A stretch of 64,000 nucleotides of DNA, from contig NZ_JAGGPB010000004.1 in the NCBI RefSeq assembly GCF_018614055.1, positions 310,001-374,000 of the forward strand, written 5' to 3'. The notes beneath the pieces were generated by a model. The model was given only the letters and a program-made list of their open reading frames with translations. It had not been told where the DNA came from and made no database searches. This stretch comes from Streptomyces sp. ISL-98. GTDB lineage: Bacteria > Actinomycetota > Actinomycetes > Streptomycetales > Streptomycetaceae. Position numbers and translations under genes: made by a program. Every line of letters starts with the position of its first letter. Position 1 is the stretch's first letter. Of the stretch, positions 1 through 64,000 are shown one piece after another.

Positions 1-1037
1 GGACGCTTCTCGGCGACGATCCGGCCGTCGGCGCGCAGGGCGGCGACGATGGCGCTGCGCGCTTCGAGACGGTCGAGGCCCTGGAACGGCCCGTGCGCGG
101 TGATGACGGCCCGCTCGTCCATCACGGCCAGGTTGGGCAGCCCGTGCCGCTGGCCGATCTCGAAGTCGTTCGGGTCGTGGGCCGGGGTGACCTTGACGGC
201 ACCCGTGCCGAACTCGGGGTCGACGTGCTCGTCGGCGACGACCGGGATACGGCGGCCGGTGAGCGGCAGCTCGATCTCGGTCCCGACGAGGTGGGCGTAC
301 CGCTCGTCGTCGGGGTGGACGGCGACGGCGGTGTCACCGAGCATCGTCTCGGCGCGGGTCGTCGCGACGACGATCTCGGTTTCGCCCGAGCCGTACCGGA
401 TGGAGACGAGCTCGCCGTCGTCCTCCTGGTACTCGACCTCGATGTCGGAGATGGCCGTCAGGCAGCGCGGGCACCAGTTGATGATGCGCTCGGCGCGGTA
501 GATCAGCTCGTCGTCGTACAGCTTCTTGAAGATCGTCTGGACGGCCTTGGACAGGCCCTCGTCCATGGTGAACCGCTCGCGCGACCAGGCGACACCGTCG
601 CCGAGGCGCTTCATCTGCCCGGAGATCTGGCCCCCGGACTCGTCCTTCCACTGCCAGACGCGTTCGACGAACGCCTCGCGCCCCAGGTCGTGGCGGGACT
701 TGCCCTCCTTGGCGAGCTCGCGCTCGACGACGTTCTGGGTGGCGATACCGGCGTGGTCCATGCCGGGCTGCCACAGCGTCTCGTACCCCTGCATGCGCTT
801 ACGGCGCGTAAGGGCATCGATCAGGGTGTGCTCGAAGGCGTGCCCCAGGTGGAGGCTGCCGGTGACGTTGGGCGGCGGGATGACGACGGTGAACGGCTCT
901 TTGTCGCTCTTCTCGTCGGCTTCGAAGTAACCGCGTTCTACCCAGCGCTCGTACAGCTTCCCCTCTACTTCGGCCGGCGCGTACTGGGTCGGCAGTTCGG
1001 GGGTGGCTGCTGGCTGCTGCTGAGAGTTCTCGGTCAC
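1..1037 (-). CDS. valS: Valyl-tRNA synthetase, N-terminal part (runs off left edge)
   Basis: Charges tRNA-Val with valine in the cytoplasm. Reading leftward from a GTG at 1037 gives about 345 residues without a stop, so the gene continues beyond position 1 and the 3' part, including the KMSKS loop, is missing. Class I synthetase features are visible: the [14 protein letters not shown] segment with the HIGH-type motif (HLGH), then [12 protein letters not shown], and an editing-domain start with the [12 protein letters not shown] and [12 protein letters not shown] segments, which are diagnostic for ValRS. The first 15 or so residues are a Gln/Pro-rich lead-in that contributes no motif. The divergent gene at 1173 leaves a 135-base spacer that should hold both promoters. 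Confidence 0.96.
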
Positions 1038-1172
1038 GGGCTCAGTTTACGGGCGTCACAGCCCCGTACCGAAACCGGATTGTTGGTAACGGTGAGCCCC
1101 CCGCCGTCCCATGATGATGACGGTTCCGTCAGGATGTTCGGAACGCATAAGCATCTGGAGGGGAACCCAGTA

Positions 1173-2144
1173 ATGAGTTACAACCAGCCGGGCCCGTACG
1201 GCGGGCAGCAGCCTCAGCAGCCCGGCCCCTACGGCCAGCAGCCGCCGCAGGGCCAGCCGAACCCGTACGGACAGCAGCCCCCGCAGGGCCAGCCCGGCTA
1301 CGGCTACCCGCAGCAGGCCCCGCCGCCCCAGGGCTATGGCTACCCCCAGCAGGCCCAGCAGCCGCCCTACGGCCACCCCCAACAGCCGGGCCCCTACGGC
1401 CAGCAGCCCCAGTACCCGGGCGGCATGGTCCCGCCCCCGCCGGGCGCCCCGAAGAAGAAGACGGGCCTGATCGTGGGCGCGGTGATTGTGGCGCTGGCGG
1501 TTGTGGGTGGTGGTGTCTGGTACTTCACCGCAGGTGCCGGCGGTTCCGACCTCGCGGACGACGGCCCGCACAAGCTGACGACTCCGGCGACGGTGCTCGG
1601 CGGCGAGTACAAGCGCCTGGGCAAGGGGTCCGGCGAGTCCGAGACGACCCCGAAGGACGAGAAGGAACTCGCCGCCCTGGGGATCAAGAACGGGCACCCC
1701 ACCGGGGCCAGTTACTCGACCGCGGACTTGAGCAAGTTCGACCCCACTGACCCCACAGCGCTCGAGGACATGAAGACGGCCAAGTCCCTGAATGTCTTCG
1801 GGACCTGGGGCGAGATCAGCGACCCCGAGAACACCTTGGACCTCCAATTCGCCAAGATGAAGGAAGAGTCCCAGAAGAACGCAGGGAAGCCGAACGCCAC
1901 CAAGCTGATCGGTGACCCCGAGGAAGTCTCCCCGGACGGCTTCGACAGCGGCATCATGAAGTGCCAGAACTTCGAGGGCAAGGACGCCGCCACCGGGCAG
2001 AACCGGACGAGCGTGATGTGCCTGTGGGCCGACTACAGCACGTTCGCGCTGGTCATGGCCGATGACAGGGCGAAGCCCCCGACCATGGACGAAACGGCCG
2101 ATCTCGCCGCCAAGCTCCGGGCGGAAATCCGCATCAAGCAGTAG
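1173..2144 (+). CDS. Pro/Gln/Gly/Tyr-rich single-pass membrane protein, unknown function
   Basis: A 323-residue protein I do not recognise by name. ATG 1173 has a GGAGGGG ribosome site about 9 bases upstream. Residues 1-95 are low complexity, built from repeats such as [13 protein letters not shown] and [11 protein letters not shown] stretch (about 94-96) then precedes one hydrophobic segment ([21 protein letters not shown]). The remaining 200 or so residues are hydrophilic and charged, with two cysteines, and by the positive-inside rule should lie outside the cell. This architecture (disordered cytoplasmic PQ-rich tail, one helix, extracellular domain) is common in Streptomyces proteins of unknown role. 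It is transcribed away from valS and toward clpX, sharing a terminator with clpX. Confidence 0.85.
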
Positions 2145-2161
2145 TGGCTGCCCCCAACGCA

Positions 2162-2200
2162 AAGGGGCGCCCCGCCAGTTGGACTGGCCGGGCGCCCCTT
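2162..2200. terminator. Bidirectional hairpin terminator between convergent genes
   Basis: An 18-base stem (2162-2179 with 2183-2200) has one mismatch and a 3-base loop. Its ends read AAGGGG and CCCCTT, so each strand gives a short U run. It sits 17 bases past the stop of the membrane protein and 22 bases past the clpX stop. Confidence 0.8.
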
Positions 2201-2222
2201 CGGCGTTCGTACGTCGCAACCG

Positions 2223-3515
2223 CTACGCGCTCTTCTCGTGGCGGCCGTCGTTCTTGATGATGCGCGGCTCTCGCGGGACCAGCGTCGGGTTCACGTTGTT
2301 GTGGACCACGTCCGCCGTGATGACGACACGCGCCACGTCCTTGCGGGACGGGACCTCGTACATCACCGACATCAGGACCTCCTCCATGATCGCGCGCAAG
2401 CCCCGCGCGCCCGTCTGGCGGAGGATCGCCTGGTCCGCGATCGCTTCCAGCGCCTCGCGCTCGAATTCCAGCTCCACGCCGTCGAGTTCGAAGAGGCGCT
2501 CGTACTGCTTCACCAGCGCGTTGCGCGGCTCGATCAGGATCTGGAGGAGCGCTTCGCGGTCCAGGTTGTGGACCGAGGTCAGCACCGGGAGGCGGCCGAT
2601 GAACTCGGGGATCATCCCGAACTTCACCAGGTCCTCCGGCATGACCTCCTGGAACTGGTCGCTCGCCGCGATCTCCCGCTTGGAGCGGATCGTCGCGCCG
2701 AAGCCGATGCCCTTCGCGCCCGCACGCGACTCGATGATCTTCTCCAGACCGGAGAACGCGCCGCCCACGATGAACAGCACGTTCGTCGTGTCGATCTGGA
2801 TGAACTCCTGGTGCGGGTGCTTGCGGCCGCCCTGCGGCGGGACCGACGCCGTCGTGCCCTCGAGGATCTTCAGGAGCGCTTGCTGTACGCCCTCGCCCGA
2901 CACGTCGCGCGTGATCGACGGGTTCTCGCTCTTGCGGGCGACCTTGTCGATCTCGTCGATGTAGATGATCCCGGTCTCGGCCTTCTTGACGTCGTAGTCG
3001 GCGGCCTGGATCAGTTTCAGGAGGATGTTCTCCACGTCCTCGCCGACATAACCCGCCTCCGTCAGCGCCGTCGCGTCGGCGATGGCGAACGGGACGTTGA
3101 GCATCCGGGCGAGTGTCTGGGCCAGCAGCGTCTTGCCGGAGCCCGTGGGGCCCAGCAGGAGGATGTTGGACTTGGCCAGTTCGATCGCGTCGTCGCGGCC
3201 CGCGCCGCCGCCGTTCTCGCCGGCCTGGACGCGCTTGTAGTGGTTGTACACCGCTACCGAGAGGGCCTTCTTGGCCGGCTCCTGGCCGACTACGTACCCT
3301 TCGAGGAATTCGTAGATCTCCCGCGGCTTGGGGAGTTCCTCCCACCGCACCTCGGAGGTCTCTGCGAGCTCCTCCTCGATGATCTCGTTGCAGAGGTCGA
3401 TGCACTCGTCGCAGATGTACACACCGGGACCTGCGATGAGCTTCTTCACCTGCTTCTGGCTCTTCCCGCAGAACGAGCACTTGAGCAGGTCGCCGCCATC
3501 ACCGATGCGTGCCAC
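2223..3515 (-). CDS. clpX: ATP-dependent Clp protease, unfoldase subunit ClpX
   Basis: AAA+ unfoldase that recognises tagged substrates and threads them into ClpP. The 430-residue length is normal. An N-terminal zinc-binding domain has Cys13, Cys16, Cys35 and Cys38. Walker A is GPTGSGKT (about 122-129), Walker B is IIYIDEIDK, the pore loop is GYVG, and the IGFGATI segment matches the IGF loop that docks on ClpP. A GARGLR sensor-2 segment is near the C-terminus. The start ATG 3515 is fixed by the conserved [16 protein letters not shown] opening. It lies downstream of clpP1-clpP2 but is separated by 148 bases containing a hairpin, so it probably has its own promoter. Confidence 0.98.
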
Positions 3516-3607
3516 GAGGTGCTTCCCCTTCGCCTGGGAGACGCCACGTTCAGCGTCTCCTGGTGCCTCATATCCGACGGTACCTTGCCTGGCCCCCCGT
3601 TCGGGCC

Positions 3608-3649
3608 CCCCTTGGCACGGTTCACATTGACGTGCTCTGTGCCAAGGGG
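3608..3649. terminator. Hairpin between clpP2 and clpX
   Basis: Perfect 11-base inverted repeat CCCCTTGGCAC (3608-3618) and GTGCCAAGGGG (3639-3649) around a 20-base loop, 14 bases beyond the clpP2 stop. It most likely ends or attenuates the clpP1-clpP2 transcript before clpX. There is no strong T tract. Confidence 0.6.
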
Positions 3650-3663
3650 CTGGCTGCCACGCG

Positions 3664-4338
3664 TCAAACGGCCATGGCCGGCACGTTCTTGCGCGTGGAC
3701 ACGATCTGGTCGATCAGGCCGTAACCGAGAGCGTCTTCGGCGGTGAGGATCTTGTCGCGCTCGATGTCGTCGCGGATCTTCTCGATCGGGGTGGTGGAGT
3801 GCTTCGCCAGCATCTCCTCCAGCTGCGAGCGCATCCGGAGGATCTCCCGGGCCGCGATCTCCAGGTCGGAGAGCTGCTCACGGCCGGTCTGCGAAGACGG
3901 CTGGTGGATCAGGACACGCGCGTTCGGCAGCGCCATCCGCTTGCCCGGCGTACCGGCGGCGAGCAGCACGGCCGCGGCGGAGGCCGCCTGGCCCATGCAG
4001 ACCGTCTGGATGTCCGGCTTCACGAACTGCATCGTGTCGTAGATGGCCGTGAGGGCCGTGAACGAGCCGCCGGGGCTGTTGATGTAGATCGAGATGTCGC
4101 GGTCCGGGTCCATCGACTCCAGGCACAGCAGCTGCGCCATGACGTCGTTGGCGGAGGCGTCGTCGATCTGCACGCCGAGGAAGATCACGCGCTCCTCGAA
4201 GAGCTTCGCGTACGGGTCGTACTCGCGCACGCCCTGCGAAGTGCGCTCGACGAAGCGCGGGACGATGTAGCGGTTGTCCACCTGCGGGCCGGTGTAGAGG
4301 CCGTTCGCGGAGAAGTTGTTCATGTGGGTGTTCACCAT
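3664..4338 (-). CDS. clpP2: ATP-dependent Clp protease proteolytic subunit 2
   Basis: Serine protease subunit that forms the tetradecameric Clp chamber together with ClpP1. Numbered from ATG 4338 (224 residues), the triad is Ser120 (MGQAAS), His145 (LIHQ) and Asp195 (IERDKIL). The [19 protein letters not shown] opening is typical of actinobacterial ClpP2, whose N-terminal tail is longer than that of ClpP1. An alternative ATG at 4323 (MNNFSANG) would give 219 residues and has an AGGATGG stretch 12 bases upstream, so the start is uncertain. The gene begins 43 bases after the clpP1 stop, consistent with a clpP1-clpP2 operon. Confidence 0.96.
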
Positions 4339-4381
4339 CCTGGTGGCGTTCGGTGGGCTGGGGAGGCTCGGCTGGGGGGGA

Positions 4382-4999
4382 TCAGGCCCCGGTGCCGCCG
4401 CCGCCCGGAACGCCCGAGGCAGTGGCCATGATCGAGTCGATGAGGCCGTACTCGACGGCCTCCTCCGCGGTGTACCAGCGGTCGCGGTCACCGTCACGGA
4501 TGATCGTCTCGACGGTCTGGCCGGAGTGCCTGGCGGTGATCTCGGCCATGCGCTTCTTCGTACGGAGCAGCTGCTCGGCCTGGATCTTGATGTCGGAGGC
4601 GGTACCGCCCAGGCCGGCCGAGCCCTGGTGCATCAGGATGTCGGTGTTGGGGAGCGCGAAGCGCTTGCCCGCGGTGCCACCGGTCAGCAGGAACTGGCCC
4701 ATCGAGGCCGCCATGCCCATGCCGATGGTGACGACGTCGTTCGGGATGTACTGCATGGTGTCGTAGACCGCCATGCCCGCCGTCACCGAGCCGCCGGGGC
4801 TGTTGATGTACAGGAAGATGTCCTTGTCCGGATCCGCGGCAAGGAGCAGCAGCTGCGCGGTGATCTTGTTGGCGATGTCATCGTCGACCTGCTGGCCGAG
4901 GAAGATGATCCGCTCGCCGAGCAGCCGGTTGTAGACCTGGTCGCCGAGGCCTCCACCGATGGACGGCTCACCCGCGGCGTAGGGCATCAGATTCGTCAC
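4382..4999 (-). CDS. clpP1: ATP-dependent Clp protease proteolytic subunit 1
   Basis: First gene of the clpP1-clpP2 operon and partner of ClpP2 in the mixed protease core. It has 205 residues from GTG 4999, with AGGTG upstream. The catalytic triad is Ser99 (GMGMAASM), His124 (LMHQGS) and Asp173 (DRDRW). The INSPGG oxyanion segment and the handle helix region ([13 protein letters not shown]) are intact. A ClgR-type operator lies 131 bases upstream, indicating activation of the operon by ClgR. The gene is separated from tig by 228 bases and a terminator, so it should be transcribed independently. Confidence 0.97.
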
Positions 5000-5129
5000 G
5001 TTTACACCTGCTCGTCTCTGACGGCTCCGGCCGTCTCAGCGTCTTTGTACCGAAGGGCGGGGACTCCCCACTCTCCTCTTCATGGACCCTAACGCGCAGG
5101 TGGGACAACGCCATCCCGGTTCCCGAACT

Positions 5130-5143
5130 GTTCGCTGGGAGCG
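5130..5143. promoter_or_regulatory. ClgR-type operator upstream of clpP1
   Basis: GTTCGC-TGGGA-GCG matches exactly the ClgR consensus GTTCGC-N5-GCG known for actinobacterial clp genes. It lies between tig and clpP1, 131 bases before the clpP1 start. No other exact copy was noticed near clpX. Confidence 0.75.
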
Positions 5144-5174
5144 CAAGGTACGGGCCCGTACCCACGTACGACAG

Positions 5175-5205
5175 CGGGCCCGGACGCATGACGCGTCCGG
5201 GCCCG
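5175..5205 (-). terminator. Terminator of tig
   Basis: Perfect 13-base stem CGGGCCCGGACGC (5175-5187) and its complement (5193-5205) with a 5-base loop. It starts 22 bases past the tig stop and lies upstream of the clpP1 promoter region. Confidence 0.8.
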
Positions 5206-5227
5206 TTGCAGGAGATCAGGCTGAAGC

Positions 5228-6628
5228 TCAGGCCTCAGTCTTGTCCTCGCCCTCGGAGGACTTGTCCTCGCCCTCGGCGACGGCCTCGACCGTCTCGACG
5301 GCGGTCTCGACCTCGTCCTCGTCCTCGAGCTCGACTGCCTCACCGTTGGTGTCGACGACCTTGGCGGCCTCGACGACCACCGCGAGCGCCTTGCCGCGGG
5401 CGACCTCGCCGACGAGCATCGGCACCTGGCCACCCTCGACGACGGCCTGGGCGAACTGGTCGGGGCTCATGCCGGAGGACTGCGCACGCCGCATGAGGTG
5501 CTCGGTGAGCTCCTCCTGGTTGACGTTCAGCTTCTCCTTGTTGACGAGCTCATCGAGGATGAACTGCGTCTTGATGCCCTTGACGGCCTGCTCGCTGAGC
5601 TCGGCGTCGAACTCCTCGGCCGTCTTGCCCTGGATCTCGAGGTACTTCTCGATGTCCAGGCCCATCTGGCCGAGCTGGTGGTGCTCCAGGTTGTGCTTGC
5701 GGGTCTTGACCTCGTCCGCGAGAAGCTTCTCGGGGATCGGGACCTCGACCAGCTCGAGCAGCTTGTCGAGGACACGCTCCTGAGCCTGCGTGGCCTGGTC
5801 GTACTGCTTCATGTTCTCGAGGCGCTTGCGGCTGTCGGCCTTGAGCTCGTCCAGCGTGTCGAACTCGCTCGCCATCTGCGCGAAGTCGTCGTCCAGCTCG
5901 GGCAGCTCACGGGCGGCGACCGCGGTGACCTTGACGGTGACCTCGGCTTCCTTGCCCTCGGCGCTGCCGCCCTTGAGCGAGGAGGTGAAGGTGGCCTCGC
6001 CACCGGCCTCCAGGCCGGCCACGGCCTCGTCGATGCCGTCGAGAAGCTCGCCGGAACCGATGGTGTACGAAACACCCTCGGCGACGCCGTCCTCGAGGAC
6101 CTCGCCCTCGACCTTGGCCTCGAGGTCGATCGTCACGACGTCGCCCTCGGCGGCGGCACGCTCGACCGGGTTCGTGGAGGCGAAGCGCGCGCGCAGCTCC
6201 TCCACGGCCTTGTCGACGTCCTCGTCGGTGACCTCGACCGCGTCGACCTCGACCTCGATGCCGGAGTAGTCCGGGATCTCGATCGTCGGGCGGATGTCCA
6301 CCTCGGCGGTGAACGACAGCAGCTCGCCGTCCTTCAGCTCGGTGATGTCGACGTCGGGCTGGCCGAGAACGTTCAGCTCACCCTCGTTGACAGCCTCGGT
6401 GTAGAACTTCGGAAGGGCGTCGTTGACGGCCTCCTCCAGCACAGCACCACGGCCGAACCGCTGGTCGATGACTCGGTTCGGGATCTTGCCCTTACGGAAG
6501 CCCTTCACCGTGACCTGCTGGTTGATCTTCTTGTACGCCGCGTCGAGGCTGTCCTTGAGCTCCTCGAAGGGCACCTCAATGCTGAGCCGAACCCGGGTCG
6601 GGTTCAGGGTCTCCACGGCGCTCTTCAC
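5228..6628 (-). CDS. tig: Trigger factor (ribosome-associated chaperone and prolyl isomerase)
   Basis: Binds the ribosome near the exit tunnel and shields nascent chains; it also catalyses Xaa-Pro isomerisation. It has 466 residues from GTG 6628, with GGAG eight bases upstream. The ribosome-binding signature [17 protein letters not shown] lies near residues 43-60. A PPIase (FKBP-like) domain follows (roughly 160-245, with [14 protein letters not shown]), then the helical chaperone region. The C-terminal 40 or so residues are a strongly acidic low-complexity tail, longer than in E. coli but usual in Streptomyces. It lies upstream of the clpP operon, the common bacterial arrangement of tig beside clp genes. 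Confidence 0.97.
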
Positions 6629-6814
6629 GGTTCGGTCTCCTTGGTGGCTGACATCTGGGGTTCTGCTGGGCCGCGCGGGAGGCGGCTTCGCCGATCGGGC
6701 CCGGCACATCAGACACACGGGCACGCAGATTGCATAGTAACGGCAAGGAGGAAGACTCCCACAACGCGATCATGAATCGGGATCGGGTGGGATCAGGCAA
6801 GATCGTGCTGGTAA

Positions 6815-6891
6815 TGGTCGGGGTGGCCGGATTCGAACCGACGACCTTCCGCTCCCAAAGCGGACGCGCTACCAAGCTGCGCCACACCCCG
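6815..6891 (-). tRNA. tRNA-Pro (anticodon TGG)
   Basis: Reading leftward from 6891, acceptor CGGGGTG pairs with CACCCCG (6825-6819). The anticodon loop is TTTGGGA, giving TGG, and the T loop contains GGTTCGAATCC. A 3' CCA is encoded (6817-6815). All stems pair well. Confidence 0.97.
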
Positions 6892-7031
6892 TCGGTGCGA
6901 CACGTAGGGTACATGCCCGCAGAGAGTGCGGCCGCAGGTTTACCGAGGGCGTTAGCGGGTGTGCACCGGCGGCCCCGGACCCGCTACGATGCTTCTCGTG
7001 CCGCGGTCACCTGACCTGCGGTGCGACATGT

Positions 7032-7105
7032 GCGGGCGTAGCTCAATGGTAGAGCCCTAGTCTTCCAAACTAGCTACGCGGGTTCGATTCCCGTCGCCCG
7101 CTCCA
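7032..7105 (+). tRNA. tRNA-Gly (anticodon TCC)
   Basis: Acceptor GCGGGCG (7032-7038) pairs with CGCCCGC (7095-7101). The D loop is GCTCAATGGTAGAGC, the anticodon loop is CTTCCAA giving TCC, and the T arm is CGGGTTCGATTCCCG. CCA is encoded at 7103-7105. It is divergent from tRNA-Pro. Confidence 0.97.
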
Positions 7106-7108
7106 CGG

Positions 7109-7160
7109 CCTCCGGCCCGGCTCGGTGATTACGTCACCAGGCCGGGCCGGAGGTTTTTTT
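7109..7160 (+). terminator. Intrinsic terminator of tRNA-Gly
   Basis: Perfect 13-base stem CCTCCGGCCCGGC (7109-7121) with its complement (7141-7153), plus an inner GGTGA/TCACC pairing, followed directly by seven T residues. This is one of the few terminators here with a true T tract. Confidence 0.9.
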
Positions 7161-7192
7161 GCGCTCCAGAAGCTGTGGAAGCCGCTCAAGCG

Positions 7193-7387
7193 CTAGAAGC
7201 TGATCTGGTTGATGGTGTCCGCTATCGAGTCCAGGAAGCGATTGATCGACGGCGCCATCCCGGTGGACGCGAGGAAGAAGCCGAAGAGCACGGCCACCAC
7301 CGCTGGTCCCGCCTTGATCGAGCCCCCTCGGATCAACACCACGAGGACGATCGCCAACAGAAGCACCACAGACAGTGAAATGGCCAC
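7193..7387 (-). CDS. Small two-helix membrane protein, unknown function
   Basis: A 64-residue protein from GTG 7387. The N-terminal half is one hydrophobic helix (AISLSVVLLLAIVLVVLIRGG). A second hydrophobic stretch follows (GPAVVAVLFGFFLASTGMA), ending in an amphipathic tail (PSINRFLDSIADTINQISF). I recall similar small proteins near the tRNA-Gly gene of other Streptomyces but cannot name a function. It stands alone, convergent with tRNA-Gly across the terminator. Coding potential is supported by its composition and by the absence of a competing frame. Confidence 0.65.
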   Translation of the reverse strand: MAISLSVVLLLAIVLVVLIRGGSIKAGPAVVAVLFGFFLASTGMAPSINRFLDSIADTINQISF

Positions 7388-7929
7388 AACTGATCACACC
7401 CTTGGTCGGTCCGCCTTGCCGGCCCGGGAGCGAACGACCCGGCGCACTCCCGCAGGCACCATCGTGCCACCAACTCACCAGTGGTGGCTGCCGGGTGACG
7501 GAACGTCCGTGGCCGGTTCGCGCCGCGGTGGCCCCCAGCGCGCACAACCCGGCGCGGGCGCCGCACATGCGCGCGGCCAAATCGCCACCGGAGCGCCTCC
7601 TGAGCGCCACTGAATTGATCCGCCACGCGCGGGAGTTAATACGTCGTGATCGTTTCCGCTCCCACACATATTGTTCGCAGGAAATTCGAATAGCCGGGCA
7701 GTGCACATCCGATGGGGTCGATATAGGCCCAATGAACAGGACATATCACCAGAGTCGCCCGATGGCGGTATGCACCATTTAAGTGGGATGAATTGGGCCA
7801 TACGAGGGCGAACATGTGAGTCACGTCATAAGAGCGCATCACTATGTCGACTTCCCGTGAGCGGGGTACCCGAGCGAATAGGAGATCGTCGAGAACGACG
7901 TTTTACGAAATCCATCGGGCGACGCTAGG
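7388..7929. other. 542-base intergenic region, lower GC
   Basis: No convincing gene. Bases about 7620-7930 are visibly richer in A and T than the neighbourhood, as expected for a promoter region of the acyltransferase gene at 7930. TGAGTCA occurs near 7817. Short reading frames here have no recognisable protein character. Confidence 0.5.
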
Positions 7930-9135
7930 GTGCCTCAGATGTTTCACGCTCCGCACGGATATCAGAGGGCCCCGCTCCCCCCGGCCCGGGAGTTGGAGCC
8001 CGAAGCCCCCCCTGCACGGACCGGCGCGACCACCCCGCGGTCCGGGGCCGAAGCTGCTCCCGCATCCTCCGCTCCGGCAGCGAAGCAGCGCGACGCCTTC
8101 TTCGACAACGCCAAGTACCTGGCGATCGTTTTCGTGGCGATGGCACACATGTGGGAACCGGTGATGGACGGCAGCCGTGCCACCCGGGCGCTGTACATCG
8201 TGGTCTACAGCTTCCACATGCCTGCGTTCATCATCATCTCCGGCTACTTCTCGCGTGGCTTCGACATGAGCCCCAAGAAGATCCAGCGGCTGGTGACGGG
8301 CGTCGCCGTACCGTACGTAATCTTCGAGACCGCCTACACCTTCTTCAAGCGGTGGGCCGACGACCCGGACCAGTCGATCAGTCTGCTCGACCCCTGGTAC
8401 CTGACCTGGTTCCTGATCGCCCTGTTCTGCTGGCGGATCACCACCCCGCTGTGGCGCGTGATCAGGTACCCGCTGCCGGTCGCGCTCGGTATCGCTGTGC
8501 TCGCCTCCGTGACCCCCAATATCGGAGACGACCTCAACCTCCAGCGCGTACTGCAGTTCCTGCCGTTCTTCGTGCTGGGTCTGCTGCTCAAGCCGGAGCA
8601 CTTCCAGATGGTGCGGCGCCGCGAGGTCAGGCTGCTGGCGATCCCCGTCGTCCTGTGCACGCTGGTCTTCGCCTACTGGGCGGCCCCGCGGGTCGGGCTC
8701 GGGTGGTTCTACCACAGCAGCGCCTCGCAGCAGATCGGCGCACCGTGGTGGGCCGGGGTCGTCATGACCTTCGCCCTCTTCGGCTGCTCGCTGGTGCTGA
8801 CCGCCTGCTTCCTGTCCTGGGTCCCGCGCCGCAAGATGTGGTTCACGGTGCTCGGCGCCGGCACCCTCGGCGGCTATCTGCTGCACGGCTTCCTGGTGAA
8901 GGGCGCCGGTTACGCGGAACTCTTCGAGACCTACCCGTCGCTCTCGACCCCGCTCGGCGAGATCTTCGTGACGGTCGTGATGGCCGTCGCGGTCACGCTG
9001 CTCTGCACCCCGCCGGTGCGGCGGCTGTTCCGCTTCGCGATGGAGCCGGAGATGAACTGGGCCTTCCGCCGCGACGCGGTCGAGGTCGCCAGGCAGCGCG
9101 AGCACCGTCCCCAGCCGGCCGGGAAGAGCTCCTAG
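7930..9135 (+). CDS. Membrane acyltransferase, acyltransferase-3 family
   Basis: Predicted to move an acyl group onto a cell-surface glycan or small molecule; the acceptor cannot be told. It has 401 residues from GTG 7930. After a Pro-rich cytoplasmic lead of about 55 residues comes AKYLAIVFVAMAHMWEP, the first-helix motif with the conserved His of this family, then SFHMPAFIIISGYFSRGF. About ten hydrophobic segments follow to near residue 365, and the tail is polar. Related domains occur in OafA-type O-acetylases. Its TAG stop overlaps the stop of the convergent HD gene through a shared CTAG. Confidence 0.85.
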   Translation: MPQMFHAPHGYQRAPLPPARELEPEAPPARTGATTPRSGAEAAPASSAPAAKQRDAFFDNAKYLAIVFVAMAHMWEPVMDGSRATRALYIVVYSFHMPAFIIISGYFSRGFDMSPKKIQRLVTGVAVPYVIFETAYTFFKRWADDPDQSISLLDPWYLTWFLIALFCWRITTPLWRVIRYPLPVALGIAVLASVTPNIGDDLNLQRVLQFLPFFVLGLLLKPEHFQMVRRREVRLLAIPVVLCTLVFAYWAAPRVGLGWFYHSSASQQIGAPWWAGVVMTFALFGCSLVLTACFLSWVPRRKMWFTVLGAGTLGGYLLHGFLVKGAGYAELFETYPSLSTPLGEIFVTVVMAVAVTLLCTPPVRRLFRFAMEPEMNWAFRRDAVEVARQREHRPQPAGKSS

Positions 9136-9599
9136 GCCAGCCCCAGGAGGCGGCGTACCTCTGCATATTTGAGCGTGAGCCGGGCCCTGGTCGCCTCGTC
9201 GAGTACGGCGAGACGGCCGGGGTCCGCGTTGTGTGCGAGGTCCGCCTCCTTGACCAGCAGTGCGCCGGGGGTCGCGAGAATGCGGGCGGTGTACGTACGC
9301 AGGTCCTCCCCCGGGCGCTTGGTGACGGCCAGCACCATGTCTTTCACGGACTGCGGAAGTTCGGCCCGATCCAGCCAGGCGCGGGACAGCGCGTCGTCCT
9401 CCACGGAGTCGTGCAGCCAGCCCGCCGCGATCTGCTCGTCGGTGCCGCCCCGGGCCCGTACCCCCTCGGCGACCGCCTGAAGGTGCTCGGCGTACGGGCG
9501 CCCCGCCTTGTCGGTCTGCGCGGCGTGGGCCTCGCGGGCGATGGCTTCGACCTCGGCCAGGCTCAGATGCGTCATGGGTGCAGTCAAGCACCCCGTCAT
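9132..9599 (-). CDS. HD-domain phosphohydrolase, RelA/SpoT hydrolase-like
   Basis: Probably a metal-dependent phosphohydrolase related to the ppGpp hydrolase domain of RelA/SpoT and to small MESH1-like enzymes. The HDxxED motif is present (GWLHDSVEDD), as are an early AHAAQTDKAGRPYAEHL segment and the later KEADLAHNAD. It has 155 residues if translation begins at ATG 9599, which overlaps the TGA of the ABC ATPase as ATGA with a GAGG site about 10 bases upstream. A shorter start at 9575 (MTHLSLAEVEA, 147 residues) fits the domain better but sits immediately after a GGGTGC/GCACCC hairpin. No synthetase domain is present, so a housekeeping or signalling substrate is unproven. Confidence 0.82.
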   Translation of the reverse strand: MTGCLTAPMTHLSLAEVEAIAREAHAAQTDKAGRPYAEHLQAVAEGVRARGGTDEQIAAGWLHDSVEDDALSRAWLDRAELPQSVKDMVLAVTKRPGEDLRTYTARILATPGALLVKEADLAHNADPGRLAVLDEATRARLTLKYAEVRRLLGLA

Positions 9600-10411
9600 G
9601 CGGCGGTGGCGGCCTCGGCGAAGGAAGGGGCGGTGAGTGTGGTCATCCGGGCGGCGATCTGGGCCGCGGAGGCGCGCGGCAGGGTGCCGGCGATCTCGCC
9701 GTCGGCGAGGAAGAGGACGCGGTCGGCGTACGCCGCGGCGGCCGGGTCGTGCGTGACCATGACGACCGTCGCGCCGAGGCCGTCCACGGCGTTGCGCAGG
9801 AGGCCGAGGATCTCGGCGGCGGTGGTGGTGTCGAGGGCGCCGGTCGGCTCGTCCGCGAAGACGACGTCGGGCCGGGTGACGAGGGCCCGGGCGATCGCCA
9901 CGCGCTGCTGCTGGCCGCCGGAGAGCTGGCCGGGACGGCGCTTGCCCTTGTCGCCGAGGCCGACCTGGGCGAGGACGTCTGCGGCGTGGCGGCGGTCAGG
10001 GCGGGCGCCGGCGAGGCGCATCGGCAGCAGGACGTTCTGCTCGACGGTCAGGGAGGGCAGCAGGTTGAACGCCTGGAAGACGAACCCGAGGCGGGAGCGG
10101 CGCAGTGCGGTGAGCTTGTTCTCGCTCATGCCGGTGATCTCGGTGCCGCCGAGGCGTACCGAACCGGAGGACGGCTGGTCCAGGCCCGCCGCGCACTGCA
10201 GGAACGTCGACTTGCCGGAGCCGGAGGGGCCCATGACGGCGGTGAAACTGCCGCGCGCCAGGGCGAGGTCGATGCCGCGCAGGGCGTGCACTGCGGAGGC
10301 GCCTCGACCGTACTGGCGGCGTACGCCGCGGAGTTCGACGGCCCAGTCCCCCGTGCCGGCTGTGCTGCCCACCGGCTTGTGCCCGTCGCTCTTCTTCGTG
10401 CGCAGTCCCAT
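9596..10411 (-). CDS. ABC transporter ATP-binding protein (LolD/MacB type) without its permease
   Basis: A 271-residue ATPase of the family that usually works with an FtsX/MacB-type permease. Walker A is GPSGSGKST, the Q-loop lies in FVFQAFNLLPSLTV, the signature is LSGGQQQR, Walker B is VVFADEPTGALDTTTA, and the H-loop is MVTHDP; all are intact. ATG 10411 was chosen because the upstream extension is Pro/Arg-rich non-domain sequence. Such ATPases are normally followed by a large permease gene. Here the next gene, overlapping by ATGA, is the HD hydrolase, so the ATPase is an orphan or serves a permease elsewhere. Confidence 0.9.
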   Translation of the reverse strand: MGLRTKKSDGHKPVGSTAGTGDWAVELRGVRRQYGRGASAVHALRGIDLALARGSFTAVMGPSGSGKSTFLQCAAGLDQPSSGSVRLGGTEITGMSENKLTALRRSRLGFVFQAFNLLPSLTVEQNVLLPMRLAGARPDRRHAADVLAQVGLGDKGKRRPGQLSGGQQQRVAIARALVTRPDVVFADEPTGALDTTTAAEILGLLRNAVDGLGATVVMVTHDPAAAAYADRVLFLADGEIAGTLPRASAAQIAARMTTLTAPSFAEAATAA

Positions 10412-10985
10412 GGGTGGCCGCCTTTCCCGCTCGCGTTTTCCGGTTCGTCGTTCTACGTCTTCGAACCTACGGAGGGAGGGGCGGGGCAGACCATGGCGGC
10501 TGCTGGCGGAAGGGGGGTGGGGGAAACCCCCGGTCAGCGGGCTGGTTGACGGAGGCTCCTGCAGGGTGGGGCGATGCGCTGGGGGCATCCGGGGGTGGGT
10601 GGCGAAGGGCTTTTTCCCCTACCCGCCCCTTCCCGATACTGGGGGCAGGCCCCCAGACCCCTGGGCTTGGGGAAGGGTTAGGGCGAGGCGCGGGCCCGGT
10701 GCGGGGCGGTGACTTCGAGAGGCTGGTCCTGCCTCGGCGGTCCGGAGCGGCGGCTTCGTGGCGTCGGGGCGGTCGGAGCTTTCGGGGCCCGCCCCAAAGC
10801 CCGCAGGCCGTTCGGTCGCAGACCGCAGACCATAGACCGCCGGGCTGTAGACCGTCGGGCGCTCGGGTGCAGACCGACGGGCCGACTTGATCGACGGGCA
10901 CAGGCCGACGGGCACAAAGGCCGACGGGCACAGGCCCCTCGGCCTCCGGGCATCTGGGTCCCCGGCCCCAAACACCGCGCCCCTA
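10412..10985. other. 574-base intergenic region with repeats, no gene
   Basis: Contains one copy of an interspersed repeat (about 10614-10676: CCCCTACCC, then CTGGGGGCAGGCCCCCAGA). Further right are degenerate short repeats around GACGGGCACA and AGACCG (about 10820-10935). Long reading frames cross the region in several phases but consist only of repeat translation. Confidence 0.7.
10614..10676. repeat. Interspersed palindromic repeat, short form
   Basis: TTTTTCCCCTACCC is followed by CCCCTTCCC and then a hairpin, CTGGGGGCAGGCCCCCAG (about 10638-10655). The same hairpin core recurs near 14420 and 43684, always between genes. Confidence 0.7.
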
Positions 10986-12131
10986 CTACGCCTCGTGGCA
11001 GATCAGCAGCAGCGCCCTGTCGTCGTTCACGTCCTTTGCCACTGCTTCGATCAGGTGCCATGCCGCGCCGCCGAAGCCTGAGGCGACGTACCTGTCCGCC
11101 TCGCCCGTCAGGCGGTCTATGCCTTCCGCGATGTCCCGGCCCGACGTCTCCACCAGGCCGTCCGTGAACAGCATCAGTACGTCGCCGGGGCGCAATGAGC
11201 CTTTTACCGGGTCGAATTGCGCGCCGTCGTACACGCCCAGCAGCGGGCCCTCGCCCGACTGCTCCTCCCAGCGGCCGTTGCCCGCGTGGAGTTGGAGCGC
11301 GGGCAGGTGGCCTGCCGAGAAGAGTTCGTAGTCGCCGGAGTCCAGGTCCAGGACCAGGTGGATGGATGTCGCGAAGCCCTCGTCCCAGTTCTGGCGGAGG
11401 AGGTACGCGTTCGCCGCCGGGAGGAAGGCGTGCGGTGGCAGGGAGCCCAGCAGGCCGCCGAAAGCGCCTGACAGGAGCAGGGCCCGGGAGCCCGCGTCCA
11501 TGCCCTTGCCCGAGACGTCGGTCAGGACCACTTCCAGCGTGCGGTCGCCGTTCGTGCGCGCCGCGACCACGAAGTCGCCGGAGAAGGACTGGCCGCCCGC
11601 CGGCCGCAGCGCCATCTCGCGGTGCCAGTTCTTGGGGAGGCGCGGCAGCGCGCTCTGGACCCGGATGCGTTCGCGCAGGTCGAAGAGCATCGTGCCGCCG
11701 CGCCGCCAGGGGACGCCGACCCGGGCCCGGAACTGGGCGATCACCAGGCCGAAGAAACCGCACGCCGCGACCGTCAGGACCGTGCCGGGGGTGACCCTCG
11801 CCGGGCCCTGCGTGTACGGGCCCAGCACGATCGACTCGACGATCAGCGCGGTGGCGGCCGCGGCGTAGAGCCCGAGCAGGCTCGCCGGACGCAGCAGCAG
11901 GCCACCCGCGACGATCGGGAGGACGAGGGCGGACGGCGCGCACCACACGGGCGTCGCGATCGTGCCGCAGGCGATCGCCGGGACGGTGAGCAGCAGGCCC
12001 GCCAGTGCGATCCAGTCGGACCCGTCGCCCCGGAAGTAGTCGACGCCGGATTTGCGCAGCGCGATGCGGGCCCGGTGCGCCGATTTGCGCGTCCGGGCCG
12101 TGTACGAATCTGCTCCTACTCCACGTGCCAT
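10986..12131 (-). CDS. Membrane PP2C-type (SpoIIE-like) protein phosphatase
   Basis: A predicted phosphoserine/threonine phosphatase of the RsbU/SpoIIE class that usually acts on anti-sigma-factor antagonists. It has 381 residues from ATG 12131. The N-terminal 55 residues are basic. Three to four hydrophobic segments follow (about 55-145, including ALVLPIVAGGLLLRP and VLTVAACGFFGLVIA). The phosphatase domain carries GGQSFSGDFV, VVLTDVSGKGMDAG, FSAGHLPAL and LMLFTDGLVE, the metal-binding motifs of this family. There is no GAF, PAS or kinase domain. It is divergent from the acetyltransferase gene with a 106-base spacer. Confidence 0.9.
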   Translation of the reverse strand: MARGVGADSYTARTRKSAHRARIALRKSGVDYFRGDGSDWIALAGLLLTVPAIACGTIATPVWCAPSALVLPIVAGGLLLRPASLLGLYAAAATALIVESIVLGPYTQGPARVTPGTVLTVAACGFFGLVIAQFRARVGVPWRRGGTMLFDLRERIRVQSALPRLPKNWHREMALRPAGGQSFSGDFVVAARTNGDRTLEVVLTDVSGKGMDAGSRALLLSGAFGGLLGSLPPHAFLPAANAYLLRQNWDEGFATSIHLVLDLDSGDYELFSAGHLPALQLHAGNGRWEEQSGEGPLLGVYDGAQFDPVKGSLRPGDVLMLFTDGLVETSGRDIAEGIDRLTGEADRYVASGFGGAAWHLIEAVAKDVNDDRALLLICHEA

Positions 12132-12237
12132 TGCGGTGGACCCTATCCATCCTCGTCGCTGCTCCGCAGGGGGACCCCTGTGACATTGTGTTCGAAATTG
12201 AGTCGCCCGATTGCCGGGGGCCTGGTAGGCATGGCAT

Positions 12238-13470
12238 ATGACCACCGAACTGCGCGTGTTGCGGCCCGGCGAATGGGACGACTGGTTCGAGGCGGTGGAA
12301 CTCGCTTTCGGGGGCGTAGCGGCGAGTCCGGAGGAGCGCGAGCTCGACCGCGCGGTGACCGAACCGGACCGGAGCCTGGCGGTCTGTGACGGGGATCAGT
12401 ACGTCGGTACGGCGACGGCGTTCTCGTTCCGGCTGTCCGTGCCGGGCGGCGCCGTCGTGCCGGCCGCGGGCGTAAGCATGGTGAGCGTCGCGACGACGCA
12501 CCGGCGGCGCGGGATCCTCACCGCGATGATGCGGCGCCAGCTTGACGACGTACGGGCAGGGGACGAGCCGCTCGCGCTGCTGACCGCGTCGGAGCCGGCG
12601 ATCTACGGACGATTCGGTTACGGCGCCGCCACGCAGCAGATGTCGGCGGAGATCGACACCGCGCGGGTACGGCTCTCGGTGCCGCCGGGGACGGACGACG
12701 TACGGCTCCGGTTCGCGAAGCCGGTCGATGCGCGGGACGTGTGCGAGGCCCTGTACGCACAACAGGTCGCGGTCCGGCCGGGGATGCTCGCGCGCAGGCC
12801 GCACTGGGAGGGCGTGCCGCTGCTCGACCCGGTGAGCGAGCGCGAGGGTGCTTCGCCGCTGCGGTGCGTGCTGGCCGACCTGGACGGGGAGACGGTGGGG
12901 TACGCCCGGTTCCACGTCAAGCCGGAGTGGGACGCGGCGGGGGCGAAGGGCACCGTCGTGCTGCGCGACCTGGAGGCGGTCGACCCGGCGGCGTACGCGG
13001 CGCTGTGGCGCTTCCTCTTCGACATCGACCTCACATCGCGAATCCGGGCGCGCAATAGGCCCGTTGACGATCCCTGGCAGCACCTCGTCTCGGACATCCG
13101 GCGGTGCGACGTACGGCTGCGGGATTCGCTGTATGTGCGGCTCGTGGACGTCGGGGCGGCGCTGGAGGCGCGTACGTATCAGGCGCCTGTGGATGTGGTG
13201 TTCGAGGTCGCGGACGCGTTCTGCCCCTGGAACGAGGGGCGTTGGCGGCTGAGGTGCGACGACAAGGGCGGCGCGTCGTGCAAGCGTACGGACGATGCGG
13301 CGGATCTCGCGCTGTCCGTACGGGAGTTGGGCGCGGCGTATCTCGGCGGCGTCAGCCTGGCCGCGCTGGCGGGCGCGGGGCGGGTGCGGGAGCTGCGGCC
13401 GGGGGCGTTGGGGGAGGCGTCGGTTGCGTTCGGGGCGGCCGTCGCACCCTTCCTGCCCCACGGCTTCTGA
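12238..13470 (+). CDS. GNAT acetyltransferase, Eis family
   Basis: Predicted N-acetyltransferase of the Eis type, which in mycobacteria acetylates aminoglycosides and other amines. The length of 410 residues matches the family. The N-terminal GNAT half contains VSMVSVATTHRRRGILTAMMRR, the acetyl-CoA-binding motif. YGRFGYGAATQ is also typical of Eis, and the C-terminal third resembles the sterol-carrier-like domain. The protein ends in a phenylalanine (PHGF); in Eis the C-terminal Phe carboxylate serves as a catalytic base, so this feature is conserved. The start ATG 12238 has AGG nine bases upstream. Drug resistance should not be assumed from family alone. Confidence 0.9.
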   Translation: MTTELRVLRPGEWDDWFEAVELAFGGVAASPEERELDRAVTEPDRSLAVCDGDQYVGTATAFSFRLSVPGGAVVPAAGVSMVSVATTHRRRGILTAMMRRQLDDVRAGDEPLALLTASEPAIYGRFGYGAATQQMSAEIDTARVRLSVPPGTDDVRLRFAKPVDARDVCEALYAQQVAVRPGMLARRPHWEGVPLLDPVSEREGASPLRCVLADLDGETVGYARFHVKPEWDAAGAKGTVVLRDLEAVDPAAYAALWRFLFDIDLTSRIRARNRPVDDPWQHLVSDIRRCDVRLRDSLYVRLVDVGAALEARTYQAPVDVVFEVADAFCPWNEGRWRLRCDDKGGASCKRTDDAADLALSVRELGAAYLGGVSLAALAGAGRVRELRPGALGEASVAFGAAVAPFLPHGF

Positions 13471-13495
13471 GCGGCGGCGCTGCGCGCCCGGCCGG

Positions 13496-14305
13496 TCAGC
13501 GGTGCTGGCAGGCCGGGCACCAGAAGAGGTTGCGGGCGGCGAGACCGGCGGTGCGGATCTCGCCGCCACAGATGTGGCAGGGCAGGTTGGCCCTGCGGTA
13601 GACGTAGACCTCGCCGCCGTGGTCGTCGACGCGCGGCGGGCGGCCCATCTCTTCCGGGGTGTGTTCGGGGCGGACCGTATCGATCCGGTTGTTGCGTACG
13701 CCCTCCCGCATGAGGTCCGCGAGATCCGCCCACATCGCGTCCCACTCGCGGTGGGTGAGGTCCTTGCCCGCGCGGTACGGGTCGATGCCGTGCCGGAAGA
13801 GGACCTCGGCGCGGTAGACATTGCCGACGCCCGCGATGATCTTCTGGTCCATGAGCAGGGCAGCGATCGTGGTGCGGCTCTTCGAGATCCGCCGCCACGC
13901 CTTGTCCGGGTCGTCGCCGTTCCGCAGCGGGTCCGGTCCCAGGCGGTCGTGTATCGCACGCTTCTCGGGCTCGGTGATCAGGGCGCAGGTGGTGGGGCCG
14001 CGCAGATCGGCGTAGTGGTCGTCGTTGAGGAGGCGCAGGCGGACGGTGTCCGTGGGCGGGGGCGCCGGAGTCGTACCGAAGCCGAGCTTGCCGAAGAGGC
14101 CGAGGTGGATGTGGATCCAGTCGGCATCGTCGAAGCCGAGGAAGAGGTGCTTGCCGTGGGCGTCGACGCCGTCGAGGACCTGGCCGTCCAGGAGGGCCGC
14201 GCTGTCGGAGAACTTGCCCTGCGGGCTGCTCACGCGCACGGGCCACCCGGCGAAGCGCGCCAGGTGGTCCTCGGCGAGGCGGTGGATAGTGTGCCCCTCG
14301 GGCAT
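13496..14305 (-). CDS. nei: Fpg/Nei-family DNA glycosylase/AP lyase
   Basis: Removes oxidised bases and cleaves at the abasic site. It has 269 residues, normal for the family. The mature N-terminus is Pro2-Glu3 (MPEGHTIHR), the Schiff-base nucleophile and partner. MPEGHTIHRLA favours the Nei (endonuclease VIII) side over MutM. The DAHGKHLFL lysine and the helix-two-turn-helix (DQKIIAGVGNVYRAEVLF) are present. A C-terminal zinc finger has CHIC and CPAC pairs. It lies 25 bases after the convergent acetyltransferase gene. Upstream is a 500-base repeat-rich gap, so it is probably transcribed alone. Confidence 0.93.
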   Translation of the reverse strand: MPEGHTIHRLAEDHLARFAGWPVRVSSPQGKFSDSAALLDGQVLDGVDAHGKHLFLGFDDADWIHIHLGLFGKLGFGTTPAPPPTDTVRLRLLNDDHYADLRGPTTCALITEPEKRAIHDRLGPDPLRNGDDPDKAWRRISKSRTTIAALLMDQKIIAGVGNVYRAEVLFRHGIDPYRAGKDLTHREWDAMWADLADLMREGVRNNRIDTVRPEHTPEEMGRPPRVDDHGGEVYVYRRANLPCHICGGEIRTAGLAARNLFWCPACQHR

Positions 14306-14365
14306 GGTCCAGGTCTCCTGCGGGTTGAGTGTCCGGTGCGGCGCGGTGATTTTCTCCCCTGCCCC

Positions 14366-14415
14366 TTCCCCAAGCTCTCAACTTCGTTCGAGCAGGGGAG
14401 ACCCCATTCTTCCCG
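14366..14415. repeat. 50-base interspersed repeat, copy 1
   Basis: Begins TTCCCCAAGCTCTC and ends CCCCATTCTTCCCG. It is identical over 50 bases to 34434-34483. The first 43 bases match the complement of 41494-41536 with three differences. It can fold through TCCCC/GGGGA and GCTC/GAGC pairing. Confidence 0.85.
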
Positions 14416-14621
14416 AAACTGGGGGCAGGCCCCCAGACCCCCGGGTACGGGGTTACCCCTGGCGGTGCGCCGGCTTCGCGGCGCGGGACGAGCCCCACGC
14501 CGCTTCGCAAACCGGTTTGCGGGAGGGGACGTGCAGGGGCGCTCCCCGCAGGGTGTCGAACACAGTTTGGGCGGCGTACAAACCACTCCCCCGCCCGTTC
14601 GGCACCCGAGGAGACGCCCCG

Positions 14622-14784
14622 GCGCGGCACCGACCCCAAAGCCACCGCACCACGCCCCGCCCCGGCGGACGGGGTCCGACGCAGGCCCCAAGGGCCGAAC
14701 GGCGCGAGCGCGGCATCCAAAAAGGGGCCGCCCCTGCGCGGCACCGGCCTCGAAGCCACCGCACCGCACCCCACCCGACGGACG
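14622..14784. repeat. Diverged direct repeat, about 48 bases, two copies
   Basis: The copy at 14622 reads GCGCGGCACCGACCCCAAAG and continues CCACCGCACC. The copy at 14736 reads GCGCGGCACCGGCCTCGAAG and continues CCACCGCACC. The two copies start 114 bases apart, between nei and rpiB. Confidence 0.6.
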
Positions 14785-14805
14785 GCGGGCGGGGTGCGGC
14801 TCGGG

Positions 14806-15294
14806 TTACGGCTGCTGCGGGTGGTGAGAGGGGATCGGGGGGAGGTTGCCGGTCTGCTCGTATGCCGCCAGCATGTCGATGCGGCGCTGGTGGCGCTCTT
14901 CGTTGGAGTACGGAGTGGCGAGGAAGATCTCCACGAACTTCGTGGCCTCCTCCTCCGTGTGCATCCGGCCACCGATGGAGATGACGTTCGCGTCGTTGTG
15001 CTCCCGGCCGAGCGCGGCCGTCTGCTCGCTCCAGGCCAGCACCGCCCGTACGCCCTTGACCTTGTTCGCGGCGATCTGCTCGCCGTTGCCCGAGCCACCG
15101 ATCACGATGCCGAGGCTGTCCGGGTCCGCCGCCGTCTTCTCCGCGGCGCGCAGGCAGAACGGCGGGTAGTCGTCCACGGCGTCGTAGATGTGGGGACCAC
15201 AGTCGACGGGCTCGTGGCCGTGGGCCTTCAGCCACTCGACGAGGTGGTTCTTGAGTTCGTATCCGGCATGGTCGGAACCGAGGTACACGCGCAT
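14806..15294 (-). CDS. rpiB: Ribose-5-phosphate isomerase B
   Basis: Interconverts ribose-5-phosphate and ribulose-5-phosphate in the pentose phosphate pathway. It has 162 residues from ATG 15294. The family hallmarks are the opening MRVYLGSDHAGYELK, then DYPPFC, GIVIGGSGNGEQIAANKVKGVRA (phosphate binding and the general-base region) and the HNDANVISIGGR segment. The GSGNG motif with Ser in place of Cys, as in mycobacterial RpiB, is what I would expect for actinobacteria. It stands alone in a gap between repeats and the divergent permease. Confidence 0.95.
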   Translation of the reverse strand: MRVYLGSDHAGYELKNHLVEWLKAHGHEPVDCGPHIYDAVDDYPPFCLRAAEKTAADPDSLGIVIGGSGNGEQIAANKVKGVRAVLAWSEQTAALGREHNDANVISIGGRMHTEEEATKFVEIFLATPYSNEERHQRRIDMLAAYEQTGNLPPIPSHHPQQP

Positions 15295-15510
15295 GGGACG
15301 AGTGTGGCACGGGGGACGCCCGGCCGCCGTCGCCGGGGTCCGGTCGGGGTCGCGTTCCGGGTCGGGTCCGCCGCCGGTTCCGCGTCGCCTCCGCACTCGG
15401 AAATTCGCTCGCTGTACAACGATCCGGAGTCGGCTCTTCCGTCCAGAGACATGTCGCGTTTGAATGCGTGGGCTCGTGACCCGAGTGACCCGAGAAGCTA
15501 AGGATTGTGC

Positions 15511-16980
15511 ATGAACGCGCAGCCGACCCTTGCGAAGGCAGGCGAGAACCCCGTAGAACCCGGGAATTCGCAGCCCTCCGACGGTCTCCAGGCCGGTCTC
15601 AAAAACCGCCATTTGTCCATGATCGCCATCGGCGGCGTCATCGGCGCCGGCCTCTTCGTCGGATCGAGCGGCGGCATCGCAGCCGCCGGTCCCGCGATTC
15701 TGCTGTCGTACGCACTCGTCGGCGCGCTGGTCGTCTTCGTGATGCGGATGCTCGGCGAGATGTCCGCGGCGAACCCGACGTCCGGATCCTTCTCGGCGTA
15801 CGCGGACCGAGCGCTCGGGCGCTGGGCCGGGTTCTCGATCGGCTGGCTCTACTGGTTCTTCTGGGTCGTGGTGCTGGCGGTCGAGGCGACCGCGGGCGCG
15901 AAGATCCTGGAGGGCTGGATACCGGCCGTACCGCAGTGGGGCTGGGCACTGATCGTGATGGTCGTGCTGACCGCCACGAACCTCGCTTCGGTCGCTTCGT
16001 ACGGCGAATTCGAGTTCTGGTTCGCCGGGATCAAGGTCGTCGCGATCGGCGGCTTCGTCATCATCGGTCTGCTCGCTGTCTTCGGCGTGCTGCCGGGCTC
16101 GGACAACCCGGGGGCGGGCTTCGCGCATCTGACGGACAGCGGTGGATTCTTCCCCGAGGGGCCGGGCGCGATCCTGACCGGCGTACTGATGGTCGTCTTC
16201 TCCTTCATGGGCAGCGAGATCGTCACGCTGGCGGCCGGTGAGTCGGCGGACCCGCAGCGGGCCGTGACCAAGGCGACCAACAGCGTGATCTGGCGTATCG
16301 GTGTCTTCTACCTCGGTTCGATCTTCGTCGTGCTGACGCTGCTGCCGTGGAACGACAAGTCGATCGTCAAGGACGGCTCGTACGTCGCCGCGCTGAACTC
16401 GATCGGTATCCCGCACGCGGGTCAGATCATGAACGTCATCGTGCTGACGGCGGTTCTGTCGTGCCTGAACTCCGGCCTCTACACCGCCTCGCGCATGGCG
16501 TTCTCGCTCGGCAAGCGCGGTGACGCGCCGAAGGCGTTCGCCCGTACGAACGCGCAGGGCGTCCCGCGCGCCGCGATCCTGTCGTCGGTCGCCTTCGGCT
16601 TCGTCGCCGTCTTCTTCAACTACAAGTGGCCGGACACGGTGTTCGCGTTCCTGCTGAACTCGTCGGGTGCGGTTGCGCTGTTCGTGTGGCTGGTCATCTG
16701 CTTCACGCAGCTGCGGATGCGCGGGATCATCCTGCGCGAGGCGCCGGAGAAGCTCATCGTGAAGATGTGGCTCTTCCCGTACCTGACGTGGGCGACGGCC
16801 GGTGTGATCACGTTTGTGATCGTCTACATGGCGTACGACGACGCGGCGCGCGAGCAGGTGCTGCTGTCGCTGCTGGTCGCGGCGGTCGTGGTCGGTATCG
16901 CCCTGGTCCGCGAGAAGCTCCGCCGGGACAAGGAGCAGCAGGATCAGAGTGGTGTGAAGGATTCGGCCACCGTGTCGTAA
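15511..16980 (+). CDS. Amino-acid permease, APC superfamily (copy A)
   Basis: A proton-coupled amino-acid transporter of the AAT family in the cytoplasmic membrane; the substrate is not deducible. It has 489 residues from ATG 15511 (AAGG seven bases upstream), with twelve predicted helices. The helix-1 signature GGVIGAGLFVGSSGGIAAAGPAI and the helix-2/3 segment MRMLGEMSAANPTSGSFSAYA are strongly conserved with copies B (20585) and C (22071). The last 37 bases overlap the end of the convergent protein kinase gene. Confidence 0.93.
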   Translation: MNAQPTLAKAGENPVEPGNSQPSDGLQAGLKNRHLSMIAIGGVIGAGLFVGSSGGIAAAGPAILLSYALVGALVVFVMRMLGEMSAANPTSGSFSAYADRALGRWAGFSIGWLYWFFWVVVLAVEATAGAKILEGWIPAVPQWGWALIVMVVLTATNLASVASYGEFEFWFAGIKVVAIGGFVIIGLLAVFGVLPGSDNPGAGFAHLTDSGGFFPEGPGAILTGVLMVVFSFMGSEIVTLAAGESADPQRAVTKATNSVIWRIGVFYLGSIFVVLTLLPWNDKSIVKDGSYVAALNSIGIPHAGQIMNVIVLTAVLSCLNSGLYTASRMAFSLGKRGDAPKAFARTNAQGVPRAAILSSVAFGFVAVFFNYKWPDTVFAFLLNSSGAVALFVWLVICFTQLRMRGIILREAPEKLIVKMWLFPYLTWATAGVITFVIVYMAYDDAAREQVLLSLLVAAVVVGIALVREKLRRDKEQQDQSGVKDSATVS

Positions 16981-18710
16981 ATACGCAGGGCTTCGGTCCG
17001 GGTGCCGGCGGCGTACCAGATGTTGAGCTGGTACGACTTGCCGCCGGCATTGAAGCCGAGCTGACGGGCCCGCCAGGGCTCGCCGCCCTGCGTGAACAGG
17101 TACTCCCAGACGATGGCGGGCCGCTGCTGGAAGGTGGTGCGCTCCAGGCGCACCTTGCTGTAGCCGGGGACGTCCTGGGAGTCCCGTTCGAACTGCTGCC
17201 ATTGGGCGAGGAGATCGCCGCCGCGTACGAGTGCGTACGAGGCGGCGATTTCTTGTTGTCCGGCGGGCGAGTGGTAGTGGACGTTGGACGGGCTTTTGGC
17301 GCTACGGGTCCACGCCTTGGGCGGCGCCCAGGCGAACCCGGTCTCGCTGCGGGTGCCGGGCGGCGCGGTGGGGGGCCGGGAAGTCCCGGCAACGGTGGGG
17401 GCGGAGGTCGAGGCCGGGGCGGGCGTACGTGTCGTCCTCCCGACCGGGTCGCCGCCACGGTCGCGGGCGATCAGGACCATGACGGTGGCGACGACCGCAG
17501 CGGCGGCGAGTACGGCCGCGACGAGTGCGTGGCTCGTGGGCTTACGGAAGCGGGGCGGGCGCGGGACGGCCGGGGCGGCGGCGGTAACGGTGGCCTGGGC
17601 GGCGTTACGACTCCCCGCAGGCGTACGCCCCGAATCCGCGCCCGGCACGGGCAGCCCCCCAGGGGACTCCGCCAGGCCACGCCGCGGCGAATCAAGGGGC
17701 TCCTGCGGGGGCTCCGCCAAGCCGCGCGGCGTGTCCGGGGCCTCGGACGCGCCGCGCGGCAGCACGTCCAGGGCCTCCGCCACGCCGCGAGGCGGCCCTT
17801 CCTGGAGCTCCGACCCGCCACGCCCCGGCGCAGCCGCCTCTGCCGACTCGATCGCCTCCAGCGCCGCATGCAAGGCGTTCAGGTCCGGGCGCAGTGCCGG
17901 GTCCTTGACCAGTAGTGCTGCCAGTACCGGGGTCAACTGGCCCGCCTCTGGCGGGAGTACGGGCTCCTCGTACAGCACCGCGTGCAGTGTTGCCAGGGTC
18001 GTCGGGCGGGAGAAGGGGGAATGGCCCGCCACCGCCGCGCACAGTGTCGCGCCCAGGGACCACAGGTCCGACGGCGGGCCCTGGGGGCGGCCGCCCACCC
18101 GCTCGGGGGCCATGTAGTCGGGTGAGCCGACCAGCATCCCCGCCATCGTCAGCGCCTTCGTGTCCTGGATCGCCGCGATGCCGAAGTCCGTCAGGACCAC
18201 CCTGCCCGCCCGGCCGAGCAGCACATTGCCCGGCTTGATGTCGCGGTGCAGGACTCCTACCGTGTGGACTTCTCTCAGCGCCGCCACCAGGCCCATGCCG
18301 ATTCTCGCCGCCTCCTGCGGGGACAACGGGCCTTCTTCTGCCAGGGTTTGTTCCAGGGAACGCGAGTCGACGAGCTCCATCACGATCCACAGGCGGTCGT
18401 TCTCCTCCGCCACGTCGTACACCCTGACCACATTGGGGTGGTCGATCCTGGCGGTCGCGCGCGCCTCGCGCAGTGTGCGTTCGCGGCGGATCCTGCTGTC
18501 CTCCGCGTCGAGGCCGTCCATCCGCATTTCCTTTACGGCGACACGGCGGTCCAGGATTTCGTCGAACGCACGCCACACACGCCCCATTCCCCCCTGGCCT
18601 ATTGTTTCGCCCAGGCGATAACGCCCGGCGACCAATAAACCCGGGGTGCCCGGCATTCCCGGCGGCACCGGCTTCCCCGTTGACCCGGACTTCCTCGATA
18701 TTCCCGGCAT
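16944..18710 (-). CDS. Membrane Ser/Thr protein kinase (Pkn type)
   Basis: A eukaryotic-like sensor kinase of 588 residues from ATG 18710. The glycine loop is GQGGMGRVW, the ATP lysine is Lys60 (VAVKEM), the catalytic loop is HRDIKPGN with Asp157, DFG is at 175-177, and the activation segment ends in YMAPERVG. Residues about 300-390 form a Pro-rich juxtamembrane region with four PRG-(V/A/L)-(A/S)-E-like repeats. One transmembrane helix follows (about 394-415). The extracellular part of about 170 residues has no PASTA repeats and ends in a compact domain. Its 3' end overlaps the permease gene by 37 bases in convergent orientation. Confidence 0.94.
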   Translation of the reverse strand: MPGISRKSGSTGKPVPPGMPGTPGLLVAGRYRLGETIGQGGMGRVWRAFDEILDRRVAVKEMRMDGLDAEDSRIRRERTLREARATARIDHPNVVRVYDVAEENDRLWIVMELVDSRSLEQTLAEEGPLSPQEAARIGMGLVAALREVHTVGVLHRDIKPGNVLLGRAGRVVLTDFGIAAIQDTKALTMAGMLVGSPDYMAPERVGGRPQGPPSDLWSLGATLCAAVAGHSPFSRPTTLATLHAVLYEEPVLPPEAGQLTPVLAALLVKDPALRPDLNALHAALEAIESAEAAAPGRGGSELQEGPPRGVAEALDVLPRGASEAPDTPRGLAEPPQEPLDSPRRGLAESPGGLPVPGADSGRTPAGSRNAAQATVTAAAPAVPRPPRFRKPTSHALVAAVLAAAAVVATVMVLIARDRGGDPVGRTTRTPAPASTSAPTVAGTSRPPTAPPGTRSETGFAWAPPKAWTRSAKSPSNVHYHSPAGQQEIAASYALVRGGDLLAQWQQFERDSQDVPGYSKVRLERTTFQQRPAIVWEYLFTQGGEPWRARQLGFNAGGKSYQLNIWYAAGTRTEALRIYDTVAESFTPL

Positions 18711-18844
18711 TGGAGTCCTCCCCCTCAGCACCCGCTGCGGCCAGGACAGAAGCGTGAACTTCCCACTATCACAGCATAGTTGCGTGAAATCTTGTGGTAC
18801 CTCTTCAAGTAGCGAAACGCCCTGCACGGCAAGGGGGATGGGAA

Positions 18845-19588
18845 ATGCACGCATCGAAGACCAAAACCGCTGGATCAATGACGGCGACCGCCATGGCGGC
18901 CGTGCTGTTTTTGCCGTTCAGCGCATCGGCCGCGGACGAACCCGCGCCCGGCAGCAGCAAAGGGGGAAAGCCAGGTCCGGCAGCCGCTGCCCAAGCCGAC
19001 GTGAAGGTCACCACCGAGCTGCCCGAACGCATCACGGTCGACAACACGTCGGAGAAGACGGAGCTGTCCGCGAAGGTGCTCAACCAGGGGAAGAAGGACA
19101 CCGGTCCGATCACCATGGCCGTCGTCGGCTTCGACGGTATGCGGATAACCGCCGTTGAGGGCTGTTCACCGATTCCCGGGAACCGGCTGCCCAAGGGTTC
19201 CAACAGCGGTTTCGCCTGCGTCATCGACAACGTCGCGGCGGGCAAGGACCGTTCGTACGCCGTCACCGCGACCTTCGACCTCCAGAAGACCGGCAAGATC
19301 TGCCTGCCCGTGACGAAGGGAAGCAGCAAGGAGCTGCTGTGGCAGCAGGGGCCCGTCGCCTTCGGCGCGTCCCACCCGACACCGAACGCCCCCGACACCC
19401 CTCTCCTCCTCGGCACCGACAACACGCCGTTCGGTCCCGGCGGCCGGTCGTCCGAGCCCGCCGAAGACCTGCCGTCGACCGGCCCGTACGACGGCACGCT
19501 GCCGCTGGGCCTGGCCGGAGTACTGCTGCTCGCCGCGGGCGGCGCCGGGGCGTGGTGGTCGACTCGCAGCCGGGCCGACGCCAAGTAG
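18845..19588 (+). CDS. Secreted wall-anchored protein with LPxTG-type signal
   Basis: A 247-residue exported protein of unknown function. An N-terminal signal peptide (ATAMAAVLFLPFSASAADE) is followed by a Gly/Pro/Ala-rich linker. A beta-rich domain contains two cysteines (EGCSPIP and SGFACVID) and resembles bacterial conserved-repeat (DUF11-like) modules. The C-terminus carries LPSTG (about residue 209), a hydrophobic helix and a basic tail (STRSRADAK), the sorting signal for a sortase. ATG 18845 has AGGGGGATGGGA just upstream. It is divergent from the kinase with a 134-base spacer. Confidence 0.85.
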   Translation: MHASKTKTAGSMTATAMAAVLFLPFSASAADEPAPGSSKGGKPGPAAAAQADVKVTTELPERITVDNTSEKTELSAKVLNQGKKDTGPITMAVVGFDGMRITAVEGCSPIPGNRLPKGSNSGFACVIDNVAAGKDRSYAVTATFDLQKTGKICLPVTKGSSKELLWQQGPVAFGASHPTPNAPDTPLLLGTDNTPFGPGGRSSEPAEDLPSTGPYDGTLPLGLAGVLLLAAGGAGAWWSTRSRADAK

Positions 19589-19624
19589 AAGACGCCGGCA
19601 GAAGAGGCCGAGCAGAACGCGCGA

Positions 19625-19655
19625 AGGCCCGCGCCTGCCTTGCAGGTGCGGGCCT
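19625..19655. terminator. Bidirectional terminator between surface protein gene and bioY
   Basis: Stem AGGCCCGCGCCTGC (19625-19638) with GCAGGTGCGGGCCT (19642-19655), one mismatch and a 3-base loop. It lies between the stops of two convergent genes. Confidence 0.8.
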
Positions 19656-19677
19656 CTCGTCGTGCTTACGGCCGGGC

Positions 19678-20280
19678 TCAGCCCCGGTCGCCCACCAGCT
19701 TCCACGCCGCCGGCAGCGCCCCCATCGCCAGCGCCGCCTTCAGCGCGTCGCCGATCAGGAACGGAACCAGGCCGGCCGCCACCGCCGCGCTCAGCGACAT
19801 GCCGGTCGACAGCGCCAGGTACGGCACGCCCACGGCGTAGATGACCGCCGAGCCCAGCACCATCGTCCCGGCCGTGCGCAGCACCGAGCGGTCACCGCCG
19901 CGGCGGGCCAGCGCACCGACCACCGTGGCGGCCAGCAGCATGCCGAGGATGTAGCCGAAGGACGCGCCGCCCGCGCCCGACGTGCCGCCCGCGAACCACG
20001 GCATCCCGGCCATGCCGATCACGGCGTACACCGCGAGGGAGAGGAAGCCGCGGCGGGCGCCGACGGCCGTGCCGACCAGCAGGGCCGCGAAGGTCTGGCC
20101 GGTGACCGGAACCGGGGAGCCGGGGACGGGCACCGCGATCTGGGCCGCTATGCCGGTGAGCGCCGCGCCGCCGAGCACCAGGGCCGCGTCGCGGGCGAAG
20201 GCACGCGTGGCGGTGGAGGCGGAAGGCAGCAGGTCGGCGAGGACCGCTCCGGAACGGACGGGGGCGGCAGCAGTGCTCAT
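19678..20280 (-). CDS. bioY: Biotin transporter substrate-binding subunit BioY
   Basis: S-component of an ECF-type biotin importer. It has 200 residues from ATG 20280, with GGAG five bases before the start. It contains about six hydrophobic helices. BioY signatures are VPVPGSPVPVTGQTFAALLVG, AVYAVIGMAGMPWFAGG and ASFGYILGM. No bioM/bioN ATPase or transmembrane partners lie nearby, so it either works alone or with shared ECF modules. A dyad 82 bases upstream (20361-20380) is a candidate biotin-responsive operator. Confidence 0.94.
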   Translation of the reverse strand: MSTAAAPVRSGAVLADLLPSASTATRAFARDAALVLGGAALTGIAAQIAVPVPGSPVPVTGQTFAALLVGTAVGARRGFLSLAVYAVIGMAGMPWFAGGTSGAGGASFGYILGMLLAATVVGALARRGGDRSVLRTAGTMVLGSAVIYAVGVPYLALSTGMSLSAAVAAGLVPFLIGDALKAALAMGALPAAWKLVGDRG

Positions 20281-20360
20281 CGGGACTCCGCAGGTTGCAG
20301 GTTCGGGTTGAGGAAGGACTGGACTGAAGGTGGAGGTGGAGGCAGGGAAGGACAACGTGA

Positions 20361-20380
20361 CGTTAGCTCAGGAGTTAACG
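20361..20380. promoter_or_regulatory. Dyad upstream of bioY
   Basis: CGTTAGCTC-AG-GAGTTAACG has nine-base arms with one mismatch. Its position in the bioY leader suggests a repressor site, possibly for a biotin regulator. I cannot match it to a known consensus with confidence. Confidence 0.5.
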
Positions 20381-20465
20381 CGCGATCACCATCAGCCGCC
20401 GACAAAGTGGCGGTTGACCGTTTGGTGGGGTTCACACAAAGAGGCAGAGGCAATCCTGAGAATGC

Positions 20466-20479
20466 GTGATGCGCGTCAC
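20466..20479. promoter_or_regulatory. Palindrome between bioY and permease B
   Basis: GTGATGCGCGTCAC is a 14-base palindrome with a single mismatched pair, about 106 bases before permease B. Operator function is inferred from position only. Confidence 0.35.
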
Positions 20480-20530
20480 TGAGGTCACAGGAGTGCACGG
20501 CCATTTTGCGGATAAGGGGCATGCTCGGCG

Positions 20531-20546
20531 AGACTGTGGGGTCTTC
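20531..20546 (+). promoter_or_regulatory. Leader motif shared by permeases B and C (copy 1)
   Basis: AGACTGTGGGGTCTTC here and AGACTGTGGGCTCTGC at 22028-22043 agree at 14 of 16 positions. Both follow a GGGGCAT about 8-10 bases upstream, and both lie 27-39 bases before the permease start. A shared promoter or regulator site is likely. Confidence 0.45.
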
Positions 20547-20584
20547 ATAAATGATCCGCTGAAGTTCCTAGAGTTGCGAGCAGC

Positions 20585-21958
20585 ATGCACGACGATCCGG
20601 CCGAGCCCCTTGCCCATGGGCTGAAGCGGCGACACCTCACGATGCTCGGCCTCGGCGGAGTGATCGGTGCCGGGCTTTTCGTCGGCTCGGGTGCCGGTAT
20701 CGCGGTCGCGGGACCCGGCATTGTCATCTCGTATCTGATCGCGGGCGCACTCGCGATGCTGGTGATGCGGATGCTCGGCGAGATGTCCGCCGCCATGCCC
20801 GCGTCCGGTTCCTTCTCGGTGCACGCGGAGCGTGCGCTCGGGCGCTGGGCCGGGTTCAGCGTCGGCTGGCTGTACTGGTTCCTGCTCGTCGTGGTGCTCG
20901 CCGTGGAGGCGACCGCCGCCGCGCAGATCGCGCACGGCTGGGTGCCCGATGTCGCGCAGTGGACCTGGGTGCTGATCTTCATGGTGGTCTTCACCGGGGC
21001 CAACCTTGCCGCCGTGAAGAACTTCGGTGAGTTCGAATTCTGGTTCGCCGCTCTCAAGGTCGGCGCGATTGTGCTGTTCCTGGGGCTGGGGGTACTGGCC
21101 GTCTTCGGAGTGCTGCCCGACACCTCCCCGGTCGGTTTCACCAACCTCACCGGGCAGGGCGGTTTTCTCCCCCACGGCTGGGAAGGCGTCGTCTCCGGCG
21201 TACTCACCGTCGTCTTCGCCTTCGGCGGCCTGGAGGTCGTCACGATCGCCGCCGCCGAGACCGACGATCCGGCCCGCAACGTGGCCCGCGCGGTGCGCGC
21301 TGCGGTGTGGCGCATCCTCTTCTTCTACGTCGGTTCGATGCTGGTCATCGTGACCGTGCTGCCCTGGACCGCGCAGAAGGCGGGATTCAGTCCGTACGTC
21401 GCCGTGCTGGACGCCATCGGCATCCCGTCCGCCGGGCAGATCATGAACATCGTGGTGTTCGTGGCACTGCTGTCCGCGCTCAACGCCAATCTGTACGGGT
21501 CCTCGCGCATGATCTTCTCGCTGGCCGAGCGCGGCGAGGCGCCGAAGGGCCTGCTCAAGGTGTCGGGCGGCGAGGGCGGCGGCGTACCGCGCCGTGCGGT
21601 GCTCGCCTCCGTGGCCTTCGGGTTCGTCTCCGTACTCCTCAATCTCAAGTGGCCCGACAGCGTCTTCCTCTACATGCTCAACGCCGTCGGCGCGGTGCTG
21701 CTGTTCGTGTGGGGCCTGATCGTCGCCTCGCAGTTGCGCCTGCGGCGGCGCATCGAGCGCGAGTCGCCGGAGCTGCTCGTCCTCAAGATGTGGGGCTTCC
21801 CCTGGCTGAGCTGGGTCACCCTGGCCGGGCTCGTCGGCGTACTGCTGCTGATGCTCACCGACGATGCCGCGCGGCCTCAGTTGCTGTGGTCGGCGGCGGC
21901 CACCGGCGCGGTGCTGCTGGTGGCAGTCGTGAGGGAATGGTGTTCGAAGCGTGCGTGA
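20585..21958 (+). CDS. Amino-acid permease, APC superfamily (copy B)
   Basis: Paralogue of copies A and C, with 457 residues and twelve predicted helices. The same GGVIGAGLFVGSGAGIAVAGPG and MRMLGEMSAAMPASGSFSVHAE signatures are present, and NFGEFEFWFAALKVGAI is identical to copy C. It has a shorter N-terminal tail than A or C (about 17 residues before the first conserved motif). Start ATG 20585 lacks a strong purine-rich site, with only GCGAGCAGC upstream. It runs in tandem with copy C 112 bases downstream. Substrate unknown. Confidence 0.93.
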   Translation: MHDDPAEPLAHGLKRRHLTMLGLGGVIGAGLFVGSGAGIAVAGPGIVISYLIAGALAMLVMRMLGEMSAAMPASGSFSVHAERALGRWAGFSVGWLYWFLLVVVLAVEATAAAQIAHGWVPDVAQWTWVLIFMVVFTGANLAAVKNFGEFEFWFAALKVGAIVLFLGLGVLAVFGVLPDTSPVGFTNLTGQGGFLPHGWEGVVSGVLTVVFAFGGLEVVTIAAAETDDPARNVARAVRAAVWRILFFYVGSMLVIVTVLPWTAQKAGFSPYVAVLDAIGIPSAGQIMNIVVFVALLSALNANLYGSSRMIFSLAERGEAPKGLLKVSGGEGGGVPRRAVLASVAFGFVSVLLNLKWPDSVFLYMLNAVGAVLLFVWGLIVASQLRLRRRIERESPELLVLKMWGFPWLSWVTLAGLVGVLLLMLTDDAARPQLLWSAAATGAVLLVAVVREWCSKRA

Positions 21959-21959
21959 T

Positions 21960-21978
21960 CGTTCACCATGTGTGAACG
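21960..21978. promoter_or_regulatory. Dyad between permeases B and C
   Basis: CGTTCAC-CATGT-GTGAACG has perfect seven-base arms and begins two bases after the permease B stop codon. It is probably an operator for permease C, or a short 3' hairpin of permease B. Confidence 0.45.
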
Positions 21979-22027
21979 TAGTGTCCGTATAGCGGTCAGG
22001 TGTTCCCTGTGAGCGGGGCATTTCTTC

Positions 22028-22043
22028 AGACTGTGGGCTCTGC
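22028..22043 (+). promoter_or_regulatory. Leader motif shared by permeases B and C (copy 2)
   Basis: AGACTGTGGGCTCTGC, the partner of 20531-20546, ends 27 bases before the permease C start. Confidence 0.45.
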
Positions 22044-22070
22044 TCCCCCGTCTCAGCTACTGAACAGGGC

Positions 22071-23546
22071 ATGCCCATGTCTCGGTCTTCCGCGCCGACG
22101 CCCATCGAGGACGCCGCCGCCGTCGAGCCCGTAGAGAACAACGGCGAGAACAGAGTCGAGAACACAGTCGACTCGCCGCTCACTCACGGACTCAAGCAAC
22201 GCCATCTGTCGATGATCGCCCTCGGCGGTGTCATCGGCGCGGGACTCTTCGTCGGGTCGGGTGCCGGCATCGCCGCCGCCGGTCCTTCGATCGTCGTCTC
22301 CTATGCGATATCCGGGCTGCTCGTCATGCTCGTGATGCGCATGCTCGGCGAGATGTCCGCGGCCAACCCGGCCTCCGGCTCCTTCTCCGTGCACGCCGAG
22401 CGGGCGATCGGCCCGTGGGCGGGCTTCACCGCCGGCTGGTCCTTCTGGTTCCTGCTCTGCGTGGCCGTCGGCCTCGAAGGCATCGGCGCCGCGAAGATCA
22501 TGGTCGCGTGGATGCCGGACACACCCGAGTGGGCCTGGGTCGCCCTCTTCATGCTGGTCTTCTGCGGTACGAACCTGGCCGCCGTGAAGAACTTCGGCGA
22601 GTTCGAGTTCTGGTTCGCCGCCCTCAAGGTCGGCGCGATCGCGCTCTTCCTGGGCATCGGCGCCCTCGCGATCCTGGGCCTCCTGCCCGGCTCCGACGCC
22701 CCCGCCCCCGGCACCGCCAACCTCACCGGCGCGGGCGGCTTCCTACCGAACGGCTCCGAGGGCCTGATCGTCGGTCTGCTCGCTTCGGTCTTCGCGTACG
22801 GCGGCCTGGAGACGGTCACCATCGCCGCGGCCGAGTCCGAGAGCCCGGTCAAGGGCGTCGCCAGCGCCGTGCGTACGGCGATGTGGCGCATCGCGATCTT
22901 CTACATCGGCTCCATGGCGGTCATCGTCACCCTCGTCCCGTGGAACGACAAGGCGGTCGTCACCAAGGGCCCGTACGTCGCCACCCTCGACCACCTGGGC
23001 ATCCCCGCCGCCGGCCAGATCATGAACGTGGTCGTGCTGGTAGCCCTGCTCTCCGCGATGAACGCCAACGTCTACGGCGCCTCCCGCATGGCCTGCTCGC
23101 TGGTCGCCCGCGGCCAGGGTCCGAAGGCGCTGGGCCAGGTCTTCGGCGGCGTCCCGCGCATCGCCGTACTGGTGTCCTCCGTCTTCGGCTTCGGCTGCGT
23201 GCTGCTCAGCTACTGGCGGCCGAACGACATCTTCCAGTGGCTGCTCAACATGATCGGCGCGGTGATCCTGGTCGTCTGGATCTTCATCGCCGTCTCCCAG
23301 CTGCTGCTGCGCCGCCGCACCGAGCGCGAGGCGCCCGAGACGCTGGTCGTGAAGATGTGGGCCTACCCGGTCCTGACCTGGGTCGCGCTCGCCGGCATGG
23401 CCGCCATCTTCGTCCTGATGGCCCGTGAGGAGGGCACCCGTCTGCAGCTGTACTGGACGGGCGGTCTGACCGTGGCCCTCGCGATCGCCGGTTTCGCACT
23501 CCAGCGGTCCCGGTCCGCCAAGGCCGTCACGAACACGGAAGATTGA
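22071..23546 (+). CDS. Amino-acid permease, APC superfamily (copy C)
   Basis: Third paralogue, with 491 residues from ATG 22071 (or 489 from ATG 22077). It carries the GGVIGAGLFVGSGAGIAAAGPS and MRMLGEMSAANPASGSFSVHAE signatures and twelve predicted helices. The N-terminal tail is about 38 residues, acidic and Asn-rich. Sequence is closest to copy B over NFGEFEFWFAALKVGAIALF. The three copies probably arose by local duplication. Its 3' end overlaps the convergent phosphatase gene by 20 bases. Confidence 0.93.
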   Translation: MPMSRSSAPTPIEDAAAVEPVENNGENRVENTVDSPLTHGLKQRHLSMIALGGVIGAGLFVGSGAGIAAAGPSIVVSYAISGLLVMLVMRMLGEMSAANPASGSFSVHAERAIGPWAGFTAGWSFWFLLCVAVGLEGIGAAKIMVAWMPDTPEWAWVALFMLVFCGTNLAAVKNFGEFEFWFAALKVGAIALFLGIGALAILGLLPGSDAPAPGTANLTGAGGFLPNGSEGLIVGLLASVFAYGGLETVTIAAAESESPVKGVASAVRTAMWRIAIFYIGSMAVIVTLVPWNDKAVVTKGPYVATLDHLGIPAAGQIMNVVVLVALLSAMNANVYGASRMACSLVARGQGPKALGQVFGGVPRIAVLVSSVFGFGCVLLSYWRPNDIFQWLLNMIGAVILVVWIFIAVSQLLLRRRTEREAPETLVVKMWAYPVLTWVALAGMAAIFVLMAREEGTRLQLYWTGGLTVALAIAGFALQRSRSAKAVTNTED

Positions 23547-24153
23547 GCGAGATCAGCGCGGTGTCCTTCCCGCTGATGCGCACCTCGCTCACCGCCGCGT
23601 TGCGCAACTGCGGGAAGACCCTCCGGTAGTCCCTCAGCGGAATGCCGAGCAGCTCGCAGAGCACGAGCCGCAGCAGGGTGTTGTGGGCAACCACCAGTAC
23701 CCGCTCCCCCTCGTGCTCCCGGGCGATACGGCGCATTGCATCGGACCCCCTGGCCGCCACGGCCCGGGGGTCCTCCGCGTCCGGAAAGGCGTTCGCGACC
23801 GGATCGGCGCGGAAGGCCTCGGCCAACTCGGGCTTCTCGGCGGCGAATTCGCCGAGCGTACGACCCTCCATCACGCCGTAGTGGCACTCTCGCAGCTCGT
23901 GGTCACGGTGCGCTGCGAGCCCGAGCGCACGGCATGCGGGTTCGGCGGTCTCGATGGCCCGCAGCACCGTGGACGTCCACACCGCGTCGACGGGATGCCT
24001 GGCCACCCACTCCCCCAGCGCCTCGGCCTGCCTGCGGCCGATCTCGGTCAGGGCTACGTCGCTGGTCCCGGCGTAGCGGTTCTCGGCGTGCCAGACGGTC
24101 TGGCCGTGACGGGCAAGCAGCAGCGTCGTACTCGTACTCGCATTCGTACTCAC
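23527..24153 (-). CDS. Histidine-phosphatase family enzyme (phosphoglycerate-mutase-like)
   Basis: A 208-residue enzyme with the LLLARHGQT motif carrying the catalytic His, an Arg-rich substrate region (STVLRAIETAEPACR), HYGVMEGRTLGEF and the second His in VLVVAHNTLL. These mark cofactor-independent phosphatases of the GpmB/CobC type rather than a true glycolytic mutase. GTG 24153 overlaps the TGA of the upstream FGGY kinase as GTGA, with GGAG upstream, so the two are translationally coupled. The phosphatase is therefore likely to act on a phosphorylated intermediate or by-product of the same sugar pathway. This is inference. Confidence 0.88.
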   Translation of the reverse strand: MSTNASTSTTLLLARHGQTVWHAENRYAGTSDVALTEIGRRQAEALGEWVARHPVDAVWTSTVLRAIETAEPACRALGLAAHRDHELRECHYGVMEGRTLGEFAAEKPELAEAFRADPVANAFPDAEDPRAVAARGSDAMRRIAREHEGERVLVVAHNTLLRLVLCELLGIPLRDYRRVFPQLRNAAVSEVRISGKDTALISLNLPCS

Positions 24154-25601
24154 GAGGATGTCTCCAGACGGGCCAGGGCGTGCGCCGCGACGGGCTCCGG
24201 AAGCCAGCCGCGCCGCTCCAGTTCCCCGACGATACGGGCGTACGGCTCCGCGAAGGCCGCCGTGCGCTCCGGGCGTGGCTGGAGCACCTCGCGGATGCGG
24301 ACCATGGCCTCCGCCGCCCCGGCCAGGTCGCCCGTGCCCCCCGCCCCGTGCGCGGCCAGGACCGCCATGCCGAGCGCCGGTTCGGTCTGTTCGGGGATAC
24401 GGGCCGGGCGGCCCAGGATGTCGGCGCGCAGCCGGTTCCAGTACGCGCTGCGCGCCGCGCCTCCGGTGAAGGTCAGCGGGCCTTCGACGGGCGCTCCCAG
24501 ATAGTGGAGGTAGTCCAGGCACAGCCGTTCGGCGTAACCGACGCCCTGGAGCAGCGCCGCCCACCGGTCGCCTTCCGACGTACCGCCGTCGAGTACGAAC
24601 GCGGTGGCGTCCGGGGCGCGGAAGGGGAAGCGTTCGCCGTGCGAGGCCAGCGGGTAGGCGAGCGCGACGGACGGCTCGTGGTGGGCTGCGAGGCGGTCGA
24701 GGCGGGCCGGGTCGGCGCCGGGGAAGGCGGCGGTGAGGGCGCCGGCGCCGACGCTGGAGGCGCCGCCGGGGAGCCACTTGCCGTCCGGGGAGCGGTGGTT
24801 GTAGACGATGCCGGAGCTGTCGTGGACCGGGTCGGCGGCAACGCCCTTGAGGACGAGGGTGGTGCCGAGTACGGAGTTCCAGGAGCCGATGCGCAGGGCG
24901 CCGGAGGCGATCTGGGCGGCGCAGCCGTCGGTCATTCCGGCGACGACGAGGGTGCCCGCGGGGATGCCGGTCTCGCGGGAGGCGGCGTCGGCGACCTTGC
25001 CCAGGCGGGTTCCGGGGCGTACGACCTCGGGGAACAGGTCCGGGGCCAGGCCGAGCATTTCCATCGCCTCGGCGGGCCAGGTGTCGCGTTCCAGGTCGTA
25101 GCCCGTCTTGAGGGCGTGGCTGGAGTCGGTGGCGACCGGGCCGCCGGTGAGCCGGGCGGTCACCGTGTCGGCCTGGTGGGCGAGGCGTACGGGCGGCCCG
25201 GTTCCATCGCGCCGCCGGGTCAGCCAGAGGGCCTTCGCCAGGCCCCAGCTCGGCGGCACACCGGCCTCGTCGGCCTCGGGTGCGGCACGCCCGTCGTCGT
25301 ACATCAGACCGGGTGTCAGCGGATGGCCGTACGTGTCGGTGAGCAGCACGGTGCCGGAAGTGGAGCAGACTGCGAGGGCATGGAGTCTGCGTGCCTGTAC
25401 GCCGGTGAGGGCGGCGCGGGCGGCGGTGCAGACGGCCGCCCACCAGTCGGACGGTTCCTGCTCGTGGCGCACACCGCTGCGCCGGCCGGTCAGCGGGGCG
25501 GAGCCGCTGCCCAGGATGTGTCCGTGGGTGGTGGCGACCATCGCCCGGACGCTCTGCGTACCCAGGTCGATGCCCATCCATGCCGTGTCGTCGGACCGCA
25601 C
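24150..25601 (-). CDS. FGGY-family carbohydrate kinase (kinase 1)
   Basis: Phosphorylates a sugar or polyol; 483 residues from GTG 25601 with GGGAGGATC upstream. The N-terminal nucleotide fold begins MGIDLGTQSVRAMVA. HEQEPSDWWAAV is the substrate-side motif seen in xylulokinase-like enzymes. MTDGCAAQIASGA and FTGGAARSAYWNRLRADILGRP (ATP-binding, C-terminal lobe) are conserved. It lies divergent to the ABC operon across 141 bases holding a candidate operator, and is coupled to the phosphatase gene. It differs clearly from kinase 2 (32979), so the two are not recent duplicates. Confidence 0.9.
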   Translation of the reverse strand: MRSDDTAWMGIDLGTQSVRAMVATTHGHILGSGSAPLTGRRSGVRHEQEPSDWWAAVCTAARAALTGVQARRLHALAVCSTSGTVLLTDTYGHPLTPGLMYDDGRAAPEADEAGVPPSWGLAKALWLTRRRDGTGPPVRLAHQADTVTARLTGGPVATDSSHALKTGYDLERDTWPAEAMEMLGLAPDLFPEVVRPGTRLGKVADAASRETGIPAGTLVVAGMTDGCAAQIASGALRIGSWNSVLGTTLVLKGVAADPVHDSSGIVYNHRSPDGKWLPGGASSVGAGALTAAFPGADPARLDRLAAHHEPSVALAYPLASHGERFPFRAPDATAFVLDGGTSEGDRWAALLQGVGYAERLCLDYLHYLGAPVEGPLTFTGGAARSAYWNRLRADILGRPARIPEQTEPALGMAVLAAHGAGGTGDLAGAAEAMVRIREVLQPRPERTAAFAEPYARIVGELERRGWLPEPVAAHALARLETSS

Positions 25602-25663
25602 ACGATCCTCCCGCGCATATCGTCTTCATCTGTGAAGTTCTCACTGTGCACCGAGATATTCCG

Positions 25664-25686
25664 TTGCGCGAGGGATTGACGCGCAA
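25664..25686. promoter_or_regulatory. Inverted repeat in the divergent sugar-locus promoter region
   Basis: TTGCGCG (25664-25670) and CGCGCAA (25680-25686) form a perfect seven-base inverted repeat with a 9-base spacer. The right arm overlaps a TTGACG (25676-25681) that could be a -35 element for the binding-protein operon. A weaker GTGA-N5-TCAC lies at 25632-25644. These are likely sites for the DeoR-type regulator encoded at 30066. Confidence 0.55.
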
Positions 25687-25742
25687 GTTCCCCTGTTCCA
25701 AGCTCTGTTAACCAGTCGGCTGATCCTGTTACGGAGGTCGGG

Positions 25743-27167
25743 ATGGACATGCGCGTACACGACCGGCGGCGGTTCCTCGCTCTTACGGCGGCCGCTTCCG
25801 CCACTCCGCTGCTGAGCGCCTGCGGTACGGGCTTCGGCGGCGACGAGAGCACGAAGGGCGGCGGATCGGCGGCGGACGACGTCACCGGCTCCTTCGACTG
25901 GAAGAAGGCCAAGGGCAAGACGGTCAAGGCGCTGCTGAACAAGCACCCGTACACGGATGCGCTGATCGCCGACCTGAAGTCCTTCACGGCGAAGACCGGC
26001 ATCAAGGTCGAGTACGACGTCTTCCCCGAGGACAACTACTTCGACAAGCTGACCGTCGACCTCTCCAGCGGCCGCGCGTCGTACGACATCTTCATGCTCG
26101 GCGCGTACATGGTCTGGCAGTACGGGCCGCCCGGCTGGCTGGAGGATCTCGGCCCGTGGATGAGCAACTCCTCAGCGACGGGCGGCGAGTGGGACCAGGG
26201 TGACTTCTTCCCCAATCTCCTCCAGGCCGACCAGTGGTCGCTCAAGGCGGGCGCCCCGCTCGGGCAGGGCGGGCAGTACGCGCTGCCGTGGGGCTGGGAG
26301 ACGAACGTCGTCGCGTACAACACCGAGGTCTTCAAGAAGCTTGGGCTGAAGCCCGCCGAGACCTTCGACGAGCTCCGTGAGATCTCCGGCGCCATCAAAC
26401 GCAAGGCGCCGGGGGCGGGCTACGACGGGATGTACGGCGTGGCGGTGCGCGGCTCGCGGAGCTGGGCGACGATCCACCCCGGTTTCATGACCATGTACTC
26501 GCGCTACGGGCTCAAGGACTTCACCGTCGACGGCGGCAGGATCACGCCCGCCATGAACAGCCCGGAGGCCATCTCCTTCACCCAGGACTGGGCCGAGATG
26601 ATCAAGAAGGGCGGCCCGCCGTCCTGGACGTCGTACACCTGGTACCAGTGCTCCAGCGACCTCGGCGCGAAGAAGGCCGGGATGCTCTTCGACGCCGATA
26701 CGGCCGCGTACTTCCAAGCGGTGAAGGGCGCGTCGCCCGCCTCCGGGAAGATCGCCTTCCACCCGGGGCCGAAGGGGCCGGACGGGTCGCTCGCCACGAA
26801 CATGTGGATCTGGTCGCTCGGCATGAACGCCAAGAGCAAGAACAAGCACGCGGCCTGGCTGTTCCTCCAGTGGGCGACCGGCAAGGAGCATCTGCGCAAG
26901 GCGGCGATCGAGGGCAACCACATCGACCCGGTGCGCAAGTCGGTCAGTCAGGACGCGGCGTACAAGGACAAGATGAAGGACCTGGAGGGCTTCATCGAGA
27001 CCTTCGAGACGGTCGTCGACCAGACGAAGATCCAGTTCACGCCGCAGGAACAGTTCTTCGACGCGACGACCAGCTGGGCGGCGTCGCTCCAGGAGATCTA
27101 CGGCGGCAAGAGCGCCAAGTCCGTGCTGAACGGCCTGGCCAACGACCTGGCGCCGAAGGTTGGGTGA
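25743..27167 (+). CDS. Extracellular sugar-binding lipoprotein of ABC importer
   Basis: Captures the substrate outside the cell and delivers it to the permeases. It has 474 residues from ATG 25743 with CGGAGG upstream. The signal peptide carries twin arginines (DRRRFLALTAAASATPLLSACG) and a lipobox LLSAC, so it is a Tat-type lipoprotein with the modified Cys near residue 27. The mature part is a type-1 binding protein with a large internal fold (DIFMLGAYMVWQYGPPGWLEDL, WGWETNVVAYNTEVFKKLG). Aromatic-rich segments suggest a carbohydrate ligand. First gene of the long arm of the locus. Confidence 0.93.
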   Translation: MDMRVHDRRRFLALTAAASATPLLSACGTGFGGDESTKGGGSAADDVTGSFDWKKAKGKTVKALLNKHPYTDALIADLKSFTAKTGIKVEYDVFPEDNYFDKLTVDLSSGRASYDIFMLGAYMVWQYGPPGWLEDLGPWMSNSSATGGEWDQGDFFPNLLQADQWSLKAGAPLGQGGQYALPWGWETNVVAYNTEVFKKLGLKPAETFDELREISGAIKRKAPGAGYDGMYGVAVRGSRSWATIHPGFMTMYSRYGLKDFTVDGGRITPAMNSPEAISFTQDWAEMIKKGGPPSWTSYTWYQCSSDLGAKKAGMLFDADTAAYFQAVKGASPASGKIAFHPGPKGPDGSLATNMWIWSLGMNAKSKNKHAAWLFLQWATGKEHLRKAAIEGNHIDPVRKSVSQDAAYKDKMKDLEGFIETFETVVDQTKIQFTPQEQFFDATTSWAASLQEIYGGKSAKSVLNGLANDLAPKVG

Positions 27168-27173
27168 CGCTTC

Positions 27174-28133
27174 ATGTATACGTCCCTCAAGGAGACCGAC
27201 CACGGGGCGGCCTCACACGAGGGGGGTGGGCCGCCGGCGCGGGCCGTACCGCGCTGGCGGCGTTCGCTGCGGCCGTATCTGCTGATCGTGCCCGCGCTGC
27301 TGCTCACCGGCGGGATCCTGTACCCCTTCGGGCTCGGCCTCTTCTACACGTTCTTCGACTTCGCGGCGAGCAAGCCGCAGCCCGACATGGTCGGCCTGGA
27401 GAACTACCGGCGCATCTTCACCGAGACGTCGTTCTGGAACTCGGCGTGGGTGACGGTGCTGTACGCCGTGGGCGCGGCGGCCGTCGAGACGGTGCTCGGG
27501 GTCGCGGTGGCGCTGCTGCTGCACCGCTCGACGCTGGTCGGGCGCGTACTGGAGAAGATCCTCATCCTGCCGCTGATGATCGCGCCCGTGATCGCCGCGA
27601 TCATGTGGAAGCTGATGCTCCAGCCGAGTGTCGGCGTCATCAACTACCTGCTGAAGCCCTTCGGGCTCGGGGGCGTGCAGTGGACGGACACCCCGGCCGG
27701 CGCGCTGCTCTCGTCGATCGCGGTGGATGTGTGGGTCTATACGCCGTTCGTGGCGATCCTGGCGCTGGCCGGACTGCGGTCGCTGCCCGTGTCGCCGTTC
27801 GAGGCGGCGGCGGTGGACGGGGCCGGGTGGTGGTTCACGTTCCGGAAGCTGACGCTGCCGATGCTTTGGCCGTACGTCCTGGTGGCGGTGATCTTCCGGT
27901 TCATGGACTCGCTGAAGGTCTTCGACATCATCTATGCCCTGACGGAGGGCGGGCCGGGTGACTCGACCGTGGTGCTCCAGATCCGGGCGTACCTGGAGGC
28001 GATCCGCTTCCAGCGGTACTCGTTCGGGATCAGCTACATGATCGTGCTGTGGGCGGTGGTCTACCTGGTGACGATGGTGCTGGTCCGGTATCTCGGCACG
28101 ATCCAGAACCGGGCGGCGGAGGTACCGAAATGA
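27174..28133 (+). CDS. Sugar ABC transporter permease (MalF type)
   Basis: First membrane subunit of the importer; 319 residues with six predicted helices preceded by a polar N-terminus. The coupling-helix EAA motif reads EAAAVDGAGWWFTFRKLTLPML. It starts 7 bases after the binding-protein stop, and its TGA overlaps the next start as ATGA. The membrane topology and the position of the EAA loop match UgpA/MalF-type permeases. Confidence 0.93.
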   Translation: MYTSLKETDHGAASHEGGGPPARAVPRWRRSLRPYLLIVPALLLTGGILYPFGLGLFYTFFDFAASKPQPDMVGLENYRRIFTETSFWNSAWVTVLYAVGAAAVETVLGVAVALLLHRSTLVGRVLEKILILPLMIAPVIAAIMWKLMLQPSVGVINYLLKPFGLGGVQWTDTPAGALLSSIAVDVWVYTPFVAILALAGLRSLPVSPFEAAAVDGAGWWFTFRKLTLPMLWPYVLVAVIFRFMDSLKVFDIIYALTEGGPGDSTVVLQIRAYLEAIRFQRYSFGISYMIVLWAVVYLVTMVLVRYLGTIQNRAAEVPK

Positions 28134-28960
28134 AACGCAGGATGCTGGCGATCGCAGCCGACGGTGCGTTGATTCTCTACTTCGTCTTCGCGCTCTTTCC
28201 GATCGCCTGGATGATCATTCTGTCGCTGAAGCCGGCCAACGAGCTGTTCAGTACGTACTTCTCCTTCTCGCCGACCTTCGATTCGTACAAGACCGTGCTC
28301 GGAGCGGGCAACGACGAGGGTGTGCCCTTCCTCCGTTTCTTCGTCAACAGCCTGGTCGTGTCGCTGGGGGCCGTCGCGCTGTCGCTGGTGATCGGGCTGC
28401 CTGCCGCCTATGCCGCGGCCCGGTGGCGGTTCCGGGGCTCGGAGAACCTCATGTTCACCCTGCTGTCCTTCCGGTTCGCGCCCGAACTCACCGTGATCAT
28501 CCCGCTGTTCGTGCTCTACCAGAAGTTCGGACTCTTCGACACGTACGTCGGCATGATCTGGGTGCTCCAGCTCGTCACGCTGCCGCTGATCGTCTGGATC
28601 ATGCGCTCGTACTTCTCCGACCTCTCCCCGGAGCTGGAACAGGCCGCGCTGCTCGACGGCTACACGAGGAAACAGGCCTTCTTCAAGGTCGCGCTGCCCC
28701 TGGTCAAGCCGGGCATCGCCGCGGTCTCGCTGCTCGCCTTCATCTTCGCCTGGAACAACTTCGTCTTCCCCCTGATCCTCACTTCCTCCGAGGCGCAGAC
28801 GGTCACCGTCGGCGCCCTGTCCTTCCTCGGCGGCGACCGCCCCAAGTACAACCTGACAGCTGCCGCGGCGCTGGTCTCCGTGATCCCGCCGCTCCTCCTC
28901 GCCCTCACCATCCAGCGCTATCTGGTGCGCGGGCTCTCCTTCGGGGCGGTGAAGTCCTGA
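28130..28960 (+). CDS. Sugar ABC transporter permease (MalG type)
   Basis: Second membrane subunit; 276 residues, six predicted helices. The EAA loop is EQAALLDGYTRKQAFFKVALPLVKPG. ATG 28130 overlaps the TGA of the first permease (ATGA), and its TGA overlaps the ATG of the following ATPase. No separate promoter is possible, so it is co-translated with its neighbours. Confidence 0.93.
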   Translation: MKRRMLAIAADGALILYFVFALFPIAWMIILSLKPANELFSTYFSFSPTFDSYKTVLGAGNDEGVPFLRFFVNSLVVSLGAVALSLVIGLPAAYAAARWRFRGSENLMFTLLSFRFAPELTVIIPLFVLYQKFGLFDTYVGMIWVLQLVTLPLIVWIMRSYFSDLSPELEQAALLDGYTRKQAFFKVALPLVKPGIAAVSLLAFIFAWNNFVFPLILTSSEAQTVTVGALSFLGGDRPKYNLTAAAALVSVIPPLLLALTIQRYLVRGLSFGAVKS

Positions 28961-30069
28961 TGACAGCAGCCATCTCGCTGCGCGGGATCCACAAGACGTA
29001 CGGCAAAAACACCGCACTCGACGGCCTGGAACTCGACGTCGAGGAGGGCGAGTTCTTCTGCCTGCTCGGCCCGTCGGGTGCCGGGAAGACCACGACGCTG
29101 AAGACCGTCGCCGGCCTGGAGGAGCCCCAGTCCGGGACGGTGTGGCTCGACGGCACGGACATGACGGGCGTCGAGCCGTACGACCGGGGCGTCGCGATGT
29201 GCTTCGAGTCGTACGCCCTCTACCCGCACCGCAGCGCGTACGACAACCTCGCGTCCCCGCTGCGCTCTCCCAAGTACAAGCTCCCCGCAGCCGAGGCGCG
29301 CAAGCGGATCGGTTCCATCGCCGAACTCCTCGGCATCGACGGCCTCCTCGACCGCCCCGTCGGCCAGCTCTCCAACGGGCAGCGCCAGCGCGTCGCCCTC
29401 GGCCGGGTCCTGGTGCGCCCGGCCCGCGCCTTCCTCCTCGACGAGCCGCTGTCCCACCTCGACGCCAAGCTCCGGCAGGCGATGCGCGCCGAGCTGAAGG
29501 CCATCGGCGCCGTCCGGCGCACCACCACCCTGTACGTCACGCACGACTCGGTGGAGGCGCTGGCACTCGGTGACCGGATCGGGGTGATCAGGGAGGGCAG
29601 GATCGTCCAGACGGGCGTACGCGAGGAGATCTGGCACCAGCCGTACGACACCTTCGTCGCCCGCTCCTTCGGCAAACCCCGCATCAACCTGCTGCCGGGC
29701 ACGGTCACCCGCGACGGCTCCTTCCTGTCGGAGGACGGCTTCTTCGAGGTGCCGCTGACGGTACGGTCCGCCGCACCCGGCACGCCTGTACAGATCGGGG
29801 TCAGACCGCGCGACCTGACGCTCGGCGGATCCGGTCTCGGGCCCGGCAGCATCGAACTGGCGGGCACCGTCTACATCACCGAAGTCCTGGGCCGCGCCAC
29901 CGAGGTCACCGTCCGCCTCGGCGAGCAGCACCTGTCCCTGGTCGTGCCGCGCGCGGACGCCGCCGGGCTGCGGCCGGATGCGCCGGTGAGGCTGTCCGTA
30001 CGGCCTGAGAGCCTGCTGCTGTTCGAGGCCGACGGGCCGGACCGACCAGGACGAAGGATCACCGAATGA
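28960..30069 (+). CDS. ABC transporter ATPase 1 (MalK type, Q-loop Glu)
   Basis: A 369-residue ATPase with an N-terminal nucleotide-binding domain and a C-terminal OB/TOBE regulatory region, as in MalK/UgpC. Walker A is GPSGAGKT, Walker B is AFLLDEPLSHLD and the H-loop is VTHDSVEA. The signature is LSNGQ instead of LSGGQ. The Q-loop position reads CFESYALYPH, with Glu where Gln is almost invariant. The same Glu occurs in ATPase 2 of this operon (30865), so the two probably form a heterodimer. Two-ATPase importers of this kind are known for rhizobial glycerol uptake (GlpS/GlpT). Confidence 0.92.
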   Translation: MTAAISLRGIHKTYGKNTALDGLELDVEEGEFFCLLGPSGAGKTTTLKTVAGLEEPQSGTVWLDGTDMTGVEPYDRGVAMCFESYALYPHRSAYDNLASPLRSPKYKLPAAEARKRIGSIAELLGIDGLLDRPVGQLSNGQRQRVALGRVLVRPARAFLLDEPLSHLDAKLRQAMRAELKAIGAVRRTTTLYVTHDSVEALALGDRIGVIREGRIVQTGVREEIWHQPYDTFVARSFGKPRINLLPGTVTRDGSFLSEDGFFEVPLTVRSAAPGTPVQIGVRPRDLTLGGSGLGPGSIELAGTVYITEVLGRATEVTVRLGEQHLSLVVPRADAAGLRPDAPVRLSVRPESLLLFEADGPDRPGRRITE

Positions 30070-30864
30070 ACAGCGACCAGCAGCGCGGCCCCGCACCCCG
30101 CCAGGCAGCCATCGCCGAACAGGTGCTCGCGGCGGGCTCGGCGACCGCCGCCGAGCTGGCCGAGCGCTTCGACGTCAGCCTGATGACCATCCACCGGGAC
30201 CTCGACGAGCTCGAACGGCAGGGCCTGGTCCGGAAGTTCAGGGGCGGGGTCACCGCCCAGCCGTCCGGCGTCTTCGAATCGAACGTCGCGTACCGCCTCA
30301 AGACGATGCGCGCCGAGAAGGCCGCTGTCGCCGAGCACGCGCTGAAGCTCATAGAGCCCGGCATGGCCGTGATGCTCGACGACTCCACCTCGACCCTGGA
30401 GATAGCGCGCCGGCTCGGCCCGATCACTCCGCTGACCGTGGTCACGAACTTCCTCGAAGCGCTGACCCTGCTGTCGAGTGAGCGCGGCATCCACCTGATG
30501 GCGCTCGGCGGCGACTACGACCCCCTTCACTCTTCCTTCCTGGGCGTCTCCTGCATGGAGGCCGTACAGCTCCTCCAGGTCGACATCTGCTTCACGTCGA
30601 CGTCCGCGGTCTCCGGCGGCTTCGCCTACCACCAGGAGCAGCACATCGTCTCCGTCAAGCGGGCCATGCTCGACTCCGCCGCGAAGAACGTGCTGCTGCT
30701 CGACCACTCCAAGCTCGGCCGCGTCGCACTCCACCGCCTCGCCCCGCTGTCCCGCTTCGACCTGGTGCTGGTCGACGACGGGGCGTCGGCGGAACTGCTG
30801 CGCGACCTCGACGAACACAAAGTCCCGTACGAGGTGTGCGCGACGGCGACGGGAGGGCCCGGCA

Positions 30865-30887
<23 letters not shown>
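30066..30887 (+). CDS. DeoR-family transcriptional regulator
   Basis: Likely sugar-phosphate-responsive repressor of the locus. It has 273 residues. The N-terminal winged helix is ATAAELAERFDVSLMTIHRDL followed by DELERQGLVRKFRGG. The C-terminal DeoR effector domain (LDDSTSTLEIARRL, VVTNFLEAL, LLLDHSKLGR) resembles an inactive sugar-phosphate isomerase fold. ATG 30066 overlaps the previous TGA (ATGA). Its location inside the transport operon, between the two ATPases, points to autoregulation. Confidence 0.92.
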
Positions 30888-31949
<1,062 letters not shown>

Positions 31950-31953
<4 letters not shown>

Positions 31954-32963
31954 AAGTCCTGGCCGCCGGTGACCACTTCGTCCTCAACCCACTGATCGGC
32001 GACGCCCTGGCCTCCGCCATGACCGGCACGCCCGTCGAACTGACCGAGCTCACCCTCCCCTGGCCGCTGGAACCTTTCGGCAAGGTCGCCGAGGTCGACG
32101 AGGCCAGCAACTCGGAGGACGAGCTGATCAAGGCGCTCCAGGGCGTCGAGGTGTGCGTGACCCAGATGGCGCCGTTCACGGAGCGGGTGCTCGACTCCGC
32201 TCCCGACCTGCGGCTCGTCGTCGTCTGCCGCGGCGGCCCGGTCAACGTCAACGTCGAGGCGGCCCGCAAGCGCGGCGTGAAGGTGTGCTTCGCGCCGGGA
32301 CGGAACGCCGCCGCGACGGCCGAGTTCACGGTCGGGATGATGCTGGCCGCGATGCGCCGCATCCCGGAGACCCACGACTCGCTCGCCCGGCAGGGCCTCT
32401 GGGACGGCTCGTACTACACGTACGAGCGGTGCGGGCCCGAGCTCGAAGACACCCGCGTCGGCCTGATCGGTTACGGCGCCGTGGGCAGCCGGGTCGCGCG
32501 GGTGCTGTGCGCGTTCGGTGCGGAGGTGGAGGTGTACGACCCGTATGTGCGCGGCGATGTGCACGGCCTACGGGTCGCCTCGCTCGACGAGCTGCTGTCG
32601 CGGTCGCGGGTGGTGACGCTGCATGCGCGCCTGACGGAGGAGACGCGGGGTCTGATCGGCGCCCGGGAGCTCGCTCTGATGCCGCGCTCGTCCGTACTGG
32701 TCAACGTGGCGCGAGGCGGTCTGGTCGACACGGATGCGCTGTGCGACGCGCTGGACAGCGGTCAGTTGGCGGCGGCCGCCCTGGACACGTACGAGCAGGA
32801 GCCGCTGCCCGCCGGGGCGCGGCTGCGGGGCGTGCCGGGTGTCGTCATGACGCCGCACCTGGGCGGCGCGAGCCGCCAGGTCGCCGAGAAAGCGGCGCGC
32901 ATCGCGGCGGCCGAGGTGGCCAGGTACGCCGCAGGAACCCCACTCGCGCACTGCCTGACCTGA
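31950..32963 (+). CDS. NAD-dependent D-2-hydroxyacid dehydrogenase
   Basis: Oxidises a 2-hydroxyacid or reduces the 2-ketoacid; 337 residues. The Rossmann motif GLIGYGAVGSRVARVLCAFG is followed by the Asp of EVYDPY, indicating NAD preference. The catalytic Arg (NVARGGLVD), Glu (DTYEQEPLP) and His (TPHLGG) are all present. It resembles SerA/PdxB-type enzymes without an ACT domain. Being coupled inside a carbohydrate operon, it may handle a sugar acid or its phosphate. ATG 31950 overlaps the previous TGA. Confidence 0.9.
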
Positions 32964-32978
32964 GGAGGCCGGACCGGG

Positions 32979-34412
32979 ATGTACGTCGGTATCGATGTGG
33001 GCACGTCCATGGTGAAGGCGGCCGCGTTCGACGCGCACGGGCGGCAGATCGCCGTCCAGGCGCGACCGGTCGCGCTCGACATCCGCGACGGGTTCGTCGA
33101 GCAGGACATGGACGAGGTGTACGCGGCGGTCGTGGACGTCCTGGCGGCGCTGACGGCGGGGCTGGACGGCCCTGTCGAGCTGGCCGGGCTCACGGGGCAG
33201 GGCGACGGGGTGTGGCTGGTGGACGAGGAGGGCCGTCCGGTGCGGCCCGCGATCTCGTGGATGGACGGCCGGGCGCACGAACTCCTCAGCCAGTGGATGG
33301 AGTCGGGCGTCTTTACGTCGGTGTTCCGGCGTACGGGCAGTGCGATGTTCCCGGGGTGTCCGGGACCTGTGCTGGGGTGGCTGGACCGGCACGAGCCGAA
33401 GGCGCTGGACGCGGCCGCCACCGCCCTGTACTGCAAGGACATGGTCTTCCGGCGCCTTACGGGGGTGCGGGCCACGGACGTGTCGGACGCGTCCATGCCG
33501 TTCCTGGACCCGCGGACGCGGACGTACGACGACGAGACCCTGGCTCTGCTGGGCCTCGGCCACCGGCGGGGCCTGCTGCCCCCGGTCAGCGACCCGGTCG
33601 CGGTGGGCGAGACGGACGGCCCCGGTCTGCCGCCCGGCACCCGGATCGCGGACGGCCCGTACGACCTGCCCGCGTGCGCGCTCGGGGCGGGGGTGACGCG
33701 GCCCGGCGACGGACTGCTCATCATCGGCACCTGCCTGGCCTCGCTCGTCGCGACGGACGTACTCGACCTGGAGGGCGAACCGGCCGGCCTCTACATCTCG
33801 ACCGACGGCCCCGGCCAGTGGCTGCGCGCCATGCCGGCCATGGTCGGCACGGCGGCGCTCGACTGGGTGCTGAACACAACGGGCGTACAGCACGCGGACG
33901 TCGACGCGCTGCTGGACGCGACGCCGCCGGGGTCGAACGGGGTTGAGGTCCTCCCCTACTTCGCACCCTCGGGCGAACGCGCCCCGTTCGTGGAACCGCG
34001 TCTGCGGGCGGAGCTCACGGGGGTGTCCCTGGAGACCACGAAGGGCGACCTGGTCCGCGCCACGTGCGAGGGCATCGCGTACGCCGCGCGCCACTGCCTG
34101 GAGGCGGCGGGCCTCACGGGCGACCTGGCGGTGTGCGGTGGCGGTACGCGCTCCCCGGCGTGGATGCGCCTGTTCGCCGATGTACTGGGCCGCCCGCTGC
34201 GCGTGGTCGAGGGCGAGGTGGGCGCGCGGGGCGCGGTTCTGGCGGCGGCGGAACGGTACGGGGTGCCGCTGGACGTGGCGGCATGGACGCAGCCGACGAC
34301 GGTGGTGGAGCCGGACGGGGCGCGGGCGGAGCGCTACGGGGTGGGCTACGCGAAGCACTTGGCGGAGCTGGCGCATGCGAGGACGCGGGCGCGTGCGCGG
34401 GCGCATCGGTGA
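32979..34412 (+). CDS. FGGY-family carbohydrate kinase (kinase 2, EryA-like)
   Basis: A 477-residue kinase, the last gene of the long arm, 15 bases after the dehydrogenase with GAGGAGG upstream. It opens MYVGIDVGTSMVKAAAFDAHG. GFVEQDMDEV and TGQGDGVWLVDEEGRPVRPA resemble, from memory, the erythritol kinase EryA branch of the FGGY family. The C-terminal lobe has VCGGGTRSPAWMRLFADVLGRP. The last 15 residues are Arg/Ala repeats of no clear role. Substrate not proven; a polyol is favoured. Confidence 0.9.
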   Translation: MYVGIDVGTSMVKAAAFDAHGRQIAVQARPVALDIRDGFVEQDMDEVYAAVVDVLAALTAGLDGPVELAGLTGQGDGVWLVDEEGRPVRPAISWMDGRAHELLSQWMESGVFTSVFRRTGSAMFPGCPGPVLGWLDRHEPKALDAAATALYCKDMVFRRLTGVRATDVSDASMPFLDPRTRTYDDETLALLGLGHRRGLLPPVSDPVAVGETDGPGLPPGTRIADGPYDLPACALGAGVTRPGDGLLIIGTCLASLVATDVLDLEGEPAGLYISTDGPGQWLRAMPAMVGTAALDWVLNTTGVQHADVDALLDATPPGSNGVEVLPYFAPSGERAPFVEPRLRAELTGVSLETTKGDLVRATCEGIAYAARHCLEAAGLTGDLAVCGGGTRSPAWMRLFADVLGRPLRVVEGEVGARGAVLAAAERYGVPLDVAAWTQPTTVVEPDGARAERYGVGYAKHLAELAHARTRARARAHR

Positions 34413-34420
34413 CCGGCGCC

Positions 34421-34614
34421 TTTTCCCCTACCCTTCCCCAAGCTCTCAACTTCGTTCGAGCAGGGGAGACCCCATTCTTCCCGCTTTGCTGATCTCTCAG
34501 CCTGGGCGTCCACCCTGCACGTAGTCCTTGGGGGAGTTGAGGACCGGGGTCCGGGCGGAGCCCCCGCCGGCGGCAGCCGCACATGTCACAGCCGGGAAGG
34601 GGCGGGGTGGGGGA
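34421..34614. repeat. MITE-like composite repeat with inverted ends
   Basis: The left end TTTTCCCCTACCC-TTCCCC (from 34421) mirrors the right end GGGAAGGGGCGGGGTGGGGGA (34594-34614). Inside are the 50-base repeat (34434-34483), then ACGTAGTCCTTGGGGGAGTT and GAGGACCGGGGTC-GGCGGAGCCCC. The right two thirds are shared with 43712-43821. Confidence 0.6.
34434..34483. repeat. 50-base interspersed repeat, copy 2
   Basis: Identical to 14366-14415, in the same orientation; it forms the left part of the composite repeat 34421-34614. Confidence 0.85.
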
Positions 34615-34774
34615 ACAAGCCGTCCGCCCCCACCCCGGTGCGCCGGGTGAACCCCGCGTGGCCACCGATCGGCCACTGCGTGAAAGGGGCGCGCACGCGC
34701 CACCCGAACCCGTCCGGCCTCGCCTATCGTGCATGCGCCGCCCACTCATATCCGCCTCAGCCAGGGAGAGTTAC

Positions 34775-35845
34775 ATGCCCGCACAGCCAAGACGCCGCTC
34801 CGTACTCCTCGCCGCCGGCGCCGCAACCGCCGCATCCGCACTGCCCGTCGCAGGCGCCTCCGCCGCACCCCGGCAACAACCACAACGCAACCGCCCCGTC
34901 GTCATCGGCCACCGCGGCGCAGCCGGCTGGCGTCCCGAGCACACGGCCGCCTCGTACACGCACGCCGTCCAGACCGGCGCCGACTGGATCGAGCCCGATC
35001 TCGTACCGACCAAGGACCACGTCCTCGTCGTACGACACGAGAACGAGATATCCGGGACCACGGACGTAGCGCAGCACCCCGAATTCGCCGCCCGTCGCAC
35101 GACGAAGACCGTGGACGGCCGCTCCGTCACCGGCTGGTTCACGGAGGACTTCACGCTCGCCGAGCTCAAGACGCTGCGTGCCGTGGAGCGCCTGCCGCTC
35201 GTAAGAAACAGGAACACAGCCTTCGACGGCCGGCTCGACATCATGACATTCCAGGAAGTCGTCGACCTGGCAAGGAAGTTGTCGAAGCGGTACGGGCGCA
35301 CGATCGCCGTGTTCCCCGAAACGAAGCACCCCACCTACTTCCGTTCGATCGGCCTCCCCCTCGAACCGGAACTCGTCCGCGTCATCCGCCGCAACCACCT
35401 CGACGCCCACGAGTGCATCGTCCAGTCCTTCGAGCCGTCGAGCCTGACCCGGATCGCGGAGGCCCGCCTGCGCCTCCCCCTCTGGCAGGCGCTCGGCACC
35501 ACCGGCGGGCCGTACGGCCACCCGGCGACGTACAAGGAAATGATGACGCCGGCAGGTCTGCGCCGGATCGCGGAGTACGCCGACTGGATCGGCCCGGACA
35601 AGTCCTCCGTCGTCGCCCCTTCGCCGCTGCTCGCGGACGCGCACGCCGCGGGGCTGGAGGTCGGGGCGTACACCTTCCGCTGCGAGAACCAGTTCCTGCC
35701 CGCCCAGTTCCGGCGCGGCACCGCGCCCAACGACTTCGGTGACGCGTTCGCGGAGTACGCCCTGCATTTCGGGCTCGGGGTGGACGCAGTCGTGACGGAC
35801 TTCCCGGACCTCGCGGTGATCGCCAGGGACGCGGCCGCGGGGTAG
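34775..35845 (+). CDS. Secreted glycerophosphodiester phosphodiesterase
   Basis: Hydrolyses glycerophosphodiesters to glycerol-3-phosphate outside the cell. It has 356 residues from ATG 34775 (GGGAGAG upstream), the usual size of GlpQ-type enzymes. The signal peptide has three arginines (PRRRSVLLAAGAATAASALPV) and an AxA cleavage site, consistent with Tat export. The catalytic His46-Arg47 (GHRGAAGWRPEHT), metal ligands Glu73 and Asp75 (WIEPDL) and His88 are present. It might feed the glycerol-phosphate pool, but nothing links it to the sugar locus upstream beyond position. Confidence 0.92.
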   Translation: MPAQPRRRSVLLAAGAATAASALPVAGASAAPRQQPQRNRPVVIGHRGAAGWRPEHTAASYTHAVQTGADWIEPDLVPTKDHVLVVRHENEISGTTDVAQHPEFAARRTTKTVDGRSVTGWFTEDFTLAELKTLRAVERLPLVRNRNTAFDGRLDIMTFQEVVDLARKLSKRYGRTIAVFPETKHPTYFRSIGLPLEPELVRVIRRNHLDAHECIVQSFEPSSLTRIAEARLRLPLWQALGTTGGPYGHPATYKEMMTPAGLRRIAEYADWIGPDKSSVVAPSPLLADAHAAGLEVGAYTFRCENQFLPAQFRRGTAPNDFGDAFAEYALHFGLGVDAVVTDFPDLAVIARDAAAG

Positions 35846-35863
35846 GACCCGGAGCGGGTCCTA
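35843..35863 (+). terminator. Short hairpin at the end of the phosphodiesterase gene
   Basis: TAGGACCC (overlapping the stop codon, 35843-35850) pairs with GGGTCCTA (35856-35863) around a 5-base loop. Probably a weak terminator before sodF. Confidence 0.5.
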
Positions 35864-35910
35864 GGACCAACGCCTGATCAACTCCGACCCCTCCTGCTGC
35901 TAGCCTGCAC

Positions 35911-35927
35911 TTGCACATCAGTCGCAA
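35911..35927. promoter_or_regulatory. Nur box in the sodF promoter
   Basis: TTGCAC-ATCAG-TCGCAA fits the Nur operator tTGCaa-N5-ttGCAA described for sodF of Streptomyces. It lies 24 bases before the sodF ATG, just after a possible -10 (TAGCCT, 35901-35906), where nickel-bound Nur would block transcription. Confidence 0.8.
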
Positions 35928-35950
35928 TAAGCAGTCGGAGGGCTCGGATC

Positions 35951-36592
35951 ATGGCCATTTACACACTTCCTGAACTTCCTTACGACTACGCGGCCCTCGA
36001 ACCCGTCATCAACCCGCAGATCATCGAGCTGCACCACGACAAGCACCACGCGGCCTACGTGAAGGGCGCGAACGACACCCTTGAGCAGCTCGAAGAGGCG
36101 CGCGACAAGGAGTCCTGGGGTGCCATCAACGGCCTGGAGAAGAATCTCGCTTTTCATCTCTCCGGCCACATCCTGCACTCCATCTACTGGCACAACATGA
36201 CCGGCGACGGCGGCGGCGAGCCCCTGGCGGAGGACGGCGTGGGCGAGCTCGCGGACGCGATCGCCGAGTCGTTCGGGTCCTTCGCCAAGTTCAAGGCCCA
36301 GCTGACCAAGGCCTCCGCGACCACCCAGGGCTCCGGCTGGGGCGTTCTCGCGTACGAGCCGGTCAGCGGCCGCCTCATCGTCGAGCAGATCTACGACCAC
36401 CAGGGGAATGTGGGCCAGGGGTCGGTCCCGATCCTGGTCTTCGACGCCTGGGAGCACGCCTTCTACCTTCAGTACAAGAACCAGAAGGTGGACTTCATCG
36501 AGGCGATGTGGAAGGTCGTCAACTGGCAGGACGTCGCGAAGCGTTACGCCTCGGCGAAGGTGCGCGCGAACAACCTGCTGCTCGTCCCGTAG
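35951..36592 (+). CDS. sodF: Iron superoxide dismutase SodF
   Basis: Converts superoxide to oxygen and hydrogen peroxide in the cytoplasm. It has 213 residues from ATG 35951. Metal ligands are His28, His76, Asp165 and His169 (DAWEHAFY). The sequence is of the Fe/Mn superfamily, and the Nur box upstream marks it as the iron enzyme that is switched off when nickel is available for SodN. A strong terminator follows. The gene is monocistronic. Confidence 0.96.
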
Positions 36593-36667
36593 CGCTGCGG
36601 GACCGCACACGCCCTGCCTCGTGATCGTCTTCTCAACTTTCACCGGGGCGGGTGGTTAAAAACAGGA

Positions 36668-36698
36668 GGCCCCCGCGAGGACGTGACTCGCGGGGGCC
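36668..36698 (+). terminator. Terminator of sodF
   Basis: Perfect 12-base stem GGCCCCCGCGAG (36668-36679) with CTCGCGGGGGCC (36687-36698) and a 7-base loop, 75 bases after the sodF stop. Confidence 0.85.
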
Positions 36699-36782
36699 AA
36701 CTGTCTGTTTCTGCGCGTTTCGTTCTGCCGTTGCCCGCCCGGGCGGGCATATGCTCGCGAGCTCCTGACGCGAGAGGGCAGC

Positions 36783-36998
36783 ATGGCGAACAACAAGCCG
36801 TACTACTGCGAGACCTGCGACTCGACGGAGCAGCACCGGCAACTGAGCAGCTCGGAGAAGACCTGGCTCAAGGGCCAGATCCACGCGAGGAACGTCGACG
36901 CGTACATCATGTGTGTGAGAGAGGGCTGCCGGAACCTGCGCACGGGCTGGGACAAGCGCCCTTTCACCCCGCCGCTCCGCGTCCCGCCGCACCACTAG
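36783..36998 (+). CDS. Small cysteine-containing conserved protein, unknown function
   Basis: A 71-residue cytoplasmic protein from ATG 36783 with GAGAGGG upstream. It carries a CETC pair near residue 9-12 and two further cysteines (MCVREGC), spaced like a zinc ribbon, and a conserved-looking SSSEKTWLKGQIHARNVDAY core. I recall similar short proteins between sodF and the DsbA-like gene in other Streptomyces but no function. It is convergent with the mycothiol-type reductase gene, leaving only 22 bases. Confidence 0.7.
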   Translation: MANNKPYYCETCDSTEQHRQLSSSEKTWLKGQIHARNVDAYIMCVREGCRNLRTGWDKRPFTPPLRVPPHH

Positions 36999-37020
36999 GG
37001 CACGGCCCTCCGCCACCCCG

Positions 37021-37677
37021 TCAGTCGAAGATCGGGCCCTCGGTGCGCGTGCGCTTGATCTCGTAGAAGCCCGGGGTCGACGCCACCAGCAGCGTGCCGT
37101 CCCAGAGGCGGGCCGCCGCGTCACCCTTGGGGGCCGGGGTGACTACCGGGCCGAAGAAGGCGACCTCGTCGCCGTTCGCGCCGGGGACCGATATGACCGG
37201 AGTGCCCACCTCCTGGCCGACCTTGTCTATGCCCACCTTGTGCGAGGCGCGCACCTCCGCGTCGTACGTGTCCTTGTCGGCGTACTCGATCAGGTCGGCG
37301 GGGAGGTCCGCGTCGGCCAGCGCGCCGGCTATCGCCTCGAGGGTCGAGCCCTCGCCCTTGTTGTGGAACCGGGTGCCGAGCGCGGTGTAGAGCTTGCCGA
37401 CGACCTCGTCCCCGTGCAGCTGCTGGGCCGCGGTCACCACGCGCACCGGGCGCCAGCCCTTGGGGCCGAGCAGTTCGCGGTACTGCTCGGGCAGCTCGTC
37501 GAGCTTGTCCTCGTTCAGTACGGCCAGGCTCATGACGTGCCAGCGGACCTCGATGTCACGGACCTTCTCGACCTCCAGCATCCAGCGCGAAGTCATCCAG
37601 GCCCAAGGGCAGAGCGGGTCGAACCAGAAATCGGCCGTGGTGGTGGTCTGCGTCTCGGTCCGGGCGTTCTCGGGCAT
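37021..37677 (-). CDS. DsbA-family mycothiol-dependent reductase (Rv2466c-like)
   Basis: A thioredoxin-fold reductase of 218 residues from ATG 37677 (GAGGAG five bases upstream). The active site is FDPLCPWAW with a single cysteine (Cys23), followed by a helical insertion and VGTPVISVPG, the cis-Pro loop. This matches the mycobacterial Rv2466c/Mrx-2 family, which uses mycothiol for reduction of nitro compounds and oxidised thiols. It may contribute to redox defence beside sodF. It diverges from the aminopeptidase gene with a 134-base spacer. Confidence 0.88.
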   Translation of the reverse strand: MPENARTETQTTTTADFWFDPLCPWAWMTSRWMLEVEKVRDIEVRWHVMSLAVLNEDKLDELPEQYRELLGPKGWRPVRVVTAAQQLHGDEVVGKLYTALGTRFHNKGEGSTLEAIAGALADADLPADLIEYADKDTYDAEVRASHKVGIDKVGQEVGTPVISVPGANGDEVAFFGPVVTPAPKGDAAARLWDGTLLVASTPGFYEIKRTRTEGPIFD

Positions 37678-37811
37678 GTCTCTCCTCATGAGGAAGCGTG
37701 CGCAACTTGTCCGTGGCAACGCCGCTGCTTGATCGGCGCATTCCCGCGATGCCGGGTGTCAGTGCCGCATGGGAGGATCGGAACGTTCGGACGAGACACG
37801 AAGGAGTGCCC

Positions 37812-40397
37812 GTGCCCGGTGAGAATCTGTCCCGCGACGAGGCCCGCGAGCGGGCCGAGCTGCTGTCCGTCGACGGGTACGAAGTAGCCCTCGACCTGCG
37901 ATCGGCTGTCGGGGAAGCCGGGGAGGGGGCGCGCACTTTCCGTTCGGTGACGACGATCCGCTTCCAGTGCGCGCGGGCCGGCGCGGCCACCTTCGTTGAT
38001 CTGCTGGCGGATTCAGTGACGACCGTCACACTGAACGGCGAGCTGCTGGATCCGGCCGCCGTCTTCGACGGTTCCCGGGTCGCAGTGGCCGGACTGGCCG
38101 CCGGTTCGAATGTGCTCGTCGTGGACGCGCAGTGTGCGTACAGCCGGACGGGCGAGGGCATGCACCGCTTCGTCGATCCGGAGGACGGCGAGGTCTATCT
38201 GTACACGCAGTACGAGCCGGCCGATGCGCGCCGCGTCTTCGCGAACTTCGAACAGCCGGACCTGAAGGCACCGTTCCGGTTCGAGGTCACCACGCCTGAG
38301 GGCTGGACCGCGTGGAGCAACGGCGTGGGCGTGCTGGTGGACGGGGTGTGGCGGTTCGCCGAGACCAGGCCCATTTCGACCTATATCACCGCTTTCGTCG
38401 CCGGGCCGTACCACTACGAGACCGATGTGTACCGGCGGACGTTCGGTGACGGCACGGAGCTTGAGATTCCGCTCGGCGCCATGTGCCGCAAGGGGCTCGC
38501 CCGGCACTTCGACGCCGACGACATCTTCACGGTCACGAAGCAGGGGCTCGACTTCTTCCACGACAACTTCGACTACCCGTACCCCTTCGGGAAGTACGAC
38601 CAGGCCTTCGTGCCCGAGTACAACATCGGCGCCATGGAGAACCCGGGCTGCGTGACCTTCCGCGAGGAATTCATCTTCCGCGGCAAGGTGACGCAGGCGT
38701 CGTACGAGCGCCGGGCCAACGTCATCCTGCACGAGATGGCGCACATGTGGTTCGGCGACCTCGTCACCATGGAGTGGTGGGACGACCTGTGGCTGAAGGA
38801 GTCGTTCGCGGACTTCATGGGGTCGTATTCGATGGTGGAGGCGACGCGCTTCACCAATGGGTGGATCACCTTCGCCAACAACCGCAAGGCGTGGGCGTAC
38901 CGGGCCGACCAGCTTCCTTCCACCCATCCGATCACGGCCGACATCCACGACCTGGAAGACGCGAAGCTCAACTTCGACGGGATTACGTACGCCAAGGGTG
39001 CGTCCGTACTGAAGCAGCTCGTCGCGTACGCCGGGAAGGACGCCTTCATGGAGGGCGCCCGTCGGTACTTCAAGCGGCACGCATACGGGAACACCCGGCT
39101 CGATGATCTGCTGACGGTGCTGGAGGAGACCTCGGGACGCGATCTGGCCACATGGTCGCGGGCGTGGCTCCAGACGGCTGGGGTCAACTCCCTTACTCCG
39201 CAGGTTATTTATGACGCTGCCGGGCGGATCACCGAGCTGGCGGTGCTCCAGGAGGCGGCGCCCAGTCACCCCGAGCTGCGGCCGCACCGGGTGGCGGTGG
39301 GGCTGTACCGGCGCGAGAGCGTGGGCGGGGCGCTGGTGCGGTATGCGCGGGCGGAGGTCGATGTCGCCGGGCCGCGTACCGTCGTGGCGGAGCTCGCGGG
39401 CAGCGAGAAGCCGGAGCTGGTGCTCGTCAACGACGACGACCTCACGTACTGCAAGATCCGCTTCGATGCCGAGTCGCTCGCCACGCTGCGTGCGCACCTC
39501 GGTGAGCTGACGGATCCGCTGGCGCGGGCGCTGTGCTGGTCGGCACTGTGGAACATGACGCGGGACGCGCTGATGCCGGCCCGGGACTTCGTTGATCTGG
39601 TCTTGCGGTTCGCCGGGCGCGAGAGCGACATCGGGGTGCTCCAGATGCTGCACGCGTGGTCGCGGTCGGCCCTTACGCACTACGCCGCTCCCGAGTGGCG
39701 CGAGGAGGGCGGGCGAGCGCTCGCGGAGGGTGCGCTGCGGGAGCTGCGGCTCGCCGAGCCCGGAAGCGAGAACCAGCTCACGTGGGCGCGGTTCTTTGCC
39801 GCGACCGCCACCGAGCCGGCCGACTTCCAGCTGCTCCAGGGGCTCCTGGACGGCAGCGCGAAGATCGACGGCCTTGACGTCGACCAGGAGCTGCGCTGGG
39901 CGTTCCTGAGTCCGCTCGCTTCGCACGGCGTGGCGGACGAGGCCGTGATCAACGCGGAGCTGGCGCGCGACGACACGGCGTCAGGCAAGCGGCACCAGGT
40001 GCGGTGCCTTGCGTCGCGTCCTTCGGCGGCGGTCAAGGCGCAGGCGTGGGCGGCGGTCGTCGAGTCGGACGCACTGTCGAACGCGCTGGTTGTGGCCACG
40101 ATCGACGGCTTTGTGCAGGCGGGGCAGCGGGAGCTGATCGCGCCGTACGCGTCGAAGTACTTCGACGCGATCGAGCGGGTCTGGGCCGAGCGGTCGATCC
40201 AGATCGGGATGGACGTGGTGTCCGGGCTGTTCCCGGGACTCCAGGACAACCAGGGCACGCTGGACGCGACGGACGCATGGCTGACCGCCCACAAGGACGC
40301 GGCGCCGGCGTTGCGGCGGCTGGTGCTGGAGGCGCGGGACGACTTGGCGCGGACGCTGCGCGGACAGGAGTGCGACAGGGCAGCGGCGGCCGCCTGA
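37812..40397 (+). CDS. Aminopeptidase N, M1 family (copy 1)
   Basis: A zinc aminopeptidase that trims N-terminal residues from peptides; 861 residues from GTG 37812 (AAGGAG upstream; the VPGENLSRDEARERA opening matches copy 2). The substrate-recognition motif GAMEN lies at 273-277. The zinc site is HEMAH at 307-311 with the third ligand Glu 19 residues later (WLKESFADF). The C-terminal helical domain is present in full. The paralogue at 49970 (857 residues) shares the same architecture. No signal peptide, so it is cytoplasmic. Confidence 0.95.
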   Translation: MPGENLSRDEARERAELLSVDGYEVALDLRSAVGEAGEGARTFRSVTTIRFQCARAGAATFVDLLADSVTTVTLNGELLDPAAVFDGSRVAVAGLAAGSNVLVVDAQCAYSRTGEGMHRFVDPEDGEVYLYTQYEPADARRVFANFEQPDLKAPFRFEVTTPEGWTAWSNGVGVLVDGVWRFAETRPISTYITAFVAGPYHYETDVYRRTFGDGTELEIPLGAMCRKGLARHFDADDIFTVTKQGLDFFHDNFDYPYPFGKYDQAFVPEYNIGAMENPGCVTFREEFIFRGKVTQASYERRANVILHEMAHMWFGDLVTMEWWDDLWLKESFADFMGSYSMVEATRFTNGWITFANNRKAWAYRADQLPSTHPITADIHDLEDAKLNFDGITYAKGASVLKQLVAYAGKDAFMEGARRYFKRHAYGNTRLDDLLTVLEETSGRDLATWSRAWLQTAGVNSLTPQVIYDAAGRITELAVLQEAAPSHPELRPHRVAVGLYRRESVGGALVRYARAEVDVAGPRTVVAELAGSEKPELVLVNDDDLTYCKIRFDAESLATLRAHLGELTDPLARALCWSALWNMTRDALMPARDFVDLVLRFAGRESDIGVLQMLHAWSRSALTHYAAPEWREEGGRALAEGALRELRLAEPGSENQLTWARFFAATATEPADFQLLQGLLDGSAKIDGLDVDQELRWAFLSPLASHGVADEAVINAELARDDTASGKRHQVRCLASRPSAAVKAQAWAAVVESDALSNALVVATIDGFVQAGQRELIAPYASKYFDAIERVWAERSIQIGMDVVSGLFPGLQDNQGTLDATDAWLTAHKDAAPALRRLVLEARDDLARTLRGQECDRAAAAA

Positions 40398-40504
40398 ACC
40401 CTGGGCACCGCTTGAGCACCGGCACCGCTGCGGACTCGTGACGGAGCGCCTCCCGGGGGCGGAATCAGGGACTTCGTTCCCCCGCCCCCGGGGCGAGCCC
40501 CGGG

Positions 40505-40551
40505 GGGCGTTCGACTGTTTGGCGGGTTGCCTTTTCGGCAGTCGAACGCCC
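40505..40551. repeat. 13-base perfect inverted repeat downstream of aminopeptidase copy 1
   Basis: GGGCGTTCGACTG (40505-40517) and CAGTCGAACGCCC (40539-40551) around a 21-base spacer. It could be a terminator for the aminopeptidase gene or an operator for the gene at 40637. The adjacent stretch 40470-40507 is also self-complementary and C/G-rich. Confidence 0.6.
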
Positions 40552-40636
40552 GTACTTTAGTGCGGGGTTGTCCTGAATTGTCGACGAGCGTGTAACAGCG
40601 GTTAGAGAGCGGGGGCCGGGCGGGAACGCCCGGGAC

Positions 40637-41713
40637 ATGAACCACGACACCCCCGTCTCCCCCCGCCCCCTCAGCCACCTCACCGACGCCCAGCGGCGCG
40701 TGCTGTCCGCAGCGCAGCTGCGTGCGCATGGCGTCACCGCCGCCAAGACCGCCGCGCAGTGCCGCCCCGGCGGGCCCTGGCAGCAGATCCTCCCCGGTGT
40801 GTTCGTGCTCCACCCGGGGCCGCCCACCAGCGAAGAGCGGCTGCACGCCGCCCTGCTGTACGCGGGGCGGCCGGCCGTCGCCCCCCTTGTGCCGGCGCAG
40901 GCCAGGACCGAGGGCGAGGTGACGTCGTACGGCGACGTCATGGTCACCGGGCTGGCCGCCCTCGCCCTGTACCGGTTCTCCTCCGCTCCCCCGCTCCTCT
41001 CCCTCGACCGCATCGACGTACTCGTGCCCCGCACGCGCCGCCTCCGGTCCACCGGGTGCGCACGGCTCGTGCGGGCGCACGCCATGCCCGCGACCCACCA
41101 GGTCGGCGGCGTACCCGTCGCCCCGGTCGCCCGCGCCCTCGCGGACGCCGTCGCGCAGCTCAGCGACGCGGATGCCGTACGGCGGCTGCTCACCGAGGCC
41201 GTGCGCGGTTCGCATTGCGAACCTGCTGCGGTGGTACGGGAGTTGACCCTCGCCCGGCTGCTGTCGCGGCCGCACGTCGTCGACGCCGTGGACTCGCTGC
41301 TCGCCGAGGGGCGGGCCATCGCCGAGGACCGGCTCTATGCCATGGTGCGCGAGCACGGACTGCCCGACCCGCTGTGGAACGTCGATCTGCGGCTGCCCGG
41401 CGGACCGCACCTCGGCGGCGTGGACATCTACTGGCCCGAGCAGGCCGTGGCCGTGGAGCTTGACACGCGGGCGCCCCGCCAGGACGAGGACGCAATGGGG
41501 TCTCCCCTGCTCGAGCGAAGCCGAGAGCTTGGGGAATGGTCCGAGTACGCCCGTAAGCGCGAGCACCTGGAGCGGCTCGGCATCACCGTCGTACACATCA
41601 CGCCGAAGAAGCTGCGGGAGTCGCTGGAGCAGCAGGCGACCGTCGTGCGTACGGCGCTGATGGCGTCGGCGGACCGCGAGCCGTCCGCTTATGTGGTGGT
41701 TCTGCCTCGTTAG
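40637..41713 (+). CDS. Conserved protein with AbiEi-like N-terminus and nuclease-like C-terminus
   Basis: A 358-residue protein with no firm function. The N-terminal region (AAQLRAHGVTAAKTAAQC, LPGVFVLHPGPPT) resembles the winged-helix/AbiEi antitoxin-like fold. The C-terminal third (GGVDIYWPEQAVAVELD, WSEYARKREHLERLGITVVHITPKKLR) resembles the DUF559/very-short-patch-repair nuclease fold. The region between the predicted nuclease strand and helix holds an in-frame copy of an interspersed repeat (41494-41536), adding about 14 residues (MGSPLLERSRELG). Whether the protein still works is unknown. The stop overlaps that of the convergent phosphoesterase by four bases. Confidence 0.75.
   Translation: MNHDTPVSPRPLSHLTDAQRRVLSAAQLRAHGVTAAKTAAQCRPGGPWQQILPGVFVLHPGPPTSEERLHAALLYAGRPAVAPLVPAQARTEGEVTSYGDVMVTGLAALALYRFSSAPPLLSLDRIDVLVPRTRRLRSTGCARLVRAHAMPATHQVGGVPVAPVARALADAVAQLSDADAVRRLLTEAVRGSHCEPAAVVRELTLARLLSRPHVVDAVDSLLAEGRAIAEDRLYAMVREHGLPDPLWNVDLRLPGGPHLGGVDIYWPEQAVAVELDTRAPRQDEDAMGSPLLERSRELGEWSEYARKREHLERLGITVVHITPKKLRESLEQQATVVRTALMASADREPSAYVVVLPR
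41494..41536. repeat. 43-base repeat inserted in frame in a coding gene
   Basis: The complement reads TTCCCCAAGCTCTCGGCTTC then GCTCGAGCAGGGGAGACCCC and ATT, matching bases 1-43 of the 50-base repeats at 14366 and 34434 except at three positions. It keeps the reading frame open. Confidence 0.85.
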
Positions 41714-43440
41714 CGCTTCTTGAGGACCAACTCGGTGTTCCGGGCGTTCGCCGGGCCTGCCAGGGTCTGCCGGGCGCCCGGCGCGTTGAACGACAGTTCG
41801 CGGTACAGCGCCGCCAGGCCGGTCTGGGACAGGTCGGTGAAGTCCGTACGGTGCGGGGCGGCCGACTCGATGAGCGTCGTGAAGAGAGACAGCGTGCCGT
41901 CGTGGTTGTCGACCAGCTCGATGATGCGGGCGAGCTGGGGGAACTCGATGTGCGAGGCCGTGGAGATCTCCCAGAACGTGCCGTGCGGGAGGATCTCGTT
42001 GCGGTGGCTGTGCCCGTTGATCCAGGCGATCACGTTGCGGTTCTGCTTGAAGAGCGCGACCAGCTTGTCGCCGCCGCCGTCGTCGAAGGTCCAGCTGTTG
42101 TGGTGGCTGAAGACGATGACGTGGTCGTCCTCGTGGGCGAGCAAGGTGCGCTTCAGCCACGCCAGTTGGGTGGTGCCGATCGAGCCTGCGAAGTGGCCGC
42201 CCTGGTCGGTCGTGTCGAGGCTGATGCCCAGTACGCCGTCGGCGATGCGGAAGGAGTAGTAGAGGGTTTTGGAGTCGGCGTTCTCCTGGGTGTAGCCGTG
42301 GCCGGGTGCGCCGGGCGCGCCCGCGTACGCCGGGTTGAGGTGTGCCTGTACGTACTCGCGCGGGGTGAAGGGTGCGCGGGACGGGTCGGGCGTGATCGGG
42401 CGCATGCGGCGGGTCTCGCGGCGCAGGAGGTCCTTGAAGTAGCTGCCCCGGGGGTCGTTGCCCTTCTTCAGTACGGATTCCAGGGCGGCGGCGTCTGCCG
42501 TCGGGAGGGAGAGCAGTTTGCGGCTGCCCACCGCGAAGTCGGCGAGGAATCCGGTGGCGTCGGCGTTCGCGAAACAGCCGCTGGGCAGGTCGTCGTGGTT
42601 GCCGACGGTCGAATACCAGGGGATGCGCAGACCGGGGCTGTTCACGGGGCGGATCGCGGCGGCCAGGTAGCCCTCGACGCGGGGGAAGCCGCGCTTCTTG
42701 TCGGCGTCGCGCAGGGCGTCGTCCGGGTGCCAGTACAGGGGCAGGCCGGAGTCCTGGACGCCTTCGTAGCGCGTCGCGTCGCCGGTGTTGGGGGTGATGC
42801 GGCCGCCGCTCATCGTGCGCAGGAACCAGTCGAGTTCGGCCTTGGAGTTGTTGTCGGTGTTGTCACCGGTCGTCATGGCGAAGCCGAGGCGGGCCCCGGT
42901 GACCGGGCCGCCGCGCAGGGCGTTGACGCGCTCGACGAGGGCCACGGCGCCGTGCACCGTGAGGGCCTCCTGCGGGCGCCACGCCCCGGCGGCCTGTGCG
43001 CGCAGGTACTCCGTACGGACAGGGTGCTGTACGTCGGTGAGGTGGAGGTCCGTCAGCTGTACGAAGGAGGCGAGCGCGGTGCGGCGGTCGGCGCGGCCGG
43101 AGCGGGCGGCGGCGAGTTCGGAGCGTACGACGCGCTGCCAGCCGGGGCCGGGGCCGAGGCGGCGGTAGCCGGACCCGGAGGTGCGGGGGGTAGCGACCGT
43201 ACGCAGCGAAGTGCCGGTCCAGGTAGGGGTGACGGGGGCGGGGAGGCGGGCGGGGGTGGGCGAGGCGGTGGGTGCGGCTGCCGGCGCGGCGGCCACGGCG
43301 GGGGGCTCGGCGGGGGCGGCTGCGCCGTGCTCCTGGCGGAAGGTGAGGCCCAGGCCGGCCGAGACGCCGACCGCCCCGGTGGCGGCGAGGAACGAACGGC
43401 GGTCGAGGGCGGCTTCGGCTGCGGAGCGTAGGCGTGACAT
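41710..43440 (-). CDS. Secreted metallophosphoesterase (TIGR03767-like)
   Basis: A calcineurin-like phosphoesterase of 576 residues from ATG 43440, with GGGGAG eight bases upstream. The signal peptide is of Tat type (ALDRRSFLAATGAVGVSAG), followed by an Ala/Pro-rich linker of about 50 residues. Metal-binding motifs are visible in order: QLTDLHLTD, TTGDNTDN, GNHDDLP, FSHHNSWT and GHSHRNE. This is the family annotated as TIGR03767, found mainly in actinomycetes and of unknown physiological substrate. Its stop overlaps that of the convergent gene. Confidence 0.9.
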   Translation of the reverse strand: MSRLRSAAEAALDRRSFLAATGAVGVSAGLGLTFRQEHGAAAPAEPPAVAAAPAAAPTASPTPARLPAPVTPTWTGTSLRTVATPRTSGSGYRRLGPGPGWQRVVRSELAAARSGRADRRTALASFVQLTDLHLTDVQHPVRTEYLRAQAAGAWRPQEALTVHGAVALVERVNALRGGPVTGARLGFAMTTGDNTDNNSKAELDWFLRTMSGGRITPNTGDATRYEGVQDSGLPLYWHPDDALRDADKKRGFPRVEGYLAAAIRPVNSPGLRIPWYSTVGNHDDLPSGCFANADATGFLADFAVGSRKLLSLPTADAAALESVLKKGNDPRGSYFKDLLRRETRRMRPITPDPSRAPFTPREYVQAHLNPAYAGAPGAPGHGYTQENADSKTLYYSFRIADGVLGISLDTTDQGGHFAGSIGTTQLAWLKRTLLAHEDDHVIVFSHHNSWTFDDGGGDKLVALFKQNRNVIAWINGHSHRNEILPHGTFWEISTASHIEFPQLARIIELVDNHDGTLSLFTTLIESAAPHRTDFTDLSQTGLAALYRELSFNAPGARQTLAGPANARNTELVLKKR

Positions 43441-43861
43441 GGTGCGGTCTCCCCGGGGTGCGAACGCATCGGCCGGGCGGAGGTGAAATCCGCCGCCCAC
43501 CTGGATGGTTGGCATCGGGGATGGCCTGTGCGTTAACGGCTTCGCAACGCGCAGCGCCGATCACCGGACAGGGATCACCCGCTGTGCGGGGTGCGCGCGA
43601 AACGCCATCCGCCCCTCCCCGGGCGGCACGGCTGCGCTCACTCCGCGTTCACCTTTCGGGGAAGGGGGGTGGGTGCGGTGCCACTGGGGGCAGGCCCCCA
43701 GACCCCCGGACGGGCTGATCTTTGAGCCTGGGGGTCCCCCTGGACGTAGTCCTTGGGGGAGTTTGAGGACCGGGGTCTGGGGCGGAGCCCCAGCTTCGGG
43801 AAAGGGGCGGGTAGGGGAAAGCGCCGCAGGCACCCCGCACCGGCGCACCGCACCGCCCCCC
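43441..43861. other. 421-base intergenic region with composite repeat
   Basis: No gene. The right half (about 43655-43821) is an interspersed repeat. The left half contains the phosphoesterase leader and GC-rich sequence without codon structure. Confidence 0.7.
43655..43821. repeat. MITE-like composite repeat, second copy
   Basis: Contains the CTGGGGGCAGGCCCCCAG hairpin (43684-43701), GGGCTGATCTTTGAGCCTGG, GGACGTAGTCCTTGGGGGAG and GAGGACCGGGGTC-GGGGCGGAGCCCC, and ends CGGGAAAGGGGCGGGTAGGGG. It shares its right two thirds with 34484-34614. Confidence 0.65.
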
Positions 43862-44323
43862 TCAGCCCCCGCCCCGCACCCCGACCCGCCCCACCGCCGG
43901 CCTCGTGCGCCACAGTTCGATGCCCGCGTCGACCAGCTCCACGCGGTCCAGCGCCGCCACGCCCGTCAGCGGGTGCCACGCCGCGAGGTCCGTGGAGCCG
44001 TTCGTCTCGTGGCGGAGTTCGCCGCCCGTGACCCGGCCCTCGTACACGATCCGCAGGCCCTGGAAGTCGGCGAACTTGCCCAGCCGGCGCGGATATCGGC
44101 GCCTGACGGAGTCGACGCCGAGGAGCCGCACCGGTTCGACCGTGTACCCGGTCTCCTCCTCGGCCTCCCGCACCACCGTGTCGTACGGGTCCTCGCCGTG
44201 GTCCATGCCTCCGCCCGGCAGCGTCCAGCGTTTCGCACCGTCGGGTGCCACCCAGCGGGCCAGCAGGACCTGCTCGTCCCGGACGCACACGGCGTAGGCC
44301 GCCACCCTGAGCTCTTGGTTCAT
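43862..44323 (-). CDS. Nudix hydrolase
   Basis: Hydrolyses a nucleoside diphosphate linked to another group; the substrate is not predictable. It has 153 residues from ATG 44323. The Nudix box is complete: G-GMDHG-E, seven residues, then REAEEETGY (Gx5Ex7REUxEExGU). It begins MNQELRVAAYAVCVRDEQ, so no signal peptide. The C-terminal 15 residues are Gly/Arg/Val-rich. It is divergent from the large protease gene over 221 bases that contain an inverted repeat. Confidence 0.9.
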   Translation of the reverse strand: MNQELRVAAYAVCVRDEQVLLARWVAPDGAKRWTLPGGGMDHGEDPYDTVVREAEEETGYTVEPVRLLGVDSVRRRYPRRLGKFADFQGLRIVYEGRVTGGELRHETNGSTDLAAWHPLTGVAALDRVELVDAGIELWRTRPAVGRVGVRGGG

Positions 44324-44381
44324 TGGCTGAGGTTACGCCCGCCCGGTATATGGCGGTTCAGGTCCTGTGGCGCATACCGCG

Positions 44382-44403
44382 CAGTGGCGGATGTGCGCCA
44401 CTG
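44382..44403. promoter_or_regulatory. Inverted repeat between Nudix and protease genes
   Basis: CAGTGGCG-GATGTG-CGCCACTG has perfect eight-base arms, 59 bases from the Nudix start and 141 from the protease start. Candidate operator for one or both divergent genes. Confidence 0.4.
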
Positions 44404-44544
44404 ACCCATTGCATAGACGACAACACTCCCCAAACAACCTCCACTTAGGCAAGGCTGAGCGGTCATCCGGCACCGTATTCCGGACTCCAGGTCCTGACCC
44501 GGCCCGGACCCTTTCTTTCAAACTTTCAGACAGCAGGGATGCCC

Positions 44545-47500
44545 ATGACCCTCGAATCCCCCACCTCGATACCCGGGGCGAGACCCGCGGCCCGCATCGC
44601 GCTCGCCGCCGGCCTGGTCGCCGCGCTGTGCGCGGCCGCACCGGTATCCGCCGTCGCGGCCGCCGCCGACGACCCGTGGGTCACGCCGCCGGTCGCCAAG
44701 TCCGCCGCCGCGAAGCTCGGTTCCGCCGACGCGGAGGTGCTCGCCGAGGCGCAGGCCGACGGCACGAAGAACGTCACGCTGATGGTCGCGACCGCGCCCG
44801 GCGCGACCGAGCGCGTCGCGCAGCAGCTCGACGCCGTACAGGGCGGCGTGGTCGGCCGTACGGACGACAAGCTCGGCTACGTACGCGCCACCCTGCCCAC
44901 CGGCAAGGCGGACGCGGCCATCAAGGCCGCCTCGAAGCTCACCGACGTACACGGCATCGACCTCAAGCAGGTCATCGAGCTGGACGACCCGACCCCGGCG
45001 GCGGACCGCGCCAAGGGTGCGGCCGCCGGCGCCGAGGGCACGTACTCGGGCCCCGGGAAGCAGACGCCCGCGAAGAACCCGTACAACCCGTCCCACGAGA
45101 CCGGTGCCGTGGAGTTCGTGAAGGAGAACCCGAAGGCCGACGGCCGCGGGATCACCATCGGCATCCTCGACTCGGGTGTCGACCTCGGCCACCCGGCGCT
45201 CCAGAAGACCACCACCGGCGAGCGCAAGATCGTCGACTGGGTGACGGCCACCGACCCGGTCGCCGACGGCGACGGGACCTGGCGCCGGATGACGGCCGCC
45301 GTGAGCGGCCCGACCTTCACGATCGCGGACCGTACGTGGTCGGCTCCCGAAGGCAGCTACAAGTTCAACCTCTTCCGCGAGGACGCCACCAAGGGTGGCG
45401 ACATGGCGGGCGACCTGAACCGCGACGGTGACACCACCGACGTCTGGGGCGTGCTGTACGACGCCGCGTCCGGCACGGTCCGCGTCGACCTCGACAACGA
45501 CGCCGACTTCGGCGACGAAGAGGCGATGAAGCCGTACAAGGACAAGCACCAGGTCCGGTACTTCGGCAAGGACGACCCGGCGACCGAGGTCGTCGAGCAG
45601 ATCCCGTTCGTCGCCGAGATCCGCAAGGACGTCGTCTACAACGCGGCCGGCGCGAAGGCCGACTACGTCAACATCGGCATCATCGAGGGCTCGCACGGCA
45701 CGCACGTCGCCGGCATCACCGCCGCCAACAGCCTCTTCGGCGGCCGGATGAACGGCGCCGCCCCCGGCGCCAAGCTGGTCTCCTCGCGCGCCTGCACCTG
45801 GAGCGGCGGCTGCACCAACGTCGCGCTCACCGAGGGCATGATCGACCTCGTCACCAAGCGCGGTGTCGACATCGTCAACATGTCGATCGGCGGCCTGCCC
45901 GCGCTGAACGACGGCAACAACGCGCGTGCCGAGCTCTACACGCGCCTCATCGACACGTACGGCGTGCAGCTGGTCGTCTCGGCCGGCAACAGCGGCCCCG
46001 GCACCAACACCATCGGTGACCCGGCCCTCGCCGACAAGGTCATCTCGGTCGGCGCGGCCATCTCCAAGGAGACCTGGGCCGCCAACTACGGCTCGGCCGT
46101 GGAGAAGCGGTACGCCATGATGCCGTTCTCCTCGCGCGGCCCGCGCGAGGACGGTGGCTTCACGCCGACCATCACCGCGCCCGGCGCGTCCATCAACACC
46201 ACCCAGACCTGGGCGCCCGGCGGCCCGGTCGCCGAGGCGGGCTACCGGCTCCCGGCCGGCTACTCGATGCTGCAGGGCACGTCGATGTCCTCGCCGCAGG
46301 CGGCGGGCGCGAGCGCGCTGCTGCTCTCCGCGGCCAAGCAGGAGAAGATCGAGCTCACCCCGGTGAAGCTGCGCACCGCGCTGACCAGCACCGCCAACCG
46401 GATCAGCGGCGAGCAGGCGCACGAGCAGGGCTCCGGCCTGATCGACATCGTGGACGCCTGGGACGCCATCGAAGACGGCGCCACGGCACACGACTACACG
46501 GTCAAGGCTCCGGTCGACACCGCGATCGACTACGCGCTCAAGACCCCGGGCTTCGGCACCGGGCTGTACGACCGCGAAGGCGGCCTCAAGGCCGGTCAGA
46601 AGAAGACGTACGACGTGACCATCACGCGTACGAGCGGCCCGGACCGTGCGATCGAGCACGAGCTGGACTGGAAGTACAACGACGGCACGTTCCGGCTGCT
46701 CGGCGACGACGAGGTCGACCTGCCGCTGAACAAGCCGGTCACCGTCAAGGTGCAGGCGAGGCCCGGTTCGACCGGTCTGCACAGCGCCGTCCTGGAAGCG
46801 GACGACGAGCGCACCGAGGGTGTCGACAAGCAGATCCTCGCGACCGTGGTCGCCGCCAAGGATCTGGTGAAGCCGTCGTACACCTTCTCGGACTCCGGCT
46901 CGGTGCAGCGCAACAACCCGACGTCGTACTTCATCACCGTCCCCGAGGGCGCGAAGTCCCTGGAGGTCGCGCTCGGCGGTCTCGCGAAGGACAGCCAGAC
47001 CCGGTTCATCAGCATTCACCCGTACGGTGTGCCGTCCGACCCGACGTCGACGATCAACTGCTACGCGAACTACACCAACCCGGCCAACACCTGCCGCCCG
47101 GACCAGCGTTCGTACGCGAACCCGCAGGCCGGTGTGTGGGAGGTCGAGGTCGAGTCGCGTCGTACGTCGCCGCTGCTCGACAACCCGTACAAGCTGGACG
47201 TCACGGTGCTCGGCGCCGCCTTCGACCCGGCTGTGAAGACCATCCCGGAGGCCAAGGTCGGTACCCCGGCCGCGGTGGACTGGAAGGTCACCAACGGCTT
47301 CGCCGCGATCGACGGCAAGCTGACGGGCGGCTCGCTGGGCTCGTCGAAGGACGCGCGTCCTTCGATCAAGAAGGGCGAGAAGCACACCACCACGGTCACC
47401 GTCGGTGAGGGCGTCGAGCGCCTCGACGTCGCCATCGGCGGGGTCTCCGACCAGAGCGCCGACCTCGACCTCACCGTCCTCAAGGACGGGGTGCAGGTCG

Positions 47501-47838
47501 GCCAGGCCGCGGACGGCGACTCGGAGGAGGCCGTCAGCCTCAGCAAGCCCGCAGCCGGTACGTACACCATCGAGGTCGACGGTTACGCGGTCGGCGACGC
47601 CGGGACCGAGTACAACTACCGCGACGTGTACTTCGCGCCGTCGCTCGGCTCGGTCAAGGTCGACGACTCGCAGGTCGTGAAGCTGGCCAACGGCGCTTCC
47701 GCGCAGGTCAAGGCGGAGGTCGTGGTGGCCGGTGCGGCCCCCGAGGGCCGGGCCTTCTTCGGCCAGGTGCAGCTGGTGAACGCGCGCGGCACCGCCGCGG
47801 GCGTCGGCAGCGTCCAGATCGAGAAGGTCACGCCGTAA
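44545..47838 (+). CDS. Large secreted subtilisin-like serine protease (S8)
   Basis: An extracellular protease of 1097 residues. ATG 44545 is preferred over ATG 44539 because AGGG then sits six bases upstream. A signal peptide (AARIALAAGLVAALCAAAPVS) is followed by an inhibitor-like propeptide region (about 50-140). The S8 triad is Asp209 (GILDSGVDL), His384 (GSHGTHVAG) and Ser580 (GTSMSSPQAAG), with Asn in SAGNSGPG. The gap of about 175 residues between Asp and His is a large insertion, as in tripeptidyl-peptidase-like members. Beta domains follow, ending with a pre-peptidase C-terminal-like module (DLDLTVLKDGVQVG, AGTYTIEVDGY). Confidence 0.93.
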   Translation: MTLESPTSIPGARPAARIALAAGLVAALCAAAPVSAVAAAADDPWVTPPVAKSAAAKLGSADAEVLAEAQADGTKNVTLMVATAPGATERVAQQLDAVQGGVVGRTDDKLGYVRATLPTGKADAAIKAASKLTDVHGIDLKQVIELDDPTPAADRAKGAAAGAEGTYSGPGKQTPAKNPYNPSHETGAVEFVKENPKADGRGITIGILDSGVDLGHPALQKTTTGERKIVDWVTATDPVADGDGTWRRMTAAVSGPTFTIADRTWSAPEGSYKFNLFREDATKGGDMAGDLNRDGDTTDVWGVLYDAASGTVRVDLDNDADFGDEEAMKPYKDKHQVRYFGKDDPATEVVEQIPFVAEIRKDVVYNAAGAKADYVNIGIIEGSHGTHVAGITAANSLFGGRMNGAAPGAKLVSSRACTWSGGCTNVALTEGMIDLVTKRGVDIVNMSIGGLPALNDGNNARAELYTRLIDTYGVQLVVSAGNSGPGTNTIGDPALADKVISVGAAISKETWAANYGSAVEKRYAMMPFSSRGPREDGGFTPTITAPGASINTTQTWAPGGPVAEAGYRLPAGYSMLQGTSMSSPQAAGASALLLSAAKQEKIELTPVKLRTALTSTANRISGEQAHEQGSGLIDIVDAWDAIEDGATAHDYTVKAPVDTAIDYALKTPGFGTGLYDREGGLKAGQKKTYDVTITRTSGPDRAIEHELDWKYNDGTFRLLGDDEVDLPLNKPVTVKVQARPGSTGLHSAVLEADDERTEGVDKQILATVVAAKDLVKPSYTFSDSGSVQRNNPTSYFITVPEGAKSLEVALGGLAKDSQTRFISIHPYGVPSDPTSTINCYANYTNPANTCRPDQRSYANPQAGVWEVEVESRRTSPLLDNPYKLDVTVLGAAFDPAVKTIPEAKVGTPAAVDWKVTNGFAAIDGKLTGGSLGSSKDARPSIKKGEKHTTTVTVGEGVERLDVAIGGVSDQSADLDLTVLKDGVQVGQAADGDSEEAVSLSKPAAGTYTIEVDGYAVGDAGTEYNYRDVYFAPSLGSVKVDDSQVVKLANGASAQVKAEVVVAGAAPEGRAFFGQVQLVNARGTAAGVGSVQIEKVTP

Positions 47839-49197
<1,359 letters not shown>

Positions 49198-49212
49198 CCT
49201 TTCCGGCGCCTG

Positions 49213-49259
49213 TGACGGCGGGGCGGGACTCTGCGGTACGGAGTCCCGCCCCGCCGTCA
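49213..49259 (+). terminator. Terminator of asd (bidirectional with mazF)
   Basis: Perfect 19-base stem: the left arm 49213-49231 begins TGACGGCGGGGCGGG and pairs with 49241-49259 around a 9-base loop. It lies between the convergent asd and mazF genes. Confidence 0.9.
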
Positions 49260-49274
49260 TGCTCGCGAGGCGCC

Positions 49275-49622
49275 TCAGAGCGCCAGGTGCCGACGCAGCG
49301 CTGCGTCGACCTCAGCCATGCGCTGGGCAGGCACCACGCCGATGCGGTGTCGCACCCGCTCCACGGCAACCGCGCGGACTTGCTCGCACTGGGCCTTGGA
49401 GTCCTTCGCAAGGTTGCATTCCGCGGCCTGCAGCAAGACTTGGAACGGGAAGACCCGGGCGGTGTTCGAGGCCATCGGAACGACGGTGACCACGCCTCTG
49501 CCCATACGCTGCACACTCTGGTTGGCGGCGTCATTCGACACGATCACCGAGGGACGAGCCTTGTTGGCCTCGCTGCCGCGCACCGGCTCGTAGTCGATCA
49601 AGTAGATCTCACCTCTGCGCAT
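49275..49622 (-). CDS. MazF/PemK-family mRNA interferase toxin
   Basis: A ribosome-independent endoribonuclease toxin of 115 residues. The family opening is intact (MRRGEIYLIDYEPVRGSEANKARPSVIVSND). VVTVVPMASNTARVFPFQVLL is the second conserved block, and the RVRHRIGVVPAQRMAEVDAALRRHL end is typical. It overlaps the antitoxin gene by 14 bases, so the two are coupled. It is convergent with asd. Confidence 0.92.
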   Translation of the reverse strand: MRRGEIYLIDYEPVRGSEANKARPSVIVSNDAANQSVQRMGRGVVTVVPMASNTARVFPFQVLLQAAECNLAKDSKAQCEQVRAVAVERVRHRIGVVPAQRMAEVDAALRRHLAL

Positions 49623-49839
49623 CGGTCAGCCCGTCCCCGACGGTCCGGTCCCAGAACGCCGCGTCCTCGCTCGCGTCCCACTCGTCGAAAGCGGCCGCGT
49701 AGTCCGACTCCAGTTGAGAGTTGCGCAGCAGCTCGATCGCCGCATGTATCACCGCGGACCGGGACTGCGCCTCCGTCTTGGCCGCGTACGCGTCGACGAA
49801 GGTCACGTCCTCCTGCGGCAGGCTCACACTGATCTTCAT
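49609..49839 (-). CDS. MazE-type ribbon-helix-helix antitoxin
   Basis: A 76-residue antitoxin from ATG 49839 (MKISVSLPQEDVTFVDAYAAKTEAQSRSAVIHAAIELLR). The N-terminal part has the ribbon-helix-helix DNA-binding form; the acidic C-terminal half (YAAAFDEWDASEDAAFW) should wrap the toxin. A longer start at ATG 49866 is possible. The palindrome at 49850-49861 lies in the promoter/leader and could be the autoregulatory site. Confidence 0.88.
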   Translation of the reverse strand: MKISVSLPQEDVTFVDAYAAKTEAQSRSAVIHAAIELLRNSQLESDYAAAFDEWDASEDAAFWDRTVGDGLTDAQR

Positions 49840-49849
49840 ACCCTCAATA

Positions 49850-49861
49850 CTACCCGGGTAG
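49850..49861. promoter_or_regulatory. Palindrome upstream of the antitoxin gene
   Basis: CTACCCGGGTAG, a perfect 12-base palindrome, lies 10 bases before the mazE-like start, as expected for autoregulation by the MazEF complex. It also lies in the leader of the divergent aminopeptidase gene. Confidence 0.5.
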
Positions 49862-49969
49862 GACATGCCTTGCCACCCGCTCCCAGTCAGCTGCGAGCAT
49901 ACTCAGCAGCCATTACATGAACGGCGTGGAAGGATGACGAAAAACGTCACATACCGAGGAGATGACCGG

Positions 49970-52543
49970 GTGCCTGGCACGAATCTGACCCGCGAAGAGG
50001 CGCAGCAGCGGGCGAGCCTGCTCACCATTGACGCGTACGAGATCGATCTCGACCTGAGCGGCGCGCAGGAGGGCGGCACCTACCGGTCCGCGACCACTGT
50101 GCGGTTCAACTCCGCCCAGGCGGGGGCGGAGACCTTCATCGACCTGGTGGCGCCCGCCGTGCACCAGGTCGTCCTGAACGGCAAGTCGCTGGACGTCGCC
50201 GCGGTCTTCCGGGACTCCCGGATCGCGCTGAAGCACCTTCACGAGGGCCCGAACGAGCTGCAGGTCGTCGCCGACTGCGCGTACACCAACACGGGCGAGG
50301 GCCTGCACCGGTTCGTCGACCCGGTGGACCAGCAGGCGTACCTGTACACCCAGTTCGAGGTGCCGGACGCGCGGCGGGTCTTCGCCTCGTTCGAGCAGCC
50401 GGACCTGAAGGCGACGTTCCAGTTCACGGTGAAGGCGCCCGAGGGCTGGACCGTCATTTCGAACTCGCCGACGCCCGAGGCGAAGGACAACGTCTGGCGC
50501 TTCGAGCCGACGCCGCGCATTTCGACGTACATCACCGCGCTGGTCGTCGGCCCGTACCACGCGGTGCACAGCTCGTACGAGAAGGACGGGCAGAGCGTCC
50601 CGCTCGGCATCTACTGCCGCCCCTCCCTCGCCGAGTTCCTCGACGCGGACGAGATCTTCGACGTGACGCGGCAGGGCTTCGACTGGTTCCAGGAGAAGTT
50701 CGACTACGCGTACCCCTTCGCGAAGTACGACCAGCTCTTCGTGCCGGAGTTCAACGCGGGCGCGATGGAGAACGCGGGCGCGGTCACCATCCGCGACCAG
50801 TACATCTTCCGCTCGCGGACGACCGACGCGGCGTACGAGCGGCGGGCCGAGACGATCCTGCACGAGCTGGCCCACATGTGGTTCGGCGACCTCGTCACCA
50901 TGGAGTGGTGGAACGACCTGTGGCTGAACGAGTCGTTCGCCACCTACACGTCGGTCGCCTGCCAGGCGTACGCGCCGGGCTCGAAGTGGCCGCACTCGTG
51001 GACGACGTTCGCGAACGCGGAGAAGACCTGGGCGTACCGCCAGGACCAGCTCCCGTCCACGCACCCGATCATGGCCGAGATCCGTGACCTGGACGACGTG
51101 CTGGTCAACTTCGACGGCATTACGTACGCCAAGGGCGCTTCCGTACTGAAGCAGCTCGTGGCGTACGTCGGGCAGGACGAGTTCTTCCGGGGCGTGCAGG
51201 CGTACTTCAAGGCGCACGCCTTCGGCAACACGCGCCTGTCCGACCTGCTGGGCGCGCTGGAGAAGACGTCGGGCCGCGACCTGAAGACGTGGTCGAAGGC
51301 GTGGCTGGAGACGGCCGGCATCAACGTCCTGCGCCCGGAGATCGAGACGGACGCGGACGGCCATGTCACGTCCTTCGCCGTACGCCAGGAAGCGCCGCCG
51401 CTGCCCACGGGCGCCAAGGGCACCTCCACGCTGCGTCCGCACCGGATCGCGATCGGCTGTTACGACCTGGACGACGCCGGCAAGCTGGTCCGTACGAGCC
51501 GCATCGAGCTGGACATCGAGGCGGCCGAGCTGACCGAGGTCCCGTTCCCGGCGAACACCCGCCGCCCGGCGGTGATCCTCCTCAACGACGACGACCTGTC
51601 GTACGCGAAGGTGCGCCTGGACGCCGAGTCGCTGTCCACCGTCACCGCGCACATCGGTGACTTCACCGAGTCGCTGCCGCGGGCGCTGTGCTGGTCGGCC
51701 GCGTGGGACATGACCCGGGACGGCGAGCTCGCCACCCGCGACTACCTTGCGCTGGTCCTGTCGGGCATCAGCAAGGAGTCGGACATCGGCGTCGTCCAGT
51801 CGCTGCACCGCCAGGCGAAGCTGGCACTGGAGCTGTACGCGGCTCCGGAGTGGCGCGAGACGGGGCTGGCGCGGTGGACGGAGGCGACGCTGGAGCACCT
51901 GCGGGCCGCCGAGCCGGGCAGTGACCAGCAGCTGGCGTGGGCGCGGGCGTTCGCGGCGACGGCCCGCACCGACGAACAGCTGAACCTGGCCCAGGGCCTG
52001 CTGGACGGCACGGAGACCATCGAGGGTCTGGCGATGGACGCCGACATGCGCTGGGCGTTCGTGCAGCGGCTCGCGGCGACGGGACGTGCGGACGAGAAGG
52101 CGATCTCGGCGGAGCTGGAGCGCGACAGGACGTCCCAGGGCGAACTGCACGCCACGGCCGCGCGGGCGGCGCGGCCGACCGCGGAGGCGAAGGCGGAGGC
52201 GTGGGCGTCGGTCGTGGAGTCCGACAAGCTCCCGAACTCCACGCAGGAGGCGGTCATCGGCGGCTTCGTCCAGACCGACCAGCGTGAGCTGCTCGCACCG
52301 TACGCGGAGAAGTTCTTCGCGGCGGTCGAGGGCATCTGGGAGTCGCGCAGCTACGAGATGGCGCAGCAGATCGCGGTCGGCCTGTACCCGGCCATCCAGG
52401 TCTCGCAGGAGACGCTGGACGCGACGGACGCATGGCTGGCCTCGGCGGGCCCGAACGCGGCGCTGCGCCGCCTGATCTCGGAGTCCCGGTCGGGCATCGA
52501 GCGAGCACTGAAGGCACAGGCGGCGGACGCGGCGGCAGCTTAG
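49970..52543 (+). CDS. pepN: Aminopeptidase N, M1 family (copy 2, PepN)
   Basis: Major zinc aminopeptidase. GTG 49970 gives 857 residues, the length I remember for Streptomyces lividans PepN, with GAGGAG eight bases upstream. The VPGTNLTREEAQQRA opening aligns with copy 1. GAMEN is at 264-268, and HELAH at 298-302 is followed by the Glu ligand (WLNESFATY). Longer starts (ATG 49934) lack a properly spaced ribosome site. Relative to copy 1, LPTGAKGTSTLRPH is an extra loop near residue 480. A very strong terminator follows. Confidence 0.96.
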   Translation: MPGTNLTREEAQQRASLLTIDAYEIDLDLSGAQEGGTYRSATTVRFNSAQAGAETFIDLVAPAVHQVVLNGKSLDVAAVFRDSRIALKHLHEGPNELQVVADCAYTNTGEGLHRFVDPVDQQAYLYTQFEVPDARRVFASFEQPDLKATFQFTVKAPEGWTVISNSPTPEAKDNVWRFEPTPRISTYITALVVGPYHAVHSSYEKDGQSVPLGIYCRPSLAEFLDADEIFDVTRQGFDWFQEKFDYAYPFAKYDQLFVPEFNAGAMENAGAVTIRDQYIFRSRTTDAAYERRAETILHELAHMWFGDLVTMEWWNDLWLNESFATYTSVACQAYAPGSKWPHSWTTFANAEKTWAYRQDQLPSTHPIMAEIRDLDDVLVNFDGITYAKGASVLKQLVAYVGQDEFFRGVQAYFKAHAFGNTRLSDLLGALEKTSGRDLKTWSKAWLETAGINVLRPEIETDADGHVTSFAVRQEAPPLPTGAKGTSTLRPHRIAIGCYDLDDAGKLVRTSRIELDIEAAELTEVPFPANTRRPAVILLNDDDLSYAKVRLDAESLSTVTAHIGDFTESLPRALCWSAAWDMTRDGELATRDYLALVLSGISKESDIGVVQSLHRQAKLALELYAAPEWRETGLARWTEATLEHLRAAEPGSDQQLAWARAFAATARTDEQLNLAQGLLDGTETIEGLAMDADMRWAFVQRLAATGRADEKAISAELERDRTSQGELHATAARAARPTAEAKAEAWASVVESDKLPNSTQEAVIGGFVQTDQRELLAPYAEKFFAAVEGIWESRSYEMAQQIAVGLYPAIQVSQETLDATDAWLASAGPNAALRRLISESRSGIERALKAQAADAAAA

Positions 52544-52574
52544 GCATCGCCCTGTGGGGCTTGTTCCCCACGCC

Positions 52575-52617
52575 GAAACGCCGGACGGGCTGGAAAATCC
52601 AGCCCGTCCGGCGTTTC
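52575..52617. terminator. Terminator of pepN (bidirectional with alc)
   Basis: Perfect 20-base stem: GAAACGCCGGACGGGCTGGA (52575-52594) and its complement (52598-52617), 3-base loop, with T-rich outer arm CGTTTC. This is the strongest hairpin in the window. Confidence 0.95.
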
Positions 52618-52695
52618 TCCCCCGGTCCCCCCTGGTCTTACGTTGAAACCGCCCGGCGGGCAGGCGCTGTGCCGCTCCGCCCGCCGAGCGGGGGT

Positions 52696-53841
52696 CTACA
52701 GGGCGGCGCCGCCGCCCAAGTCCTCGTACCGTGCACGCAGTTCCGCCGCGCCCTGCTCCGTGAGCTCACCGTGCAGCCGCATCCGCGCCACACCGCCGTC
52801 GGGGAAGGCATCGAGCCGGACATGGGTGGCGACGGCCTGCGCCGGAAGCTTGAACCGGTGCAGCGTGTCGGGCTGGAGCTTCGTACGCGGGATGATCTCG
52901 AACCACTCGCCCGTGTCACCGTTGCGCCCGCTCAGCGCGATCCAGCCGGCCGAGTTGCCCTTGAGGTACGCCGTGTCGATCTCGACGGCACGGATCGCGC
53001 CCTGCGCGACGAGCCGGAAGCGCACCCAGTCATTGGTGTCGCGGACACGGCGACGGCGGTTCTCCCAGCCGTCGTCCATCTTGCAGGAGGTCCCGGGCAG
53101 GATGATCTGCGCCGGTGACGAGTAGAACTTGTCCGAAGCGTCCTCGTACGTACCGCCGTTGAGGATCGAGATGAGGTCGATCGTGCCGAGGAGACCGAGC
53201 CACTCGGGGTCGGGCACGACCTCGCCGTGGACACGCAGCCGGGCGACCCCGCCGTCGGGGTGCTGGCACAGCCGCACATGGGTGAAGCGCCGCTCGCAGG
53301 CGATCTCGAACCCGTTGGCGGCGTGACCGCGCACAGGCGTCAGCGGGACGATCTCCTCCCACTTCACGTCGTCGCCGAGCAGCTGCTCGGGACTGGGCGA
53401 GCCCTCCACGGACGCGGCCTGCACGCTCACCCGCTGCGGGTAGTTGCCACGGAAGTGAGCGGTGTCGACGATGATCCCGCGAATGACACCAGCCGCGCCG
53501 AGCCGCACGATGGCCCAGTCGTGGTCGTCGGGCGCGGGGAACGGCTGCGTTCCGTCGACGCCACGGCGGCGGCGGGTCTCCCAGCCGTCCATGATCTTGC
53601 CCTTGTGACCGAAGTGCTCCGGGTCGAAGACCGCGCGCTCGCGGACCAGGAGGTTCTCGCGCTCGGCGAAGAACTCGTCATTGGCGGCGATGACGCCCGC
53701 ACCCAGACGCCGGTCGGCCAGATCGACGAGCTCGGTGAAGGGAAAGTCCCCGCCCCGGTAGTCGGCGTACGGGTCGCCCCCCGTGTAGGGAGCGGCGTCG
53801 TTGGCGTGCGGGTCTTCGGGGTGCGCGTCGGTCGTCGTCAT
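52696..53841 (-). CDS. alc: Allantoicase
   Basis: Hydrolyses allantoate to ureidoglycolate and urea in purine catabolism. It has 381 residues from ATG 53841. Two tandem allantoicase domains are visible through repeated motifs: GKIMDGWETRRRR (about 93-105) and SCKMDDGWENRRRR (about 262), plus the duplicated HVRLCQHPDGGVARLRVHGE and HVRLDAFPDGGVARMRLHGE. No allantoinase or other ureide gene lies in the window, so the location is isolated. A palindrome (53859-53872) and a motif shared with the EamA promoter lie just upstream. Confidence 0.95.
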   Translation of the reverse strand: MTTTDAHPEDPHANDAAPYTGGDPYADYRGGDFPFTELVDLADRRLGAGVIAANDEFFAERENLLVRERAVFDPEHFGHKGKIMDGWETRRRRGVDGTQPFPAPDDHDWAIVRLGAAGVIRGIIVDTAHFRGNYPQRVSVQAASVEGSPSPEQLLGDDVKWEEIVPLTPVRGHAANGFEIACERRFTHVRLCQHPDGGVARLRVHGEVVPDPEWLGLLGTIDLISILNGGTYEDASDKFYSSPAQIILPGTSCKMDDGWENRRRRVRDTNDWVRFRLVAQGAIRAVEIDTAYLKGNSAGWIALSGRNGDTGEWFEIIPRTKLQPDTLHRFKLPAQAVATHVRLDAFPDGGVARMRLHGELTEQGAAELRARYEDLGGGAAL

Positions 53842-53858
53842 GCCCTGACTTTCACAGG

Positions 53859-53872
53859 CCTGACCGGTCAGG
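53859..53872. promoter_or_regulatory. Palindrome upstream of allantoicase
   Basis: CCTGACCGGTCAGG is a perfect 14-base palindrome 17 bases before the alc ATG. It overlaps the left end of the motif shared with 55890-55910. Confidence 0.5.
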
Positions 53873-53887
53873 TCCATCGAAAGTTTC
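53867..53887. promoter_or_regulatory. Motif shared by the alc and EamA leaders (copy 1)
   Basis: GTCAGGTCCATCGAA, one variable base, then GTTTC. The identical arrangement occurs at 55890-55910 upstream of the EamA gene at 54873-55820. Both lie upstream of genes on the same strand, on either side of a LysR gene. Confidence 0.5.
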
Positions 53888-53936
53888 TGGACAGCCTTTG
53901 AAGCAAACCCGAACGATCAGGTCCAAGTCCGGTCCC

Positions 53937-54845
53937 TCACCCCACCCGCGCCGCCGCCACCTCCCGCAGCGCCGCCAGTACCCGCGCCACCGCGGGCCCC
54001 GCCTCCGCCCCGCGGCGTACGGCCGCCACCACGTGGCGTTGCGGCTGGTCCGCGCTGAGTACGCGCATCACCACGCCCGTACGACGCTCCCCCGCCGCCA
54101 TCCTCGGCACCAGGGCAACGCCCATCCCCGCCTCCACCATGGCCAGGATCGCCGTCCAGCCGGCGGCGCTGTGGGCCTGTTCGGGCACGAAGCCCGCCGC
54201 CTCGCAGGCGTGCCGGGTGATCTCGGACCACGGGCCGCTCCCGCCGAAGATCCACGCCTCGCCGGAGAGGTCCGCAAGCCGCAGACCCGGCGCGGCCGCG
54301 AGCGGGTGCCCGGCCGGGAGTGCCACGTCCAGCGGGTCGGCCAGCAGCGGGAAGCGGGCGAGCTTCGGGTCGCGGGCGGTCGGGGCGTGCGCCGCCAGCG
54401 ACAGGGCGAGGTCGACGTCCCCGCCCGCCAGCAGCTCGTACGCCTCGGCGGCCTCCGCCTCCCTGACCCGCACCTCCAGCGCCGGATGTGTCGTACGGAG
54501 CCGCTGCACCGCCGGGACCACCAGCGCGGGCACGGCCGTCGAGAACGCCCCGACGCGCACCTCCCCCGCCTCCCCCTGCACGTACCCCGTCAACTCGGCG
54601 TCCGCCCGCTCCAGTTGAGCGAAGACCGCCTCCGCGTGCCGCAGGACCAGGTGGGCCGCGTCGGTCAGGCGCACCCGCCGCCCGTGCGCCTCCAGCAGAG
54701 GTACGCCGAGCTGCTTGGCGAGGTTGGACAGCTGCTGCGAAACGGCCGACGGCGTCATCATCAACGCCTCGGCCGTCGCGGTCACGGTTCCCCGGTCGCG
54801 CAGGGTGCGCAGGATCCGCAGCTTCTTGATGTCCCACTCGATCAT
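53937..54845 (-). CDS. LysR-family transcriptional regulator
   Basis: A 302-residue regulator from ATG 54845. The N-terminal helix-turn-helix is TVTATAEALMMTPSAVSQQLSN, and the effector domain follows (VRVGAFSTAVPALVVPAV, LSGEAWIFGGSGPW). It opens MIEWDIKKLRILRTLRDRGT, typical of LysR proteins that regulate adjacent exporters. It lies 27 bases downstream of the EamA gene on the same strand and upstream of allantoicase. The shared motif at 53867 and 55890 is a candidate target. Confidence 0.92.
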   Translation of the reverse strand: MIEWDIKKLRILRTLRDRGTVTATAEALMMTPSAVSQQLSNLAKQLGVPLLEAHGRRVRLTDAAHLVLRHAEAVFAQLERADAELTGYVQGEAGEVRVGAFSTAVPALVVPAVQRLRTTHPALEVRVREAEAAEAYELLAGGDVDLALSLAAHAPTARDPKLARFPLLADPLDVALPAGHPLAAAPGLRLADLSGEAWIFGGSGPWSEITRHACEAAGFVPEQAHSAAGWTAILAMVEAGMGVALVPRMAAGERRTGVVMRVLSADQPQRHVVAAVRRGAEAGPAVARVLAALREVAAARVG

Positions 54846-54872
54846 GGGGCGCAACATATCCCGCCCCTGGCC

Positions 54873-55820
54873 CTACTTGCCCCGCCCCGCCCCCAGCATC
54901 ACTCCGCCGAGAATCAGCACCATGCACACAACCCCCATCACGCCGGTCGCCTCGCCGAGCAGAGCGAAGGAGAGCAGCGCCACGCACACCGGCTGGAGGT
55001 AGTACACAACCCCCGCTCGCGCCGCGCCGATCAGGGCGATCGCCTTGTTCCAGGCGAAGAAGGCGACCGCGGAGGAGAAGACGCCGACGTACAGCAGCGG
55101 TCCGACCGTTCCCGTCGTCGGCTCGAAGCCGCCCTGGACGGCGAGGCTGACGGCGTACGCCGGGAGCAGCATCAGCGCGCCGAGCACGAACGTACTGAAG
55201 AGGAAGGCGAGTCCGCCCAGCCCGTCGGGCTTGCGGCGCAGCAGCGCGCTGTACGAGCCGAAGGAGAGGGCGGCGGCGAGCATCCACAGGTCGCCGGTGG
55301 CGAAGTCCATGGCGAGCGAGCCCTTGCTGACCAGGAGCAGCACTCCGGCGCAGGCGACGAGCATGCCGAGGGTGCGGCGGGCGCCGAGGCGCCGGCCGCC
55401 GAGGCGTTCGTAGAGTGCCATCAGGACCGGCGAGGCGGCCATGATCATGCCCATGTTGCCTGCGGAGGTGGACAGTCCGGCCTGGTTGACGAGGGTGTTG
55501 TAGACGGTGACGCCGAGCAGCGAGGCCAGCGTGACGAAGCCCAGGTGGCGGCGGAGCAGGGCCCGTTGGCGCCAGGCCTCGCGGGCCGCGAAGGGGGCCA
55601 CGGCGACGATGGCCACGATCCAGCGCCAGAAGGCGGCCTGCACGGGGGGTACGGAGTCGTGGAGGGCGCGGGATGTGACGAAGCTTCCCGACCAGACGAC
55701 CGTAGCGACGGCGGCGAGGACGAGGCCGAGCGCGGAGGCCTGCTTCAGCCCCTTCGCCCTCCCCACTGCCGACTCGCCGCTGATGCTGATGCCGGCACGG
55801 ACGCGGTCCAGGACTGCCAC
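54873..55820 (-). CDS. EamA-family transporter (DMT superfamily), copy 1
   Basis: A ten-helix drug/metabolite-type transporter of 315 residues from ATG 55820. Two EamA repeats are visible (ATVVWSGSFVTSRALHDSVPP in the first; PLLYVGVFSSAVAFFAWNKAIALIGAARAGV in the second). The substrate and direction are unknown; members export amino acids or metabolites. It begins 47 bases after the stop of EamA copy 2, and its likely promoter motif lies inside the end of that gene. Confidence 0.92.
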   Translation of the reverse strand: MAVLDRVRAGISISGESAVGRAKGLKQASALGLVLAAVATVVWSGSFVTSRALHDSVPPVQAAFWRWIVAIVAVAPFAAREAWRQRALLRRHLGFVTLASLLGVTVYNTLVNQAGLSTSAGNMGMIMAASPVLMALYERLGGRRLGARRTLGMLVACAGVLLLVSKGSLAMDFATGDLWMLAAALSFGSYSALLRRKPDGLGGLAFLFSTFVLGALMLLPAYAVSLAVQGGFEPTTGTVGPLLYVGVFSSAVAFFAWNKAIALIGAARAGVVYYLQPVCVALLSFALLGEATGVMGVVCMVLILGGVMLGAGRGK

Positions 55821-55867
55821 TGATATCCCTCTTCCCTCTCCCCGTTCGGGGATCTTGGTTACGGGAT

Positions 55868-56794
55868 CTACCGTCGCACCGACGCACCAGTCAGGTCCAT
55901 CGAATGTTTCGAACCATTCCCTTCAGGTGAGCTGAAAGATCGGGGCCTGACGGTCATCTGCCCCACCAGCGTCGCGCCGAGCGCGATCACCATTCCGATC
56001 ACCTGCACCGGCGTCAGCGCCTGCCCCAGCGCCGCCCATCCGATGACCGCGGCCGTCAGCGGCGACAGCGGGCCGAGAAAGGTGACGGAGGTCGCCGTCA
56101 GCCGCCCGATGCCGCGGAACCAGAGCCAGTAGGCGACCGCGGTGTTGACCAGCGCGAGGTAGAGGTAACCCGCCACCGCACGCCCGTCGAGCGCGGGCGG
56201 CGCACCCTCCACCAGGAGCGCGACGGGCGCGATCAACAGCCCGCCCGCAGTGAGCTGCCAGCCCGTCATGACCAGCGGGCCCACGCCGTCGGGCCGGCCC
56301 CAGCGCTTGGTGAGGACGGTGCCCGCGGCCATCGAGGCGGAGGAGGTGAGGGCGGCCACCACCCCGATCATGTCCAGCGCCGCCGTGGCGCGCAGTACGA
56401 CCAGGCTGACGCCCAGCGCCGCCGCGATCCCGGTGAGCAGGGTGCGTACGGTCGGCTTCTCGCTGAGCAGGAGCATCGCGAGCCCGGCCACCCACAGCGG
56501 CGCGAGCGAGCCGAAGACCGCCGCCATGCCGCCGGGGAGGCGGTAGGCAGAGAGGAAGAGCAGCGGGAAGAACGCCCCGATGTTCAGCGCTCCGAGGGCG
56601 GCCGCCTTCCACCACCAGGCGCCGCGCGGCAGGGTCCGGCCGATCGCGAGCAGCATGAGCCCGGCGGGGAGTGCGCGTATGAGGCCGGTGAACAGCGGCC
56701 GGTCGGGCGGCAGGAACTCGGTGGTGACGGCGTACGTGGAACCCCACGAGATGGGTGCGAGCGCGGTCAGGGCGATTGTTCCGGCGCGGTTCAT
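55868..56794 (-). CDS. EamA-family transporter (DMT superfamily), copy 2
   Basis: A ten-helix transporter of 308 residues, divergent from the MarR regulator. It opens ALTALAPISWGSTYAVTTEFLPPDRPLFTG and has the second repeat LVNTAVAYWLWFRGIGRLTATSV. The final 25 residues are hydrophilic (SSPEGNGSKHSMDLTGASVRR); their coding bases include the motif 55890-55910, so this tail may have been added by run-on into a promoter. Expression is probably controlled by the MarR operator at 56821. Confidence 0.92.
   Translation of the reverse strand: MNRAGTIALTALAPISWGSTYAVTTEFLPPDRPLFTGLIRALPAGLMLLAIGRTLPRGAWWWKAAALGALNIGAFFPLLFLSAYRLPGGMAAVFGSLAPLWVAGLAMLLLSEKPTVRTLLTGIAAALGVSLVVLRATAALDMIGVVAALTSSASMAAGTVLTKRWGRPDGVGPLVMTGWQLTAGGLLIAPVALLVEGAPPALDGRAVAGYLYLALVNTAVAYWLWFRGIGRLTATSVTFLGPLSPLTAAVIGWAALGQALTPVQVIGMVIALGATLVGQMTVRPRSFSSPEGNGSKHSMDLTGASVRR
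55890..55910. promoter_or_regulatory. Motif shared by the alc and EamA leaders (copy 2)
   Basis: GTCAGGTCCATCGAA, one variable base, then GTTTC; differs from 53867-53887 only at the variable base. It lies 70 bases upstream of EamA copy 1 and inside the 3' end of EamA copy 2. Confidence 0.5.
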
Positions 56795-56820
56795 GGCAAC
56801 CCCCAGGAGTAGCTTGGTCC

Positions 56821-56846
56821 AAAGTAGCTTACTCGTAAGCTACTTT
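56821..56846. promoter_or_regulatory. MarR operator between EamA copy 2 and marR-type gene
   Basis: AAAGTAGCTTAC - TC - GTAAGCTACTTT has perfect 12-base arms. A third half-site AGTAGCTT is at 56808-56815. Centred between the two divergent starts (56794 and 56898), it is the expected site for the MarR-type regulator. Confidence 0.85.
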
Positions 56847-56897
56847 CCGTCAAGCAACTTTCTTGCGGTCGACCGAACCTCTGCAGATACTGCGGGC

Positions 56898-57404
56898 ATG
56901 ACGACCAAGGCGACCAAGGACCCCGTCGACGCCATCACCGCCCAGTGGGCCGAGGTGCGACCCGAGCTCGACACCGCCCCGATGGCCGTCTTCGGCCGCA
57001 TCTACCGGATCGCGCGCGCCATGGGCGACCGCATCGAGAAGGCGTACGCGCAATTCGGCATCTCGCGCGGCGAGTTCGACGTCCTCGCCACGCTGCGCCG
57101 CTCCGGCGAGCCGTACACACTCTCACCGCGCCAGCTCTCCGCGACGCTGATGCTGACCACCGGAGGGATGACGGGCCGCCTCGACAAGCTGGAGCGGGCC
57201 GGACTGCTGGTCCGCAGCCCTGATCCGCACGACCGGCGCGGCCTGCGCGTGACGCTCTCGGAGCGCGGCCTCGCGATCGTCGACCAGGCGGTGGTCACCG
57301 GTCTGGAGCTGCAGAGCGAGGCGCTGGAAGGGCTCGGCGAGGAGCAGGCGGAGCAGCTCTCGGAGCTGCTGCGACAGCTGCTGGCGGGCACGGCCGAAGG
57401 GTAG
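56898..57404 (+). CDS. MarR-family transcriptional regulator
   Basis: A 168-residue regulator from ATG 56898. The winged helix is FGISRGEFDVLATLRRSG, then LSPRQLSATLMLTTGGMTGRLDKLERAGLLVRSPDPHDRRGLRVTLSE, cut by the wing turn DPHDRRG. It probably represses itself and the divergent exporter until a ligand binds. The C-terminal dimerisation helix is complete. Confidence 0.94.
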   Translation: MTTKATKDPVDAITAQWAEVRPELDTAPMAVFGRIYRIARAMGDRIEKAYAQFGISRGEFDVLATLRRSGEPYTLSPRQLSATLMLTTGGMTGRLDKLERAGLLVRSPDPHDRRGLRVTLSERGLAIVDQAVVTGLELQSEALEGLGEEQAEQLSELLRQLLAGTAEG

Positions 57405-57417
57405 GAAAACGCACCGA

Positions 57418-57457
57418 AGGCGCCCCCGCTGCCGTATGTACGGAGCAGGGGCGCCCT
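57418..57457. terminator. Bidirectional terminator after the MarR gene
   Basis: GGCGCCCC (57419-57426) pairs with GGGGCGCC (57449-57456), with inner stems GCT/AGC and CCGTA/TACGG separated by small bulges. It lies between the convergent marR-type gene and the small membrane protein gene. Confidence 0.7.
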
Positions 57458-57500
57458 CAGAAAGCTGTGCCTGGCGGCAGAGCCCGGACCCGGACGCGGG

Positions 57501-57734
57501 TCAGCGGCTCTGCTTCCTGGACTTGTCCAGCACCATGACGAGACCCGCGATCACCAGGAACAGGCCGATCGGTGCCGCGACATACAGGCCGAGGGTCTCG
57601 GCCACACTCAGGCCCGGACCCGGGTCGTCACCGTCGTCGGGGGTGACCGCGAGCGCGGGGGACGACATGAGCAGCATCATCAGCGTCGTACCGGCCGCGA
57701 CGGCTCCGGCGCGCAGGGTGTTCTTCTTGTCCAC
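57501..57734 (-). CDS. Small secreted or membrane protein, unknown function
   Basis: A 77-residue protein from GTG 57734 (VDKKNTLRAGAVAAG). A signal-like hydrophobic segment (GTTLMMLLMSSPALAV) ends in an AxA-type site, followed by an acidic linker (TPDDGDDPGPGLS). A second hydrophobic helix (LYVAAPIGLFLVIAGLVMVL) and a basic tail (DKSRKQSR) follow. This resembles a small type-I membrane protein. It lies 20 bases after malQ in the same direction, so it may be read through from malQ. Confidence 0.65.
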   Translation of the reverse strand: MDKKNTLRAGAVAAGTTLMMLLMSSPALAVTPDDGDDPGPGLSVAETLGLYVAAPIGLFLVIAGLVMVLDKSRKQSR

Positions 57735-57754
57735 GGTGCCAACGTAGCGAATGC

Positions 57755-59920
57755 CTACGAGGGCCGCGCGCCCGGGGGTGCCATACGCAGTGCCGCACGG
57801 ATTCCCGCAGGCGATCCCACAGGCACTCCCCCCGAGGCCCTGAACACGTCGATCAGCCTGTGCACCCGCGGCGAGGCAGCCAGGTCCTCCAGGGTTACGG
57901 GATGTCCCTCGGCGTCGGCGACGGGCAGCCGCCAGTTGGGGTACTGGTCCCAGGTGCCCGGCAGATTCTGCGGGCGCCGGTCGCCCACCGCGTCCGGCAG
58001 CCAGATGCCGACCATCCGGGCCGGGGTGCTCAGCAGGAAGCGGTAGACGGCGCGGATCTCGCCCTCCTCGTCGCCCGCGCCCTCCGGCAGCAGCCCCAGC
58101 CGCGCCAGGTACGCCAGCCATTCGGCGACCTCCGCCGTACCCTCGGCGTGCTCCTCCTCCAGGGGCCGGGTGAGCAGGCCCAGGCGGTGGCGCAGCGCGA
58201 CATGGCCGCCGGTGAGGCGGGCGGCGGTGGACGGCAGGTCGTGCGTGGTGGCGGTGGCCACGCAGTGCTCGCGCCAGTTCTGCGGGGGGAGGGGCTCGCC
58301 CGTATCGGCCCAGTCGCGTTCGAACCACAGCACCGAGGTGCCGGAGACTCCGCGCTCGTCGAGGGCGTCGCGCACACCGGGCTCGACGGTGCCGAGGTCC
58401 TCCCCTATGACGACGGCGCCGGCCAGGTGTGCCTCCAGCGCGAGGACGGCGAGCATCGCCTCCGCGTCGTAGCGGACGTACGTCCCCTCCGTGGGCTCGC
58501 GGCCCTCCGGAACCCACCACAACCGGAAGAGCCCCATCACGTGGTCGATGCGCAGGGCGCCGGCATGGCGCAGGAGCCCGCGCAGCAGGCCTCGGAACGG
58601 GGCGTACGCCGCTTCGGCGAGGACGTCCGGGCGCCACGGCGGCAGGCCCCAGTCCTGGCCGCGCGCGTTGAAGGCGTCCGGCGGGGCGCCGACCGACATG
58701 CCCCGGGCGAAGGCGTGCTGCTGCGCCCAGGCGTCGGCGCCGCCGGGATGCACGCCGACGGCCAGGTCGTGCACGACGCCGACAGGCATACCGGCGTCAC
58801 GGGCGGCGCGCTGGGCGGAGGCCAGCTGGGAGTCGGTGAGCCAGGCCAGCCAGCAGTGCAGATCGACCCGGTTGTACAGGTCGGAGCGGGCGTGCCGGAC
58901 CTCGGCGGCGCGCGGGTCGTCGCGCAGCCCGGCGGGCCAGGTGTGCCAGTCCGAGCCGTGCACCTCGGCGAGCGCGCACCAGGTCGCGTGGTCCTCCAGG
59001 GCGGCGCCCTGCTCGGCGAGGAAATCGCAGAAGGCGGCGCGGCGGCCGGGGCCGAGCGGCACCTTCCGTACGGCCTCCAGGGCTTCCTTCTTCAGCTCCC
59101 ACACGGCGTCGCGGTCGATCAGCGCGCCCTTGTTCAGGACGGAGTCGCGCAGCGCGGCGGCCTGTTCGAGCAGGTCTTCGATGCGCGCGCGGTCGCCTGC
59201 CGGGACATGCGCGAACTCGGGCACGTCCTCGACCCGCAGGTGTACGGGATCGGGGAAGCGGCGCGAGGACGGACGGTAGGGCGAGGGGTCCGTCGGCGTA
59301 CCGGGGACGGCCGCGTGCAGCGGATTGATCTGTACGAATCCGACGCCGAGGGAGCGTCCCGACCAGGCGGCCAGTTCGGCGAGGTCTCCGAGGTCGCCCA
59401 TGCCCCAGGAGCGCCGGGACAGCAGGGAGTAGAGCTGGACGAGCAGCCCGTAGGAGCGGCCGGGTGGCTGCGGGACGCGGTCGGGGGCGACGACGAGGGT
59501 GGCGGCCCCCTCGGCCCCGTCCGGCGTGCGCACGCTCAACCGGTGCACGCCGAGCGGCAGTTGACCCCACCCCTCCTCGCCCCGGGGCGGGGTCTGCCAC
59601 TCCACTGGCCACTCCACGGTCTCGCCCTGCTCCGTTTCGACGCGGAGCAGGGCGCCGTCGGGGAGGCCGGTCAGGGCCGGTGGCGGCAGTGGGCCTGCGG
59701 GGCCCGCCCAGGTCACCACCGTCGCGGGCAGCAGACGGTGTGCGGCGGCCGTCCCGTGGGCGTCGAGGGCTGCCCGTACCGCCTCGGGTGTTCCCGCGTC
59801 CACGCCGAGGGCCGCGAGCACGGCCACAACGGTGTCGTCGGGGACCTGGAGGGTGCGGTTCGCCGATGGCTGGTAGGACGTGGCGACGCCGTGCAGGGCG
59901 GCGAGGCGGGCAAGGCCCAT
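57755..59920 (-). CDS. malQ: 4-alpha-glucanotransferase (amylomaltase)
   Basis: Transfers maltosyl and longer units between alpha-1,4-glucans; GH77 family. It has 721 residues, with the N-terminal extension of about 150 residues seen in MalQ of enteric and actinobacterial type. The catalytic nucleophile is Asp459 (RIDHVMGLFRLWW), the acid/base Glu507 (VIGEDLGTV), and the third carboxylate lies in TTHDLPS. ATG 59920 follows directly on the TGA of the small gene upstream (TGAATG), suggesting coupled translation. Confidence 0.96.
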   Translation of the reverse strand: MGLARLAALHGVATSYQPSANRTLQVPDDTVVAVLAALGVDAGTPEAVRAALDAHGTAAAHRLLPATVVTWAGPAGPLPPPALTGLPDGALLRVETEQGETVEWPVEWQTPPRGEEGWGQLPLGVHRLSVRTPDGAEGAATLVVAPDRVPQPPGRSYGLLVQLYSLLSRRSWGMGDLGDLAELAAWSGRSLGVGFVQINPLHAAVPGTPTDPSPYRPSSRRFPDPVHLRVEDVPEFAHVPAGDRARIEDLLEQAAALRDSVLNKGALIDRDAVWELKKEALEAVRKVPLGPGRRAAFCDFLAEQGAALEDHATWCALAEVHGSDWHTWPAGLRDDPRAAEVRHARSDLYNRVDLHCWLAWLTDSQLASAQRAARDAGMPVGVVHDLAVGVHPGGADAWAQQHAFARGMSVGAPPDAFNARGQDWGLPPWRPDVLAEAAYAPFRGLLRGLLRHAGALRIDHVMGLFRLWWVPEGREPTEGTYVRYDAEAMLAVLALEAHLAGAVVIGEDLGTVEPGVRDALDERGVSGTSVLWFERDWADTGEPLPPQNWREHCVATATTHDLPSTAARLTGGHVALRHRLGLLTRPLEEEHAEGTAEVAEWLAYLARLGLLPEGAGDEEGEIRAVYRFLLSTPARMVGIWLPDAVGDRRPQNLPGTWDQYPNWRLPVADAEGHPVTLEDLAASPRVHRLIDVFRASGGVPVGSPAGIRAALRMAPPGARPS

Positions 59921-60190
59921 TCAGACCCCCGTGGGCTCCATGCCCGATGCTGTGCCGTGGGCAGTCGGTTCGCTGGTCAGGGGTGCGGCGTCGGCCATCG
60001 GGGGCTCGCTGGTGAGCGGGGCGGCGTCGGCCATCGGAGGCTCGCTGGTCAGCGGCGGCTCGGTGGTGAGCAGCGGCTCCGCATAGTCGTATGAGGCGTA
60101 GTCGTATCCGGCGTGCATCGCGTCGTATGCCGTGGTCGGGCCCGGCACCTGTTTGGACAGGGCGGAAAGGAGAAGCTGTGCTGCGGCCAC
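59921..60190 (-). CDS. Small protein with 12-residue tandem repeats, coupled to malQ
   Basis: An 89-residue protein from GTG 60190 with GGGAGG five bases upstream. The N-terminal half is AAAQLLLSALSKQVPGPTT followed by YDYASYDYAEP. The C-terminal half repeats LTSEPPMADAAP about two and a half times. No known domain. Its TGA is followed immediately by the ATG of malQ, so it may act as a leader cistron. It could also be a spurious frame over a repeat, but the good ribosome site and Ser/Pro/Glu composition favour coding. Confidence 0.55.
   Translation of the reverse strand: MAAAQLLLSALSKQVPGPTTAYDAMHAGYDYASYDYAEPLLTTEPPLTSEPPMADAAPLTSEPPMADAAPLTSEPTAHGTASGMEPTGV
59967..60076. repeat. 36-base tandem repeat
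   Basis: Units begin at 59967, 60003 and 60039; the third is partial or diverged. Unit 2 reads GGCTCGCTGGTGAGCGGGGC then GGCGTCGGCCATCGGA. The period is a multiple of three and keeps the reading frame of the small gene. Confidence 0.75.
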
Positions 60191-60378
60191 AGGGGCCTCC
60201 CTACGGTGGTCTACGTGGACACAGCAGCCCTACCCAGTGGGCGCGGCCGCAGACGTATACATTCCCCGAACGTGTCCCGGGTCACAATCCGTTCCCCCTT
60301 GGGAAATTGACAGCTCGGCGGCCGGGTGGTGGGCTCGGTGCCCACACTGGGATGTCTGAGGCGACTGGGGAGACGGCT

Positions 60379-63366
60379 GTGCAGCTCGGGCGCAGGAGAG
60401 GCGCGACCGCTGTCGCGGTCGCCGTAATAGGCGGTCTGCTCGGCGGTGCGCACGGTGCGTTCGCCGCCCCGTCCGACCCAGGCCCCGGTACCCCCGCCAC
60501 CACCTTGCCGGACCGCGAGAGCGATGCCGCGCTGCCACCCGTTTGGCCGCGTCCGCAGTCGATGCGGGCGGCGGGGCCGGCGGTCCCCGTGGGCGACGAC
60601 GCGGTGCTCGTAGCGGGGCGCGGATCCGATTCGTACGCCGTGGAGGCGCTCGAAGCGGTGCTGCGCGGGGCGGGCGTGAAGACGCTGTACAGCGTCAAGG
60701 AGGGCGAGCCGGTGCCCGCGCGCGGCCTCGTCGTGAAGGCGGGCGGAACCGGCGCGCAGGACGCGCTGCGTGCCCTGCGCGCCACCGCACGTGACGACCT
60801 GCCGTCCGGCGGCTACAGGATCGCCGTCGGCAGCGTCGACGGCCGGGACACGGTCGCGCTCGACGGGATCGGCGACGACGGTCTCTTCCACGCCGCGCAG
60901 ACCCTGCGGCAGCTCGTCACAGCCGCCAAGGACGGGCAGGGCGGGCAGGAGATCGCCGGGGCCATGGTCCGCGACTGGCCGGGGACGGCCGTACGCGGGA
61001 TGACCGAGGGTTTCTACGGGCAGCCGTGGACGCCCGAACAGCGCCTCGCGCAGATCGACTTCATGGCCCGCACCAAGCAGAACCGTTATCTCTACGCGCC
61101 CGGCGACGACCCGTACCGCCAGGCACGCTGGCGCGACCCCTACCCGGCGGACCAGCGCGCCGCCTTCCGGGCGCTCGCCGAACGGGCCCGGCGCAGCCAT
61201 GTGACGCTGGGCTGGGCCGTGGCTCCCGGGCAGGCGATGTGCATGTCGTCGGACGACGACATCAAGGCGCTCAACCGCAAGTTCGACGCGATGTGGGCGC
61301 TCGGGGTGCGGTCCTTCCAGCTCCAGTTCCAGGACGTCAGCTACAGCGAGTGGCACTGCGGCCAGGACTCCGACACGTTCGGCTCGGGCCCCCGTGCGGC
61401 GGCGAAGGCGCACGCCCGCGTGGCCAACGCCGTGGCGAAGCATCTGACTGAGCGGCACCCGGGGGCGGAGCCGCTGTCCGTGATGCCGACGGAGTTCTAC
61501 CAGGAGGGCAACACCGCGTACCGGCAGGCCCTGGCCGCCCAGCTGGACGACGGGGTGCAGGTCGCGTGGACGGGTGTCGGCGTCGTACCGAAGACGATCA
61601 CCGGGCGTGAACTGGCGGGCGCGCGCACCGCGTTCAGGCGTCCGCTGGTCACCATGGACAACTACCCCGTCAACGATTACGCGCAGGACCGCATATTCCT
61701 CGGCCCCTATACGGGCCGTGAGCCTGCCGTCGCGACCGGCTCGGCGGCTCTCCTCGCCAACGCCATGGAACAGGCCTCCGCCTCCCGCATCCCCCTCTTC
61801 ACGGCCGCCGACTACGCCTGGAACCCCCGGGGTTACCAGCCGCAGGAGTCCTGGCAGGCCGCGATCGACGACCTGGCGGGCGCCGACGCACCCGCCCGCG
61901 AGGCGATGCGGGCGCTGGCCGGCAATGACGCCTCCTCCGTACTGGGCGGCGAGGAATCGGCGTATCTGCGTCCGCTGATCCACGACTTCTGGCGTGCGCG
62001 TACGTCCACGGACCAGGGCGTGCGGGACGCGGCGGCCAAGAGGCTGCGCGCCGCCTTCACCGTGATGCGGGAGGCGCCGCAGCGGCTCCGGTCGTCGGCG
62101 GGCGGTGCGTTCGACGACGAGGTACGGCCGTGGATCGAGCAGCTGGCGCGGTACGGCACGGCGGGCGAGCTCTCCGTCGACCTGCTCCAGGCGCAGGCGC
62201 GCGGCGACGGCCGGGCCGCCTGGCGGGCGTCACTCGACCTGGACGAGCTGCGCGGCTCCCTCAAGGCGAGCCCGGCCACCGTCGGCAAGGGCGTGCTCGA
62301 CCCGTTCCTCACGCAGGTGCGCAAGGAGGCGGACGCCTGGACCGGCGCCGACCGCAAGGGCGGAAGCGTCTCCGGGGGCCCGGGCTCGTACACCGTGCAG
62401 CTCGGCCGGCCGCGTCCCATCGAGGCGCTGACCGCCATGACGGAGCCCGGTAAGGGCGAGGGCGCGGCCGTCGAGGCGCACGTCCCCGGTCAGGGCTGGC
62501 GGCGCATCGGCACGCTGCACGGCAGCGGCTGGACGCAGGCGGACGCCGAGGATGCGCGCGCGGATGCGATACGCGTGTCCTGGCAGGAGTCCCGGAAGGG
62601 CGCCGATGCGCCCGCCGTCCACCACCTCGTGCCCTGGTTCGCGGACGAGCCGCGTGCGGAGCTGCGGCTCAAGCGCACCGAGACGGACGCGGAGATCGGC
62701 GGCAGGCCGCAGCGCGTCGAGGCACGGCTGACCGGCCAGCGCCCCGGGGATGTGCGGGCCCGGCTGACGGCCGAGCCGCCCAAGGGCATAGCGGTGAGGG
62801 CGCCGCGGACGACGACGGTGCCGCGCGGCTCCCGCGCCACCGTCCCCGTCGAGATCAGCGTGGACAAGTCGGTGCCTGCGGGCGAGTACAAGGTGCCGGT
62901 CGCCTTCGACGGCCAGGAGAGCGTCCTGACGGTGCGGGCGTTCCCGCGCACGGGGGGCCCGGACCTGATCCGCGGCGAGGGCGCGAGGGTCTCGTCGTCC
63001 GGCGACGAGACCGCCGACTTCCCGGCCCCGGCCGCCGCCGACGGCGACCCGGCAACCCGCTGGACCTCGCCGGTCGGCCCTTCCGCGTGGTGGCAGGCCG
63101 AGCTGGCGGAGCCGGTGCGGCTCGGCCAGGTCGTACTGCACTGGCAGGAGGCGTACGCGAAGAAGTACCGCGTCCAGGTGTCGGAGGACGGCCGTACATG
63201 GCGCACGGCGGCAACCGTCAGGGACGGGCAGGGCGGGCGCGAGTCGGTGCGGATGGATGCGAAGGGGGCGCGCTTCGTGCGGGTGCAGTGCGACGAGCGG
63301 GCGCTGCCGTTCGGTTACTCGCTGTTCGGGGTGGAGGCGTACGCGGTGGATGCGCCCTCGGAGTGA
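60379..63366 (+). CDS. Secreted GH84-type beta-N-acetylglucosaminidase with CBM32-like tail
   Basis: Predicted extracellular glycoside hydrolase of 995 residues. GTG 60379 is preferred (GGGGAGA five bases upstream); ATG 60352 is an alternative adding nine residues. The signal peptide is RRRGATAVAVAVIGGLLGGAHGAFA cut at AFA-AP. A GH20-like helper domain (about 45-200) is followed by the GH84 barrel: TEGFYGQPWTPEQRL, RTKQNRYLYAPGDDPY. At the catalytic position, where the family has an Asp-Asp pair, the sequence reads QFQDVSYSEW (Gln318-Asp319). A helical domain, an immunoglobulin-like region and a discoidin-type CBM32 (DGDPATRWTSPVG, end) complete it. Confidence 0.9.
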   Translation: MQLGRRRGATAVAVAVIGGLLGGAHGAFAAPSDPGPGTPATTLPDRESDAALPPVWPRPQSMRAAGPAVPVGDDAVLVAGRGSDSYAVEALEAVLRGAGVKTLYSVKEGEPVPARGLVVKAGGTGAQDALRALRATARDDLPSGGYRIAVGSVDGRDTVALDGIGDDGLFHAAQTLRQLVTAAKDGQGGQEIAGAMVRDWPGTAVRGMTEGFYGQPWTPEQRLAQIDFMARTKQNRYLYAPGDDPYRQARWRDPYPADQRAAFRALAERARRSHVTLGWAVAPGQAMCMSSDDDIKALNRKFDAMWALGVRSFQLQFQDVSYSEWHCGQDSDTFGSGPRAAAKAHARVANAVAKHLTERHPGAEPLSVMPTEFYQEGNTAYRQALAAQLDDGVQVAWTGVGVVPKTITGRELAGARTAFRRPLVTMDNYPVNDYAQDRIFLGPYTGREPAVATGSAALLANAMEQASASRIPLFTAADYAWNPRGYQPQESWQAAIDDLAGADAPAREAMRALAGNDASSVLGGEESAYLRPLIHDFWRARTSTDQGVRDAAAKRLRAAFTVMREAPQRLRSSAGGAFDDEVRPWIEQLARYGTAGELSVDLLQAQARGDGRAAWRASLDLDELRGSLKASPATVGKGVLDPFLTQVRKEADAWTGADRKGGSVSGGPGSYTVQLGRPRPIEALTAMTEPGKGEGAAVEAHVPGQGWRRIGTLHGSGWTQADAEDARADAIRVSWQESRKGADAPAVHHLVPWFADEPRAELRLKRTETDAEIGGRPQRVEARLTGQRPGDVRARLTAEPPKGIAVRAPRTTTVPRGSRATVPVEISVDKSVPAGEYKVPVAFDGQESVLTVRAFPRTGGPDLIRGEGARVSSSGDETADFPAPAAADGDPATRWTSPVGPSAWWQAELAEPVRLGQVVLHWQEAYAKKYRVQVSEDGRTWRTAATVRDGQGGRESVRMDAKGARFVRVQCDERALPFGYSLFGVEAYAVDAPSE

Positions 63367-63464
63367 CGCGCTCGGTGGTCGGGGTGCCTGCGGGGCGGGT
63401 AGGGGAACCGGCCCCGCAGGGACCGCACCCCAACGCACGCCCCGCACCGCAAAAGCCCGGACCG

Positions 63465-64000
63465 TCAGGCGGAAATGCCGTCGATCCGGGCCAGCGCATC
63501 ATCCGCGCCGAACGGCTGCAAGTACGGCAGCCAGCGCGGATCCCTGTGCCCGGTCCCGATGATCCGCCAGGCGAGCCCGGACGGCGGGGCGGGCTGATGG
63601 CGCAGCCGCCAGCCGAGCTCCATCAGGTGCCGGTCGGCCTTGACGTGATTGCAGCGGCGGCAGGCCGCCACCACGTTCTCCCAGGCGTGCTGTCCGCCTC
63701 GGCTGCGCGGAATGACGTGGTCGACGCTGGTTGCGACGCCACCGCAGTACATACAGCGCCCGCCGTCCCTGGCGAAGAGCGCACGGCGGGTGAGAGGGAC
63801 GGGCCCCCGGTAGGGGACCCGCACGAACCGTTTGAGCCGCACGACACTGGGTGCCGGGACGGCGCGGGTCGCGCTGTGCATGAAGGCGCCGGATTCCTCG
63901 AGGCAGAGAGCCTTGTTCTCCAGGACGAGGACGAGCGCGCGGCGGAGCGGTACGACGCCGAGCGGCTCGTACGACGCATTGAGGACCAGGACATGCGGCA
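63465..64000 (-). CDS. HNH endonuclease family protein (runs off right edge)
   Basis: Reading leftward from the right edge, the frame is open through 64000, where codons CCG CAT GTC CTG (PHVL) follow a TG. The start codon's first base therefore probably lies just outside the window. About 178 residues are inside: VLNASYEPLGVVPLRRA, then RRALFARDGGRCMYCGG, SVDHVIPRSRGG and CRRCNHVKADR. These are the HNH motif with four zinc-binding cysteines. The protein is widely conserved in actinobacteria and its biological role is unclear. Confidence 0.92.
   Translation of the reverse strand, partial: PHVLVLNASYEPLGVVPLRRALVLVLENKALCLEESGAFMHSATRAVPAPSVVRLKRFVRVPYRGPVPLTRRALFARDGGRCMYCGGVATSVDHVIPRSRGGQHAWENVVAACRRCNHVKADRHLMELGWRLRHQPAPPSGLAWRIIGTGHRDPRWLPYLQPFGADDALARIDGISA

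Follow-up and report, generated by a model that had tools for sequence, protein, structure and literature searches.

A GH84-like protein of Streptomyces that has lost the polarizing Lys-Asp pair belongs to a conserved Streptomycetaceae clade of putative pseudoglycosidases

In human OGA the polarizing aspartate, D174, is salt-bridged by K98, an interaction described as likely to lower its pKa (PMC10636738). The two catalytic aspartates of bacterial GH84 enzymes have been altered by engineering, and structure entries for BtGH84 D242N/D243N and CpNagJ D298N (PDB IDs: 2wzh, 2wzi, 2ydq, 2yds) give an oxazoline or a glycopeptide as the bound ligand. Pseudoglycosidases are a known kind of protein, and a published account of them includes YKL-39 (GH18), klotho (GH1) and CyRPA (GH33) (PMC7828330). 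Limited searches of the open-access literature found no report of a GH84 pseudoenzyme. Here we describe a GH84-like protein in which the polarizing Asp and its Lys partner are both replaced; it is encoded in a 64,000-nucleotide stretch of the genome of Streptomyces sp. ISL-98 (the window).

The gene lies on the forward strand of the window (60352..63366) as one open frame, which begins at ATG 60352, giving 1004 amino acids, or at GTG 60379, the other likely start, and whose stop codon ends at 63366. Residues are numbered here from the ATG. The N terminus resembles a signal peptide, as judged by eye only, and we infer that the protein is secreted. A GH20b-like N-terminal domain (60535..60978, residues 62-209; Pfam PF02838, E 4e-18) is followed by the GH84 barrel (60994..61920, residues 215-523; PF07555, NAGidase, E 1.1e-107), the NagJ_C post-catalytic domain (61966..62310, residues 539-653; PF21774, E 6.9e-19) and an F5/8 type C (CBM32-like) domain (62992..63300, residues 881-983; PF00754, E 6.9e-19). 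The NAGidase profile is matched over its full length with a score of 360.3 bits, far above its cut-off of 25. Profile-based annotation is therefore likely to count proteins of this type as beta-N-acetylglucosaminidases, and so to overstate the GlcNAc- and chitin-degrading capacity of Streptomyces. The best solved relatives of the protein are the GH84 enzymes of Clostridium perfringens and Bacteroides thetaiotaomicron, while the best solved matches to its F5/8 domain are domains of a glucanase/chitosanase. Binding motifs of this kind are common in F5/8 domains, and the match offers chitosan as a lead to a possible ligand.

A structural model of residues 37-656, built from an input alignment that contained no intact-type relatives, has a mean pLDDT of 76.8 and is predicted to adopt the GH84 barrel fold. 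Its best match is 7k41 (Z 32.5, rmsd 4.4 over 506 residues), and it also superimposes on 2v5c (Z 31.4, rmsd 4.5 over 518 residues). The active-site loops of the model have pLDDT values below 50, so no active-site geometry was drawn from it.

The first-pass annotation had proposed that the first catalytic Asp is replaced by Gln, and that the protein might be inactive, might use a different mechanism or might be a lectin. Positions 61321-61350 translate as L-Q-F-Q-D-V-S-Y-S-E, and HMMER alignments to CpGH84B and CpNagJ place SFQLQFQDV under SFAIYWDDI, with Gln327 (CAG, 61330..61332) at the polarizing position and Asp328 (GAC, 61333..61335) at the general acid/base position; the substitution is thus borne out, and its original numbering as Gln318 is right if GTG 60379 is the start. 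CpNagJ D297/D298 align with Gln327/Asp328 in both the HMMER and the multiple alignments, and the gap in the HMMER alignment starts only downstream of the pair. No other Asp pair stands at the site in these alignments, which rules out a misalignment that hides one. The Gln-Asp pair is shared by 121 of the 170 distinct domains that make up the clade described below and so is not a sequencing error.

The remainder of the pocket combines loss and retention. We take the CpNagJ residue numbers other than D298 to be as given here, and they are consistent with the alignments. Gly251 (61102..61104) stands at the Lys of intact GH84s (CpNagJ K218, human OGA K98), Met435 (61654..61656) at the active-site Trp (W394) and Phe382 (61495..61497) at the active-site Tyr (Y335), while the positions of CpNagJ G187, T366, V370, N396, D401 and N429 are retained. 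The last group includes Asp442 (61675..61677), the sugar-binding Asp of GH84 (D401). As Lys and polarizing Asp are both replaced, a functional pair has been lost together and not one residue; the protein has neither the Asp-Asp pair nor the Lys paired with a polarizing Asp that are expected of an active GH84. Cys297 (61240..61242) and Cys336 (61357..61359), both invariant in 76 aligned rows, may form a disulfide.

To place these changes we compared 170 distinct altered domains from the Streptomycetaceae (Streptomyces and other genera; identical domains counted once) with 40 distinct intact-type domains, which include phylum-wide loci and one viral locus. The sample is biased towards the query, since the best 80 of 435 relatives were kept, and the residue counts leave out L227 and L230, which have Ala at the Lys site and keep Asp-Asp, and L224/L228, one gene with a shortened barrel. 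Intact-type domains have Lys and Asp-Asp in 40/40 cases and Trp in 39/40. In the clade the Lys position is Gly in 169 domains and Ala in one, the Trp position is Met in 152, Leu in 12, Gln in four and Val in two, and the Tyr position is Tyr in 106, Phe in 63 and His in one. The general acid position is Asp in 157, Asn in 12 and Gly in one, and the polarizing position is Gln in 128, Leu in 29, Glu, Ala and Asp in three each, Pro in two, and Gly and Val in one each. In one clade member (locus L256) the pair is again Asp-Asp, with the Lys absent. By contrast with these losses, Asp442 is present in 170/170 clade domains, as in 40/40 intact ones, and the Asn437 position is Asn in 165/170, which suggests that the sugar pocket probably persists. 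Against a fully conserved sugar pocket, the N429 position has drifted in some clade members (N 128, G 16, A 12, S 9, T 3, H 1, one other residue), and the G187 position is Gly in 134/170. This drift would suit a purely structural or protein-binding role with no sugar in the barrel, which we consider highly doubtful given the near-invariance of Asp442 and Asn437 and the presence of the F5/8 domain in 6/6 clade members scanned.

The composition of the polarizing site bears on whether Gln itself has taken over catalysis. Among the 117 Streptomyces sequences alone the site reads Q 113, E 3, G 1 and looked like a conserved Gln. The protein might still be a beta-GlcNAcase or a transglycosylase, with Gln as its polarizing residue. 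In GH85 the polarizing role is held by Asn, Asp-to-Gln mutants of GH18 endoglycosidases act as glycosynthases, and Gln can serve as acceptor in a hydrogen bond with the acetamide. The oxazoline given for the BtGH84 D242N entry (2wzh) indicates that an amide at this position can hold the intermediate. The orthologs from other genera, however, carry Leu, Pro, Ala or Val at the site, with Gly also found in the clade, and the Lys partner is absent in 170/170. Leu, Pro, Ala or Val cannot polarize an acetamide, which rules out Gln-specific catalysis as a clade-wide rule. An amide conserved at the polarizing position, as in a GH85-like site, is likewise absent from the clade, although Gln is present in this protein itself. 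The polarizing position thus carries no conserved chemistry, it is improbable that Gln serves as a new catalytic device, and we regard a Gln-polarized enzyme as distinctly unlikely. Residual or altered activity may nevertheless persist in Gln-Asp members such as the present protein; human OGA stripped of the side chain of this Asp retains a fraction of its rate.

Retention of Asp328 and the appearance of new conserved residues raise the alternative of an active enzyme with altered specificity, which would cleave another sugar through Asp328, perhaps with Glu333 (61348..61350), and without acetamide assistance. Consistent with this, the clade has near-fixed new residues at R256, Q294, Q323, E333 and R391, the acid at 333 being E in 166, H in three and D in one of 170, and its long stem is followed by strong conservation. 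Set against it are about seven losses of Asp328 with no relaxation of selection, the replacement of Glu333 by His in 3/170, and the low confidence of the model loops, in which Glu333 is not placeable; we consider such an enzyme unlikely. A broader reading, which we consider less likely than not, is that a single remodelling turned the barrel into a receptor, or an enzyme of a new kind, directed at a ligand other than beta-GlcNAc, with the Lys-Asp clamp removed as a unit and the lineage pocket R256/Q294/Q323/E333/R391 fixed. If so, the Streptomycetaceae would widely retain a secreted protein that acts as a sensor, a scaffold or an enzyme.

The 12 natural Asn residues at the acid/base position touch on a further alternative, a natural GH84 phosphorylase, at least among Gln-Asn members. 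Replacement of Asp by Asn at this position is reported to have made phosphorylases of two bacterial GH84 hydrolases (PMC8819650). Those engineered enzymes appear, from the same report, to have been changed only at the acid/base residue, so that the polarizing Asp remained (PMC8819650). In the present protein, by contrast, Asp328 is kept and Asn is absent from the position. The protein also looks secreted, and phosphorolysis is unlikely to pay outside the cell. We consider this reading extremely improbable.

Phylogenetic analysis indicates that the altered state arose once. A PMSF tree was built from 83 rows, among them 51 of the 117 clade domains collected by that stage. These 51 altered Streptomyces rows are recovered as a single clade (support 100/100) that lies within the intact Streptomyces GH84s and has a stem 1.48 changes per site long. 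All 170 altered domains, those of other genera included, likewise group together (FastTree support 0.93) in a tree which, with its parsimony analysis, also left out L039, L043, L044 and L165. By parsimony, the general acid was lost seven times and the polarizing site changed 11 times within the clade, with no such event among the intact tips. The clade accounts for 21.07 of 36.87 units of tree length, and the probability that all 18 changes would fall within it by chance is about 4e-5 if rates were equal, a figure that ignores tree uncertainty and leaves the stem change uncounted. One tip of the PMSF tree, L141 (NZ_PXWG01000201.1), is titled Streptosporangium nondiastaticum and groups closely with Streptomyces roseoverticillatus; its genus name may be wrong.

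The genomic position is also conserved. Upstream lies a presumed malQ-like gene (57755..59920, reverse strand), found at 104 of 106 Streptomyces loci with room for it, and downstream a presumed HNH-endonuclease-like gene (63465..63998, reverse strand, cut by the window end), found at 116 of 119; these counts include repeats of one place from two collections, and both gene names are our assignments from the sequences. In other genera HNH is present at 15/15 loci and malQ at 11/13 loci with room, in the opposite orientation once (L241). We take the clade genes to be orthologs on the strength of these conserved malQ-HNH neighbours.

The altered type is widespread and does not appear to depend on an intact partner. 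The source genome also encodes a second GH84 (L001) with these residues intact. Across 61 Streptomyces genomes, 48 have a GH84 match, with the altered type in 42, the intact type in 21 and both in 15; the clade type thus occurs without the intact one in 27 of the 42 genomes that carry it, which disfavours an obligate partnership with an intact paralog. The exact DNA motif of the altered site, a search that misses variants, occurs in at least 180 of 392 Streptomyces genomes. GH84 of either type was found in 285 of 394 genomes of the family sample and in 13 of 296 of the phylum-wide sample, in which all ten domains from outside Streptomyces have Lys and Asp-Asp. In one further locus comparison seven loci were skipped for want of an exact search motif and seven more fell into no class. 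A scan of viral contigs returned one GH84 locus, L165 (IMGVR_UViG_2788500337_000004), with Lys and Asp-Asp intact.

The survey also returned several unusual loci. L224/L242 (G741:C4:5261482-5262373), from another genus and within the altered clade, has a shortened barrel with no GH20b domain found, and its pair reads Leu-Glu. L227 and L230 (G846:C1:930090-931034, 6871477-6872421), from one genome, have Ala for Lys and Phe for Trp with Asp-Asp kept, and represent a second kind of altered GH84. G686, from another genus of the family, has five GH84 matches (L202, L225, L229, L231 and G686:C22:91727-92629), and the four loci examined are intact-type.

Pairwise dN/dS values, which are not a codon-model test, reveal that purifying selection continues where catalytic residues are lost. 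YN00 estimates span 0.027-0.109 in pairs without one or both residues and 0.033-0.092 in five intact pairs. Six pairs among four Gln-Asn sequences give 0.051-0.109, a further Gln-Asn pair, L196-L198, 0.107, the Val-Asn/Ala-Asn pair 0.046, twelve Leu-Asp pairs 0.027-0.090, one Leu-Asp/Leu-Asn pair 0.043, and eight pairs with Gln-Asp, one of them against a Gln-Asn sequence, 0.056-0.083. NG86 values are higher than YN00 throughout and remain below 1: 0.21-0.36 for Gln-Asn, 0.175-0.298 for Gln-Asp, 0.25-0.30 for intact, and 0.18-0.48 for the Leu-type and Val-Asn/Ala-Asn pairs. Eight deep pairs gave NG86 values of 0.36-0.51 and no YN00 value; YN00 also returned none for one intact pair and another deep-pair set, and one pair was identical. 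Loss of the general acid is accompanied by no visible relaxation, and the upper Leu-type NG86 values may leave room for some.

The altered and intact types also differ upstream. Using what we take to be the DasR operator consensus with up to two mismatches, a DasR-like site was found upstream of 11/22 intact Streptomyces GH84 genes and in 0/107 clade upstream regions, 13 of which had one at three mismatches; shuffled regions gave about 4 on average, and eight loci were skipped for want of an exact search motif. This difference suggests that the clade lies outside the GlcNAc/chitin regulon. The intact paralog L001 has no DasR-like site upstream (best, four mismatches). Palindromes near TGGTYTAGACCA, one to two mismatches from the presumed consensus, occur upstream of intact L003-L005, L007-L009 and L018-L022.

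Taken together, these results favour, with a probability of roughly 60%, a secreted pseudo-GH84 that would bind a glycan and not cleave it. The acetamide-polarizing Lys-Asp pair would have been dismantled once, in an ancestor of the Streptomycetaceae clade. Because substrate-assisted beta-GlcNAc cleavage relies on this pair, any hydrolysis by the protein is predicted to be too slow to be useful. Of the possibilities raised by the first-pass annotation, inactivity gains support from the loss of Lys and Trp, the variable polarizing site and about seven acid losses under purifying selection, while a different, Gln-specific mechanism is disfavoured clade-wide because Gln is not conserved. The ortholog retained at the malQ-HNH locus would most likely serve to bind glycans, with the sugar still held through the Asp442/Asn437 side of the pocket and further binding added by the C-terminal CBM32-like domain. 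YKL-39 and other pseudoglycosidases, as summarized in PMC7828330, provide the analogy on which a lectin role is favoured here. Several points count against a pseudo-GH84: Asp328 is kept in most of the clade, this protein included, as expected of an enzyme; a new acid, Glu333, has become fixed; Asp-Asp occurs again in L256, albeit without Lys; and both the hydrogen-bonding capacity of Gln and the residual rate of human OGA noted above are compatible with some activity.

The clade offers many natural substitutions at two catalytic positions, through which the loss of catalysis in the O-GlcNAcase fold becomes testable, and its members may prove to be naturally occurring glycan binders of GH84 type, similar to the engineered D298N traps. 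The protein shares with CpNagJ, BtGH84 and human OGA its sequence family, its fold, the order N-domain-barrel-NagJ_C, the acid/base Asp and the sugar-binding Asp, and differs from them by substitutions at the polarizing Asp, at the Lys paired with it and at the active-site Trp and, in this protein, by the change of Tyr to Phe. The same two positions are altered in the engineered BtGH84 D242N/D243N and CpNagJ D298N proteins; those each carry one change, made in the laboratory, and keep the Lys, whereas here the change is natural, introduces Gln and is accompanied by loss of the Lys. As in YKL-39, klotho and CyRPA, as portrayed in PMC7828330, a glycosidase fold that has lost catalytic residues relative to active relatives is kept by purifying selection, in what we regard as an analogy of function. 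Those proteins belong to other GH families, and the binding of chito-oligosaccharides, measured for YKL-39 according to the same source, has as its counterpart here a predicted glycan binding.
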